From a virus, in IMG/VR virus record IMGVR_UViG_3300046466_000354, positions 1-45,476 of that record: DNA of 45,476 nt; one strand, written 5' to 3'. Positions 1-45,476 of the stretch are shown here, piece after piece. The first letter of the stretch is position 1. Every line of letters begins with the position of its first letter. Under the pieces are notes generated by a model. That model made no database searches, was not told where the DNA came from, and saw only the letters and a list, made by a program, of their open reading frames with translations. The position numbers and the translations under genes were made by a program.

Positions 1-504
1 TTCTTCTGGAGGAAACCAATGATTCATATACTCATCTTTTGTTTTAGTAGCTGTATATACCTGAAATAACTCAGCACCCATACGACCATCAATAAACAAC
101 TCACGTTCATCACCAAGCGATAACCATTTTTCATAGGCTAACTTGCGAACATTCATGTTATCAACGGCGCATAATGTATAAGCATACGCTGCAGAATCTT
201 CAGTATATTCTTCTTCAATACCAGTCATAATAAAGGGACCAAGCATATCAGATATAATTTTCTGAAGTGCTATAGCTTTATTTTCACCGATATCTTTGAT
301 TTTACATAATTGACCGCCAATATTATTAGCGTCATATCTATCCATATCGTAAACAATAGGAACAGCACCGGCCCTGGCTAGGAAATGTCCTAACCATGAG
401 CCAATGCCGCCTGCCCCAATCACAAGAGGATTTAATGATTGTAATGGTTCAAACCATTCAGCTTTACTGAATCTAGCTCTACCCATTTTACCTTCTAGTT
501 TCAT
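1..504 (-). CDS. ThiF/E1-like adenylating enzyme, left allele, 3' end cut by the contig start
   Basis: This is the second allele of the gene at 44773-45432. It begins with ATG at 504 and runs off the window at base 1, so the last 52 residues are missing, including the LPC segment with the candidate catalytic cysteine. The nucleotide-binding Gly-rich loop and the DxD region are present. It differs from the full copy by Ile for Val at residue 78 and Asn for Asp at residue 116. Both alleles descend from one gene position in the circular genome, so this is not a paralogue. It lies 1 base downstream of the JAMM gene. Confidence 0.85.
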   Translation of the reverse strand, partial: MKLEGKMGRARFSKAEWFEPLQSLNPLVIGAGGIGSWLGHFLARAGAVPIVYDMDRYDANNIGGQLCKIKDIGENKAIALQKIISDMLGPFIMTGIEEEYTEDSAAYAYTLCAVDNMNVRKLAYEKWLSLGDERELFIDGRMGAELFQVYTATKTKDEYMNHWFPPEE

Positions 505-548
505 ATTAATAAAATTGTGTATAGTATTGCATTGGCATTTCTAAGCTT
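1..548. repeat. Left copy of a 548-bp imperfect end repeat (contig overlap)
   Basis: This segment aligns without gaps to 44929-45476 (offset 44928). I count about 30 substitutions, all before position 422; bases 422-548 are identical. Of the 30, 28 fall at third codon positions of the ThiF-like gene. Two change the protein: residue 78 (Val in the right copy, Ile here) and residue 116 (Asp right, Asn here). This pattern is real allelic variation under purifying selection, not sequencing error. The simplest reading is a circular or circularly permuted genome whose assembly walked into a second strain variant. Confidence 0.9.
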
Positions 549-1831
549 TGAGCTTTTAGATATGGTAACCAAAACGAGTACTGATCTATGACTGCGTCAT
601 CAAATAATACTGGTCTAGTTATATCTTGTAACATATCCACTTGTGTAGCTTTATAATGTTTACTACGAGTAGATATGTGTGCAAAAACAGAGCAATAAAG
701 AATATCTATCATATTTATGATATTATAATTACCAGGCTGCTCATATATAAGCAATAGCGTGTTGCATGCTTCTTTAAATGCATAAAACGCTACCATAGGC
801 GTGTAATCATCATACACATTAGATAGTTCTATTGTCCATTCTATTTCTTCATAAATACTACGTATTTGTTTAAACTTATTGCTTGAAAACATACGTTTAT
901 AGTATTCAAAGAAATCATCTCTTTCTGTTTCCTTATGATTATTTATCATTCCATGTGCTGCAAAAACTTTATTTAATAAATTATGCGCACATTCTATTTT
1001 AGCTATTATTTGTTTTTCGTTTAATTTATCTTTTATAGTTATTCCATAAGCATCTTCTACAAGTCTAGATAATTCATCTATGTCAAACTTTGTAGAATCT
1101 AATAAGGTTTTACTATATAAAGTTAATAGCTCTTCGTTAATAAATTCAGAAGGCTCAATGTTAAACATGTTGTAAGAATCATAATTCAAAAAACCTGCTT
1201 GATTTGTTTCTTTATCTAAAGTAAAATAATTGTATTTACTTGTTGTATATGTTCCTACTGTTCTGTTTTTATCTATTTCTTTTATACGATTATGTAAGAA
1301 TTCATCAATGTTGTCAGTTCCTAGGTTTACATCGCAATCAAAGTAACCTACTTCTGCATCATTAATAATTTTATATCCATTTTTACCTATTACTGTTTCG
1401 CTACTAACCACATTAAAGCTAATTCTAGCTATGTATTCTTGGTCAGAGTTAGTAATAACAGATAAAAAGTAATCGTATATATTAGCTCCGTCTATTAACT
1501 GAGCTTGATCTGTACCAGAAAAGAATGTATCCATACCATGATGTGAATGTATAAAACCTTGTTTCATCTCTTCTAGTTCTGGTTTATGCTTTATAGCTTC
1601 TACAACTTCTTCATAACTATCAATACTTGTAGAAGAACCAGTACCTACATCCATGGGATATAAATACTTTACATCTATAGTAAAGTTATTAGGATCGTTT
1701 ATAGAGCCTTTTTCTTCGTAAAATAATATACCACACCATTCGGTGTTAGGATATTTAGCACAAAGAAACCTGTCAATGGCTACTACTGTAGGACTCAAGG
1801 AAATTGTAGGCATCCCTTGCAATGGCTTCAT
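506..1831 (-). CDS. JAMM/MPN-domain metalloprotease (deubiquitinase-like), two-part protein
   Basis: The N-terminal third is a JAB1/MPN (JAMM) domain with every zinc-site residue. Numbered from Met at 1831, these are Glu31 in the EWCGILF strand and the HSH-x7-S-x2-D signature: His95, His97, Ser105, Asp108. In the family these residues bind zinc and hydrolyse isopeptide or peptide bonds after a ubiquitin-like C-terminus. The remaining roughly 300 residues are helical and unrecognised. The frame stays open to an ATG at 1930, but that start would overlap the upstream E2-like gene by 158 bp. Met at 1831 or 1813 keeps the whole domain with a short overlap. Its neighbours are an E2-like protein upstream and E1 downstream, so removing or maturing a ubiquitin-like tag is the likely role. 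An NlpC/tail-associated JAB role is less likely because this is the early operon. Confidence 0.85.
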   Translation of the reverse strand: MKPLQGMPTISLSPTVVAIDRFLCAKYPNTEWCGILFYEEKGSINDPNNFTIDVKYLYPMDVGTGSSTSIDSYEEVVEAIKHKPELEEMKQGFIHSHHGMDTFFSGTDQAQLIDGANIYDYFLSVITNSDQEYIARISFNVVSSETVIGKNGYKIINDAEVGYFDCDVNLGTDNIDEFLHNRIKEIDKNRTVGTYTTSKYNYFTLDKETNQAGFLNYDSYNMFNIEPSEFINEELLTLYSKTLLDSTKFDIDELSRLVEDAYGITIKDKLNEKQIIAKIECAHNLLNKVFAAHGMINNHKETERDDFFEYYKRMFSSNKFKQIRSIYEEIEWTIELSNVYDDYTPMVAFYAFKEACNTLLLIYEQPGNYNIINMIDILYCSVFAHISTRSKHYKATQVDMLQDITRPVLFDDAVIDQYSFWLPYLKAQSLEMPMQYYTQFY

Positions 1832-3143
1832 TTCTGTTTTGTTTTTGTTTAACAACATCTTGGATGATGAGGGCCATATGTCCATAGTTTTCGATTGCCC
1901 ATGTTTTTGTTGTGTGTTCATGTAATTCAAAGTTTGTTTGTTGTAATTTTGACAAGTCTGGACACTTGCCTATGTACAGTTTGTTTTTAATAAAAAATGA
2001 AAGATTATCAACTGAATATTCTATATCAGAGTATTTATTAGAGTTGCTAGTAGCATAATCTCCTACTATGTCTAATAAAGACTCACTGAATATATCGTCG
2101 CTGTATTCTTCATTTGATGAGTTCCATAATCTGTAAAAAGGAACTTTTATATTTTCAACGCAAAAGTTAAAATAATTTTCTTCTGCATCTAATAACTTAC
2201 CGTATTGCTCTATGCAATCTAATAAAGTTATGTCTTCGTTAGATTCAAATTTTTCTATGTAATAATGTTTAAATACGCAGTAAAACTGCTTATAAACTTC
2301 TAACATATTATTATAATTTAAATCATATTCATCGTGTATTCTAGTAGCGTAAAAATGCATTTTGTTATTAACAAATCTTTTTTCGCTAGTAAATTTATTA
2401 CACAATTCATCTAATCTTTCTATGCCTTTCTTGAAATCTGGATTTAATAATTCTAAATCATCAGTATTATTGTATAAATTAATAGTATCTGATAATTCTT
2501 TTGTTATTTGATTTACAACTTCTTGGCTCCATTGGAATGATATTGTTTCTGCATCATTATTAGATGTGCCTTGATCGTTTATGAAATCATTTATTGAATC
2601 TTCATCAAGTTCAGCATTATTATCATCTGCAACATCTTCATTATTTACAGTTGATATATAAGCATAAGGACCTCCGTCTAAGTTTTCATAATGAGCAAGG
2701 CTGTTTAAACAAAAGAAAAATGTGTATACATCCTCTTCTTCTAAATGCCGTCTATTGTTTCTCATTTTATTAAACATTTCACGAAGTATGTTACCATCAC
2801 CATCACCAATGCAAACAACTGAAGATGTTAAACCAGACACATGTGAGTGTGCATAGTTTGCTCTAGCCATGTCATAGCTTGGTAATAAATTATAACCTCT
2901 TATGCCTGTAAGACCATTAAGAAATATTTCTTTAGTATCTTTGTCACACCCTACTGTAAACGTTGATATAAAAAGAAAATTATTTAGCTCTAATGATTCA
3001 TCATGATCGTTATTTATTACGATAGATGGGTATAGGGTATAAACTAAATATTCTCTATTATCAAAGTTTAAATGGGTATCTATTACAGCACCAGTATCTT
3101 CATAGATGCTTTTTAACATTAATGGAACGTCTAATATATTCAT
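1773..3143 (-). CDS. Putative E2-like (UBC-fold) protein with helical C-terminal extension
   Basis: This 456-aa protein has an N-terminal domain of about 160 residues with a strand-rich start and a YAHSHVSG segment (His99, His101), followed ten residues later by Cys111 in VVCIGDGD. Classical E2 enzymes place a catalytic cysteine shortly after an HPN motif. Prokaryotic E2-like proteins often have HxH variants followed by CLG or CIG, as here. Residues 160-456 are mainly acidic and helical, with no family I recognise; the JAMM neighbour has a similarly sized helical tail. The gene sits between a small beta-grasp candidate and the JAMM/E1 genes. The E2 call rests on motif spacing and context, and a structure prediction could overturn it. 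Confidence 0.55.
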   Translation of the reverse strand: MNILDVPLMLKSIYEDTGAVIDTHLNFDNREYLVYTLYPSIVINNDHDESLELNNFLFISTFTVGCDKDTKEIFLNGLTGIRGYNLLPSYDMARANYAHSHVSGLTSSVVCIGDGDGNILREMFNKMRNNRRHLEEEDVYTFFFCLNSLAHYENLDGGPYAYISTVNNEDVADDNNAELDEDSINDFINDQGTSNNDAETISFQWSQEVVNQITKELSDTINLYNNTDDLELLNPDFKKGIERLDELCNKFTSEKRFVNNKMHFYATRIHDEYDLNYNNMLEVYKQFYCVFKHYYIEKFESNEDITLLDCIEQYGKLLDAEENYFNFCVENIKVPFYRLWNSSNEEYSDDIFSESLLDIVGDYATSNSNKYSDIEYSVDNLSFFIKNKLYIGKCPDLSKLQQTNFELHEHTTKTWAIENYGHMALIIQDVVKQKQNRNEAIARDAYNFLESYSSSH

Positions 3144-3154
3144 GGGTATGTATA

Positions 3155-3346
3155 TTATTTATTAGAAACGCTAATGACTCCTTGGGTATGTTCAGCCATT
3201 TTATTAAATCTGGCATTAACCATATCTTCGGTAGTCATTTCATTGTTAAAAAGCAGCCCTAGCTGCTCTTCATTAGAGCTGTCGCTAAGGCTTAATGATT
3301 TTCTGATTGCTTGTTCCCAACGTTGTACTATATCAGGAGCCTGCAT
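3155..3346 (-). CDS. Small protein of unknown function (63 aa)
   Basis: This 63-codon frame fills the gap between the beta-grasp candidate, which it overlaps by 14 bp, and the E2-like gene, which starts 11 bp downstream. The product is polar and probably helical, with acidic and basic patches and no cysteine, membrane segment or known motif. The tight packing suggests a real gene in the ubiquitin-like cluster. A short AGCAGC stem-loop followed by five Ts lies inside the frame at 3248-3267. No function can be assigned. Confidence 0.55.
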   Translation of the reverse strand: MQAPDIVQRWEQAIRKSLSLSDSSNEEQLGLLFNNEMTTEDMVNARFNKMAEHTQGVISVSNK

Positions 3347-3578
3347 CTATCTTAGTCCCAGGCCATACCCATATGGTTACCTCGTCAGCTACATTAATAT
3401 TATCAGATTTATAAATATTTCTGAAATTATCTGTTTTGTTTACAAATTTAGAATTAGGTGTTAAAACGTTAGCATCATCAGTACCTTCAACATCGTTGAT
3501 TAGGTCTTCTAATGTTTCGTAATCACCAGTCCTTGTAAACTGAGAATTACTAATTCTGTTTATTACTGTTACTATCAT
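3333..3578 (-). CDS. Small beta-grasp/ubiquitin-like candidate (81 aa)
   Basis: The 81-aa product starts with a hydrophobic strand (VTVIN), then a turn and a short helix (YETLEDLIND), and ends with a VTIWVWPGTK strand and tail. That is the element order of MoaD/ThiS and ubiquitin-like beta-grasp proteins. The frame lies in the same operon as E2-like, JAMM and E1 genes, which is where a tag would be expected. Against this, the C-terminus reads AGS rather than GG, so it lacks the usual di-glycine and would need another activation chemistry. ATG overlaps the stop of the upstream gene by 4 bp. The call is inferred mostly from context and predicted strand order. Confidence 0.4.
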   Translation of the reverse strand: MIVTVINRISNSQFTRTGDYETLEDLINDVEGTDDANVLTPNSKFVNKTDNFRNIYKSDNINVADEVTIWVWPGTKIDAGS

Positions 3579-3955
3579 TGTTTTTCCTCATTGTTCATTA
3601 ATTGTTTTATTTCGTAGTCCATGACCAACTTTTGAGGCACATCAAGTGCCGTCTGTAAGTTGCAATCAGAAAAGCACCACATATTGGCGCCTTTCATTGC
3701 GTACTTCCATGATTTAGATATATACACATCTGATATGTGCATATGTTCTTCGTATTTATTGCAGTGTATTAGTATGCTGTCTATTATAATTGTTCCTTTG
3801 TCAGACGTCATAAAATAAACATCATAATCACCACGATCATCAGAAGTTGCTTGTATAAGAGTATCAAAAGATTTGCTTTTTTTAGCATTTTTAGCATAAC
3901 TAATTATTAATTTACGCTGCAACCATGCTACAAATCGTATAATTACATTAATCAT
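3575..3955 (-). CDS. Unknown 126-aa early protein
   Basis: The N-terminal 25 residues are amphipathic and basic (VIIRFVAWLQRK), then a soluble mixed alpha/beta domain follows with a CNKYEEHMH stretch (Cys, two His) and a later CFSDC pair. These could bind a metal, but the pattern matches no family I know. It overlaps the upstream 90-aa gene by 8 bp and the downstream beta-grasp candidate by 4 bp (ATGA), so it is translated as part of the ubiquitin-like cluster. Function unknown. Confidence 0.65.
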   Translation of the reverse strand: MINVIIRFVAWLQRKLIISYAKNAKKSKSFDTLIQATSDDRGDYDVYFMTSDKGTIIIDSILIHCNKYEEHMHISDVYISKSWKYAMKGANMWCFSDCNLQTALDVPQKLVMDYEIKQLMNNEEKQ

Positions 3956-4220
3956 CAGAAAACATTCTCTGATTCTCTGATTCTAAGAATTGTAATTTAG
4001 CATTTACTTTTTCATAGTACTCTTTAGACTCGATTACTTTATCCACGTTTAAAGGATTAATCAACCAAGCCTGATTCATTTGAACTCTAGCCAAAGAACA
4101 TTCTTCGATAGCAGTACTAATAGCCTTACTAATTCTAGCTTGAGCTTGTATTACTCTGTTATCTACCTGTTCTTGATCTAGTTCTTCTTTTGTCTTTGTT
4201 ATTAGTGTTTGGTATAGCAT
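3948..4220 (-). CDS. Unknown coiled-coil protein (90 aa)
   Basis: Nearly the whole product is predicted helix with heptad-like spacing and many Glu, Gln and Lys residues, in two helices separated by a Pro-containing turn (LINPLN). It ends in acidic SDD. It lies 16 bp after the 113-aa gene and overlaps the next frame by 8 bp. No enzymatic motif or membrane segment is visible. It may be a small scaffold or host-interaction protein, but nothing proves it. Confidence 0.65.
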   Translation of the reverse strand: MLYQTLITKTKEELDQEQVDNRVIQAQARISKAISTAIEECSLARVQMNQAWLINPLNVDKVIESKEYYEKVNAKLQFLESENQRMFSDD

Positions 4221-4236
4221 TGTTTTCTTATTTATA

Positions 4237-4578
4237 TTAATGATTTAGTATTGATTTATTATCCCAATATGTTGAAGAAATAATTATAAAATTAAATCCT
4301 AATTTTTCGTTTTCTTCGTCTTCTTCAAGAAGAAGATAATCTGTTGAAGGATGATTTATTTGTTGATAAAACCTTCTAGGACCTGAGAATCTATTACTAT
4401 CTGTCATAATAAGATCATCTAGTTCTTCAAAGATTTTTTCAAATCTTATTCTAAGTACTTTTTTCATAAATAGTTCACCATCTTCAAAACTATCTACTAC
4501 AGTATGTAATTGAAAACCGCCTTTTTCAAAACGTTCTACAACTACATAAGCGCTGCCTGTTTCTGTTATTTTTGTCAT
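4237..4578 (-). CDS. Unknown 113-aa early protein
   Basis: This is a compact alpha/beta protein with an N-terminal strand pair (AYVVVERF, FQLHTVV), a charged central helix (KIFEELDDLI), and an acidic EEDEENEK stretch before a C-terminal strand (FNFIIISS). It is similar in size to many host-takeover proteins of phage early regions, but I recognise no family. Its start at 4578 lies 79 bp downstream of the DUF3820-like gene; that gap holds only AT-rich sequence. Confidence 0.65.
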   Translation of the reverse strand: MTKITETGSAYVVVERFEKGGFQLHTVVDSFEDGELFMKKVLRIRFEKIFEELDDLIMTDSNRFSGPRRFYQQINHPSTDYLLLEEDEENEKLGFNFIIISSTYWDNKSILNH

Positions 4579-4657
4579 TGTTTTATTGATTTGTTATTGT
4601 TTAAGTTAAAATGTATGCAAGCTATCACACTCACATACATAGAGTTTCAGGGTATGA

Positions 4658-4900
4658 TTAAATCTTATTTCGTCTATGCTTCGTTACCCTGTTTTGTTTG
4701 TTTGTCTTTCTCGGCGCACTTCGCGCCGGTTCTTTATGCATCTTATTAAACACATCATCAGTAAAGTATGTGTTTATCTTTCTGTTGTTATGTACCCACA
4801 TTAGGTACTCTGGGTCTATCACTGTTACTGAATTAACATCACGACCTTGGTATCTACCAAAAGTAATGATGTCATTCAAGCTACGCCATACAGTTGCCAT
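4658..4900 (-). CDS. DUF3820-like small protein with a basic tail
   Basis: The 80-aa product has the short family signature of DUF3820 proteins: ITFGRYQGRDV (residues 12-22), then DPEYLMW (29-35), as in the typical FGKYKG...YLxW pattern. The family is common in phages, often near recombination or nuclease genes, and its biochemical role is not settled. The last 25 residues are strongly basic (Arg/Lys-rich), suggesting nucleic acid contact. Its ATG overlaps the stop of the 43-aa gene upstream (TAATG), which fixes the start. A GC-rich stem-loop lies inside the C-terminal codons at 4712-4728. Confidence 0.75.
   Translation of the reverse strand: MATVWRSLNDIITFGRYQGRDVNSVTVIDPEYLMWVHNNRKINTYFTDDVFNKMHKEPARSAPRKTNKQNRVTKHRRNKI
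4712..4738 (-). promoter_or_regulatory. Tagged GC-rich hairpin element, copy A
   Basis: On the minus strand the tag CATAAAGAA (4738-4730) is followed after one base by a perfect 6-bp stem CGGCGC/GCGCCG with loop GAAGT. It lies inside the DUF3820-like gene. Copies B (40236-40262) and C (7701-7729) share the tag and a GC stem but not the exact stem bases. Function unknown; candidates are a promoter for a phage-encoded polymerase or an RNA-processing site. Confidence 0.5.
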
Positions 4901-5031
4901 TAGCAGTTAGGTATCTTCAATTCAGGCATGTATGTCTTTATGTGATTATAAGCATCCATCTGACAAGGATAGTATAGCATATCACCATACGTACAGTCAG
5001 AGTTTAAATAATACATTTTTATATTATCCAT
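4900..5031 (-). CDS. Small Tyr/Cys-rich protein (43 aa)
   Basis: This small frame fills the gap between the membrane protein and the DUF3820-like gene. ATG at 5031 follows the upstream stop by one base, and its own stop overlaps the next ATG as TAATG, a common translational-coupling arrangement. The product begins MDNIKMYYLN and ends KIPNC, with three Cys, several Tyr and no membrane segment. The close coupling on both sides is the evidence that it is real. Function unknown. Confidence 0.65.
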   Translation of the reverse strand: MDNIKMYYLNSDCTYGDMLYYPCQMDAYNHIKTYMPELKIPNC

Positions 5032-5032
5032 A

Positions 5033-5239
5033 TTAGTCTCCATTAAGTTTATTATCCTCAGCTTGTACAACCGCTAGTGCCCCAACAAAGGAAAGCATTA
5101 TAGTTATACTTGCTATCATAATTAGTCTTACGTCTATATTGACGCCAAAAGCTACAAGTATCATAGCTCCACATAGCACTAGTACTGAAACCATCATTAG
5201 TGCAATACATACCTTGAACAGTTCATGTAATATTTTCAT
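5033..5239 (-). CDS. Small membrane protein with two transmembrane segments
   Basis: The 68-aa product has two hydrophobic stretches, about residues 9-32 (CIALMMVSVLVLCGAMIL) and 37-59, joined by a short turn with Asn and Asp. A short charged C-terminus follows (AEDNKLNGD). This topology fits an inner-membrane hairpin. Small early membrane proteins of phages often act in superinfection exclusion or host interference, but that is inference only; a holin role is less likely because the gene is in the early operon. It is the second gene of the minus operon, behind a strong hairpin. Confidence 0.7.
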   Translation of the reverse strand: MKILHELFKVCIALMMVSVLVLCGAMILVAFGVNIDVRLIMIASITIMLSFVGALAVVQAEDNKLNGD

Positions 5240-5278
5240 AGTTTTTATGTTGTTTAAAGGATCGCTTTAGTAATCCCA

Positions 5279-5312
5279 AAGAGCCGTGCCGCCAAAGGCG
5301 GCTAAGGCTCTT
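5279..5312 (-). promoter_or_regulatory. Strong nested hairpin between first and second early genes
   Basis: An outer stem AAGAGCC/GGCTCTT encloses an inner stem GCCGCC/GGCGGC with a 3-base loop. It follows the stop of the 122-aa gene by 14 bases. No T-run follows on either strand, so it is not a standard intrinsic terminator. It could be an attenuator, an RNA-stability element, or a signal for the phage polymerase. Confidence 0.65.
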
Positions 5313-5326
5313 ACACTCGGATTTCC

Positions 5327-5695
5327 CTATATGTCTATAGTTAGTCCTACTGCTTTTGTTTTGTCCTTCCAAAGCTTCACGGAATACTTAATACCGTTTC
5401 GGGTGTTTACCTGGTCAGGTTTAGTGATACTGCCTACAAACCCTGTTATCTCTTGAAGCTTTTCGAAGGCTTGTCTAGCCCTGTCTGCTAACTCTGGTGT
5501 GTCTACTAACGTAGATAAGTTTGCAGTTTCAAATATTTCTGGGTCTATTCGGCTAGACAAACCATCTAACCCGCTTGACAGCATTGTACGTAGTCCTTCA
5601 TCTTCACGTGAAGTCATCCATGTCTCTGTTACTTGCTTAGTAAAAGGGTTAGTGTATACTGCTTTTGCGTTTAAGTTTATTGTCATTGTACTCAT
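5327..5695 (-). CDS. First early gene, unknown 122-aa protein
   Basis: This is the promoter-proximal gene of the minus operon. The product has an N-terminal strand (MTINLNAKAVY), a long helical middle with many Glu, Asp and Leu, and a C-terminal strand pair (IKYSVKLW, AVGLTIDI). No known domain is recognised. A GGAG sequence lies seven bases before ATG at 5695, one of the few Shine-Dalgarno-like sites in the early region; a second in-frame ATG lies at 5686. As first gene in an early operon it may act in host takeover, but no evidence fixes this. Confidence 0.7.
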   Translation of the reverse strand: MSTMTINLNAKAVYTNPFTKQVTETWMTSREDEGLRTMLSSGLDGLSSRIDPEIFETANLSTLVDTPELADRARQAFEKLQEITGFVGSITKPDQVNTRNGIKYSVKLWKDKTKAVGLTIDI

Positions 5696-5740
5696 ATCAA
5701 TTCTCCATATTACTTATAATTATTGTTACGGCAGCTAGCA

Positions 5741-5768
5741 GTATAGAATTTTCAACGAAAATTCATAC
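5741..5768 (-). promoter_or_regulatory. Hairpin with 3-base loop upstream of the early operon
   Basis: GAATTTTC (5746-5753), loop AAC, and GAAAATTC (5757-5764) form a perfect 8-bp stem. It is extended by GTAT/ATAC with one bulged A at 5745. It ends 46 bases upstream of the first minus-strand gene. A short stem with a 3-base loop having a central purine is the geometry of N4 virion RNA polymerase promoters. Whether that applies here is speculation. Confidence 0.5.
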
Positions 5769-5770
5769 CG

Positions 5771-5804
5771 TACTACCATATTATAACCCGGTAGGGTTGT
5801 AGTA
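5771..5804. promoter_or_regulatory. Second hairpin in the divergent control region
   Basis: TACTAC (5771-5776) can pair with GTAGTA (5799-5804), and AACCC (5785-5789) pairs with GGGTT (5794-5798) around a GGTA loop. It lies 2 bases beyond the preceding hairpin. Together the two occupy the space where an early promoter is expected; I see no TAnnTTTG box on the minus strand here. Confidence 0.45.
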
Positions 5805-5833
5805 TATCGTGTAAATACATTGGATAACAAATT

Positions 5834-5863
5834 TTGGACATACACTAAATCTTGCTATATTTG
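5834..5863 (+). promoter_or_regulatory. Bacteroidota-type promoter (TTG-N19-TAnnTTTG)
   Basis: TTG at 5834-5836 and TATATTTG at 5856-5863 are separated by 19 bases. This matches the -33/-7 consensus of the Bacteroidota housekeeping sigma factor. The expected start is near 5870. An intrinsic terminator lies about 80 bp downstream, so the main product would be a short RNA. Confidence 0.6.
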
Positions 5864-5869
5864 TTTTTG

Positions 5870-5947
5870 ATTATTGTATAATTGTATTGTTTTCTATTGT
5901 TCATACTTATTAGATACTGTCATTGACTTGACGGTATCTTTTTTTTT
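5870..5947 (+). ncRNA. Candidate small RNA of about 78 nt
   Basis: The RNA is bounded by the promoter at 5834-5863 and the intrinsic terminator ending at 5947. It has no start codon followed by a meaningful frame. The 5' part is U-rich and unstructured; the 3' end is the terminator hairpin, as in many bacterial regulatory RNAs. Inferred from signals only. Confidence 0.45.
5913..5947 (+). terminator. Intrinsic terminator
   Basis: GATACTGTCA and TGACGGTATC form a 10-bp stem with one G-T wobble and loop TTGACT, followed by nine Ts (5939-5947). It faces plus-strand transcription. It lies 380 bp before the first late gene, so it ends an upstream short transcript rather than the late operon. Confidence 0.85.
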
Positions 5948-6198
5948 ATTTATACTTTACTCGTTGACACGATTGAAAACGTTGCCAGGTAATAGTTGAC
6001 CCAAGCAGATGAGAATCCATAGTATCAAGGCCTCGCAACATGACATAATTGGGGAATCCTACCCAGACCAAACAATTATGATCACCTTATTGGTTGTAGG
6101 TTAGACCAACATTACTAATAATTGTCGACTAAGAGGTTAAGAAACACCTCTAATGGCTTTTCTATATCTACTTGTTATTAAAACTTATTGTAACTAGA

Positions 6199-6275
6199 TT
6201 TATGCAATAGCGAAACAAACTCACTTTTCCTAAAGAAAATGAGGGAGTGAGCGTTATATTGTTTTATGCAATAGC
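6199..6275 (+). repeat. Two 13-bp direct repeats, TTTATGCAATAGC
   Basis: Identical 13-mers at 6199-6211 and 6263-6275, spaced 64 bp start to start, frame a hairpin-forming segment. I did not see the sequence elsewhere in the window by eye. They could be protein-binding sites for late-gene control or replication. Confidence 0.6.
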
Positions 6276-6278
6276 TGT

Positions 6279-6304
6279 GGTGCTCTGCCAAGGGGCGGCG
6301 CACC
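6279..6304 (+). promoter_or_regulatory. Strong hairpin 25 bp before the first late gene
   Basis: GGTGC/GCACC and CTGCC/GGCGG stack with one T-C mismatch around an AAGG tetraloop. An AT-rich stretch and ATG at 6329 follow, with no T-run, so it is not a terminator. It could protect the mRNA 5' end, serve as a processing site, or be a polymerase signal. Confidence 0.55.
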
Positions 6305-6328
6305 TAATTATTAATTAATATTATTATT

Positions 6329-6535
6329 ATGCCTACTATAGATAACATATATAAACAGTTAATAGAAGAAACTCAGGAAAAAATTAACCTGTTTGCTATT
6401 AACAACAATAGACATGGACAACAAACACAAATTGAAGTACTAAATGCTGTTAAAATGTTGTATGAAGCTCACAAAAAAGCTTCTACTAAGAAAACTTCAA
6501 CTAAAAAGACTGTAAAAACAGCTAAAAAAGACTAG
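6329..6535 (+). CDS. Small basic helical protein, first late gene (68 aa)
   Basis: The product has a helical N-terminal half (IDNIYKQLIEETQEKI) and a Lys/Thr/Ser-rich C-terminal tail (KKTSTKKTVKTAKKD) of the kind that binds nucleic acid nonspecifically. ATG follows an AT-rich ATTATTATT leader without Shine-Dalgarno. It ends one base before the TTG start of the terminase small subunit. It may assist DNA packaging or be a minor DNA-binding protein; no family is recognised. Confidence 0.7.
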   Translation: MPTIDNIYKQLIEETQEKINLFAINNNRHGQQTQIEVLNAVKMLYEAHKKASTKKTSTKKTVKTAKKD

Positions 6536-6536
6536 T

Positions 6537-7382
6537 TTGGAAACTATTAAGAGAAAATTTCGAAAAAAAAATATCTCTTGCCCTATTTATACCCCAGATG
6601 AGGTAAAAGAAGTACAAAAAACAGGTATATCTTTTATTCATTGGCAGAAAGCTAGAAAAAAGGGTGAATATGTAGTTGATGACGCTGGTTATGGAAGCAA
6701 AGTACTAGATGTTATGGGCCCCTACGGGCCCAATGGCAAACCTAAAACACGTTATGTAGTATATTTAGCATATTGTAGAGCATTTACTCCATCAAGAATG
6801 CTAATAAACTATGAAAACTATAAAGGAAAAGGTGATTATTACTCTACTATGGCTGATGACTGGGCAGGTAGAGAGAAAAAAAATAAACGTACTAAACAGG
6901 CTGTATCATTATATGCCTCGGTTATGCTTGAAAAAGGTAGGGCTACAGAAGAAGACCTAGAAATAATAGGCCGTATATACCGACCTGATCAAAAAGAACC
7001 TAAAAAGACGTTTAAAAGATTACTTAAGAACCATAAAATAAAAATGATGGTAGCAGAAGAGCTAAAAAAACTACTTAGTGAACATGGTATAACAGAGGGA
7101 GAAGTTATATCTAACTATAAAAACATTATGGAGGATGCCTATAATAACCGTCAGTTTGGCGTAGCTAAGAATGTAAATGATATATTTGCAAAAATGCTAC
7201 ATATGGATGGCGGTACAGTACCTAATAAACCTGCATTAACTGGCGCTACTGCTGATGACGATTTAGCTGCCTTACTTCCTTCTGATGAATCAGTAGATTC
7301 TATGGAGGAAATGGATGATTCTGAGTTTATAATAGAAAATACCGAAGAAAACTTTGTTTATGAGCCAAAATCAGACTACTAA
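6537..7382 (+). CDS. terS: Putative terminase small subunit
   Basis: The 281-aa product is in the standard position just before the large terminase. Residues about 120-225 are helical and carry the spacing typical of phage terminase small subunits (LLSEHGITEGEV, then a helix and FGVAKNVNDIFAKML), the part usually involved in oligomerisation. The N-terminal 110 residues are mixed and basic. The C-terminus is very acidic (DDSEFIIENTEE), possibly the contact to the large subunit. The start is TTG at 6537, directly after the upstream TAG; the first in-frame ATG lies far inside. A GGGCCC-CTAC-GGGCCC stem-loop lies at 6716-6731. Confidence 0.7.
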   Translation: METIKRKFRKKNISCPIYTPDEVKEVQKTGISFIHWQKARKKGEYVVDDAGYGSKVLDVMGPYGPNGKPKTRYVVYLAYCRAFTPSRMLINYENYKGKGDYYSTMADDWAGREKKNKRTKQAVSLYASVMLEKGRATEEDLEIIGRIYRPDQKEPKKTFKRLLKNHKIKMMVAEELKKLLSEHGITEGEVISNYKNIMEDAYNNRQFGVAKNVNDIFAKMLHMDGGTVPNKPALTGATADDDLAALLPSDESVDSMEEMDDSEFIIENTEENFVYEPKSDY

Positions 7383-7602
7383 AAAACCTTCCTGTTGGAA
7401 TTGCAAGTACATGCATAGAAGTAATACTAGAAATGTAAGTACATATGAATGCATGAACACAGATTCTAGAAAATACTTAAAAAGTAAAGGATATGACTAT
7501 ATTCCTGAGGCAGTTATGTTAAGAGGATGCAGTAAATGGGTTGATTACATGACTAAAGACAGTAAAAAACCTAAAGAAGATAATCAAAGAGGAATGTTTT
7601 GA
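7354..7602 (+). CDS. Small Cys-rich zinc-ribbon-like protein
   Basis: The 82-aa product has CWNCKYM, then YECMN, then GCSKW, four cysteines spaced as in small zinc-binding folds. It sits between the two terminase genes, overlapping the small subunit by 29 bp and the TTG start of the large subunit by 4 bp. A second Met at 7360 is an equally good start. A role with the packaging motor is suggested by position only. Confidence 0.65.
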   Translation: MFMSQNQTTKKPSCWNCKYMHRSNTRNVSTYECMNTDSRKYLKSKGYDYIPEAVMLRGCSKWVDYMTKDSKKPKEDNQRGMF

Positions 7603-9170
7603 GTGTTCGTCAAAAATTAATGGATCAGTTCTCCAAAGACATACTGTTTTTTGGAAAGACAATACGCCCAAAAATATTTGAAGTGCAATCTCCTAAGTTT
7701 CATAAAGAAATAGCGGCGCACTTGCGCCGACAAGAGTATCAATTTATGAATATTATAGCTCCTCGTGGTTTTGCTAAAAGTACGCTGGTAGCTTTTATGT
7801 ATGTATTATGGCATATGTTTGTAGAAGACTACGCTAATAAAAGAAAACAACAGCCTAAAGTCGTTGTATTAGTATCTAAGTCTAGGCCTCACTCTATAAA
7901 CCTGTTGTCTACTATAAAAAATGCGTTAGAACACAGCCCTAATTTTAAACGAATATTTGGATATTGGGGTGAACATAGCGCTAGAATATGGCGGGAAGAT
8001 ATGATTGTACTAAAAAATGGTACAACTATTGTGTGTAGAGGTATGGGTACGCAAATACGTGGCATAAATGTCGACTCTATGAGGCCTACATTAGTGGTTC
8101 TTGATGATGCGGAAGATGAAGAAAATACTAAAACAGACATGGCCATAGACCGAAACCGACGATGGTTTCTACAAGCGTTAGTGCCTATGATAAAAAGAAC
8201 GCATCCTAGAGGCAGAATAGTAAACATTGGTACACCACAACATCAATCTTGTTTGGTATATACGCTAAAAAATATGCCTAAAATGTGGAAGACGTTGCAT
8301 TACAGTGCTATAATAGAAGAAGAAGGGCAAAAGCCTAGATCTATATGGCCAGAAATGATGAGTTTAAAAGATTTAAATACCCTTAGAGATGAAATGGAAA
8401 AGATTGGTAAGTCTTCTTCTTTTTACAGAGAGTATATGTGTCAGGTAGTTGGGGACAATGATAGTCTTGTAAACTCAGAACAGTTACGATTTTGGGATGG
8501 ATCTGTACACCGTAGCCCTGGTGGGCGTTGGGCAATAAATGTTACACACAAGGGTATAACGGGTGATGAAAAATTAGAAAAATCAGAGTCTGTTCCTGTA
8601 TTTGTATTTATGGGGGTTGACCCTGCGTCAACATTGTCTACTCGAAGTGACTTTAGTGTAATATTTATTATAGGCGTTGACGCCGATAAGAACATATACT
8701 GTTTAGACTATTTTAGAAAACGTGTAAAACCAATGCAGTTAGCACACGCTATTATAGAAAAGTTTGAAACGTGGCAACCTGAGCGAACTAGAATAGAAAG
8801 CGTTGGTTACCAGGATATGATTAGAGATTATCTTAGAACAGAATACCAAGAATATATACCTGGTTTAGAAATAAAACATAGCCCTAGAAGTTCTAAATCA
8901 CATAGGTTAGAAAGCCTGCAGCCCATGTTTGCAAGAAACAAAGTATTTCTAAAGAAAAACATGCATGAATTTTGGGATGAACTACTACTTTATCCTAGAG
9001 CTGCGCACGATGATACGCTCGATGGTTTTTATTATGCGCAATTAAAATGTTACGGACCTACTGAAGGAACATCTTATGTTGAGCGTCAACATATGGATAA
9101 TGAGCTTAAACACTATGATTTTCACTATGAAGAAGAAAATGCATCTACAGATGATTGGCTTCTTGCGTAA
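7599..9170 (+). CDS. terL: Terminase large subunit
   Basis: This is the ATPase-nuclease that cuts and pumps DNA into the prohead. The ATPase domain shows a Walker A-like APRGFAKST (residues 54-62) and Walker B VVLDDAED (Asp169-Asp170 region). The RNase H-like nuclease domain starts near FMGVDPAST (Asp341), with Asp351 in SDFSVIF and the late HDDTLDG acidic site near the C-terminus. Its 523 aa is normal for the family. The start is probably TTG at 7599, overlapping the upstream stop; ATG at 7620 is the alternative and loses seven residues. Copy C of the tagged hairpin is inside the gene at 7701-7729. The family would point to headful packaging, in line with a circularly closing map, but this is not proven. 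Confidence 0.95.
   Translation: MSVRQKLMDQFSKDILFFGKTIRPKIFEVQSPKFHKEIAAHLRRQEYQFMNIIAPRGFAKSTLVAFMYVLWHMFVEDYANKRKQQPKVVVLVSKSRPHSINLLSTIKNALEHSPNFKRIFGYWGEHSARIWREDMIVLKNGTTIVCRGMGTQIRGINVDSMRPTLVVLDDAEDEENTKTDMAIDRNRRWFLQALVPMIKRTHPRGRIVNIGTPQHQSCLVYTLKNMPKMWKTLHYSAIIEEEGQKPRSIWPEMMSLKDLNTLRDEMEKIGKSSSFYREYMCQVVGDNDSLVNSEQLRFWDGSVHRSPGGRWAINVTHKGITGDEKLEKSESVPVFVFMGVDPASTLSTRSDFSVIFIIGVDADKNIYCLDYFRKRVKPMQLAHAIIEKFETWQPERTRIESVGYQDMIRDYLRTEYQEYIPGLEIKHSPRSSKSHRLESLQPMFARNKVFLKKNMHEFWDELLLYPRAAHDDTLDGFYYAQLKCYGPTEGTSYVERQHMDNELKHYDFHYEEENASTDDWLLA
7701..7729 (+). promoter_or_regulatory. Tagged GC-rich hairpin element, copy C
   Basis: CATAAAGAA (7701-7709) is followed after four bases by a perfect 6-bp stem CGGCGC/GCGCCG with loop ACTT. 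Same tag and stem type as copies A and B, but on the plus strand inside terL. The shared 9-mer next to a GC hairpin in three unrelated coding contexts is the evidence. Confidence 0.4.
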
Positions 9171-9197
9171 TACTAAAAAAAAGACGTAATTTCAAAT

Positions 9198-11396
9198 ATG
9201 AAATATAATAAGAGGTCAGGAACATACGGTTACAGTGAAAAACACCCAGAACTGTTTAATGAAGAGCTATGGAGAGAGTATAGTTCTGCCCAGTTAGAAT
9301 GGAAAACAGGCGCTGATGAAAACGAAATGTTCTCAGCAGGCGTGCAATGGACTGAAAATCAAATTGATTTATTAAAAAAGCGTGGTCAGGGCGCCGTAGT
9401 CATAAACGCTATTACATGGGCTACCGAGCAGCTCAAGGCCATGCTTACTGCTAACAAGCCTAGATTTTCTGCTACAGCTAGAGAAGACTCTGATAGAAAG
9501 ATGGCTGCTGTATTTACAAATCTTATGCAGTATATGTGGCAGATATCTGATGGTAACTCAGAATTAAAACAAGCGGTGCAAGATTATGCTGTTATGGGTC
9601 GTGGTGTTTTGTATACGTATGTTGATCCTTATGCCAATAGTGGGCGTGGTGAAGTTAAGTTTAAAAGTATTGACCCTAGGGATGTGTATCCTGACCCGAA
9701 TACAAAAGATTATTTATGGAGAGACGCAGCGCATTGCCTGTTAGTATCGTATAAAACAGAAGATCAAATACTTAACATGTACCCTGAATTTGATATGAAG
9801 GGTGCAATGCCGCATGACGAGGAAAGGACAAATGATTCTAATAGAGTACCTCAACAAAATCAAGTATTTTCAGGAGATGTAGACGATGCTAATGTAAGTA
9901 TATATAGGATTATAGACCGATATACTAAAGGGCAAGTCAAAGTTCATCACATCATGGACCCGTATGCGAATGAAGAATACGAAATGATGGAAGATGAGTA
10001 TAAAGAATATATTAAAAAGCCAGCCATAAGTATGGGTGGCACAATAATGACTGAAGATTCTGAGGTTAAGAATGCATTAACAACAATAAATAGCACTGGT
10101 AATTTAGAAGCCACTGGACCTGATACGTATCTATATCAAGCTGACCCACAAATGAATCCTGAAACAGGAGAGATGGTAGAGTCTCAACCTGTAATGGTTA
10201 GCGTAATGAATATAGAAACTTTAATAAACAATGGCACTATTGCTGACCGAAAAATAATGGTTACCAGGGTACACCAATGCATTACTATTGGTGATAAATT
10301 ATTGTACAAAGGATACCTGCCCACATCGGAATATCCAATTGTTCCATTAAATAATATGTGGAACAGGACTCCTTATCCTATTTCTGACGTTACCATGGTT
10401 AGAAGCCTGCAGGAAATGATAAACAAACTAAATAGTTTGATTGTTGCTAATGCCGCATCTTCCACTAACCAAAAAGTTTTACTACCTAGGGGTTCTCAAG
10501 ATAAATCTAGGATAGAGGCTGAGCTTAACAAGTCTGGATCTACCGTTATTGAGTATGATGCAGATATAGGTACTCCCGTTATATTTGGTGCACAATCTTT
10601 TCCTAATGCATTATTTAGCCAAGTACAAATGTATGTTCAAATGATAGAACGACAATTTGGTATTTACGCTATTATGCAGGGTGACGCATCGGTGGCACCT
10701 CAAACATTCAAGGGCACTATAGCCATGGATGAGTTTGGTCAACGCAGGATAAAAAGCAAAAAAGATGATATGGAGTCTAGTATCAATCAGCTTGCTAAGG
10801 TTATGCTTGATTATGCTAGATCTGTGTATAAAGAAGAAAAAATTATACGTATAGTAGAGCCGAATAACGCAGTTACAGAAGTAGCTATGAACTCTATAAA
10901 GTATGATGATTTAGGTAGGGAGATATCTAAGTTTAATGATATAAGCCAAGGTGTTTACGATATTATTGTAGTTGGTGGGTCTACACTTCCCTCTAACCGA
11001 TATGCTCAAATGGAGTATTACATGGAGATGTATAAAAATGGACTTATTGACCAAGTAGAGGTTCTTAAGAAAAGTGAAGTTGTTGATGTTGAGGGTGTGC
11101 TTGAACGATTTGGTTACATTAGGCAGCTTGAGGGTCAAATGCAACAACTACAAGAAGAGGTTAAAAAATTACGTGGTGACCTACAGACAGCCGAAAGAGA
11201 AGAGGTACACGCTAAGAAAAGACTTGAGGTTGAAAAGTTTGCTTCTGGTCTTGATTCTATTAAAAATAGAGCTGATGCTTCTAGGGCTATACAAGAAATG
11301 CAAATGAAGCAAGATATTGAAAAACTAACTGCTATTCCTTCTGGAACCCAAAGTCCTATGGACTTGCTGGGGCTAGAACAGAATGAGCAACAATAA
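9198..11396 (+). CDS. Portal (head-tail connector) protein
   Basis: The 732-aa protein directly follows terL and precedes the scaffold and capsid genes. The region around residues 380-520 has typical portal features: SEYPIVPLNNMWN, a long helix with PISDVTMVRSLQEMINKLNS, and the later QRRIKSKKDDMESS helix. The C-terminal 110 residues form a coiled coil (repeated Glu/Lys/Gln heptads), as in the barrel of large podovirus portals. In the virion it is a dodecamer at one vertex through which DNA enters and leaves. ATG at 9198 has an A-rich leader, 27 bp after terL. Confidence 0.88.
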   Translation: MKYNKRSGTYGYSEKHPELFNEELWREYSSAQLEWKTGADENEMFSAGVQWTENQIDLLKKRGQGAVVINAITWATEQLKAMLTANKPRFSATAREDSDRKMAAVFTNLMQYMWQISDGNSELKQAVQDYAVMGRGVLYTYVDPYANSGRGEVKFKSIDPRDVYPDPNTKDYLWRDAAHCLLVSYKTEDQILNMYPEFDMKGAMPHDEERTNDSNRVPQQNQVFSGDVDDANVSIYRIIDRYTKGQVKVHHIMDPYANEEYEMMEDEYKEYIKKPAISMGGTIMTEDSEVKNALTTINSTGNLEATGPDTYLYQADPQMNPETGEMVESQPVMVSVMNIETLINNGTIADRKIMVTRVHQCITIGDKLLYKGYLPTSEYPIVPLNNMWNRTPYPISDVTMVRSLQEMINKLNSLIVANAASSTNQKVLLPRGSQDKSRIEAELNKSGSTVIEYDADIGTPVIFGAQSFPNALFSQVQMYVQMIERQFGIYAIMQGDASVAPQTFKGTIAMDEFGQRRIKSKKDDMESSINQLAKVMLDYARSVYKEEKIIRIVEPNNAVTEVAMNSIKYDDLGREISKFNDISQGVYDIIVVGGSTLPSNRYAQMEYYMEMYKNGLIDQVEVLKKSEVVDVEGVLERFGYIRQLEGQMQQLQEEVKKLRGDLQTAEREEVHAKKRLEVEKFASGLDSIKNRADASRAIQEMQMKQDIEKLTAIPSGTQSPMDLLGLEQNEQQ

Positions 11397-11414
11397 TAAC
11401 TAATAATTTATCTT

Positions 11415-12341
11415 ATGGATAATACCAACACACAAGTATCTGATGCTGCAAGTTCAGGAAATTTTTTAAGCATGTTCAACGAATCTGCTGGAGATACTCC
11501 TGAGCCGACAATTGGAGAAGATGTGCAACTCACTTCCCCTGAAACTATTGATATAGCGAAATCTGAACAGGTTCCCGCAAAAGATTTGGATCAAGGTGGA
11601 AATACGGACAGTGGTATACAGGCTACTACTGAGGCTAAACAAGACCCAGAGCGTATGCAGTTCTGGCAATCAAGAGCTGATAAATATAAATCAGAACTTG
11701 ATGCTCTTAGGTCTCAGGAACCAGTGCTTAAATATTTGTCAGAAAATCCTGATAAAGCATCTCAAGTATATGATGTGCTTTTAGACAAGGGTTCCTCTGA
11801 ACAAGTAGGACCAAGTACTCCTGTACGACCTGACCGACCACAAAAGCCTGCAAACTACAACCACGAAGACGCTATTGCGGATCCTACTAGCGAATCGTTT
11901 AAGTATAAGCAGTCTATGGATGAATTCCAGCTACAACTTATTGAATATCAAGATGAGGTGACTTCATATAACGAAACAAAGCAACGCAACGAGCAAGCGA
12001 AAGCTGCTCAAGTACAACAACAGCAAAAGGCATTACAATCTGCTATGCAAGAAGCTGTATATGTACACGGTCTAGATATGAAGGATGCACAAGAATTTGT
12101 TTCTTGGGCGCAAAATCCTAATTATGGAATGGACACGCTTATTCAGGTATATAAAGCACAAAGAGGCGCTAATGCAGCGGCTCAAAATAAAGCTCAAACG
12201 ATAAATCAACGAGTGCAAGCTGTAGTTCCTCCTGTCGTCAATGGCAGTAATGTAAACGTACAGCAACAAGCAGAGCCTGAACCTACAGATGGCGAAGCTT
12301 TTATGGCAGGAATGTTTAATTATGCTAAAGGGCGGCGATAA
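11415..12341 (+). CDS. Capsid scaffolding protein
   Basis: The 308-aa product is acidic and low in complexity at the N-terminus, then mostly helical with long Gln-rich coiled-coil stretches (residues about 150-220). The last residues include KGRR, a basic tail of the sort scaffolds use to contact coat protein. Position between portal and major capsid genes is the classic place for a scaffold. No protease motif is seen, so it is probably a pure scaffold. It starts 18 bp after the portal gene. Confidence 0.78.
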   Translation: MDNTNTQVSDAASSGNFLSMFNESAGDTPEPTIGEDVQLTSPETIDIAKSEQVPAKDLDQGGNTDSGIQATTEAKQDPERMQFWQSRADKYKSELDALRSQEPVLKYLSENPDKASQVYDVLLDKGSSEQVGPSTPVRPDRPQKPANYNHEDAIADPTSESFKYKQSMDEFQLQLIEYQDEVTSYNETKQRNEQAKAAQVQQQQKALQSAMQEAVYVHGLDMKDAQEFVSWAQNPNYGMDTLIQVYKAQRGANAAAQNKAQTINQRVQAVVPPVVNGSNVNVQQQAEPEPTDGEAFMAGMFNYAKGRR

Positions 12342-12376
12342 CTATAATTCAAACACCAAACAAAAGGTGATTTAAA

Positions 12377-13702
12377 ATGGCTAAAGCGCTATCGACTGTC
12401 GCGGGTGGCAGTCAGGCTGGCATTTTGTTTGATGAACGCCGTGATTTCTATCTGCCTGATTCTTATACTAAAGAATTATGGACAGAAGTTACTCCATTCA
12501 TTACCATGGTTTCTAACCTTGGATATGATAAAGTAACTGATCCAGATTTCAAGATGTTCGAGCATCGTGCTGGTTTTATCCGACAACAAATGACTCTTGC
12601 TTCTGATGGAGGTAGTACCTGGACTTCTTCTGGAGCCCCTGGAGCAACAACAACCGTTACTATTGCTCCTGCTTCTAGCAAGGGTTTACCAACCGACGCT
12701 GCTGGCGACCATTTAGTGGGGCTAGTTGTAGAGGGTTATGCTGCTAATGGCAGTTTTCTTGGTGTAGCTCGTGTACAGAGTGTTTCTTCAAACAATCTTG
12801 TACTTGTTGCTCAAGGCAATCCTCAGGCTGCTAATAATAACTGTGTTGCTTTTGCTAACAGTGCTACGTTAGAAGTTATTGGCAACGCAATTGGTGAAGG
12901 TGAAGTATCTCCTGATGCTTTTTCTGATGAACTAGAAGTAGTGTTTAACTCTACTCAAATTATGCGTACTCCAGTAGAAGTAACTGGTACTCTACGTGAA
13001 GCTGCTCTGCGTGGCTACACTGATGAGTTAGCTCGTCTTCGTACTCAAAAATCTTATGAGCACAAGATTCAAAAAGAGCGAACTATGCTTCTTGGTGTAC
13101 GTGTTGGTGGTACTGGCATGGCTGCTGGAGATAACTTCTCTAGTATTCAAAACAATGCCAGTGGTAAGAAAATCCGTCAAACAATGGGTGCTCTTTCTAC
13201 TGTACTTAAGTATGGTAGCAGTAGTGCTTCTGCTGCGGAGCAAAATATCCACAGTCTTGCTGAAGCGTCAGCTGACTTTACAGATATTATGACTGTTTCC
13301 GAGAAAATTAGCCAATACTTACCATCTCGTGGTAGATTCCAGGTATATGCTTCTCGTGAGTGGGTTTCTTTCCTATCTGCTAAATTCCTAGCTAACAACA
13401 ACAGTGCTGGATTCCAAATCTTTAATAGTGAGAAAAATTCGTTTGGCTATAACATGAGCCTTCTTGTTACTCCTCACTGTGAATTGGAAATTTATCCAAC
13501 TCCTGTGTTACGGGACAATTACTCTAAGTACGCTATTGTGATTAATCCAGATGCGATTAGTCTTAAGAAGTACAGAGAGATGCGTTATAGCACAAACATC
13601 AAAACTGAAAACGGTTATGATGGTGTTAAAGATGAGTTCTTCTCTGATGAAGGGCTTTGCATGCAGTTACAAGAAACACATCACGTGTTGAAACTAACCT
13701 AA
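12377..13702 (+). CDS. Major capsid protein (HK97-fold candidate)
   Basis: The 441-aa protein follows the scaffold gene and precedes a strong terminator, as expected for the most abundant virion protein. Codon use is more GC-rich and regular than in its neighbours, a sign of high expression. The sequence begins with an N-terminal arm (ALSTVAGGSQAGILF) and ends with a strand-rich region (MRYSTNIKTENGYDGVKDEF) consistent with HK97-type coats. An Ala/Gly/Thr-rich insert at residues 80-110 could be a surface loop. The start has an AAAAGGTGA element before ATG, one of the better Shine-Dalgarno-like sites here. Confidence 0.88.
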   Translation: MAKALSTVAGGSQAGILFDERRDFYLPDSYTKELWTEVTPFITMVSNLGYDKVTDPDFKMFEHRAGFIRQQMTLASDGGSTWTSSGAPGATTTVTIAPASSKGLPTDAAGDHLVGLVVEGYAANGSFLGVARVQSVSSNNLVLVAQGNPQAANNNCVAFANSATLEVIGNAIGEGEVSPDAFSDELEVVFNSTQIMRTPVEVTGTLREAALRGYTDELARLRTQKSYEHKIQKERTMLLGVRVGGTGMAAGDNFSSIQNNASGKKIRQTMGALSTVLKYGSSSASAAEQNIHSLAEASADFTDIMTVSEKISQYLPSRGRFQVYASREWVSFLSAKFLANNNSAGFQIFNSEKNSFGYNMSLLVTPHCELEIYPTPVLRDNYSKYAIVINPDAISLKKYREMRYSTNIKTENGYDGVKDEFFSDEGLCMQLQETHHVLKLT

Positions 13703-13708
13703 TAATAT

Positions 13709-13734
13709 GGGGGGCCTCAAAGCCCCCCTATTTT
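13709..13734 (+). terminator. Intrinsic terminator after the major capsid gene
   Basis: GGGGGGC and GCCCCCC form a 7-bp stem with loop CTCAAA (13709-13728), followed by TATTTT. It begins 6 bp after the capsid stop. It is likely partial, giving more capsid mRNA than downstream mRNA. Confidence 0.85.
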
Positions 13735-13741
13735 AAATACT

Positions 13742-14662
13742 ATGGCTACATTACAAGCAAGAATAGAAGGGCATATTGGAACGGTAACAGAAACAGTTGC
13801 TATGAATTCCGCATTACAAGAAGCTGTAAATAATCTTGTTCAGGTACTTCCTGTAGACAAAGCCATGCAGTATACTACTGAAAAAACAGCTCAGGCGGGT
13901 ACGGGCATAGTTATATCAGGTAGAATATTCGATGTAAGAAATGATAATCAACCGTCAAGGCAAGTTTCTACATCTTTAGGTCAAAGAATAAAATCTGCTG
14001 GAAATACTACTATTTATAAATCTAGTGCAACATTTCCTGTTCATTGGGTATTTGGTGGAAAGGTATATGGTCATCCACAATCAGGAGGGGAAGATATAAT
14101 TGCATATGTTTTAGAGGCCCCGACAGTATCTGCTTCAGATAATAGTATCGCGGGACTACCACAAGGTACAGACGAGTTATCTATACTATATGCTTGTCAA
14201 CAAATATTATATAAAAGATTAAACGCACTTACAGTAACAGCTGTAGGGTCATTTCCTAATTTTGATTATTCAAGCGCCCTAGAAACATCATTAGTTAATT
14301 ATACTACATTGGTGCAAGGAACTATCGCAAACACTACAGATCAGCTTAATTTACAAAAACAATTTTCTGTTATATCTCAATTAATAGAAAACGAAGAAGA
14401 TGTAGAATTAGCTCAGGTTAGAATAGCAGAGGCTAATCAATATTTAGAAGGATTAAAAACTAAAGTTCAATCAGAGTCACAAACAGACACATCTGAACTA
14501 CAATCTGTTGTATCTGAGTTTCAGGCAAAGCTACAAGAATTTCAAGCAAACCAAAACGATTTGTTGTCACAGATACAATACTTTGGTAACTTGTATACAC
14601 AAAAACTACAACTCTTAACAGCATCAAATGACGGCGCAGAACTTAATAGAGCTGGTTCTTGA
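13742..14662 (+). CDS. Virion structural protein of unknown role (306 aa)
   Basis: The N-terminal 190 residues are mixed alpha/beta. Residues about 205-295 form a long coiled coil with many Gln, Glu and Leu. The gene lies between the capsid gene and the neck adaptor, where podoviruses encode head completion, head fibre or decoration proteins. No family is recognised. It overlaps the next gene by 35 bp. Confidence 0.7.
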   Translation: MATLQARIEGHIGTVTETVAMNSALQEAVNNLVQVLPVDKAMQYTTEKTAQAGTGIVISGRIFDVRNDNQPSRQVSTSLGQRIKSAGNTTIYKSSATFPVHWVFGGKVYGHPQSGGEDIIAYVLEAPTVSASDNSIAGLPQGTDELSILYACQQILYKRLNALTVTAVGSFPNFDYSSALETSLVNYTTLVQGTIANTTDQLNLQKQFSVISQLIENEEDVELAQVRIAEANQYLEGLKTKVQSESQTDTSELQSVVSEFQAKLQEFQANQNDLLSQIQYFGNLYTQKLQLLTASNDGAELNRAGS

Positions 14663-15251
14663 CGAATCACCACTTGAAAATGCAAGTATAGCTGAAATAT
14701 ATTTAGACAATGCTTTAAGAGAGTTTTGTGATAGAACAGGTATACTCAGATCAAGGGCTACATTTACTACATCAAATGAAAATTTAAGACCAACTCTTTC
14801 TGGTTTTCCTACTGATGTCATAAGAGTAAGGAGCGTAGATAAAGCTGGAGTAGAATTAGTTAATACTGTACAAACTAGTTATTTAAAACAAGATAATGGA
14901 TTTTGGTATATAGAATCTAATAACCCAATACAATTATATTTAGGGTTTTGGAATGGGTCTGAAGATAAAGCATTTGCAGCTTCTGAATCTTTTAACATGA
15001 TATATGAAAGGTATGCTAGAAAGTTTGCTACTGCATCTAATGGCAGCGAAGATTATCAACAAGAGCCAGAAATACCAGAAAGATTTCATGAGTGCTTAGT
15101 GCATAGAGCTTGTGAAAGAGCATTTAAATTAGTTCCTGAGGTTCGTTCATATCATCACTCTTTATGGAGAGACCAGGTAAAAGAAGGCAGAAAGTATGCT
15201 AATGCTAACAATACAGATGCCACATACAACGTTAAGATATATGAGTTATAA
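14628..15251 (+). CDS. Head-tail adaptor (neck) protein candidate
   Basis: The 207-aa protein has the helical adaptor pattern seen in podovirus neck proteins: an N-terminal helix (ENASIAEIYLDNALREF), a strand-rich centre (GFPTDVIRVRSV), and a C-terminal helix pair with FHECLVHRACERAF. Its place after the capsid module, before lysis and tail genes, fits a ring that joins portal and tail nozzle. It overlaps the upstream gene by 35 bp and the next by 1 bp. Confidence 0.65.
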   Translation: MTAQNLIELVLDESPLENASIAEIYLDNALREFCDRTGILRSRATFTTSNENLRPTLSGFPTDVIRVRSVDKAGVELVNTVQTSYLKQDNGFWYIESNNPIQLYLGFWNGSEDKAFAASESFNMIYERYARKFATASNGSEDYQQEPEIPERFHECLVHRACERAFKLVPEVRSYHHSLWRDQVKEGRKYANANNTDATYNVKIYEL

Positions 15252-15700
15252 TGCCTGCATTTGGAAGAATATCAAAAGAAAGATTAAGAAGTGTACACCC
15301 TATTTTAATTAAATGCGCATATAGTGTTGTAAGAGTGTTTGATATATCTATTGCAATGGGTGTAAGGACAGCAGAAGAACAACAAGCTCTGTATGCTATA
15401 GGGAGAACAACCGAATTAGATAGGTCTCCTGTAACAAATTGTGATGGTGTAAATAAAAAATCTAAACATCAGATACGAGAAGATGGTTTATGCCACGCTA
15501 TTGATGTTAATCCTTATCCTATAGATTTTAACAATAAAGAAAGATATTACTTAATGTGGGGTCTTTTTTTAGGGGTTTCTCAACCTATTCTTGAACATTC
15601 AGATTATAAATTAAGATGGGGTGGTGATTGGGATAGAGATAATGAGTTTGATGATCAAACATTTATTGACTTACCACACATAGAACTAATTAAAAAATAA
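15251..15700 (+). CDS. M15-type peptidoglycan peptidase (endolysin)
   Basis: The 149-aa product resembles VanY/L-alanyl-D-glutamate peptidases of family M15. It has GVRTAEEQQALYAIGRT (residues 37-53), then SKHQ (His73), CHAIDVNPYP (Asp85), and a C-terminal DLPHIEL (His143). His, Asp and His are the expected zinc ligands and HIE the expected catalytic end. In usual members the SxHxxGxAxD motif is contiguous; here extra residues lie between His73 and Asp85. It is followed by a holin candidate, so it most likely cleaves the peptide cross-links of the host wall at lysis. There is no signal peptide, so it needs a holin. Confidence 0.85.
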   Translation: MPAFGRISKERLRSVHPILIKCAYSVVRVFDISIAMGVRTAEEQQALYAIGRTTELDRSPVTNCDGVNKKSKHQIREDGLCHAIDVNPYPIDFNNKERYYLMWGLFLGVSQPILEHSDYKLRWGGDWDRDNEFDDQTFIDLPHIELIKK

Positions 15701-15704
15701 TATT

Positions 15705-16046
15705 ATGGGTAAAGGAAAATTAAAAAACATACTAAAAAAAGCAGCTGTACTTGTCGGTAAAACGGCAGGTGGAAATAATATGGTAGGAGAAACGCTACAC
15801 GGTGTTTTAGATTTATTGCCTGTTCCTAATCAGCCAATAGGAAGGCTTGTAGAGGCTGTATTAGCTGGAAATTGGGATGACGCAAAAGTATATGTTGGTA
15901 AAATACTTACAGTTAGAAATGGTGTTGCATTTGCAGTTACTATATTAATACTTTCTGGAATACTTACATACGAAGATGTAGTTGGTTTTTTTGATATATT
16001 AACACAAGTATTAGAGTTATTTAATTCTGCAGGCGTAGAGGCATAA
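15705..16046 (+). CDS. Holin candidate with one transmembrane segment
   Basis: The 113-aa product starts with a basic amphipathic region (GKGKLKNILKKAAVLVGK) and has a hydrophobic segment at about residues 72-88 (NGVAFAVTILILSGILT), followed by an amphipathic helix. It follows the endolysin by 4 bp, the usual partner position. Size and single membrane span fit a class III-like holin. A virion role cannot be ruled out. ATG is preceded by AATAATATT, without Shine-Dalgarno. Confidence 0.6.
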   Translation: MGKGKLKNILKKAAVLVGKTAGGNNMVGETLHGVLDLLPVPNQPIGRLVEAVLAGNWDDAKVYVGKILTVRNGVAFAVTILILSGILTYEDVVGFFDILTQVLELFNSAGVEA

Positions 16047-16047
16047 T

Positions 16048-18396
16048 TTGGCTAGAGAGCTAAAAGAGTTAAGACAGTTTGAAAAAGGTATGTATGGCCA
16101 AGCTGATGGCACAGATATACCTGATGATGCTGCTGCTTTGTGCATTAACACGGAGCCTGAAGCTCCGTATGGAACAATACGTGGTATAGCTAAAAATTCA
16201 ACAGTCTTTTCTAGTCTTTCTAATTATACTAATTTTGCAGTAATGAAAGTTCTCAAAGAGAGAACTGCTAGTAACCATATTGCCGGAGTAGATTTTTCTA
16301 ATAATAAGGTGGGGATCATAACTAATTACGATAACCCCGGAACCAGGCAGTATGTCAGCCAAGGAAGTATAAACCATAGTAATGTAGCTACAATTGAAAC
16401 TGTAAATAACCAAGCTATTATAGGCCTTGGTAGCGGTGCTAATAATGTACCTAAGTGGATAGGTAAAGTCAATAAAGGTCAATTTGGTGACACTCCTTCT
16501 ACTAATTATATAATTAAAGATGCAGACATAAAAGGGCCTCGTGTTATAAAGGTTACATTTACTGCAGCAACAAATATTTATGGTCTTGGAGATGTTCCTG
16601 TTTCTACAATAACTTTATCTGATACATCTTCTCTTCCTAGCAAAGGAGTTTTACTTGTTCCCGTAGGAACACTTTCTAACTATGATTATATAGGGCTTAC
16701 TTATCGAAAAGCTTCTTCTCCTTCAAATACATTAGATATAACTTGGCCAGATGATATAGCAACAAAATATCCTTCTAGTGGTAGCCCTACTATTGGAGGC
16801 ACTAATGAAACTGCTTATTACTTAGAGGTAGGTCCTGGAGTTGTAGGAAGTGCAGGAACTTCTATGTCAGGGGTTTACAATCCTACAAAAACAAGTTCTC
16901 AAAACGGTAGTAAGTATGACACAAATGCTTCCGTACCTAATAACAGTGATGCTGATAATTTTGAAGAGCAAACATTTTATAGTATAGGGGTTAGTTACAT
17001 ATATGATGGATATAAAGAATCTCCTATAACAAGAATACCTGCTGGTCATTACTGGTTTGGATTTGGAAACAATGTTAGCAGTTTTGAGGAGATAACATTT
17101 AAATTTTTTATACAAGGTTTTACTGATGGTATTACAAACAATACTGCATCAGAAAGAATTACTTCTATAAAATTTTACATGAACATAACGGGTTCTGAAA
17201 ATGATGAAATTGGAAGTAATCAAATAAATTCATTTAGACTAATGGAAGAGTTAGCAATTACCTCTTCTATAAACTCTACAAAAACATTAACAGCTTACTC
17301 TTCTACAATAGGTGAGCAATACGATATAACTGCAGGTGCTTATGAGGGCGATTTATATACAGATGAATCTGGACTTAGCGAGTATCAGTCTTCCTCTACT
17401 CTTCATTATGGAGTTTCATGCCAACATAATTCTCAGTTGTTTGTAGGTGATGTTTATAATCCGTCTGCTCCAGATGAAAACTGGAACAACTATATAGTTA
17501 GGAGTATAGAGTTTTCTTATGATTTGTTTAACTGGACAGATGACTATTTAGTTTTGCCAAACCCAATAACCGCTATTGCCTCTCATTCAGGTAGGGTTTA
17601 TGCATTTGATGAATTTAATATGTATAGAATAAATCCTGACCGGTTGTATATAGAAGATACTTTTAATGGTTTAGGTTGCTTGTCGCAACAGTCTATACAG
17701 TCTACAGAACGTGGATTGTTTATGGCTAATGACAATGGAATATATCTATATGATGGAAGGCAAGTTAATCATATATCTGTACCTGTTGATTTTATTGACT
17801 CGATAGATGGAACCGTAGATGGAGTCGTAAATGCAGATACGTTTGGGTATAAAGCCTGTGTTAAAAATAATGCGTCATTTAAACCATTATTAAGTTATGA
17901 TGCTGACAAAGAATGTCTTATTGTATATGGAGAATATACGTCTGGAACTAGAAGAATATGGCTATACAGATTAAATACTAGTGCGTGGTTTGTGCAAGGA
18001 TTAGTAAATTTGTTTGATAGTGTTGAAAATATACAAGCAATAACTACTTCTGCTACTAATAGCATTTTAGCTGCTTATAGTAATGGTATTTATGAACTGT
18101 TTAGAGATACTAATAGGAAGATGTACTCTTGGATTAGCAAAAAAATAAATATGGGTACTGTTACTCAAAATAAAAAGTTTAGAAAAGTATATCTTGCTGG
18201 AAATGATATATCAAACATTAATACAGTTTTTTCTATTGACGGTTCTTCTTATGCAAATGTATCTTCTTTAGATTCTTCATCTTCATCAAGTAATGGCAAG
18301 TGGATACAAATTAAAGCATCATCAACAAATGCTCATAGAAATACAGAAGTAGATCATATAGGTATCGTTTATAGGAATAGAGTTTTTCCAAAATAA
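16048..18396 (+). CDS. Tail nozzle or stabilisation protein candidate
   Basis: The 782-aa protein is rich in beta strands with many Ser, Thr and Asn residues. Its N-terminus (LRQFEKGMYGQADGTDIPDDAAALCIN) is the sort found in podovirus nozzle or tail-tube proteins, which also precede the tail fibre gene. Repeated strand blocks near residues 480-640 (ITAIASHSGRVYAF, GLFMANDNGIYLYD) look like a beta-propeller. The start is TTG at 16048, directly after the holin stop. A perfect ACGGAGC/GCTCCGT hairpin lies at 16150-16168. Its position before the fibre supports a distal tail role. Confidence 0.65.
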   Translation: MARELKELRQFEKGMYGQADGTDIPDDAAALCINTEPEAPYGTIRGIAKNSTVFSSLSNYTNFAVMKVLKERTASNHIAGVDFSNNKVGIITNYDNPGTRQYVSQGSINHSNVATIETVNNQAIIGLGSGANNVPKWIGKVNKGQFGDTPSTNYIIKDADIKGPRVIKVTFTAATNIYGLGDVPVSTITLSDTSSLPSKGVLLVPVGTLSNYDYIGLTYRKASSPSNTLDITWPDDIATKYPSSGSPTIGGTNETAYYLEVGPGVVGSAGTSMSGVYNPTKTSSQNGSKYDTNASVPNNSDADNFEEQTFYSIGVSYIYDGYKESPITRIPAGHYWFGFGNNVSSFEEITFKFFIQGFTDGITNNTASERITSIKFYMNITGSENDEIGSNQINSFRLMEELAITSSINSTKTLTAYSSTIGEQYDITAGAYEGDLYTDESGLSEYQSSSTLHYGVSCQHNSQLFVGDVYNPSAPDENWNNYIVRSIEFSYDLFNWTDDYLVLPNPITAIASHSGRVYAFDEFNMYRINPDRLYIEDTFNGLGCLSQQSIQSTERGLFMANDNGIYLYDGRQVNHISVPVDFIDSIDGTVDGVVNADTFGYKACVKNNASFKPLLSYDADKECLIVYGEYTSGTRRIWLYRLNTSAWFVQGLVNLFDSVENIQAITTSATNSILAAYSNGIYELFRDTNRKMYSWISKKINMGTVTQNKKFRKVYLAGNDISNINTVFSIDGSSYANVSSLDSSSSSSNGKWIQIKASSTNAHRNTEVDHIGIVYRNRVFPK

Positions 18397-18405
18397 AATA
18401 TTGTA

Positions 18406-21400
18406 ATGGCGGCTAATAAAAACAAAAGAAAGTTAAGGGCTCCTAAGGTTGCCGACTCTGAGTTATCCAGAGTAGTTACTGATATATATGATGAGTTAAA
18501 TAAGCTATCTGGCGGCCTCTCAGACGCCACGGAACAAAGAATTAAGATAACCACTATATCTCAGTCCGATCTGCCGTTAAATCCAGTATTTCAAACCGTC
18601 ACAGCAAATACATTTACAGGTAATTTAATAGGAAATGTTACTGGCGATGTAACGGGTAGTATTAATTTAAATCAAGGCAAGGTTTTTATTGGTGATGCTA
18701 ATAATAAAGCAGTAGCAACTACATTTGGTATTGTGAATGAGGCTAGTCCTTCAGGCGGTGGTTCATTAGCATATAATAACGGTACATTTACATTTACTCC
18801 TGCTTCTGTTCCTAGCCTTACAGGATATGTGCAAACAATATCTACTAGCGCTACATCAGGGCTTTCTAGTAATGAAAGTAGTGGCACAGTAACTATGTCT
18901 TTAGATGTTAATAGATTAACTGCAGAAACAACTGTTACTAGTGGTGATTTTTTAGCATTAAGTCAGTCAGGTAATACTAAAAAAGTTACTCTTGCTAATA
19001 TAGATTTAAATTTATTAAATAATAATAACTCTGGATTTATAAATGATTACACTGTAACTCAAGCAGATGTAACGCAGCATCAAGCTGCGCTAAGTATTAC
19101 AGAAAGCCAGATATCTGATTTACAAAGTTATCTTACTGCCCACCCCACTATAGGTGGTAACGCAATTACTCAAAACAATAGTGGTAATTCTTTTATACAA
19201 GATCTTACCTTTGATGGTAATGGTCACGTTACAGCTGTAGCTTCTGCAACAGCTTCTTTTACAAATACTAATTATTATTTAAACGGGGCTAACTGGGCTA
19301 CAGGAACTGGAGTTTTAACATTAAATGTACAAGGCGCTAGTGATGTTACCGTTGATTTAGATGGTCGTTATCTTACTGCTCTTCCATCACATAATCACAA
19401 TGATTTGTATTACACGGAATCTGAAGTAGATGGATTTTTGTCAGGCAAAGATAACTATCAATCTTGGACTATATCAGATAGTGTTTCTCCAACGCCAAAT
19501 ACGGAAGCAATAACGTCAGGATCTACACTAAAATTTGCAGGAAGTGGGGCTACAACTGTTACTTATAATCCTTCTAATAACATAATGACTATTAGTTCTA
19601 CTGATACTAATACGGATACTAATAGTTTTGTTAGTGCTGGTAGTTATAATGCTTCTACAAAGGACTTAACTTTAACAATTACGGGTCAAACAGACCCTGT
19701 AATAGACTTAACAGCTATTGATGCTGATAAGTTAGACGGGCAAGAAGGGTCTTATTACTTAAACTATAATAACTTAAATAATTTACCATCATTAAACTTT
19801 GATAATTACGATCATTGGACTTTAACTGTTGGAACTGACAGTTCTGATATATCATCTAATGATGCAGTAACTTTTATTGCTGGAACCAATGTAACGCTAA
19901 ATAAAAGCGGAACTAATGTAACAATAAATAGTTCTCTCCCATCTGGAGCTATAGATACTATAACTACTAGCAATACTTCAGGGCTAAGCAGTAATGAATC
20001 TAGTGGTAATGTAACTCTTAATTTAGCCATAGGTAATCTTACTGCGATAACAACAGCTGATTCACAAGACTCTATTGCAATACTTGATGGTAGTACTACT
20101 AAGAAAATTACGCTAGATAATATACCTCTTAGTGCTTTTAATGATGATTCTACTTTCTTAAAAGATGCTGATTTTACTAGCAATGGATTCTTAAAAAGAA
20201 CTGGAAACGGAACTTATGCGGTAGATACTAATACGTACTTAACATCTGAAACGTCACATTCGGATGTGTTAGTAGACGGTGACTTTGCTACTGCTGGATT
20301 TATGAAAACTAATGGGTCTGGTACGTATAGTGTTGATGGTAGTACATACTTAACATCCGTTTCTTCGTCAGACGTTACACAACATTTGTCTGTTGTTACT
20401 CAATCTGCTAATGCTGGTGGTGAGTTAAGTTTAGTAAATGGAGAATTTAGGTTTAAACCAGCAGCAGTATCATCTTTTATAGCATTAACTGATTTAAGCG
20501 CTGCAAATGATACTCTTAACACATCAACTAGCGGTAGTCTTAGTTATTCAAATGGTACTTTTACTTTTACTCCACCAGATTTAAGTGGTTTTTTAACGTC
20601 ACTTCCTAGTCATAATCATAATGATTTATATTATACAGAGACTGAATTAAATGCTGGTCAGTTAAATAATTTATATTATACTGAATCAGAGGTAGATGGT
20701 TTTCTTGGCAATAAAGATAATTATGACCATTGGACTATAAGTGACGGAACAAACTCTGGAGACATAGATGCTGGAGCTACTCTTACTGTAGCCGCAGGGA
20801 CAGGTATAACAACAACATATTCTTCAAGTACTCAGACTTTTACTATTGCATCAACACTAGCAGGTGGAGATATTACCGCAGTAAACACTGCAAATGGTTC
20901 AGGTTTATCTGGTGGAGCTTCTACAGGTGCAGCTAATCTTCAGATAAGTGTACTGAACTTAACGGACATGACTGATGATGTTGTGGGCGGAGATGATGAA
21001 CTTATTATTAGAGATGCTAGTGTAGTAGGTAATCAAACTCGTAGAAAAGCAATAAGCGAAATTAAATTATCTCAGTTTAATAATGATGCTGGATTCGTTA
21101 CAAGTACAGGTGATAACACCTTTGTAACATCAGCTTCATTCAATACTGGAGATGGTGTTCTTACCCTTACTAGAAACGACAGCAACACAGTTACTGCTGA
21201 TTTAGATGGTAGGTATTTAGAGCTGGGTGGTGGCACTCTTACTGGTGATTTAACACTTGGAAATAACTCTACTGACAGGAGACTAAGAGTTTATTATAGT
21301 GATAATGCTTACACAGAAGTGAGAGGATATGGTATTCAGTTTGATAGAGCATCATCATATATCCGACCAACTGGTGACAATACAAAAGACATGTACTTTG

Positions 21401-24400
21401 GTGAAATTAATAAAACATGGAGAAACATTAGTTTTGATGCCACCGCAGTACAATTCAGTAAAAATAATGTTGATTATTTAACTATAAATTCAAGTGGTGA
21501 TGTAGATATATCAAATGACCTTAATATTGATGGGTCTTTTACAAATACTAACGGTAACGCTAGTTGGAGAAAATCAGGTAGTAACTATACAGCAACTTGG
21601 ATAGATGATAAGACAGTTAAGTTTGTTAAAAGCTCTAGTTCTTATGCAGCTACTACACCATACGCTGAACACCAAAACTTTATAGCTACCTTCTCATTTA
21701 AGACTAGTAACGCTACTCATCTTGGGTTAGTTTATCATGGTCAAAACTCACCATCAGAAGATGGTTACAATGTAATTATACGCAGTTCAAATACGGTAAG
21801 AGTACAGAAAAGACAAACTAATGTAGGTCAATCTTATCTTATAGGCGGCGTTAATGGTACTGCTATTTCAGGTGTAGATATAGATGATGGTAACTGGCAC
21901 AGAGTTACCGTACAAGTCATTAGTCAAAAGATACGAGTAGATATTGATGGAAACCAGATTATCAATGGTGAAATAAACGACACTACATTTACAGAGGGTG
22001 GTGTAGGTTACATTGCTTTTGACGGAACTGTAGAGTTTAATAACCTTGAGGTTCAAGAGATACCTTCCACTACGTTTATAGATACGCTAAATTTAAATGG
22101 TATATCTGAGGGTGCTAGTAACACTGTAGCCCTTATGTGGGATCCAGGAAAAAACGTTACATACAGAACACTTGGTTCCAACGCCTTTAATAGTGACACG
22201 ATACCTACTGCTTCTGACTTTTTACCAATTACAGGTGGTACGCTTACTGATGATTTAAAGATAAACTTAAACACCAATGCACAAGGCAACTTTGTAGATA
22301 ATATTGGCGAAGTAGGTTCAGGCAACTTTTGTCTGCAAGTAAGCAACTCTGCTGAAAACGCCTTGAAACCTTTAGGGTTTAGAGCAGAGAAATTTATATT
22401 TGCTAATGGCAACGTGGGGATTGGTACTGATAGTGCTGAAAAAAAATTACATATCAACGATGTTACGCAAGCAAATCAAGCTATTCGATTTGGAAACCCA
22501 ACTGCCACACCTTATGGGGAAATAAACTATGATGCTTCAGGTTTTGAACATCTTTATATAAGAGCAAAAGGCACAACAACGGGATATGGAAATATTGTAT
22601 TTGAAACGGGTGGTTCACTAGCCGAAGCCATGCGCATCAAATCAAGCGGTACTATTTTAGGTACAGGAACCTATACTGCTGGTAATTCTATTAAAATATT
22701 TGAGGCACGGAGGTCAGGTGGTGCAGTTGCTAGTGATTGGAGTTATGACGATGCGACTACTGATATGTCATTAGGAACTTCAACGGCACATAGATTTTCT
22801 TTAAAAACTAGCGATACTAACCGACTCACTATCGATAGTTCGGGTACCGTATTAGTGGGTGCTGATTCAGATACTGGTACAGGCGCAGGTCACGTTCTTT
22901 TTGCCAATGGTGCTTCTTATCAAGTTCGTGATGGTGGTTTTACTGCTTTATTTAAAAGATTAAATAGCGATGGTGAAATACTAAGATTTTACAAAGATAG
23001 TGCACAAATAGGAAGTATTGGTTCTGATGTTAGTAGATTATCTGTTAATTCAAGTGGGAATAATATATTTTTACAAGTTGGTGGTAGTACAAAAATGGCT
23101 ATTGACACTAACGGTAAAGTATATCCTGGGACTCACAACGCCAATGATTTAGGATTTAGTACTAGCCATGCTTGGAGAGATTTATATTTAAGTGGTGATG
23201 CTTATATAGGGGATGCTCTTGATGTTGGTGGTAATGTAGATATTGATGGTAAATTAACCTTAGACCCAAACTCATTAACAAATGGTATAATTAATACACC
23301 AGCTTCTTTAAGAATAAATATAGATAGTAATAACAATAATACTGGTGAAAAGTTTGTTATTGGTCATAATCAAGACAGTATTAATAATAACAACGAACTG
23401 TTTGTTGTTAATGAGTCAGGTAACGCAACTCTTGCAGGTGATATCACCTTAGGAGACGGATCATCCGATCACAGAACATTAACTCTACAAACTAATGCTG
23501 AAAAGAATAGTATCATAAACTTTAAAGAAAGCACTTCAACTTATGGTTTTAGTATAGGATATTACGGAGTTGCTAATGATTTTATCATTAAAAGACACGA
23601 TAACTCAACAAACGGAACAGATGTTTTAACTTTATTTAGAGAAAATGACAACGCAACTTTTGCAGGTGACGTAGTGGCTCCGCTTTTTGAAACAACTGGA
23701 ACTGGTTATCTTTATTTAGGTGGTCATGTACGATTAAATAATCCTGGCAGTGGAACTTTTAAAATTGGTCAATATAATGGCAGTAGCTGGAATGATACAC
23801 TAAATATAACTAACGATGGCAACGTAGGGATTACTGGTGACGTTGAATTTAGTGGAAATACTTTAATATCTACAGATACTAGCGATGGCTCAGATAATGC
23901 TCAAATAATAATAAGTGGTGGAGGGGCTAGTGGAGACACGAGAGGCGCATCAATTCACGCCTCTGGAAATGAACATGGTAATGGTGGCTTACTACAGCTA
24001 AGAGCAGGAAGTGGAACTGTTAGTGAAATAAGAAGTTATACAAGCGGTACTGAACGTATGCGTATAACAAGTGCAGGTGATGTCAACTTCTATGGGGTAT
24101 CTCAAAATGCAGATATGGTTTGGGATAGAAGCGCAAAAAGTTTAGGTATTGGTGAAACAATTCCTACTAGTAAACTTTCAATTAAGGGCGCTCAAGCTGC
24201 TATAGATATAACAAGGGGAACTTCTGGTGATAGTAAGTGGGGGTTTTCTTCAGATTCAACAAGTTTATACATTGCTGAACTTTCAACTGGAGCTACAAAT
24301 TATGTAATGGCTATTAAGGATAGCGGTAACGTTGGTATTGGTACTACTAGTCCTACATCTAAAGTTTCTATTACTGACAGTGCTACAATGTATGCTGCTG

Positions 24401-26154
24401 TTGATGGCATACTTCTTGATGTAAAAAGAAATGCCTCTAATGGTGGCGAGACTACTGGTAGAGTTGGGTTAAGACTAGCTAATAACAGCAATGGATTTAA
24501 CATATATTATGGCGGAACAACTGATAGATTAAGATTTGTAGATGGTGGTAATACTGAGGTGCTGTCTTTAAAAAATGGTGGTAACGTAGGCATAGGCGCT
24601 ACTAATCCTGCGCAGAAGTTAGTCGTTAATGGTGGTATTCATGCCTATGGAAACATAACCACGCCAGCTTCAGGTACGCATGGCTTGTTAATGGACTATT
24701 ACATTGCTGATTCTCGTTTTTGGTCGAGAGGCACAACAGGTGGTGGAACAAGAGGTGGCTTTAAGTTTTATCAGCTAGAGGCAGATGGTACTAATCAGAT
24801 AACTTCATTTGCATTAGACACCTCAGGTAATGCTTCATTTGGTTATGATGTAGATATATCAAGTGACCTTATTGTTGATGGCAACGTAGGTATTGGTACG
24901 GATAGTCCTTCTAGTATGCTTAACGTAAATACTACTGGTACATCTAATTTTGGACTTAAATTAAGTCGTAACGACTCTGCAACTGATGGATTTGAATTTA
25001 CATACACACCCTCAAGTGCTGTAGCATTTATTGACGCTAAATACCCAGCTTCATCAGGTCAGGTATATGGTGATATAGTATTTAGGCATAATGTTGGCGG
25101 CTCTCAAACTGAAAGAATGAGATTAGAAGCCGACGGTGGTAATGTAATTATACAAGAAAAAGTAGGTATTGGTACTGATGACCCAAAAGAACTTCTTCAC
25201 ATTTATCAACAAGGTACAGTTAGTAATTATTATGACGAAGGAGCGTTACAGATTGGGGGTCCTTCAACTAGCTATGGAGCATTACTATCGTATCATGGCT
25301 CAAGTTCAGGTAGGGTTTCTTTAAGTAGTCTGTATAATACTGGTGGAGCAAACGCTACTTTATCATTTGGCTTTGGGGGTATAAACACAAGTGGCAGACC
25401 TACTAACGAAGTCCTTACTGTAAATCAGGCAGGCAATGTAGGTATTGGTACTACTTTGCCTAATGCACAACTTGAAGTTCTTAGTGATGGTTCGGCTGCT
25501 GTTGGTGCTGAAATTAGACTTCAACACGCTAACAACAACTCTACAGATGTAGTTTCTACAGTAAACTTTGCTAATAATGCTGGCTCTGTCGCAATGATAC
25601 AGGGGGGTACAACTGGAGCAAATAATACTGGATATATTTCTTTCTTTACTGATAATGCTGGTACATCTTCAGAAAAGATGCGCATCTTATCAAGTGGTGG
25701 TATCACCTTCAATGGAGATACAGCAGCTGCCAATGCTCTTGATGACTACGAAGAGGGAACGTTTACACCACAGATTCACGCAGGGGCAAGTAACCCTTCC
25801 TTTAACTCTAATAACTATGGTAAATACACTAAGATTGGTAACGTAGTACACTGTTCAGGTAGGTTTAGCGTAAATTCAATTACAGCAGGCTCATCAAGTA
25901 CAAACGTAGAACTAGGTGGTTTACCATTCGCTGCTAACACACCTCTTGGCACAAGCACAGGAGCTATTGCAGGAAGCATAGGTTTTGCAACTGGGTTTGC
26001 AGGTGAAGCGCCAACTATGATGCAAATTAGGGATGGTGAAACCAATGCTTTTTTATATTTTCAAAACTCAAGTTTAGGAATTAGTAACTTAAAGGGCAAT
26101 GACTTCGGGACTGGCGCACACTCTATTGTATTTCAAATAACTTATCACGTTTAA
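18406..26154 (+). CDS. Giant tail fibre/adhesin (2582 aa)
   Basis: This very long repetitive beta-rich protein presumably binds the host receptor. The first ~100 residues include a helical attachment region and a GNVTGDVTG segment. Residues ~340-870 hold diverged repeats (LPSHNHNDLYYTESEVDGFL occurs twice). Residues ~1040-1220 look like a laminin-G/ConA-type lectin domain ending with VEFNNLEVQEI. Residues ~1330-2390 contain seven or so GNVGIGT-type repeats typical of trimeric phage fibres. The last ~140 residues start with DDYEEGTFTPQI, a tip-domain signature common in marine phages. No Ser-Asp intramolecular chaperone motif is recognised. It ends 4 bp before two small paralogous proteins. 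Confidence 0.9.
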   Translation: MAANKNKRKLRAPKVADSELSRVVTDIYDELNKLSGGLSDATEQRIKITTISQSDLPLNPVFQTVTANTFTGNLIGNVTGDVTGSINLNQGKVFIGDANNKAVATTFGIVNEASPSGGGSLAYNNGTFTFTPASVPSLTGYVQTISTSATSGLSSNESSGTVTMSLDVNRLTAETTVTSGDFLALSQSGNTKKVTLANIDLNLLNNNNSGFINDYTVTQADVTQHQAALSITESQISDLQSYLTAHPTIGGNAITQNNSGNSFIQDLTFDGNGHVTAVASATASFTNTNYYLNGANWATGTGVLTLNVQGASDVTVDLDGRYLTALPSHNHNDLYYTESEVDGFLSGKDNYQSWTISDSVSPTPNTEAITSGSTLKFAGSGATTVTYNPSNNIMTISSTDTNTDTNSFVSAGSYNASTKDLTLTITGQTDPVIDLTAIDADKLDGQEGSYYLNYNNLNNLPSLNFDNYDHWTLTVGTDSSDISSNDAVTFIAGTNVTLNKSGTNVTINSSLPSGAIDTITTSNTSGLSSNESSGNVTLNLAIGNLTAITTADSQDSIAILDGSTTKKITLDNIPLSAFNDDSTFLKDADFTSNGFLKRTGNGTYAVDTNTYLTSETSHSDVLVDGDFATAGFMKTNGSGTYSVDGSTYLTSVSSSDVTQHLSVVTQSANAGGELSLVNGEFRFKPAAVSSFIALTDLSAANDTLNTSTSGSLSYSNGTFTFTPPDLSGFLTSLPSHNHNDLYYTETELNAGQLNNLYYTESEVDGFLGNKDNYDHWTISDGTNSGDIDAGATLTVAAGTGITTTYSSSTQTFTIASTLAGGDITAVNTANGSGLSGGASTGAANLQISVLNLTDMTDDVVGGDDELIIRDASVVGNQTRRKAISEIKLSQFNNDAGFVTSTGDNTFVTSASFNTGDGVLTLTRNDSNTVTADLDGRYLELGGGTLTGDLTLGNNSTDRRLRVYYSDNAYTEVRGYGIQFDRASSYIRPTGDNTKDMYFGEINKTWRNISFDATAVQFSKNNVDYLTINSSGDVDISNDLNIDGSFTNTNGNASWRKSGSNYTATWIDDKTVKFVKSSSSYAATTPYAEHQNFIATFSFKTSNATHLGLVYHGQNSPSEDGYNVIIRSSNTVRVQKRQTNVGQSYLIGGVNGTAISGVDIDDGNWHRVTVQVISQKIRVDIDGNQIINGEINDTTFTEGGVGYIAFDGTVEFNNLEVQEIPSTTFIDTLNLNGISEGASNTVALMWDPGKNVTYRTLGSNAFNSDTIPTASDFLPITGGTLTDDLKINLNTNAQGNFVDNIGEVGSGNFCLQVSNSAENALKPLGFRAEKFIFANGNVGIGTDSAEKKLHINDVTQANQAIRFGNPTATPYGEINYDASGFEHLYIRAKGTTTGYGNIVFETGGSLAEAMRIKSSGTILGTGTYTAGNSIKIFEARRSGGAVASDWSYDDATTDMSLGTSTAHRFSLKTSDTNRLTIDSSGTVLVGADSDTGTGAGHVLFANGASYQVRDGGFTALFKRLNSDGEILRFYKDSAQIGSIGSDVSRLSVNSSGNNIFLQVGGSTKMAIDTNGKVYPGTHNANDLGFSTSHAWRDLYLSGDAYIGDALDVGGNVDIDGKLTLDPNSLTNGIINTPASLRINIDSNNNNTGEKFVIGHNQDSINNNNELFVVNESGNATLAGDITLGDGSSDHRTLTLQTNAEKNSIINFKESTSTYGFSIGYYGVANDFIIKRHDNSTNGTDVLTLFRENDNATFAGDVVAPLFETTGTGYLYLGGHVRLNNPGSGTFKIGQYNGSSWNDTLNITNDGNVGITGDVEFSGNTLISTDTSDGSDNAQIIISGGGASGDTRGASIHASGNEHGNGGLLQLRAGSGTVSEIRSYTSGTERMRITSAGDVNFYGVSQNADMVWDRSAKSLGIGETIPTSKLSIKGAQAAIDITRGTSGDSKWGFSSDSTSLYIAELSTGATNYVMAIKDSGNVGIGTTSPTSKVSITDSATMYAAVDGILLDVKRNASNGGETTGRVGLRLANNSNGFNIYYGGTTDRLRFVDGGNTEVLSLKNGGNVGIGATNPAQKLVVNGGIHAYGNITTPASGTHGLLMDYYIADSRFWSRGTTGGGTRGGFKFYQLEADGTNQITSFALDTSGNASFGYDVDISSDLIVDGNVGIGTDSPSSMLNVNTTGTSNFGLKLSRNDSATDGFEFTYTPSSAVAFIDAKYPASSGQVYGDIVFRHNVGGSQTERMRLEADGGNVIIQEKVGIGTDDPKELLHIYQQGTVSNYYDEGALQIGGPSTSYGALLSYHGSSSGRVSLSSLYNTGGANATLSFGFGGINTSGRPTNEVLTVNQAGNVGIGTTLPNAQLEVLSDGSAAVGAEIRLQHANNNSTDVVSTVNFANNAGSVAMIQGGTTGANNTGYISFFTDNAGTSSEKMRILSSGGITFNGDTAAANALDDYEEGTFTPQIHAGASNPSFNSNNYGKYTKIGNVVHCSGRFSVNSITAGSSSTNVELGGLPFAANTPLGTSTGAIAGSIGFATGFAGEAPTMMQIRDGETNAFLYFQNSSLGISNLKGNDFGTGAHSIVFQITYHV

Positions 26155-26158
26155 ACTT

Positions 26159-26413
26159 ATGCTAGAAAAAACAGAATCATATACGTCTATAGACATCAAA
26201 GAACTTGGACAGGTGTCCTTACGAAAAACGACACGAGTAACTGACGATGGAACGGTCATATCCGAAAGCCATCACAGAGAGGTTAGGGTTCCTAACCAAG
26301 ACATTACAGACCTGCCACAGCACGTGCAGGACACCATTAACGCATACTGGACTCAAGATGTCATAGATGCGTGGAACGAATTACAACAACAAATAAACGA
26401 AGAATCACAATGA
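26159..26413 (+). CDS. Small tail-fibre-associated protein 1
   Basis: The 84-aa product has an N-terminal strand region (VSLRKTTRVTDDGTVI) and a C-terminal helix with LPQHVQDTINAYWTQD. The next gene shares this plan and the LPxHxQxxINAxW motif, so the two are tandem paralogues. Directly following the fibre gene, they may be fibre assembly factors or tip subunits. A GGTTAGG/CCTAACC hairpin with a 3-base loop lies at 26281-26297. Confidence 0.7.
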   Translation: MLEKTESYTSIDIKELGQVSLRKTTRVTDDGTVISESHHREVRVPNQDITDLPQHVQDTINAYWTQDVIDAWNELQQQINEESQ

Positions 26414-26691
26414 GCCATATAACAACCCAATACGAAGCAGTGACTATTGACCCTAGTGGGTCAGTATCAGTACGAGTCAGCAAGATATTTGTTGACGATA
26501 ACGAAATAGAAGTAGCAACCGCCAGAGAGAAGCAATACTTTCAGAGGGATGCTACGATTACAGGTTTACCAGATCACTACCAGTCAGCTATCAACGCTTT
26601 TTGGGCGGGCCTACCCGCCATAGAAGAACCAGTAGAAGAAAAAACTAGCACTCAGGAAATTGATACAGAAGAAACCTCTATTGGCGAATAG
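26410..26691 (+). CDS. Small tail-fibre-associated protein 2 (paralogue)
   Basis: The 93-aa product starts at ATG 26410, overlapping the upstream stop as ATGA; an earlier in-frame ATG at 26371 would overlap by 43 bp. It shares strand-strand-helix order with the previous protein (VSVRVSKIFVDD, then LPDHYQSAINAFWAG). The C-terminus is acidic and Thr/Glu-rich. A GGCGGG/CCCGCC hairpin with loop CCTA lies at 26604-26619 within the gene. Confidence 0.7.
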   Translation: MSHITTQYEAVTIDPSGSVSVRVSKIFVDDNEIEVATAREKQYFQRDATITGLPDHYQSAINAFWAGLPAIEEPVEEKTSTQEIDTEETSIGE

Positions 26692-26739
26692 TTATAACTT
26701 TTGTACATTATAATAATTTAACGTTAATTAATAATAATT

Positions 26740-26889
26740 ATGGAACGACTAGAACAACTAAAACAACAACGAGAACAACTAATACTTCAACTTAACGAAG
26801 TTGACTATCTTATTAAAGGATATGAAAACACCATCGCTGAAAAAGCAAAAGAAAGTGAAGAAGAAGTAGAAGAAGTAAAGGAGGACTAA
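26740..26889 (+). CDS. Short coiled-coil protein (49 aa)
   Basis: ATG at 26740 has an ATAATAATT leader. The product starts MERLEQLKQQREQLILQL and ends EEEVEEVKED, a continuous heptad pattern with an acidic tail. It precedes a basic protein by one base, and its final codons contain a GGAGG sequence seven bases before the next ATG. Probably a real small virion or assembly protein; function unknown. Confidence 0.65.
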   Translation: MERLEQLKQQREQLILQLNEVDYLIKGYENTIAEKAKESEEEVEEVKED

Positions 26890-26890
26890 A

Positions 26891-27055
26891 ATGCCAAAAC
26901 GAGGATTATATGCTAATATACATGCTAAACGAAAACGTATTAAAGCAGGAAGTGGTGAGAAAATGAGAAAGCCAGGTAGCAAAGGAGCTCCTACGGCTAA
27001 ACAATTTAAACGAGCTGCTAAAACTGCAAAAAAAAGCAAAAGATATGGCAAGTAA
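26891..27055 (+). CDS. Small basic protein (54 aa), marine phage type
   Basis: The product starts MPKRGLYANIHAKRKRIKA and continues with KMRKPGSKGAPTAKQF. I recognise this pattern as one common in marine podoviruses and myoviruses, always small and strongly basic. Lys/Arg make up over a third of residues, so it probably binds packaged DNA or RNA. A clear Shine-Dalgarno (GGAGG) lies seven bases before ATG. It overlaps the next gene by 11 bp. Confidence 0.75.
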   Translation: MPKRGLYANIHAKRKRIKAGSGEKMRKPGSKGAPTAKQFKRAAKTAKKSKRYGK

Positions 27056-27311
27056 AAAAGATTCTCGTTTAGCACGGGCAGGCGTTTCGGGTTTTAATAA
27101 GCCCAAGCGCACGCCCAGTCATAAAACAAAATCTCATGTAGTAGTTGCCAAAGAAGGCAGTAAAGTAAAAACTATACGATTTGGTCAGCAAGGTAAAACT
27201 GGTGATAAAACTATGACCAAAAGAGCAAAAAGTTTTAAAGCTAGACATGGAAAAAATATAGCTAAAGGCAAAATGTCTGCAGCATACTGGGCAAATAAAG
27301 TTAAATGGTAA
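27045..27311 (+). CDS. Basic DUF5872-like protein (88 aa)
   Basis: The 88-aa product contains RLARAGVSGFNKPKRTPSH near the start and ends with FKARHGKNIAKGKMSAAYW plus NKVKW. This pattern is shared by a family of small proteins in many phages, for which the DUF5872 label seems right from memory. It is highly basic and lacks acidic patches, consistent with DNA binding inside the capsid. It overlaps the previous gene by 11 bp. Confidence 0.75.
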   Translation: MASKKDSRLARAGVSGFNKPKRTPSHKTKSHVVVAKEGSKVKTIRFGQQGKTGDKTMTKRAKSFKARHGKNIAKGKMSAAYWANKVKW

Positions 27312-27317
27312 ATTATT

Positions 27318-27443
27318 ATGTATAAAAAATATAGTCCTAAACAAAGAAAAATAGCTAAAGCAGCTAAACCTAAAGGAAAAATTACAGGTGCTGATTTTAA
27401 AGCACTAAGAAAAAAGAAAAAGTCAGGATATAAGAAGAAGTAG
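27318..27443 (+). CDS. Very small basic protein (41 aa)
   Basis: ATG at 27318 has an AAATTATT leader. The product starts MYKKYSPKQRKIAKAA and ends RKKKKSGYKKK, with KITGADFKALR in the middle, a pattern I recall from other marine phages. About half the residues are Lys or Arg. It is the fourth consecutive small gene before the internal virion proteins. A DNA-condensing role is plausible. Confidence 0.7.
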   Translation: MYKKYSPKQRKIAKAAKPKGKITGADFKALRKKKKSGYKKK

Positions 27444-27493
27444 TATTTATTTGCTACTTATCTTATATTTGATTATAACTAAATAAAAATATT

Positions 27494-28123
27494 ATGTCTT
27501 ACAACCCTTATCAAGGATATCAAGCAGCAAGCAATCCTAATGCAGGAAATATAGGCAAGGTCGGAGGATCTTTAGCTAAAATTGGTGGAGCAGTAGGAGT
27601 ATTAGGTGGTTTAGGAAAAGTAGGTGCTTTTTTAGCCAACCCTTTGGTTGGCGCAGGAATAGGTTTATTAGGTGGTCTTATAAGAACTAAAAGAGCGTCA
27701 AGAAGACAAACATCTGCTATGCCATCTGGCATGCAACAATTAGTTTCTCAGTTACAAGAACCTGATATAGAAGAGTTCAGAGAAATAGCAAGACAAGCGG
27801 CGCCTTCTCAACAAGATTTAATGAGGTTAGCAGCGGCTACAGGAGGTAGTCAAGCAAGCGCTACTGCTCAAGCAATGGGTGGGCAAACTAGAGCTATGGA
27901 TGCAGCATTAAGATCTTTTCAACAACAAGAACAAGCCAATCAAGGGTTACTAGCTAATCTTTATTCTCAACAATACGGCGCTATGCAACAAGACAGAGCC
28001 TTTAGACGCCAAACAGGCGTAGATATATTTAGTAATATAGCTAACCTAGGGGCAGGTATACTAGGTCAAGGTTATGGAGATAAATTATTTAAAGATAGAC
28101 AAAATCAAATGGGTGGTTACTAA
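27494..28123 (+). CDS. Internal virion/ejection protein candidate (209 aa)
   Basis: Residues about 20-62 are Gly/Ala/Leu-rich and hydrophobic (GAVGVLGGLGKVGAFLANPL, then GAGIGLLGGLI), like membrane-inserting parts of podovirus ejection proteins. The rest is helical and rich in Gln and Ala. It starts a block of three genes, increasing in size to the giant protein, as in T7-like and N4-like ejection modules. A GCCAACC/GGTTGGC hairpin lies at 27645-27662. ATG has an AAAATATT leader. It ends by overlapping the next start by one base. Confidence 0.7.
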   Translation: MSYNPYQGYQAASNPNAGNIGKVGGSLAKIGGAVGVLGGLGKVGAFLANPLVGAGIGLLGGLIRTKRASRRQTSAMPSGMQQLVSQLQEPDIEEFREIARQAAPSQQDLMRLAAATGGSQASATAQAMGGQTRAMDAALRSFQQQEQANQGLLANLYSQQYGAMQQDRAFRRQTGVDIFSNIANLGAGILGQGYGDKLFKDRQNQMGGY

Positions 28124-29325
28124 TGGCTATTAATTTTGCAGAAGTATTTTTACGAGAGTCAGGGGCAGAACAAGATAGAGCGCAAAGCATGGCTGAAATG
28201 CAATTACGTGCTAAACAGTTTGAGCAAAACTTAGCTGTTGCAGAAGCTAATGTAGAAATAAATAAGTTAGCTCAAGCATTAGAAAGAGATAAATTTAATC
28301 AAAAAACTTTAGATGATGCTAGTAAAGCGGCAGAATTAGCTAGACAGTTTGATGCTAATTTGCAAAATAGAAAAGATGAATTTAAAGCTGAACTAACCCT
28401 TAAAAAAAGTGAGCTTAATTTATCAGAAAAGCAATTTGAGGAACAAATACGTCAATTTAATAAAGCCCAAGATGCTGAATTAAACAGATTGAAAGTAGAT
28501 GCTGCTATTAAATACAAATCATTAGAGCAAGACCAGCAACAATTTTTAGAAACAATGGGGCAGAATGAAGAGTTTTTCTATGCAGATATGAATTTTAAGT
28601 TACCAGAAAGAGATGCCAACATAGAAGCACAAAGATCAATAACAAAAGGTCGAGAGATACAAAATTCAGTAAATGAAATTCAATTAGGTATAGCAAAAAG
28701 AGGAGATGAGTTTGCGCAAGAACAAACTTCTGACAAAATAAAAATATTATTAGGTTTTAAGCCTGAAGATAATTTAACAAATGAAAAATCTGAATTTATT
28801 GCAATAAGGCAATTAAAAGAAAAAGGATTAGAATTAACACAAAAACAACAAGAACTTGCGCAGGCTCAACAAACTTATTTTGAAAGACCTAATTTGTCAT
28901 TTGAAGAGGCTGCTGAATCTGTTAAACAAGGTCCATTTTCACGATTTAAAACTGTAAGTCCATTTGAAAGAAATGTTTTAAACCCAATTAAAAATGTTCT
29001 TGGTCGTGCCGTTTTAGGTGAAATTCCTAGTATGGAAGGAAGAATGATGAGGGGTTTAGAGTCAGAATATGGAGTTAGAAGTAAATCTCTTCTTGAGGCT
29101 TTACAACAAAAATCAACAGAAGGAAGTATTGTTCCTGGAATGAATCCTGATCTTAGAAATATATATCAAGGCCAAGCTGCTTTAAATGTGTTAAACCCAG
29201 ATCCATTTAATCTTAATATTAACACAAGTACAATAGCTGGACCTAATTATCCTTTTTATGGGGCTGATTATAGTAATTATATTCAAATGATGATGCCTCA
29301 AGAAGAGGTTATACCGGAACAATAA
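28123..29325 (+). CDS. Coiled-coil internal virion protein candidate (400 aa)
   Basis: Residues 1-260 are almost all helix with high Gln, Glu, Lys and Ala content and heptad spacing. The C-terminal 140 residues are mixed, with Pro and Asn, and no known domain. Such proteins in this position usually form part of the internal core through which DNA and large proteins are ejected. It sits one base after the 209-aa gene and one base before the giant polymerase candidate, suggesting joint assembly. Confidence 0.68.
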   Translation: MAINFAEVFLRESGAEQDRAQSMAEMQLRAKQFEQNLAVAEANVEINKLAQALERDKFNQKTLDDASKAAELARQFDANLQNRKDEFKAELTLKKSELNLSEKQFEEQIRQFNKAQDAELNRLKVDAAIKYKSLEQDQQQFLETMGQNEEFFYADMNFKLPERDANIEAQRSITKGREIQNSVNEIQLGIAKRGDEFAQEQTSDKIKILLGFKPEDNLTNEKSEFIAIRQLKEKGLELTQKQQELAQAQQTYFERPNLSFEEAAESVKQGPFSRFKTVSPFERNVLNPIKNVLGRAVLGEIPSMEGRMMRGLESEYGVRSKSLLEALQQKSTEGSIVPGMNPDLRNIYQGQAALNVLNPDPFNLNINTSTIAGPNYPFYGADYSNYIQMMMPQEEVIPEQ

Positions 29326-29326
29326 A

Positions 29327-32300
29327 ATGACAGAAGAAGAATACGGCAAAAGATATACGGATCTTGTAAGGCTGTATCGTTCTAGTCCTGCCTCTTTTAG
29401 CTCTGATGATGTTGATCAAATAGAATATATAGCAAAAACATTAGGCAGAAGATTTTCTAGAGACCCTCAAGCAGCTGAAGAAACTTTAGGTAAACAGGTA
29501 GGTGACGTTATAGGTCAGTTTACTAGTGGTCTTGTTAGTGGCTTTACTACTATACCTATAGGAGATGACCCCGAAGATATACCTGAAGCAATAGCGAGGA
29601 GCATAGGACAGTTAAGTGGTTTTCTTGGATATGTACCTGGTTTAGGTATGGCTACAAAAGCAGGAGCTATGGCATCTGCTAGAGTATTAACTAAAACTGC
29701 AGGGCTTACTGCAAAAACCTCTCCTAAGGCTTTTAAAGCTGCTATGCAGGGTAGAAGAGCAGTTAAACAATTTGACACCGCTATAAGGCAGCCAGGCGCT
29801 TTAGCTGGCAAGTCTATTCCAATGATGGTTGGTAAAAAAGCTACCGAGTATGCTAAAAAGTATGTATTGCCTCCTGTAAATAATCAAGCAAGAAAATATT
29901 TTAGTAAAGGTGTAGCTGAAGGGTTAGAAGATTCTTTTGAAACTGCTGTACAATTAGGTGCTGCGAGCGCCATATCTAGTTGGACTGGTGGTGTAGATCA
30001 AATAATTAGAGGTGGTTTGTTTGGCGCAATAGAAGGTGGTGTATTTAGAGGCATTACTAATGCTACCCAGTTAGGCAAAATGATAGCTAAGGGAGGCAAG
30101 GAAGCTAAACAAGCTAATCTTGCAATACGTACTATATCATCAAGTATATATGGTGGTATGCAAAGTAAAACATTTGGTGATCCTATAGAGTTACAAGTAT
30201 ATCATTATTTGCTTGGTGCATTTTTTGGTATAACAGATGTTCCTTTTTCACAAAGAAAAGCTATAGAGTTTGTTAATAAATCTACAGGGTTAAGTAGGGA
30301 AGAAGCCCAAGCAGGGCTTACAGAAAGAATGTTAAATCCTGAGTTAAATCCTGGCTTTAAAGATTTAAGTAAAGAAGTACAAGAAGAAGTAGTAGATCAA
30401 TTAGATCAAATGTTTGGCAAGCCTGGAGATGCTAGAGCAATATTTGGAGAGTCATTAAGACGAACATTGTCAGAAGAATCTAAAGAAAATATTGTACATG
30501 AGTTTGCTAGAAAGAAATTTGAAGAGTTTGCTGATTCAGATGAAAACTTAACGTTTGAAGAAGCTAAACAAAAAACATATGATTTTATAAAAGACAAAGA
30601 TTTTAGCAGGCTAATAAGTAGTCCAGAGTTTTATTTAACAATGAATGATGGTGTAAAGGCTGAGTATGACCCTCAAAAAGGAGTAAACCTTTCTAATAAA
30701 GCTATTGTAGAATTATCATTTTTTGACCATGAAATACCCACAGTATTACAAGACCCATTGTTAAGGTGGGCTGAAAACTCTATACCAGACCAACCAGAAT
30801 TAGTAAATAGTTTAACTCTTGATTCTGGTAAGATTATAAATACAAGTATTAAAGAAGGAAGAAGTTTTGAGGAAGCAATCAAAGGTGTTAAAAATAATTG
30901 GTTTGCTAAAACAGGAAGTCTTTTGCCAGAATCTACAGAGTCTATAAATTTATTAAAAAAGTCTTTTAAAAAATTATCACATCAAAAAAGACAAAAGATA
31001 TTAATATATGATGCTAATAAGACTGATGATACTAAACCATTCTTTACAGAAAGTGATGGTAATTTATCTGACTTTAGGTCTATTAATGAATTTAAAGCAG
31101 ACAGTGCTGTAGCAAAGGCTGTTAAACGTTTAATACCACACACTAAAAATAATATATTTTTATCAAAGTATACTGATACTGGTAAAATAGTAAGCACACT
31201 ATCTAAAAACTTCTTTAAGATTACTCCAGATGCTGGTTATGATCTTGACATAAATGAAGTTAATAATTATGTAATTAGGGCAGGGCTAGAAGGTAAACCC
31301 GTAATTGCAGGTATTAAAGATTCAGGAAAAATAGTACATGCAAATGACTGGAATTTTGATGATAGCAATAGCGCTTGGCTTGTTGATTTTACTACTAAGG
31401 TAGAGAATATAAATAGAATTGATGATAGTCTTGGTATTAGAGTAAGTATGACCGAGATAAACCCTGCGACAGACGGAATTAATAATCCTGAATTAGTAGA
31501 AATTAAAATGGTTCAGGATAAATATACCTATAACAATATTAGATTATTAGAAGAATTAAATGGTTTATCTATAGAAGATATTGTTAGGTATAACAAAGAA
31601 GACAGAGATGCAGGTAGAAAAGAGAGGTTTATAACAAAACCAGAAGATATAAATAAAAGGATGCAACCCTTATCTGATGGTAATCCTCCTTTAAGTAAAG
31701 AAATAGGCAATATAAAAGCCGCTATTGTTAAGAGCGATGATGCTCAGCATTATTTAAAAATGTTAGATTTAGACGAAACAAATAATGATGGTATTATTTT
31801 AGTGTCATCTAATATGTTTAAAAAAATAGCTAACGATATAGGTGCTGATGAAAATAAAGATGGGTTTTTAAAGTTTACTATTGCTGGTCAACAGGGTGAT
31901 GGTAAGGGCATGATTATTGGTAAACTCGGCGCTTTTAAAGCAAGCAAAAAAACTGATCCGTTTTTAAAGAAAAATAAAATAGATTTTTTAATGTTTGATA
32001 CCGCTGTAAAGCAAGCAGGATTAAGAGATATAAGTACATTAAAATTTACTAAAGAAGGAATAAGTATTGCAGAAGAAGGTGGATTACAGTCATTTAATAT
32101 AGATCCAGAAACGGTTAGAATAAACTTAAATGTTTATGAAAAAATGCCAGAAGACACAAGGCTTGTAAAGCAGTTTGTTTCTTTAATGGATACACCTGAG
32201 TCTATTGAAAGGCTTACTAAAAATATTATTAGAATATCTTTAGATGGAAATGCAGAGACAAATAAATTAATACAGTCTCAAGATTTTAAAAATACTTTTG

Positions 32301-35300
32301 TAACAGATATAAATGTTGATGACATTAGCATAGAGAATATTATTAATATATTGTTTCAACCAAAAAATTCAAGAGCGGTTGCTACACCATTATACAATAA
32401 AGTTTGGTCTCATATTTTTAATCAAAAGTCAGCAATAGACTTTGAAGACCCAGCTGATTTAAAAGGAGAAACTGGTGACATTGATCATGTAGTCAATGAA
32501 ATATTAGTTGATAGATTTAATGGCGGGCAAGATAGGCTTATAAAAGTTGCTATGGCTAAAGGGGAGTTAAGTCCTGCTATTATGAATAGACCAGAAGTTG
32601 CTAATTATGCTAATGAGGCTTTAAAAAGATATATATACAATAGAGCCATTAGGCCAAAAGTAAAAAACTCTGGATCTGTTTTTATATATGGTAACGATTA
32701 TGTACTGCAAAATGAAATAGGAAGGCCTGTAGCAAAAAATACTTATATGCTTGCTGAAAGCATGAAAGATTTTAAAGTAAAATGGATAGATGGTACCCAA
32801 ATGAAAATGGGTAAGGCTTGGGAAATTTTTCAAAAAGAAACAGATGCTACCAAGAAAAAACAAATGGAAAACGCTCTTGAGTTTATAGTAGTGCGTGTTC
32901 CTCAAGATTCACCATCAGGTGCAAGAGTTTTAAAGTTTGCAGGATTTACCCCTAGGTCTGGATATGGTATGCATTTAAATGCTTATGATATGAAGTATTT
33001 AGGGGGAGCTGATAATGACGGAGATAAAGTACATTTTTATCAGGATTTAGATGGCGACCTTGTCGGGTCGCCTATAAAAGATGCAGTAAGAAAATTTGCT
33101 AAAGAGTACGACACCCCAGACGGGGGTGTAAAAGACCCCACAGAAGGTGATTTAACAGTAGTAAAGCCAAAATATAATTTAAGGAATGGACTAGATCCTG
33201 TTAGTCTTCTTGCTACTCATATGTATACTACTGATGCAAGTGGGCTAGTAGGTCCTATAGCTAACGCTGGTGCTACATCATTAGGTATAAAAGGTTTAAT
33301 AGAAAGCGGTTTTAATATCCAAGAATTTGTTAATCAAGATGGAATTGTTAATGCTGTAAATGTAGGTAAAGGATTACCACCTGCAACTGGTTTACGAATA
33401 ACTAAAATAGACGGAACATTAAAAGAATATAATGCAGCTAGAAGGCAACTTCAGAATTTAGCAATAGACGCTATTGATAAAATAGATATAAATGTTGTTA
33501 ATCAATCTCAATATTTAAGTCAAAAATATGTCAAAGATTTTGAACTTGTTGACGCAAATGATAGAGCAATACCAGTTAGTCCAGCCGTAAAAGAAAAGTT
33601 TAGGTCTAGGATAAACATAAACAAAATAAAAGGAGCGGATCAATTAGTTCGCATTAATGAAGTTATAAATGGTAGGAGATTTAACAGGGAAACAAATCAA
33701 TCAGAAATAATAAAGTTTGATACTGGTATAAATTCTATAATAGAATTTGGAAGAAAATATAAAAATGTAGATTTAAAAAGTGGATACTACAGAGCTATAA
33801 AAGAACTTTCTAAATCAGTTCAAAATTATAAACCTGTAAACAAAGTTACATCTCAAAAAACAATTGATGGCACAATGTTAAGAACATATAGTTCTGATTT
33901 TTCTAGAGCTATACGTTTTGATTTAAATAATATTTTTGACATTGTAAATGCTTATTTAAAAGATGGTAAAGATAGCCAGTATGGCAATGTTTTGCTTGGA
34001 AGCGCAATGCGACAGTTTAGCATATTAGATGGTAGTTTAAGTAGGGATAGAAAGTTTTCTACTATTAAAAGTGTTTATAGGTCAATAGATAATTTAGCTT
34101 CAATATCTCTTAATAGACAAGCTTTTCTTGCGGCTAAAAAAGCTGGCATATCTGATGAAAAGTTATCTGATATAAGATTACACATTGATAGTGTTAAATA
34201 TACTAGGTCTTTATTTTTTGAAAAAGATATAAGTGAATCAGATGCAATTAGAAAAAGATTAATAAAAGATAAAGAGCTAAAAATAACAGAAATTGAAAAC
34301 GTTGATGATTTAATTAAAGTAACCGAAAAATACCATGCTTCTTTAAAAACAAAAGCAGAAAAAGATTACTACGATATGTATATGATAGGGTCTGTTTCTG
34401 AGCAAAGATTTGATATTGATGATGTAGCAAGAGCGGTTTACATTACTAAAAAAAATAACGTAACATTTAATACTGCATTAAATCTAATGCAAGATTCTAG
34501 ATATGATAAATACACTTATGAGTATCTGTCTAGTGATGAATATAAATCTACTGAAAAAAACCTTCCTTTAAAAAATATAGCTAATGAAATAGATAGGGTT
34601 TATCAAAATAAATCAGGAGATCAAAATTTTGGTTTTAGTTTAGATCATGTAAATAATAACAATGTATCAAGATATGTTTCATTATTTAATGAAATAGCAC
34701 AAGTAAAAGAGGGTACAGAGAAAATTTATAGTGATGTTATAAATCCAGCAGCTAGTGCAACAGTAGAAAGAATATTACTTAAAAATGTATCTAAAGAAAA
34801 AAGAGAAGAATTAAACGAGATACTTAATGAAGAAATAAAAAGAGAGTATAGATCTCCTATTGAACCTGGAACTATACCATCTGTAAATGCTGCCTTTGAT
34901 ATAAAATTAAATACATCAAGGCCTCCTATAGACGAAAAAGAAGCTAGACGTTCTTCAGTAAGTGATGAAGTTATAACAGAAAAGTTTTCTGAAGATCTTA
35001 TAAATGAAATTGCTAAAGACGATCCTACTAAAACATTTACTGATACAGATCAACAGTTAATAGATCAATTAACAGCTCATTTATCAAAGCTTCCATCTAA
35101 TGTTGTAGAAGACATAAATAGGGTTTATCAAAATAAAATAAGAAAAGATATAGGTGTTTCTACCAAAGAAGATGTAAGGGATTTTGTAAGATATTTAAAC
35201 AGTTTTCATTCAAAAACATTTTTAGAAAAGTTAGTAGGAGCTGATCCAACTCAAGGTATTTCTAAAATATATTGGGCATTCTTTCCAGATAGTATAGCAA

Positions 35301-38152
35301 GAAGATTAACATCTATTGATACTAATTTATCTGAAGATCAAATAGTCCAGGTTCTTACTACAGAAGGTTATAAAAATAAAAAAGTAAAAGATGTTATGTC
35401 TCATTATGAAATGATGAGGCTATCATTAAATACTGTAGAAGAAGCTAGAAGTGCATTAGTAAACAGAATAACTGGCGCAATAAACAATGAGTTAAATTAT
35501 TTAAATGATGAGTCAGTTATAAATGACAGAGAAAATTTAATAGAAACCTCTATTGCTATAAAAGAGATGGGCAATATTGGTAGGCTTAGAAGATTAGAAA
35601 GATTGGGTACATCAGATTTAGAAAGAGAAAATGCTACATGGTCTATATTAAAGTATGAAGAGATGTTTGAATCTAAAAAAGATGTATACAACAGATTAAA
35701 AGATAAAAAGTATATAATATATGTTGATAATGTAAAATCTGAAGTAACTGGTCGTGATTTAATGGGTGAATGGGATGGCGAAAAAGTAACCCAAGGAAGA
35801 ATATCTAACTCTTTTACTGATTTAAATGAGTTCTTTTTTAACACATTTATAGATCCGCAATCAGGAAGAGATTTTGTAGTAAGAGATGATGATGGTTTTT
35901 TATTACCAGATGAAACCATGGCTAGATTAATAGAACAATTTCAAGGAACTAAATCTGATTCTGAAAGAATAGCAAATATTGGTTTATCTCAACTTTATGA
36001 GCTAGCTAAAGAACTTCAGTATAGAAATAATACTAGAGTAAAAGTAAACGGTATAAAAACATTAGTAAAAAACATTGCAGATCCTGAAGTAAAAAAACAA
36101 AAACTATTTGAAATAAGAATGAATGATAGGGGCATTAAAGATGGTGACGGCCCTTATGGTCCTGTATATAGAAGAAATCCTAATGGCACTTATAAATTAG
36201 CGCCAATGATAGGAAAACTTAGAGCATCAGAATATTTTCCTCATAAAAATCATTCTGAAGAAGCTATTCAAACTTATATAAACACGCATTACAAACCTAA
36301 AACTATTGAAGGCACAGATATAGCTATAGGATTATCTAATTCAGAACTTAATAATTTTAAAAGATGGTCTGCTCAAGGTAAAATAAAAGAAGATGGTGGT
36401 TTAGCAAAAGAATACATAGAGGATTCTTTTTCTATAAAAGATCATTTAGATAACACTAGAGAAAGTAATGGTACACAACAAAGTAATTTTAGACTATTTG
36501 GCAATTTAGGAGGAAGATCAGATAGGATTATTGGAGGATGGGATATTAGTGCTAAATCATATAATGAATACGCTCAATCATTAAGTTCATCTTATCATAA
36601 ATTATTTGGAACTTTACTTGCTCAAAAATTTAATAGAGATTTTAGAGAATCTAATGTAATGGGAGACATTACTGAGTCATGGGCTAAATTTGGCGATATA
36701 TATATACAAGACTTTGTTGGAAAACCATCTAGTTTTAGTTCAGAATACTTTAATGATCCTTATTTAAACTTTGCTAAGTCTCCTTATTATGCTTTAAGCG
36801 ATGATATGGCTTATAAGTATTATGACAAAGTAGCTAAGTATTTTAATTTTAGAAGATTTAAAGATCCAGAAGTAGACAGGTTAGAGTTTCAAGCTAAAAT
36901 GAAATCTTTTACCAGGCTAGAGGGCAAGACTCAGTTAATGACACTGCTTACTAATACTACATCTATGCTTAATAACTATGTAGGTGGTACAGCTCAGACG
37001 GCTATTAGTAGTGGGTTTAGAAACTGGAGATTAGCTAGTAGTGTAGAATATTTAAGAGACAATATAGATAAGTCATTAAATAGTAAAGAAGCTATTAGAG
37101 AATTTGCTATTAAGTCAGGCGCTACTGAATCATATATTAGTAGTGAAATTGGGCCGACAGCCCAAATAAGGGCATCTGGAAGAAAGTTTAAAGAAGAATT
37201 AGCCGCTTTATATAAAGAAAATGAAAACTTTACTGCTAAACAGGTTATAGATTTAGCTAAAAAAAATAATGTATCTGATGTATTATCTGGTCCTGGAGCT
37301 TGGATGATGAGTTCAGTAGAAACAAGATTACGTACTAGAGCTTTTTGGGCTCATTATCTTAAAGCCAGAGAAGTAATGATGGCAGAAAGTGGCTCTTATA
37401 AATGGGATGATCCAGTATTAATACAAACAGCATTAAAAGGTGTGTGGGGTTCTCAGTTTTTATATAACGCACCTAACAGACCCGCTATTGCAAGGACTAA
37501 TTTAGGTCGTATATTTTCTAGATTTCAATTATGGAGTTGGAATTCTATAAGATTTAGAAGAGATATTATAAAAATGGCTAGAGAAAATGGATTTAGAGAA
37601 GGAAGTCAAGAGTATCAACGTTTTGTAAGAATGATACAAGCAGATACATTTATGTTTGCTATGGCTACGCTAATGCCTATGAGCATGTTTGAATCTATAC
37701 TACCAGCTCCTTGGAATTATTTACAAGATTTTAGTGATTACTTTTTTGGTGATGAAAAAGAAAGAGATAAAGCTTTCTTTGGACAAATACCTTACCCATT
37801 TAATCCTTTACAAATAGCCTTGCCTCCATCTGCTCGTTATATTACAACTGGTGTTAGCGTTCCTATTGAAGCAGCAATAGCGATGCTTAGTGATGGTGAC
37901 CTGTCTGATGCATTAGATTACAGAACAGTTAGCCTTTTACCTTATGGTATGCTTGCTCGTAATGTAATAAGATCGTTAGACACACCTGCTATGGCTCCTC
38001 AGTATCTTACAGGTATACACTTTCATAATTTAACACGTATAATGAACAAGCTAGAAGATAGTGCTACTTATAAAGCAAACGGATTGTATGAAGCTAAAAG
38101 TCGATTTGTTGATGAAGAAATAGAAAAAATACTTGAAGCCATAAAAGAATAA
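29327..38152 (+). CDS. Giant virion protein with two-barrel RNA polymerase motifs (2941 aa)
   Basis: The central part has the key element of two-barrel RNA polymerases: GGADNDGDK with Asp1229, Asp1231 and Asp1233 (DxDGD, the Mg-binding loop). It is preceded by Arg1190-x-Pro1192, FTP at 1207-1209, and a Leu-rich stretch, in the order of the beta-prime R.P....G..F.P....L....ADFDGD region. About 340 residues earlier, IDFLMFDTAVKQAG (885-898; Lys895) resembles a lysine-bearing first-barrel motif that I recall from crAss-like phage polymerases. Residues 61-120 are Gly-rich and hydrophobic as in ejection proteins; the last ~600 residues are a helical domain. It belongs to the internal protein block of the late operon, so it is probably packaged and injected to transcribe early genes. 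The N4 virion polymerase is a different (T7-like) fold. Confidence 0.7.
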   Translation: MTEEEYGKRYTDLVRLYRSSPASFSSDDVDQIEYIAKTLGRRFSRDPQAAEETLGKQVGDVIGQFTSGLVSGFTTIPIGDDPEDIPEAIARSIGQLSGFLGYVPGLGMATKAGAMASARVLTKTAGLTAKTSPKAFKAAMQGRRAVKQFDTAIRQPGALAGKSIPMMVGKKATEYAKKYVLPPVNNQARKYFSKGVAEGLEDSFETAVQLGAASAISSWTGGVDQIIRGGLFGAIEGGVFRGITNATQLGKMIAKGGKEAKQANLAIRTISSSIYGGMQSKTFGDPIELQVYHYLLGAFFGITDVPFSQRKAIEFVNKSTGLSREEAQAGLTERMLNPELNPGFKDLSKEVQEEVVDQLDQMFGKPGDARAIFGESLRRTLSEESKENIVHEFARKKFEEFADSDENLTFEEAKQKTYDFIKDKDFSRLISSPEFYLTMNDGVKAEYDPQKGVNLSNKAIVELSFFDHEIPTVLQDPLLRWAENSIPDQPELVNSLTLDSGKIINTSIKEGRSFEEAIKGVKNNWFAKTGSLLPESTESINLLKKSFKKLSHQKRQKILIYDANKTDDTKPFFTESDGNLSDFRSINEFKADSAVAKAVKRLIPHTKNNIFLSKYTDTGKIVSTLSKNFFKITPDAGYDLDINEVNNYVIRAGLEGKPVIAGIKDSGKIVHANDWNFDDSNSAWLVDFTTKVENINRIDDSLGIRVSMTEINPATDGINNPELVEIKMVQDKYTYNNIRLLEELNGLSIEDIVRYNKEDRDAGRKERFITKPEDINKRMQPLSDGNPPLSKEIGNIKAAIVKSDDAQHYLKMLDLDETNNDGIILVSSNMFKKIANDIGADENKDGFLKFTIAGQQGDGKGMIIGKLGAFKASKKTDPFLKKNKIDFLMFDTAVKQAGLRDISTLKFTKEGISIAEEGGLQSFNIDPETVRINLNVYEKMPEDTRLVKQFVSLMDTPESIERLTKNIIRISLDGNAETNKLIQSQDFKNTFVTDINVDDISIENIINILFQPKNSRAVATPLYNKVWSHIFNQKSAIDFEDPADLKGETGDIDHVVNEILVDRFNGGQDRLIKVAMAKGELSPAIMNRPEVANYANEALKRYIYNRAIRPKVKNSGSVFIYGNDYVLQNEIGRPVAKNTYMLAESMKDFKVKWIDGTQMKMGKAWEIFQKETDATKKKQMENALEFIVVRVPQDSPSGARVLKFAGFTPRSGYGMHLNAYDMKYLGGADNDGDKVHFYQDLDGDLVGSPIKDAVRKFAKEYDTPDGGVKDPTEGDLTVVKPKYNLRNGLDPVSLLATHMYTTDASGLVGPIANAGATSLGIKGLIESGFNIQEFVNQDGIVNAVNVGKGLPPATGLRITKIDGTLKEYNAARRQLQNLAIDAIDKIDINVVNQSQYLSQKYVKDFELVDANDRAIPVSPAVKEKFRSRININKIKGADQLVRINEVINGRRFNRETNQSEIIKFDTGINSIIEFGRKYKNVDLKSGYYRAIKELSKSVQNYKPVNKVTSQKTIDGTMLRTYSSDFSRAIRFDLNNIFDIVNAYLKDGKDSQYGNVLLGSAMRQFSILDGSLSRDRKFSTIKSVYRSIDNLASISLNRQAFLAAKKAGISDEKLSDIRLHIDSVKYTRSLFFEKDISESDAIRKRLIKDKELKITEIENVDDLIKVTEKYHASLKTKAEKDYYDMYMIGSVSEQRFDIDDVARAVYITKKNNVTFNTALNLMQDSRYDKYTYEYLSSDEYKSTEKNLPLKNIANEIDRVYQNKSGDQNFGFSLDHVNNNNVSRYVSLFNEIAQVKEGTEKIYSDVINPAASATVERILLKNVSKEKREELNEILNEEIKREYRSPIEPGTIPSVNAAFDIKLNTSRPPIDEKEARRSSVSDEVITEKFSEDLINEIAKDDPTKTFTDTDQQLIDQLTAHLSKLPSNVVEDINRVYQNKIRKDIGVSTKEDVRDFVRYLNSFHSKTFLEKLVGADPTQGISKIYWAFFPDSIARRLTSIDTNLSEDQIVQVLTTEGYKNKKVKDVMSHYEMMRLSLNTVEEARSALVNRITGAINNELNYLNDESVINDRENLIETSIAIKEMGNIGRLRRLERLGTSDLERENATWSILKYEEMFESKKDVYNRLKDKKYIIYVDNVKSEVTGRDLMGEWDGEKVTQGRISNSFTDLNEFFFNTFIDPQSGRDFVVRDDDGFLLPDETMARLIEQFQGTKSDSERIANIGLSQLYELAKELQYRNNTRVKVNGIKTLVKNIADPEVKKQKLFEIRMNDRGIKDGDGPYGPVYRRNPNGTYKLAPMIGKLRASEYFPHKNHSEEAIQTYINTHYKPKTIEGTDIAIGLSNSELNNFKRWSAQGKIKEDGGLAKEYIEDSFSIKDHLDNTRESNGTQQSNFRLFGNLGGRSDRIIGGWDISAKSYNEYAQSLSSSYHKLFGTLLAQKFNRDFRESNVMGDITESWAKFGDIYIQDFVGKPSSFSSEYFNDPYLNFAKSPYYALSDDMAYKYYDKVAKYFNFRRFKDPEVDRLEFQAKMKSFTRLEGKTQLMTLLTNTTSMLNNYVGGTAQTAISSGFRNWRLASSVEYLRDNIDKSLNSKEAIREFAIKSGATESYISSEIGPTAQIRASGRKFKEELAALYKENENFTAKQVIDLAKKNNVSDVLSGPGAWMMSSVETRLRTRAFWAHYLKAREVMMAESGSYKWDDPVLIQTALKGVWGSQFLYNAPNRPAIARTNLGRIFSRFQLWSWNSIRFRRDIIKMARENGFREGSQEYQRFVRMIQADTFMFAMATLMPMSMFESILPAPWNYLQDFSDYFFGDEKERDKAFFGQIPYPFNPLQIALPPSARYITTGVSVPIEAAIAMLSDGDLSDALDYRTVSLLPYGMLARNVIRSLDTPAMAPQYLTGIHFHNLTRIMNKLEDSATYKANGLYEAKSRFVDEEIEKILEAIKE
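33053..33129 (+). other. Two adjacent perfect GC-rich hairpins inside the giant gene
   Basis: GGCGACC/GGTCGCC (33053-33072, loop TTGTCG) and ACACCCC/GGGGTGT (33111-33129, loop AGACG) lie just downstream of the catalytic-loop codons. They are seven base pairs each with no T-run. They could slow ribosomes or affect mRNA stability; no function is shown. Confidence 0.5.
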
Positions 38153-38185
38153 TGGTCTATTAATAGTATAAAATGGTCTATTAAT
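38151..38185 (+). repeat. 14-bp direct repeat after the giant gene
   Basis: AATGGTCTATTAAT occurs at 38151-38164 and again at 38172-38185, a 21-bp period. The first copy begins at the giant gene's stop codon. The following 72 bases up to 38257 are AT-rich with no gene. It could be a duplicated 3' end or a binding site. Confidence 0.6.
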
Positions 38186-38257
38186 GAGTATGTTAAGCGT
38201 GTTTTTGAATTTATTTAAAAATAACTAACTTAATTAAACGCTAATAAAACAAAGGCA

Positions 38258-39145
38258 ATGAAACATATTGTCGAAGAGTTATCGGAAAACGTACATTTAT
38301 TTGAATTTAATAGTGCTAGATCTGGAGATATAGTTCCTACTCTTTTTTGCTCTGATATACACTTAGATTCTATAGGATGTAAACGTAATATTTTAAAAAA
38401 ACATTTTGACGAAATAAAAAAAGCTAATGGCTTAATATTTATTTTTGGTGATTTGTTAGATGTAATGGGTAGTTATGGTGACCGAAGATTACAACGTGAA
38501 GATATAGACCCTATATTTATCCAACACGGGCGTACTTACCTTGATCTAGTAGCAGAGTTCACTATTAATTTTTTAAAGCCTTACGCTCAAAATATAGCTC
38601 TTATATCGTATGGTAATCATGAAAAAACTATAAACAAGTTTCATAATCATGATATACTGCGTTCTATAGTATGGGCATTAAACTTAGAGGAAGGAGTAAA
38701 TATACAGTTAGGCGCATACTCTGGGTGGGTTTTTATTAGAATGAGAAACAAAAGAACATCACAAATATGTAAAATACATTATCATCATGGTTTTGGTGGA
38801 AACGCTAAACGTTCTAAAGGTATGTTAGATGTTCAAATTGAAGCAATGAAATATCCTGACGCAAATATATTAGTACGTGGACACACGCATCAAAAATGGT
38901 TTGATCCATCTACAGCTAGAATGCGAGTAACGCAAAACGGTAGAATTTATAAAGATAAAATTAAATACATACAATCAGGTTCATATGTAGATGGTATTGG
39001 CGCAGGTAAATCAGGATGGCCCGTTGAAAAGAATTTTAATCCTACTGATATTGGTGGGTGGTTCGTTGATTTTAGATTAAAAAAATCTAATGTAGAACAA
39101 AGTATAATAACTCAAGTAATAGAAACGCCTGTTGAGTTTTTTTAA
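38258..39145 (+). CDS. Calcineurin-like metallophosphoesterase
   Basis: The 295-aa protein has all the motifs of the family: SDIH (Asp33, His35), GDLLD (Asp65), GNHE (Asn120, His121), a His-rich stretch (HYHHGFGG, residues 174-181), and GHTH (His209, His211). These bind two metal ions and hydrolyse phosphate esters. Family members include DNA/RNA nucleases, phosphodiesterases and protein phosphatases; the substrate cannot be told from sequence. It follows the giant gene by about 105 bp and is the second-last late gene. It may process nucleic acid ends or host nucleotide signals. Confidence 0.9.
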   Translation: MKHIVEELSENVHLFEFNSARSGDIVPTLFCSDIHLDSIGCKRNILKKHFDEIKKANGLIFIFGDLLDVMGSYGDRRLQREDIDPIFIQHGRTYLDLVAEFTINFLKPYAQNIALISYGNHEKTINKFHNHDILRSIVWALNLEEGVNIQLGAYSGWVFIRMRNKRTSQICKIHYHHGFGGNAKRSKGMLDVQIEAMKYPDANILVRGHTHQKWFDPSTARMRVTQNGRIYKDKIKYIQSGSYVDGIGAGKSGWPVEKNFNPTDIGGWFVDFRLKKSNVEQSIITQVIETPVEFF

Positions 39146-39368
39146 AAAATATAGCTATAGAATACTAGCAGAAAATACATCTAAAGGTACTGTGTATTCT
39201 ATACACGAAGTAGAGTTAAATGCTTTAGAAGTGCCTATTAGATATAATAAACTTCCTATATCTTTAATACATACTAGCCTAGAAGATATGATAATAGAGT
39301 TAGAAGAAATATTAAACTCTTATGATGAGCCAGTATTGTCAATAGAAAGCTTTCCTGACCCTTTCTAG
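39132..39368 (+). CDS. Small unknown protein, end of the late operon (78 aa)
   Basis: The 78-aa product starts at TTG 39132, overlapping the phosphoesterase by 14 bp. It is mixed: an N-terminal strand (SYRILAENTS), a middle strand (VYSIHEVEL) and a helix (SLEDMIIELEEILNSY). No motif is recognised. Its 3' end overlaps the convergent 88-aa gene by 4 bp. Confidence 0.6.
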   Translation: MSFFKKYSYRILAENTSKGTVYSIHEVELNALEVPIRYNKLPISLIHTSLEDMIIELEEILNSYDEPVLSIESFPDPF

Positions 39369-39631
39369 CGTAGCATTTCAGCTATACCGTTTAACAATGC
39401 AGATGATCCAAGTCCTGCCCCTGTAGCATAAGCAATAATTTTTTGCTTAAATTTTAATAGCTCTTCTATTTGTTTTTCGTTGTCAGTTACTTTTTTAACA
39501 AGACCTTCTTGACCAAATTCATTGCCAATTAGAGCCTCTTTTATTTCCTGAACATCTTTGGCTAGTACCTCTATCATAGCTTCTAATTTATGAACGTCGA
39601 ATTTTACCTGTTTTAACTCTTCTGAACTCAT
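39365..39631 (-). CDS. Coiled-coil protein with C-terminal hydrophobic segment (88 aa)
   Basis: The first 60 residues form a coiled coil rich in Glu, Lys and Val. Residues 66-87 (IIAYATGAGLGSSALLNGI) are weakly hydrophobic and could be one membrane span. The plan resembles small XhlA/holin-like phage proteins, but the sequence identity is not clear. It is the last minus-strand gene, separated from RusA by a strong terminator, so it is probably expressed from read-through or its own promoter. Convergent overlap with the late operon is 4 bp. Confidence 0.6.
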   Translation of the reverse strand: MSSEELKQVKFDVHKLEAMIEVLAKDVQEIKEALIGNEFGQEGLVKKVTDNEKQIEELLKFKQKIIAYATGAGLGSSALLNGIAEMLR

Positions 39632-39678
39632 GATAATTATTTAATTTTGTATACAAAGCAAATATATATCAATAATAA

Positions 39679-39710
39679 ATAAAAAAAAAGCCCCAGAATA
39701 AACTGGGGCT
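39679..39710 (-). terminator. Intrinsic terminator after the early operon
   Basis: On the minus strand AGCCCCAG and CTGGGGCT form an 8-bp stem with loop TTTATT, followed by about ten Ts (39689-39680). It lies between RusA and the 88-aa gene. Upstream, CCCCAGAAGG (39737-39728) could also pair with the CTGGGG arm, so an alternative fold exists. On the plus strand the hairpin has no T-run. Confidence 0.85.
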
Positions 39711-39779
39711 CTTCGAAGGGGAATCAACCTTCTGGGGATCGTCTAGTCAAGAAGACTTTTAATTAACCTTTAACTAAAT

Positions 39780-40193
39780 CTAAAGAAGGACTTCTTGTAT
39801 GGTAATAGTTGTAAGCGGTAATATACTATACCTTTTTATTACTTGCAAATCAACTATTTGAGAATCATCATTGTAAGCAATTCCGTTTAAAGAATCTAAA
39901 TAAAATTTAGCTATATTATCTACATCAGGTTTTTTAGGCCTATGTTGACCATCAACTACTGCTGCTTTTTTCTTTGAAAAAGATTTAGGTATAGAAAAAT
40001 CAGCTTGTATGATTACTTCTACCATGCCCTGCATTTTTTCAAAAGAATAGCTTTCTTTTACAAAATCTATAAACTTTTGTTTGTCTTTAGATTTTGGATC
40101 ATAAGTACGCACAAACCCACCCCTAGAGGTGTGTCTGTGTCGTGTTTGTGAGTGAGGTTCTCCTGGGTATACTATATGGATAAACTCAATCAT
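39780..40193 (-). CDS. rusA: RusA-family Holliday junction resolvase
   Basis: The 137-aa product has the RusA signature KKPDVDNIAKFYLDSLNG (residues 87-104; Asp90, Asp92, Asp100) and YNDDSQI (Asp109, Asp110), which hold the metal-binding acidic residues. It also starts with the typical YPGEPHSQTRHR strand. The enzyme is a homodimer that cuts four-way junctions symmetrically. Here it may resolve recombination intermediates or debranch DNA before packaging. Its ATG overlaps the upstream stop as ATGA. Confidence 0.95.
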   Translation of the reverse strand: MIEFIHIVYPGEPHSQTRHRHTSRGGFVRTYDPKSKDKQKFIDFVKESYSFEKMQGMVEVIIQADFSIPKSFSKKKAAVVDGQHRPKKPDVDNIAKFYLDSLNGIAYNDDSQIVDLQVIKRYSILPLTTITIQEVLL

Positions 40194-40696
40194 TTTCTTA
40201 TGCTAAGAGATGTAACTTTATTTGCTTCATAGTCGGGGGGCACTTCGCCCCCGTTCTTTATGTATTCTTTTATAAGCCTTTTATTAGGACTTACTTTTAC
40301 ATTAAGGTCTATAGCATACTGTTTAGAGTATTCTATTAGCACATCATCTTCAGGAAATGTTTCTTTGGTTCTTGTGGTAAAATAAACTGTACCTGCTTGT
40401 GTAGGTATCTTATCTATTTTAGAAGTATTCATAAATATTTCTACTTTTACCTTTAACATTTCTATTGTTTTTTCTGTACGTTCTATTCTATCAGAATAAA
40501 ATTGTACAGATTGTTGCTTTAACTTCTTTAGATTGTCTATAGTGTTATTCATTTTGTTTATAGCAAACAAATAACCTTCTACTTGACCTGGTGATGAAAT
40601 GTCGGAGTTTTCCTCCATAAACATTACATCAATATCATCAAGAGTTAATTCTTCATGCGTCAACGTGTTGTTGTCTTGGTTCAAATCTGAATACAT
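40190..40696 (-). CDS. Gp157-like phage protein (coiled coil plus strand domain)
   Basis: The 168-aa product has an N-terminal acidic helix, a long coiled coil (residues ~45-90, NTIDNLKKLKQQSVQFY and on), then a strand region ending in TSLSIRK. That plan matches the Gp157 family, found in many phages near recombination genes and of unclear biochemistry. It overlaps the primase-helicase gene by 44 bp; Met25 or Met27 are possible later starts. Copy B of the tagged hairpin lies inside at 40236-40262. Confidence 0.75.
   Translation of the reverse strand: MYSDLNQDNNTLTHEELTLDDIDVMFMEENSDISSPGQVEGYLFAINKMNNTIDNLKKLKQQSVQFYSDRIERTEKTIEMLKVKVEIFMNTSKIDKIPTQAGTVYFTTRTKETFPEDDVLIEYSKQYAIDLNVKVSPNKRLIKEYIKNGGEVPPDYEANKVTSLSIRK
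40236..40262 (-). promoter_or_regulatory. Tagged GC-rich hairpin element, copy B
   Basis: On the minus strand CATAAAGAA (40262-40254) is followed after one base by GGGGGC, loop GAAGT, and GCCCCC (40252-40236). Compared with copy A, the tag, the spacer and the loop are the same but the stem bases differ on both sides so that pairing is kept. This looks like covariation, so the structure and not only the encoded peptide may be selected. Confidence 0.5.
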
Positions 40697-42452
40697 TGTA
40701 ATTAAATTTTAATTGTATGTTTAATTTTCCTTGATCTCTATTCTTAAGGGACCTAAGTGTTTTATATTCTTCTGTCCCTTCAAGTGCAAATACATGATCC
40801 ATTTTAGTTACATTAGCACGATTACCAGATAAATCATTAAGTTGTATTAATGCCCTAGGGTCTTCCCTTTTCTTTAGGTGGTGTATTAATATTACTTGTA
40901 TATCTTTGTTTTGTGCTAATTCTCTAAATGTTTCAACTATCATTCCTAATTTCACAAATTCATTATTACCAGCTTTGTCTGCTTGTATACCGTCTGAGGT
41001 ATCTACAACAACGTACTTGTAATCTTTTTGTGATATTATTCTTGACATACTTGTTATTTCAGGTGATATAGAAAGCATATCAATAAAATCTAAATCATTA
41101 TTAAATAGCTGACCATTACGCACCATGTTTATTATTTCATCTTTTGTTTTATTGTGAATGTTTTGTAAGAACCTTCTGTACACTAAAGATTCATGCATTT
41201 CTAAATTTAAATACAAAGTTTTTTGTTTAATTTTGCATAATAAATCTTGTACAAAGGCGCTTTTACCAGCGCCAGTGTCTCCTGTTACTACCATAATTTC
41301 ACCTGGTACAAACTTATAGTCACCTTCGTGTCCATATATTTGTGTTAGGTTTATACCAGAGTAATCTACCTTTTGTATATAGTCTGCAAGATTTTTAGTC
41401 ATATTAGCAGCGTTGTTTACTTCTAATACAAAATCTTTATTTTTATAAAATATACAATTAGTATCACAGAATTCAGTCATTACTTCGTCTTTACAGCCGT
41501 AACTATACTCTCCTTTGTATACGTTTTCGACTATACGAGTAAACTCTTGAGCTTCTTTAGAATTATCTGGTACATCTAACCATGCTAGTATCATTAATCT
41601 TGACATAGAAGCTATGATTCCATGCCTTCTCCAAGCACTAACTATTCTTAATACATCTTTATGTCGCCTACCAGCGACTGGACCTCTTAAAAATAATTTT
41701 TGCATACAAGTAACAACTGATGATGGATTGTCATAATCATTCATCTGATGCCAATTAGATTTTACTTCTCCTTCTACAACTTCATTAGACAATGTCCCAT
41801 CGTCTATATTGTTCATAGGAATAGTAACTCTTTGCTCCATATAATTTTCACCTGCTATCTCATGCAAGTAGTCTTGTGCACTAGCGCTATTGCTAATGTC
41901 AAAAAGCTGCTTATGTGATATAGGTATTTTATGTAAGCCAGATTTATGAGTGCTATACGGCGCCCTAATTAATCCAGCTGGAGCTAAAGGTGCTGTATCT
42001 ACATATTGATCCCATTTACTAAAAAATGATTTAAATGTAGACACTGTATCAAAACTTAAAGATTCTGAATCTTCAAATGTAAATACGTTAGGCATGTGTA
42101 TATGGTATCCCTTTCCACCAGAAAACCATACTTGTATATTTCTTTCTTCTATTTCATGATAGTTAGAAAGGTACTTGACTATATCTATAGTAACTTCAGT
42201 TATTGTTTGTAAGTCTGCTGATTCTCCATCTATATCTAATATTGTTTTATGATGGTATCTATTACTCCTATACCCAGATAAACTATTCATAGATTTAACA
42301 TAATCTAAAACAGATTTGTCGTATGCATAGTATGACGTATACATTAACTTACCTAGATTAGCTGTTACATATCCGTGAAGTCTTTCTACAGGTATAAAAT
42401 TACCTCTATTAAATAAAGAGTCTACAACAAACTCTAAGTATTTTTGACTCAC
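40653..42452 (-). CDS. Primase-helicase fusion (AEP-type primase plus RecA-like helicase)
   Basis: The 599-aa protein starts with an archaeo-eukaryotic-type primase domain: LDIDGES (Asp73, Asp75) and FSGGKGYHIHM (residues 110-120; His117), the metal and nucleotide motifs of PriS/LigD-type polymerases. Residues 320-333 hold three cysteines (Cys320, Cys329, Cys333) in a zinc or iron-sulfur-like arrangement. From ~380 a RecA/DnaB-like ATPase domain follows, with Walker A GDTGAGKS (391-398), Walker B VVVDTSD (Asp484), LIHHLKK (524-525) and a RSLKNRDQG end. It would prime and unwind DNA at the fork. No DNA polymerase is visible nearby, so a host polymerase is probably recruited. The gene begins after a hairpin terminator behind ssb. 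Confidence 0.88.
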   Translation of the reverse strand: MSQKYLEFVVDSLFNRGNFIPVERLHGYVTANLGKLMYTSYYAYDKSVLDYVKSMNSLSGYRSNRYHHKTILDIDGESADLQTITEVTIDIVKYLSNYHEIEERNIQVWFSGGKGYHIHMPNVFTFEDSESLSFDTVSTFKSFFSKWDQYVDTAPLAPAGLIRAPYSTHKSGLHKIPISHKQLFDISNSASAQDYLHEIAGENYMEQRVTIPMNNIDDGTLSNEVVEGEVKSNWHQMNDYDNPSSVVTCMQKLFLRGPVAGRRHKDVLRIVSAWRRHGIIASMSRLMILAWLDVPDNSKEAQEFTRIVENVYKGEYSYGCKDEVMTEFCDTNCIFYKNKDFVLEVNNAANMTKNLADYIQKVDYSGINLTQIYGHEGDYKFVPGEIMVVTGDTGAGKSAFVQDLLCKIKQKTLYLNLEMHESLVYRRFLQNIHNKTKDEIINMVRNGQLFNNDLDFIDMLSISPEITSMSRIISQKDYKYVVVDTSDGIQADKAGNNEFVKLGMIVETFRELAQNKDIQVILIHHLKKREDPRALIQLNDLSGNRANVTKMDHVFALEGTEEYKTLRSLKNRDQGKLNIQLKFNYNVFRFEPRQQHVDA

Positions 42453-42465
42453 TATTACCTTTTAT

Positions 42466-42497
42466 AAAATTAAAACCCCCAGGCTTACGCCCAGGGG
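42466..42497 (-). terminator. Terminator between ssb and primase-helicase genes
   Basis: On the minus strand CCCC...GGGG arms (42497-42494 with 42480-42477) enclose a three-base-pair GC stem and the loop GTAA, followed by TTTTAATTTT. It is probably partial, giving more SSB than helicase mRNA. The rest of the 85-bp gap is AT-rich. Confidence 0.7.
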
Positions 42498-42537
42498 AAA
42501 ATAAAAAAGAAATAAAATTACCTATGAATTAACATAA

Positions 42538-43215
42538 TTAAAACATTAACTCATCATCGACTACCGAAGTAGAAGTGCTGCTGTCGTAAGTTAATTCGAC
42601 AGCTTTAGATACATTAGATGATTGCTTAGATGCTTTAAATCTTTCTGAAGATTCTCGCAAATAAGATTGACCATCATGTAACTGTTTCATAGTATAATTA
42701 TCACCTTGAAGAACTTGATAAATTATATCATAATGTTCTTCGTCAGTGTAATTTTCATCTACAGGTAATAAATACCCATAATTTCTATACGCAGGCTTAT
42801 CTGCATTACGTTGCTTACCGTATACATATGATAAATAGTATACAGGCGTTCCTATAAGATTATCAAGTACTGCTGTATTAAACATAATACCATCTAATTC
42901 TTTTTCTGCATCTGATAAACCTTCATAAGCTCCTAACCTTTGAAATGCTTGGTCTACTTTACTAGCTAAACCCCAGTTTATAATTTTCTGAGTTTGTTTA
43001 TCTCTATTAAAATGACCAAACAGCACTACTGTGTTATCATATGCACCAGATTTTATTTTAAATTCTATAAATAAATCAGGTTTATAGTTTCCCATTAATT
43101 TATCTGGTACTTGCGTAACAGATGTAATAATTCCTTTTTTACCATACAAGCCGTCAGCTACTTTGCCTGAGCTTTTTTGTGAACTATTACTTGACGATTG
43201 TCCTGCTTTTAACAT
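42538..43215 (-). CDS. ssb: Single-stranded DNA-binding protein candidate
   Basis: The 225-aa product has a Ser-rich N-terminus, then a strand-rich region (GIITSVTQVP, PDLFIEFKI, NTVVLFGHF) like an OB fold, a helical middle, and a disordered Ser/Thr-rich tail ending in DDELMF. An acidic tip with a terminal Phe is the protein-interaction tail of SSBs. It sits directly next to the Sak4-like ATPase, and Sak4 recombinases are known to work with a cognate phage SSB. It starts one base after the stop of the ATPase gene. Confidence 0.7.
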   Translation of the reverse strand: MLKAGQSSSNSSQKSSGKVADGLYGKKGIITSVTQVPDKLMGNYKPDLFIEFKIKSGAYDNTVVLFGHFNRDKQTQKIINWGLASKVDQAFQRLGAYEGLSDAEKELDGIMFNTAVLDNLIGTPVYYLSYVYGKQRNADKPAYRNYGYLLPVDENYTDEEHYDIIYQVLQGDNYTMKQLHDGQSYLRESSERFKASKQSSNVSKAVELTYDSSTSTSVVDDELMF

Positions 43216-43216
43216 A

Positions 43217-44011
43217 TTATTCTTGGTTTATTATTTGTGTATTGTTATTTATTGTTTGCAATGACCATGATTTGCCATTACCTGTGTCACCTAATATTAA
43301 TATTTTTGGATTACTAACTCCATTTTTCTTATAACAATTTATGATATAAGAGATATCTTGCGGTATTACAGATGGTAAATAATCACCTCTGTTTTTTGCA
43401 AAAATATATCTAGAGTCAGCTGATACAATCCAGCTATATGTTTTAGTTTTATTTTTAGCATCTTTTGATACTTTAGAATACGCTATAACGTCAAAGTATC
43501 TACCACATGCTGTTTCTATACTACCTTTTAAATCAGGTACTTCTATAGGTCTACCATATTCATCTTCTTTACGCTTAACATGACCTGTAACAATTACAGG
43601 AAAGTTACATTTAGAAAAAAGATTAAATAGTTTTTCCATAGTATCACCATATAAGCCCCATGTACGCATTTCCATGGATTCTAGCTTTTGTTCTTTAACA
43701 AGGTGAGCACGTTCTTGTACACCTAACATAGTTACGGTGTCTAAGATCATCATATTAACTCCGTGTTCACGGAGCTTTTCATTAAATGTAATAATAACTT
43801 CGCTACCTACATCACCCATAATAGGATGTATTTCAGGAACTCTAGTTATTTGTATTACATTTTGCATTAGTTTATCTCTTAGCATTTTAGCAGACCCTGA
43901 CCAAGGAACGGCAGGCAAACCAAATACTTTAGTTTGTTTATCCTTACCGCCTATGGTCGAAAGTGAATGGTCTACATCAAATACAAGAGCCTTATAGACT
44001 TCTTCTTGCAT
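43217..44011 (-). CDS. Sak4-like recombination ATPase with circularly permuted motif order
   Basis: The 264-aa product belongs to the RecA/AAA_24-type P-loop group used by Sak4 recombinases, but its order is inverted. It starts with the beta-2-like strand KALVFDVDHS (residues 7-16), has Walker B MMILDT (Asp91), then VIVTGHVKRK (His144), VPDLKGS (158-164) and FDVIAY. Only after what is normally the C-terminus (SYIINCYKKNG) does it carry KILILGDTGNGKSWSL with Walker A GDTGNGKS at 241-248, 16 residues before the end. An in-frame stop lies just upstream of ATG 44011, so no N-terminal Walker A is missed. It is followed by ssb. It presumably anneals or pairs DNA strands during recombination-dependent replication. 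Confidence 0.75.
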   Translation of the reverse strand: MQEEVYKALVFDVDHSLSTIGGKDKQTKVFGLPAVPWSGSAKMLRDKLMQNVIQITRVPEIHPIMGDVGSEVIITFNEKLREHGVNMMILDTVTMLGVQERAHLVKEQKLESMEMRTWGLYGDTMEKLFNLFSKCNFPVIVTGHVKRKEDEYGRPIEVPDLKGSIETACGRYFDVIAYSKVSKDAKNKTKTYSWIVSADSRYIFAKNRGDYLPSVIPQDISYIINCYKKNGVSNPKILILGDTGNGKSWSLQTINNNTQIINQE

Positions 44012-44768
44012 ATGTAAATAATTGATTGTCTTGTTTTGTTATTGTTCTTCCTGTGATATTATGATAGATATCATCAGTATATGTTATTTTTGATTGATCC
44101 AGCGTACTGTCATCATCAAAATAATTTTTGCAGAAACGTTCTATTAAACCTTCCGCATCTCGCATTGTAGATAAATGAAATACAAATTGTATATCATCCA
44201 TACTTATTTTCATCTTATTATAGTCTTCTTTAACTATGTAAGGATGACCATCAGCATTAACATGATTAATGTTAAATAAATGAAGTAAAGTAATATATGT
44301 ATCTAAGGGTATAGTTGCAAATCCTACTAAGATATTATTTTTATATACGTTACAGAACGTATTCATATAATAATTAAAATGACCTGTATAGGTTATTCTG
44401 TTAGGAGTATTGTTATACTCAGATTCATATGCAATAAAACCTACTTCGTGCATTAACTTCATGGTTTTATACGATATGCATTCATTTGCTTTGTCAAAAT
44501 GTTTACTATATACTTTGTTTATTATATAGTCGTTATTAACAAAATCGTAGTTTATACCATGAGGAAATGTTTTTGATCTAACAACATTATATCTATCGTT
44601 AGAGCATAAATCATAATTAGTTCTATTATCCATCCAGTAAGAAGAAAGTGCCCCCAAGGGCACTCTATCTTTTAATTCGAAAGCAGTAAACGATGTTAAA
44701 TGACAAGGCTTACTAAAATCTACAAAGGATGGTATAGATCTAAAATGTTTTGTTATATCTATATGCAT
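43992..44768 (-). CDS. Unknown 258-aa early protein
   Basis: The product is rich in Tyr, Asn, His and Asp, with no known motif, signal or membrane segment. The C-terminal 30 residues are basic and the frame overlaps the Sak4-like gene by 20 bp. It follows E1 by 4 bp. Being between the ubiquitin-like cluster and the recombination genes, it could belong to either. A perfect AGTGCCC/GGGCACT hairpin lies at 44647-44664 within the gene. Function unknown. Confidence 0.7.
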   Translation of the reverse strand: MHIDITKHFRSIPSFVDFSKPCHLTSFTAFELKDRVPLGALSSYWMDNRTNYDLCSNDRYNVVRSKTFPHGINYDFVNNDYIINKVYSKHFDKANECISYKTMKLMHEVGFIAYESEYNNTPNRITYTGHFNYYMNTFCNVYKNNILVGFATIPLDTYITLLHLFNINHVNADGHPYIVKEDYNKMKISMDDIQFVFHLSTMRDAEGLIERFCKNYFDDDSTLDQSKITYTDDIYHNITGRTITKQDNQLFTYARRSL

Positions 44769-44772
44769 AATA

Positions 44773-45432
44773 TTATTGTATTTCCATTTCTAATAGTTGA
44801 CCTAAATAAGATACTTTAGATGGCACCACGCTATTGCCAAGGTAATTAGTTAGTATATTAACCATTACGCTAGCTGTCATACTACCAATATGAGATGTAG
44901 CTTTATATGCGCATGGTAATCCTATAGCCTCTTCTGGAGGAAACCAATGACTCATATACTCATCTCTTGTTTTAGTAGCCGTATATACTTGAAATAATTC
45001 AGCGCCCATACGACCATCAATAAACAATTCACGTTCCTCACCAAGTGATAACCATTTTTCATAGGCTAACTTGCGAACATTCATGTCATCGACGGCACAT
45101 AATGTATAAGCATACGCTGCAGAATCTTCAGTATATTCTTCTTCAATACCAGTTATAATAAAAGGACCAAGCATATCAGATATAATTTTCTGAAGTGCTA
45201 CAGCTTTATTTTCACCGATATCTTTGATTTTACATAATTGACCACCAATATTATTGGCGTCATATCTATCCATATCGTAAACAATAGGCACGGCGCCAGC
45301 TCTGGCTAGGAAATGACCTAACCATGAGCCGATACCACCAGCACCAATTACAAGAGGATTTAATGATTGTAATGGTTCAAACCATTCAGCTTTACTGAAT
45401 CTAGCTCTACCCATTTTACCTTCTAGTTTCAT
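44773..45432 (-). CDS. ThiF/E1-like adenylating enzyme, complete allele
   Basis: The 219-aa product has the E1 fold core: a Gly-rich loop VIGAGGIGSW (residues 28-37), the acidic YDMDRYD (52-58) and a DIGENKA helix (71-77), then LFIDGRMG (137-143), and a late GLPCAYKATSHIG segment with Cys174 as candidate thiol. E1 enzymes adenylate the C-terminus of ubiquitin-like or sulfur-carrier proteins. Two points are unusual: the usual NxxRQ reads NIGGQ, so the conserved Arg is Gly64, and there are no CxxC zinc pairs. It directly follows the JAMM gene across the circle junction. Activation of the 81-aa candidate is possible but not shown. Confidence 0.85.
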   Translation of the reverse strand: MKLEGKMGRARFSKAEWFEPLQSLNPLVIGAGGIGSWLGHFLARAGAVPIVYDMDRYDANNIGGQLCKIKDIGENKAVALQKIISDMLGPFIITGIEEEYTEDSAAYAYTLCAVDDMNVRKLAYEKWLSLGEERELFIDGRMGAELFQVYTATKTRDEYMSHWFPPEEAIGLPCAYKATSHIGSMTASVMVNILTNYLGNSVVPSKVSYLGQLLEMEIQ

Positions 45433-45476
45433 ATTAATAAAATTGTGTATAGTATTGCATTGGCATTTCTAAGCTT
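44929..45476. repeat. Right copy of the 548-bp imperfect end repeat
   Basis: This copy matches 1-548 without gaps. The final 127 bases (45350-45476) are identical to 422-548. An exact match of 127 bases is a k-mer length used by common short-read assemblers, which suggests the contig stopped where two strain variants rejoin. I do not read it as a physical terminal repeat, because the two copies diverge by about 5 percent. Confidence 0.9.
45434..45476 (-). CDS. JAMM metalloprotease gene, last 14 codons (5' part cut by contig end)
   Basis: These bases equal 506-548 exactly and encode the C-terminal end of the JAMM protein on the minus strand. The rest of the gene is at 549-1831. It is a product of the circular overlap and not a second gene. 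Confidence 0.9.
   Translation of the reverse strand, partial: SLEMPMQYYTQFY

What the first reader, a model, noticed from the sequence alone, without database searches (positions are those of the whole stretch)
43217..44011. Sak4-like ATPase with Walker A at the C-terminus: a circular permutation
Seen directly: Walker B-type strand (Asp91), the His144 sensor-like motif and the PDLKG region all come before the P-loop GDTGNGKS at residues 241-248, which lies 16 residues from the stop. The N-terminus begins at the strand that normally follows Walker A. An in-frame stop upstream of the ATG excludes a missed N-terminal P-loop. Known: Sak4 and other AAA_24/RecA-type ATPases have Walker A first. Circular permutation is well documented in the GTPases of the YlqF/YawG group, but I know of no permuted Sak4. 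Placement next to an SSB supports the family call.
Basis: partly seen in the sequence, partly recalled or inferred. Interest (0 to 1): 0.88.

Follow-up and report, generated by a model that had tools for sequence, protein, structure and literature searches.

The report
Sak4 recombination ATPase, circularly permuted
A family of uncultured phages carries a DNA-annealing (Sak4-type, RecA-like) ATPase whose ATP-binding loop has moved from the front of the protein to its very end with the rest kept in order, which makes it a natural circular permutation in a recombinase family where none had been reported in the literature I could search.

Summary
ORF 43217-44011(-), 264 aa, matches Sak4/AAA_24 from the strand after Walker A onward, and its only P-loop (GDTGNGKS, 241-248) lies 16 residues from the stop. 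It is not an assembly artefact. Nine further IMG/VR contigs encode the same order, at 98% down to about 24% identity, under purifying selection, with the P-loop among the most conserved blocks. Moving the C-terminal piece to the front restores one continuous match to Sak4 profiles. The C-terminal P-loop carries the Sak4-type GK[ST]xSL signature: in a scan for ILIxGxxGxGK[ST]xSL, 61 of 62 viral hits were Sak4s, 52 with the motif near the N-end and 9 near the C-end. AlphaFold2 on 10 permuted sequences gives pLDDT 89.6 and pTM 0.88. The nearest PDB structure, by fold and by sequence, is a canonical Sak4 (8rc5). Permuted proteins form one group, in phages sharing a terminase family and the order Sak4, SSB-like gene, primase-helicase. 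It most likely works as a Sak4: ATP-dependent ssDNA annealing with its SSB-like neighbour. This is a new variant of a known kind. Function and domain swapping are untested. The SSB call rests on position and C-terminal tail only.

The parts
43217..44011 (-). circularly permuted Sak4-like RecA-type ATPase gene, 264 aa
   Evidence: PF13479 AAA_24 E=1.3e-10 on residues 5-208 = profile 22-194/195; phrog_124 Sak4 8.7e-22
43268..43291 (-). Walker A / P-loop GDTGNGKS, residues 241-248, at the C-terminus
   Evidence: its G241, G244, G246, K247 and the following S250, L251 are invariant in 10 permuted proteins
43289..43306 (-). beta-strand before the P-loop (canonical beta1), residues 236-241
   Evidence: AlphaFold2 model, pLDDT about 89-95 in this region
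43307..43354 (-). old C-terminal helix (220-229) and new linker (230-235) joining the ancestral C-end to the ancestral N-end
   Evidence: hhalign places residues up to about 228 on the canonical Sak4 C-terminus; helix 220-229 in the model
43970..43972 (-). Asp14, acidic residue at the end of the first strand; candidate catalytic carboxylate (aligned with the Glu of 'CEGG'/'TEAG' in canonical Sak4)
   Evidence: alignments; the catalytic role is inferred
43739..43753 (-). Walker B strand ending in Asp91
   Evidence: Asp91 invariant in 10 permuted proteins; strand 87-91 in model
43580..43582 (-). His144, sensor-like, within strand 139-149
   Evidence: invariant in 10 permuted proteins
43388..43396 (-). 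Lys206/Arg208 (AKxR), aligned with the conserved Arg of the C-terminal part of canonical Sak4 (candidate arginine finger)
   Evidence: role inferred from PMC8093625
42538..43215 (-). SSB-like partner gene, 225 aa, C-tail DDELMF
   Evidence: position directly downstream in all permuted loci examined; C-tail; no Pfam/PHROG hit
40653..42452 (-). primase/DnaB-type helicase (its own P-loop GDTGAGKS is in canonical position)
40190..40696 (-). Gp157/Mu Gam-like end-protection protein
   Evidence: PF05565 2.9e-7, phrog_253 2.6e-9
39780..40193 (-). RusA-like Holliday junction resolvase
   Evidence: PF05866 4.3e-26

Best explanation
The gene encodes a Sak4-family (RecA/Rad51-like, AAA_24) single-strand annealing ATPase that underwent one ancestral circular permutation. 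The old C-terminal helix was joined by a linker of about 6 residues to the strand that precedes the P-loop. New termini opened between the P-loop helix and the next strand. The chain therefore starts at the strand carrying the candidate catalytic acid (Asp14), runs through Walker B (Asp91), His144 and the Lys/Arg finger (206/208), and ends with strand, P-loop and helix. It folds into the same ATPase core, binds ATP between neighbouring protomers, assembles on ssDNA as canonical Sak4 does, and anneals complementary strands coated by the SSB-like product of the next gene. This serves recombination-dependent replication or genome-end joining together with the Gam-like, RusA-like and primase-helicase products. 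Shown here: element order, homology, conservation, purifying selection, synteny and predicted fold. Inferred: ATPase activity, annealing, filament formation and SSB partnership.
For: AAA_24 and phrog_124 match from just after the P-loop positions, with the P-loop matched separately at the C-end. Rotated protein: phrog_124 84.1 bits as one continuous match (profile 39-247), against 65.6 with a foreign N-end and 79 for the native two-part match. Rotation scan with a canonical Sak4 HMM: best with the cut anywhere from about residue 190 to 231, 28.8 to 44.6 bits (window), 33.6 to 46.8 (L022), 36.2 to 49.7 (L024); segment shuffles reach at most 29.4 and the phage's own helicase P-loop 35.5. hhalign to canonical Sak4: rotated E=1.8e-18 over 169 columns, native 3.8e-12 over 135. 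GK[ST]xSL is shared with all 10 Schitoviridae Sak4s, and ILIxGxxGxGK[ST]xSL is almost Sak4-specific in viral DNA. Native profile hits solved Sak4 8rc5 in swapped order, C-end to residues 17-66 and core to 111-241. AlphaFold2 pLDDT 89.6 and pTM 0.88; top PDB fold is 8rc5, prob 0.99. One group, 100/100 in the tree without long-branch rows. Canonical Sak4 is an ATP-dependent annealase stimulated by a neighbouring SSB through its C-tail (PMC5928155).
Against: No activity is shown. L043 gained nothing on rotation (29.3 to 29.4 bits). Rotation did not raise the total score against 8rc5 (24.7 rotated, 31.0 native), though it restores the order. Support for one group falls to 58/63 or 70/78 when divergent canonical rows are included. 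Foldseek aligns in chain order, so TM-scores to canonical folds are modest (0.41/0.48). SSB homology is undetected.
Confidence: 0.85

Rival explanations
1. Truncation plus acquisition: the ancestor lost its N-terminal P-loop module and the C-terminal P-loop came from another ATPase (for example the neighbouring helicase with GDTGAGKS), so this is a chimera rather than a circular permutation.
For: The neighbouring helicase has a nearly identical Walker A octamer. Generic P-loop families such as AAA_10 and DUF87 match the C-terminal 37 aa about as well as Sak4 profiles do.
Against: The motif after the lysine is Sak4-like (GKSWSL, GKTYSL), not helicase-like (GKSAFV). The helicase P-loop placed in front scores 35.5 against 44.6 for the protein's own. 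The C-terminal segment alone hits only Sak4 PHROGs. The old C-terminal helix lies directly before it, as permutation predicts.
Confidence: 0.06
2. The P-loop strand and helix are exchanged between neighbouring protomers, so the active site is completed in trans in the filament and the monomer is not a closed canonical fold.
For: The P-loop unit is terminal on a short linker. RecA-family ATP sites already lie between protomers, and canonical Sak4 forms filaments (PMC11846896).
Against: The single-chain AlphaFold2 model is confident (pTM 0.88), which a closed monomer explains without swapping.
Confidence: 0.1
3. Sequencing, assembly or frameshift artefact that joined two genes.
For: None found. 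The window's ends overlap imperfectly (547 bp, 94.7%), but that junction is in the ThiF gene, not here.
Against: Ten sequences from several metagenomes with the same order, synonymous differences inside the P-loop codons and low dN/dS.
Confidence: 0.01

Closest known systems
Sak4 / AAA_24 single-strand annealing proteins (HK620 Sak4, phage 52A Sak4 = PDB 8rc5, N4 gp44)
   Same: Same profile families, same core motifs, GK[ST]xSL in the N4-like branch, same neighbour type (SSB-like gene directly downstream)
   Different: All canonical members checked have the P-loop near the N-end; here it is in the last 21-42 residues, and the chain begins at the following strand
Circularly permuted GTPases (YlqF/YawG, YqeH, RsgA)
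   Same: Natural circular permutation of a P-loop NTPase
   Different: Different NTPase class (TRAFAC GTPases against RecA/ASCE ATPase). YqeH has an N-terminal zinc finger and a C-terminal PNR domain flanking the permuted domain (PMC2848588); here only a short tail follows the P-loop and no added domain is present
UniProt A0A516LUR7 (unnamed viral protein in BFVD)
   Same: Foldseek E=4.8e-17, TM 0.65/0.69 over nearly its whole 248 aa, 28% identity, as expected for another permuted member
   Different: Sequence order not read here; no annotation available

Membership tests
Sak4 / AAA_24 (PF13479, phrog_124) | Significant match to the family profile above the curated cut-off | tested here: met
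   PF13479 41.8 bits against cut-off 27; phrog_124 E=8.7e-22; L085, L112, L100, L024, L022 50.7-67.9 bits
Sak4 / AAA_24 (PF13479, phrog_124) | Intact Walker A with Lys and Ser/Thr | tested here: met
   GDTGNGKS, GNSGTGKT, GKAGTGKT and so on in all permuted members
Sak4 / AAA_24 (PF13479, phrog_124) | Walker A at the N-terminus, before Walker B | tested here: not met
   residues 241-248 of 264; C-terminal in all 10; this is the permutation, so the protein is filed as a permuted variant and not as an ordinary member
Sak4 / AAA_24 (PF13479, phrog_124) | Walker B aspartate and conserved downstream residues | tested here: met
   D91, H144, K206, R208 invariant
Sak4 / AAA_24 (PF13479, phrog_124) | RecA-like fold close to solved Sak4 | tested here: met
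   predicted model only: 8rc5 is the top PDB fold, prob 0.99, E=3e-3, TM 0.41/0.48, aligned in chain order
Sak4 / AAA_24 (PF13479, phrog_124) | Neighbouring SSB gene with C-tail (frequent companion) | tested here: inconclusive
   SSB-like ORF directly downstream; tails DDELMF, SDDLLF, SAPPF; no sequence homology to known SSBs detected
Sak4 / AAA_24 (PF13479, phrog_124) | ATP-dependent ssDNA binding and annealing | not testable with these tools
   needs purified protein
Circularly permuted GTPases (YlqF/YqeH) | GTPase domain with NKxD specificity motif, order G4-G5-G1-G2-G3 | tested here: not met
   profile matches are to AAA_24/Sak4, not to GTPase families; no NKxD in the sequence

The most novel reading that the evidence does not exclude
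The permutation changed the mechanism: with strand, P-loop and helix as a terminal arm, protomers exchange this arm along the filament, so ATP binding and filament assembly are obligatorily coupled in trans, unlike canonical Sak4, RecA or Rad51.
Probability: 0.1. Interest if true: 0.88.

Novelty: new variant of a known kind. Interest (0 to 1): 0.74.

Why it matters
Natural circular permutation among P-loop NTPases is best known from one group of GTPases. A permuted RecA/Rad51-type recombinase would show that this ATPase core tolerates new ends inside the P-loop unit. It offers a natural template for placing tags or split sites in RecA-like proteins and annealases used in recombineering, and it marks a phage lineage. 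It also means that annotation which expects Walker A first, or flags C-terminal P-loops as fragments, can miss such proteins. Whether ATP-dependent filament assembly survives the change can be tested with one purified protein.

Tried and rejected
Artefact: rejected by nine homologous contigs. Missed N-terminal P-loop: rejected by the in-frame stop and the overlapping upstream gene. Chimera with the helicase P-loop: disfavoured. tblastn in the 50,697-record phage collection with P0001, its rotated form, L024, L112 and L100 found no permuted relative. The two genome-contig scans found none either, so the variant is so far seen only in uncultured viral contigs. The first AlphaFold2 model from 6 sequences was poor (pLDDT 63) and its PDB matches were meaningless. 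SSB homology by hhalign failed, but N4-type and HD01-type SSBs also failed to match each other, so that test is insensitive. Literature: no paper held both Sak4 and 'circular permutation', and none of the 7 with 'permuted' has it in title or displayed abstract start; I searched the text of one of these and the passages shown did not bear on it.

Full report
What was checked. The ORF at 43217-44011 on the minus strand is real and reads 264 codons from ATG. Ten codons upstream there is an in-frame stop, and the intervening residues hold no P-loop. The gene's first 20 bases overlap the preceding gene. The single GxxxxGK[ST] is at residues 241-248, 16 residues before the stop. Pfam AAA_24 covers residues 5-208 as profile positions 22-194 of 195, so only the P-loop positions are missing at the front. 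phrog_124 (Sak4-like) shows the same pattern with a second stretch, and phrog_2872 (Sak4-like) matches residues 236-261 to its own positions 4-29.

Is it a permutation? Placing the last 37 residues in front gives one continuous phrog_124 match (profile 39-247, 84.1 bits), compared with 65.6 bits when a foreign segment is placed there. A profile built from 14 canonical Sak4s scored every rotation of the protein. Scores plateau at their maximum for cuts between about residue 190 and 231, that is between the end of the matched core and the P-loop strand. This raises the window protein from 28.8 to 44.6 bits, with similar gains for L022 and L024 but none for L043. Shuffled segments reach at most 29.4, the phage's own helicase P-loop 35.5, and a generic AAA P-loop 36.0. 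Profile-profile comparison gives E=1.8e-18 over 169 columns for the rotated alignment and 3.8e-12 over 135 for the native one. The native alignment places the helix just before the P-loop on the canonical Sak4 C-terminus. Against the PDB, the native profile hits the solved Sak4 8rc5 in swapped order: query C-end to chain residues 17-66, query core to 111-241. The rotated profile restores the order, though its total score is lower.

Is the C-terminal P-loop the original one? All ten Schitoviridae Sak4s and all permuted proteins share GK[ST]xSL. A collection-wide scan for DNA encoding ILIxGxxGxGK[ST]xSL found 62 stretches in IMG/VR. On inspection 61 are Sak4 relatives: 52 with the motif near the N-end and 9 with it 21-42 residues from the C-end. 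The motif is thus close to Sak4-specific in viral DNA (in bacterial and archaeal genomes it also occurs in other ATPases), and the position is bimodal.

Distribution. Permuted proteins occur in the window and in IMGVR_UViG_3300048115_000124 (98%), 3300018041_000090 (74%), 3300012920_000133 and 3300030109_005320 (57-58%), 3300044606_000240 (31%), 3300025141_001014, 3300030419_002248, 3300025118_001825 (a 5'-cut fragment) and 3300010293_000006 (24-26%). Five of the six other contigs tested carry a homologous large terminase, 30-86% identical, so they appear to be one phage lineage. Five canonical-Sak4 contigs tested lacked it, though contigs may be incomplete. No permuted relative was found among 50,697 phage records or in the two genome scans. 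In trees of rotated sequences the permuted proteins form one group: 100/100 without the most divergent canonical rows, 58/63 and 70/78 with them. A single origin is therefore likely but not certain. The canonical-order protein that scored best against the permuted profile is in a Nitrosotalea MAG (L139).

Constraint and structure. dN/dS is 0.18 (window/L043), 0.075 (L022/L023) and 0.30 (window/L022). Invariant in all ten are D91, H144, G153, G163, F173, D174, W194, R201, K206, R208, Q218 and the P-loop residues. AlphaFold2 with six sequences was poor. With ten it gave pLDDT 89.6 and pTM 0.88, with strand 236-241 and helix 249-255 formed. The top PDB match is 8rc5, a Sak4 (prob 0.99, TM 0.41/0.48 in chain order). 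I had no coordinates, so sheet adjacency was not measured.

Mechanism. Canonical HK620 Sak4 binds ssDNA and anneals it in an ATP-dependent way, stimulated by the SSB next to it through the SSB's last six residues NDYPPF, and up to 80% of sak4 genes lie next to an ssb gene (PMC5928155). Phage 52A Sak4 forms Rad51-like filaments (PMC11846896). Here every permuted gene whose downstream region was read is followed by a small ORF. Its tail is DDELMF, SDDLMF or SDDLLF in the window group, EEEIW in L024, and SAPPF or EAAPF in L112, L085 and L096; the L100 neighbour lacks such a tail. Next comes a primase-helicase in the window, L002, L043, L112, L085, L096 and L100, and in the window and L112 a tested Gp157/Gam-like gene. 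The simplest account is a Sak4 annealase with rearranged chain ends acting with its SSB. The SSB assignment is an inference: profile comparison to known SSBs found nothing.

Comparison with known permutations. The YqeH group of GTPases is the classic natural case; there the permuted domain is flanked by a zinc finger and a PNR domain (PMC2848588). Here no extra domain follows the P-loop. I know of no permuted RecA-type recombinase (memory), and the library search found none.

Verdict. My estimates are: permutation about 0.93 likely, Sak4-like biochemical function about 0.75; the combined statement, with its mechanism marked as inferred, is scored 0.85. A new variant of a known family.

Noticed in passing
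window 2-548 and 44930-45476: The two ends overlap by 547 bp at 94.7% identity (same ThiF-like gene), so the record is probably a near-complete genome of about 44.9 kb closed across strain variants rather than with an exact terminal repeat.
   Followed up: partly
window 506-1930, 1773-3143, 44773-45432 (minus strand): A ThiF/E1-like gene (PF00899) lies next to a JAB-like protein (PF14464, below cut-off) and a second protein with an HSH motif: a possible phage-encoded E1-JAB module, also seen in L043; the ThiF protein has relatives in crAss-like and Flavobacterium phages.
   Followed up: partly
L107 9133-11073 (also L110, L120, L079): A canonical sak4 gene is split at the Walker B strand by about 1.2 kb that encodes a GIY-YIG/NUMOD1 homing-type endonuclease; intron-like, but no Rfam hit.
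   Followed up: partly
L101 2435-3472 (also L077, L071): Another canonical sak4 is split at a different site (profile position 155) by about 270 bp; possibly a small intron, no Rfam hit.
   Followed up: partly
window 29327-38152: A 2941-codon ORF with no Pfam match, possibly a virion-injected protein.
   Followed up: no
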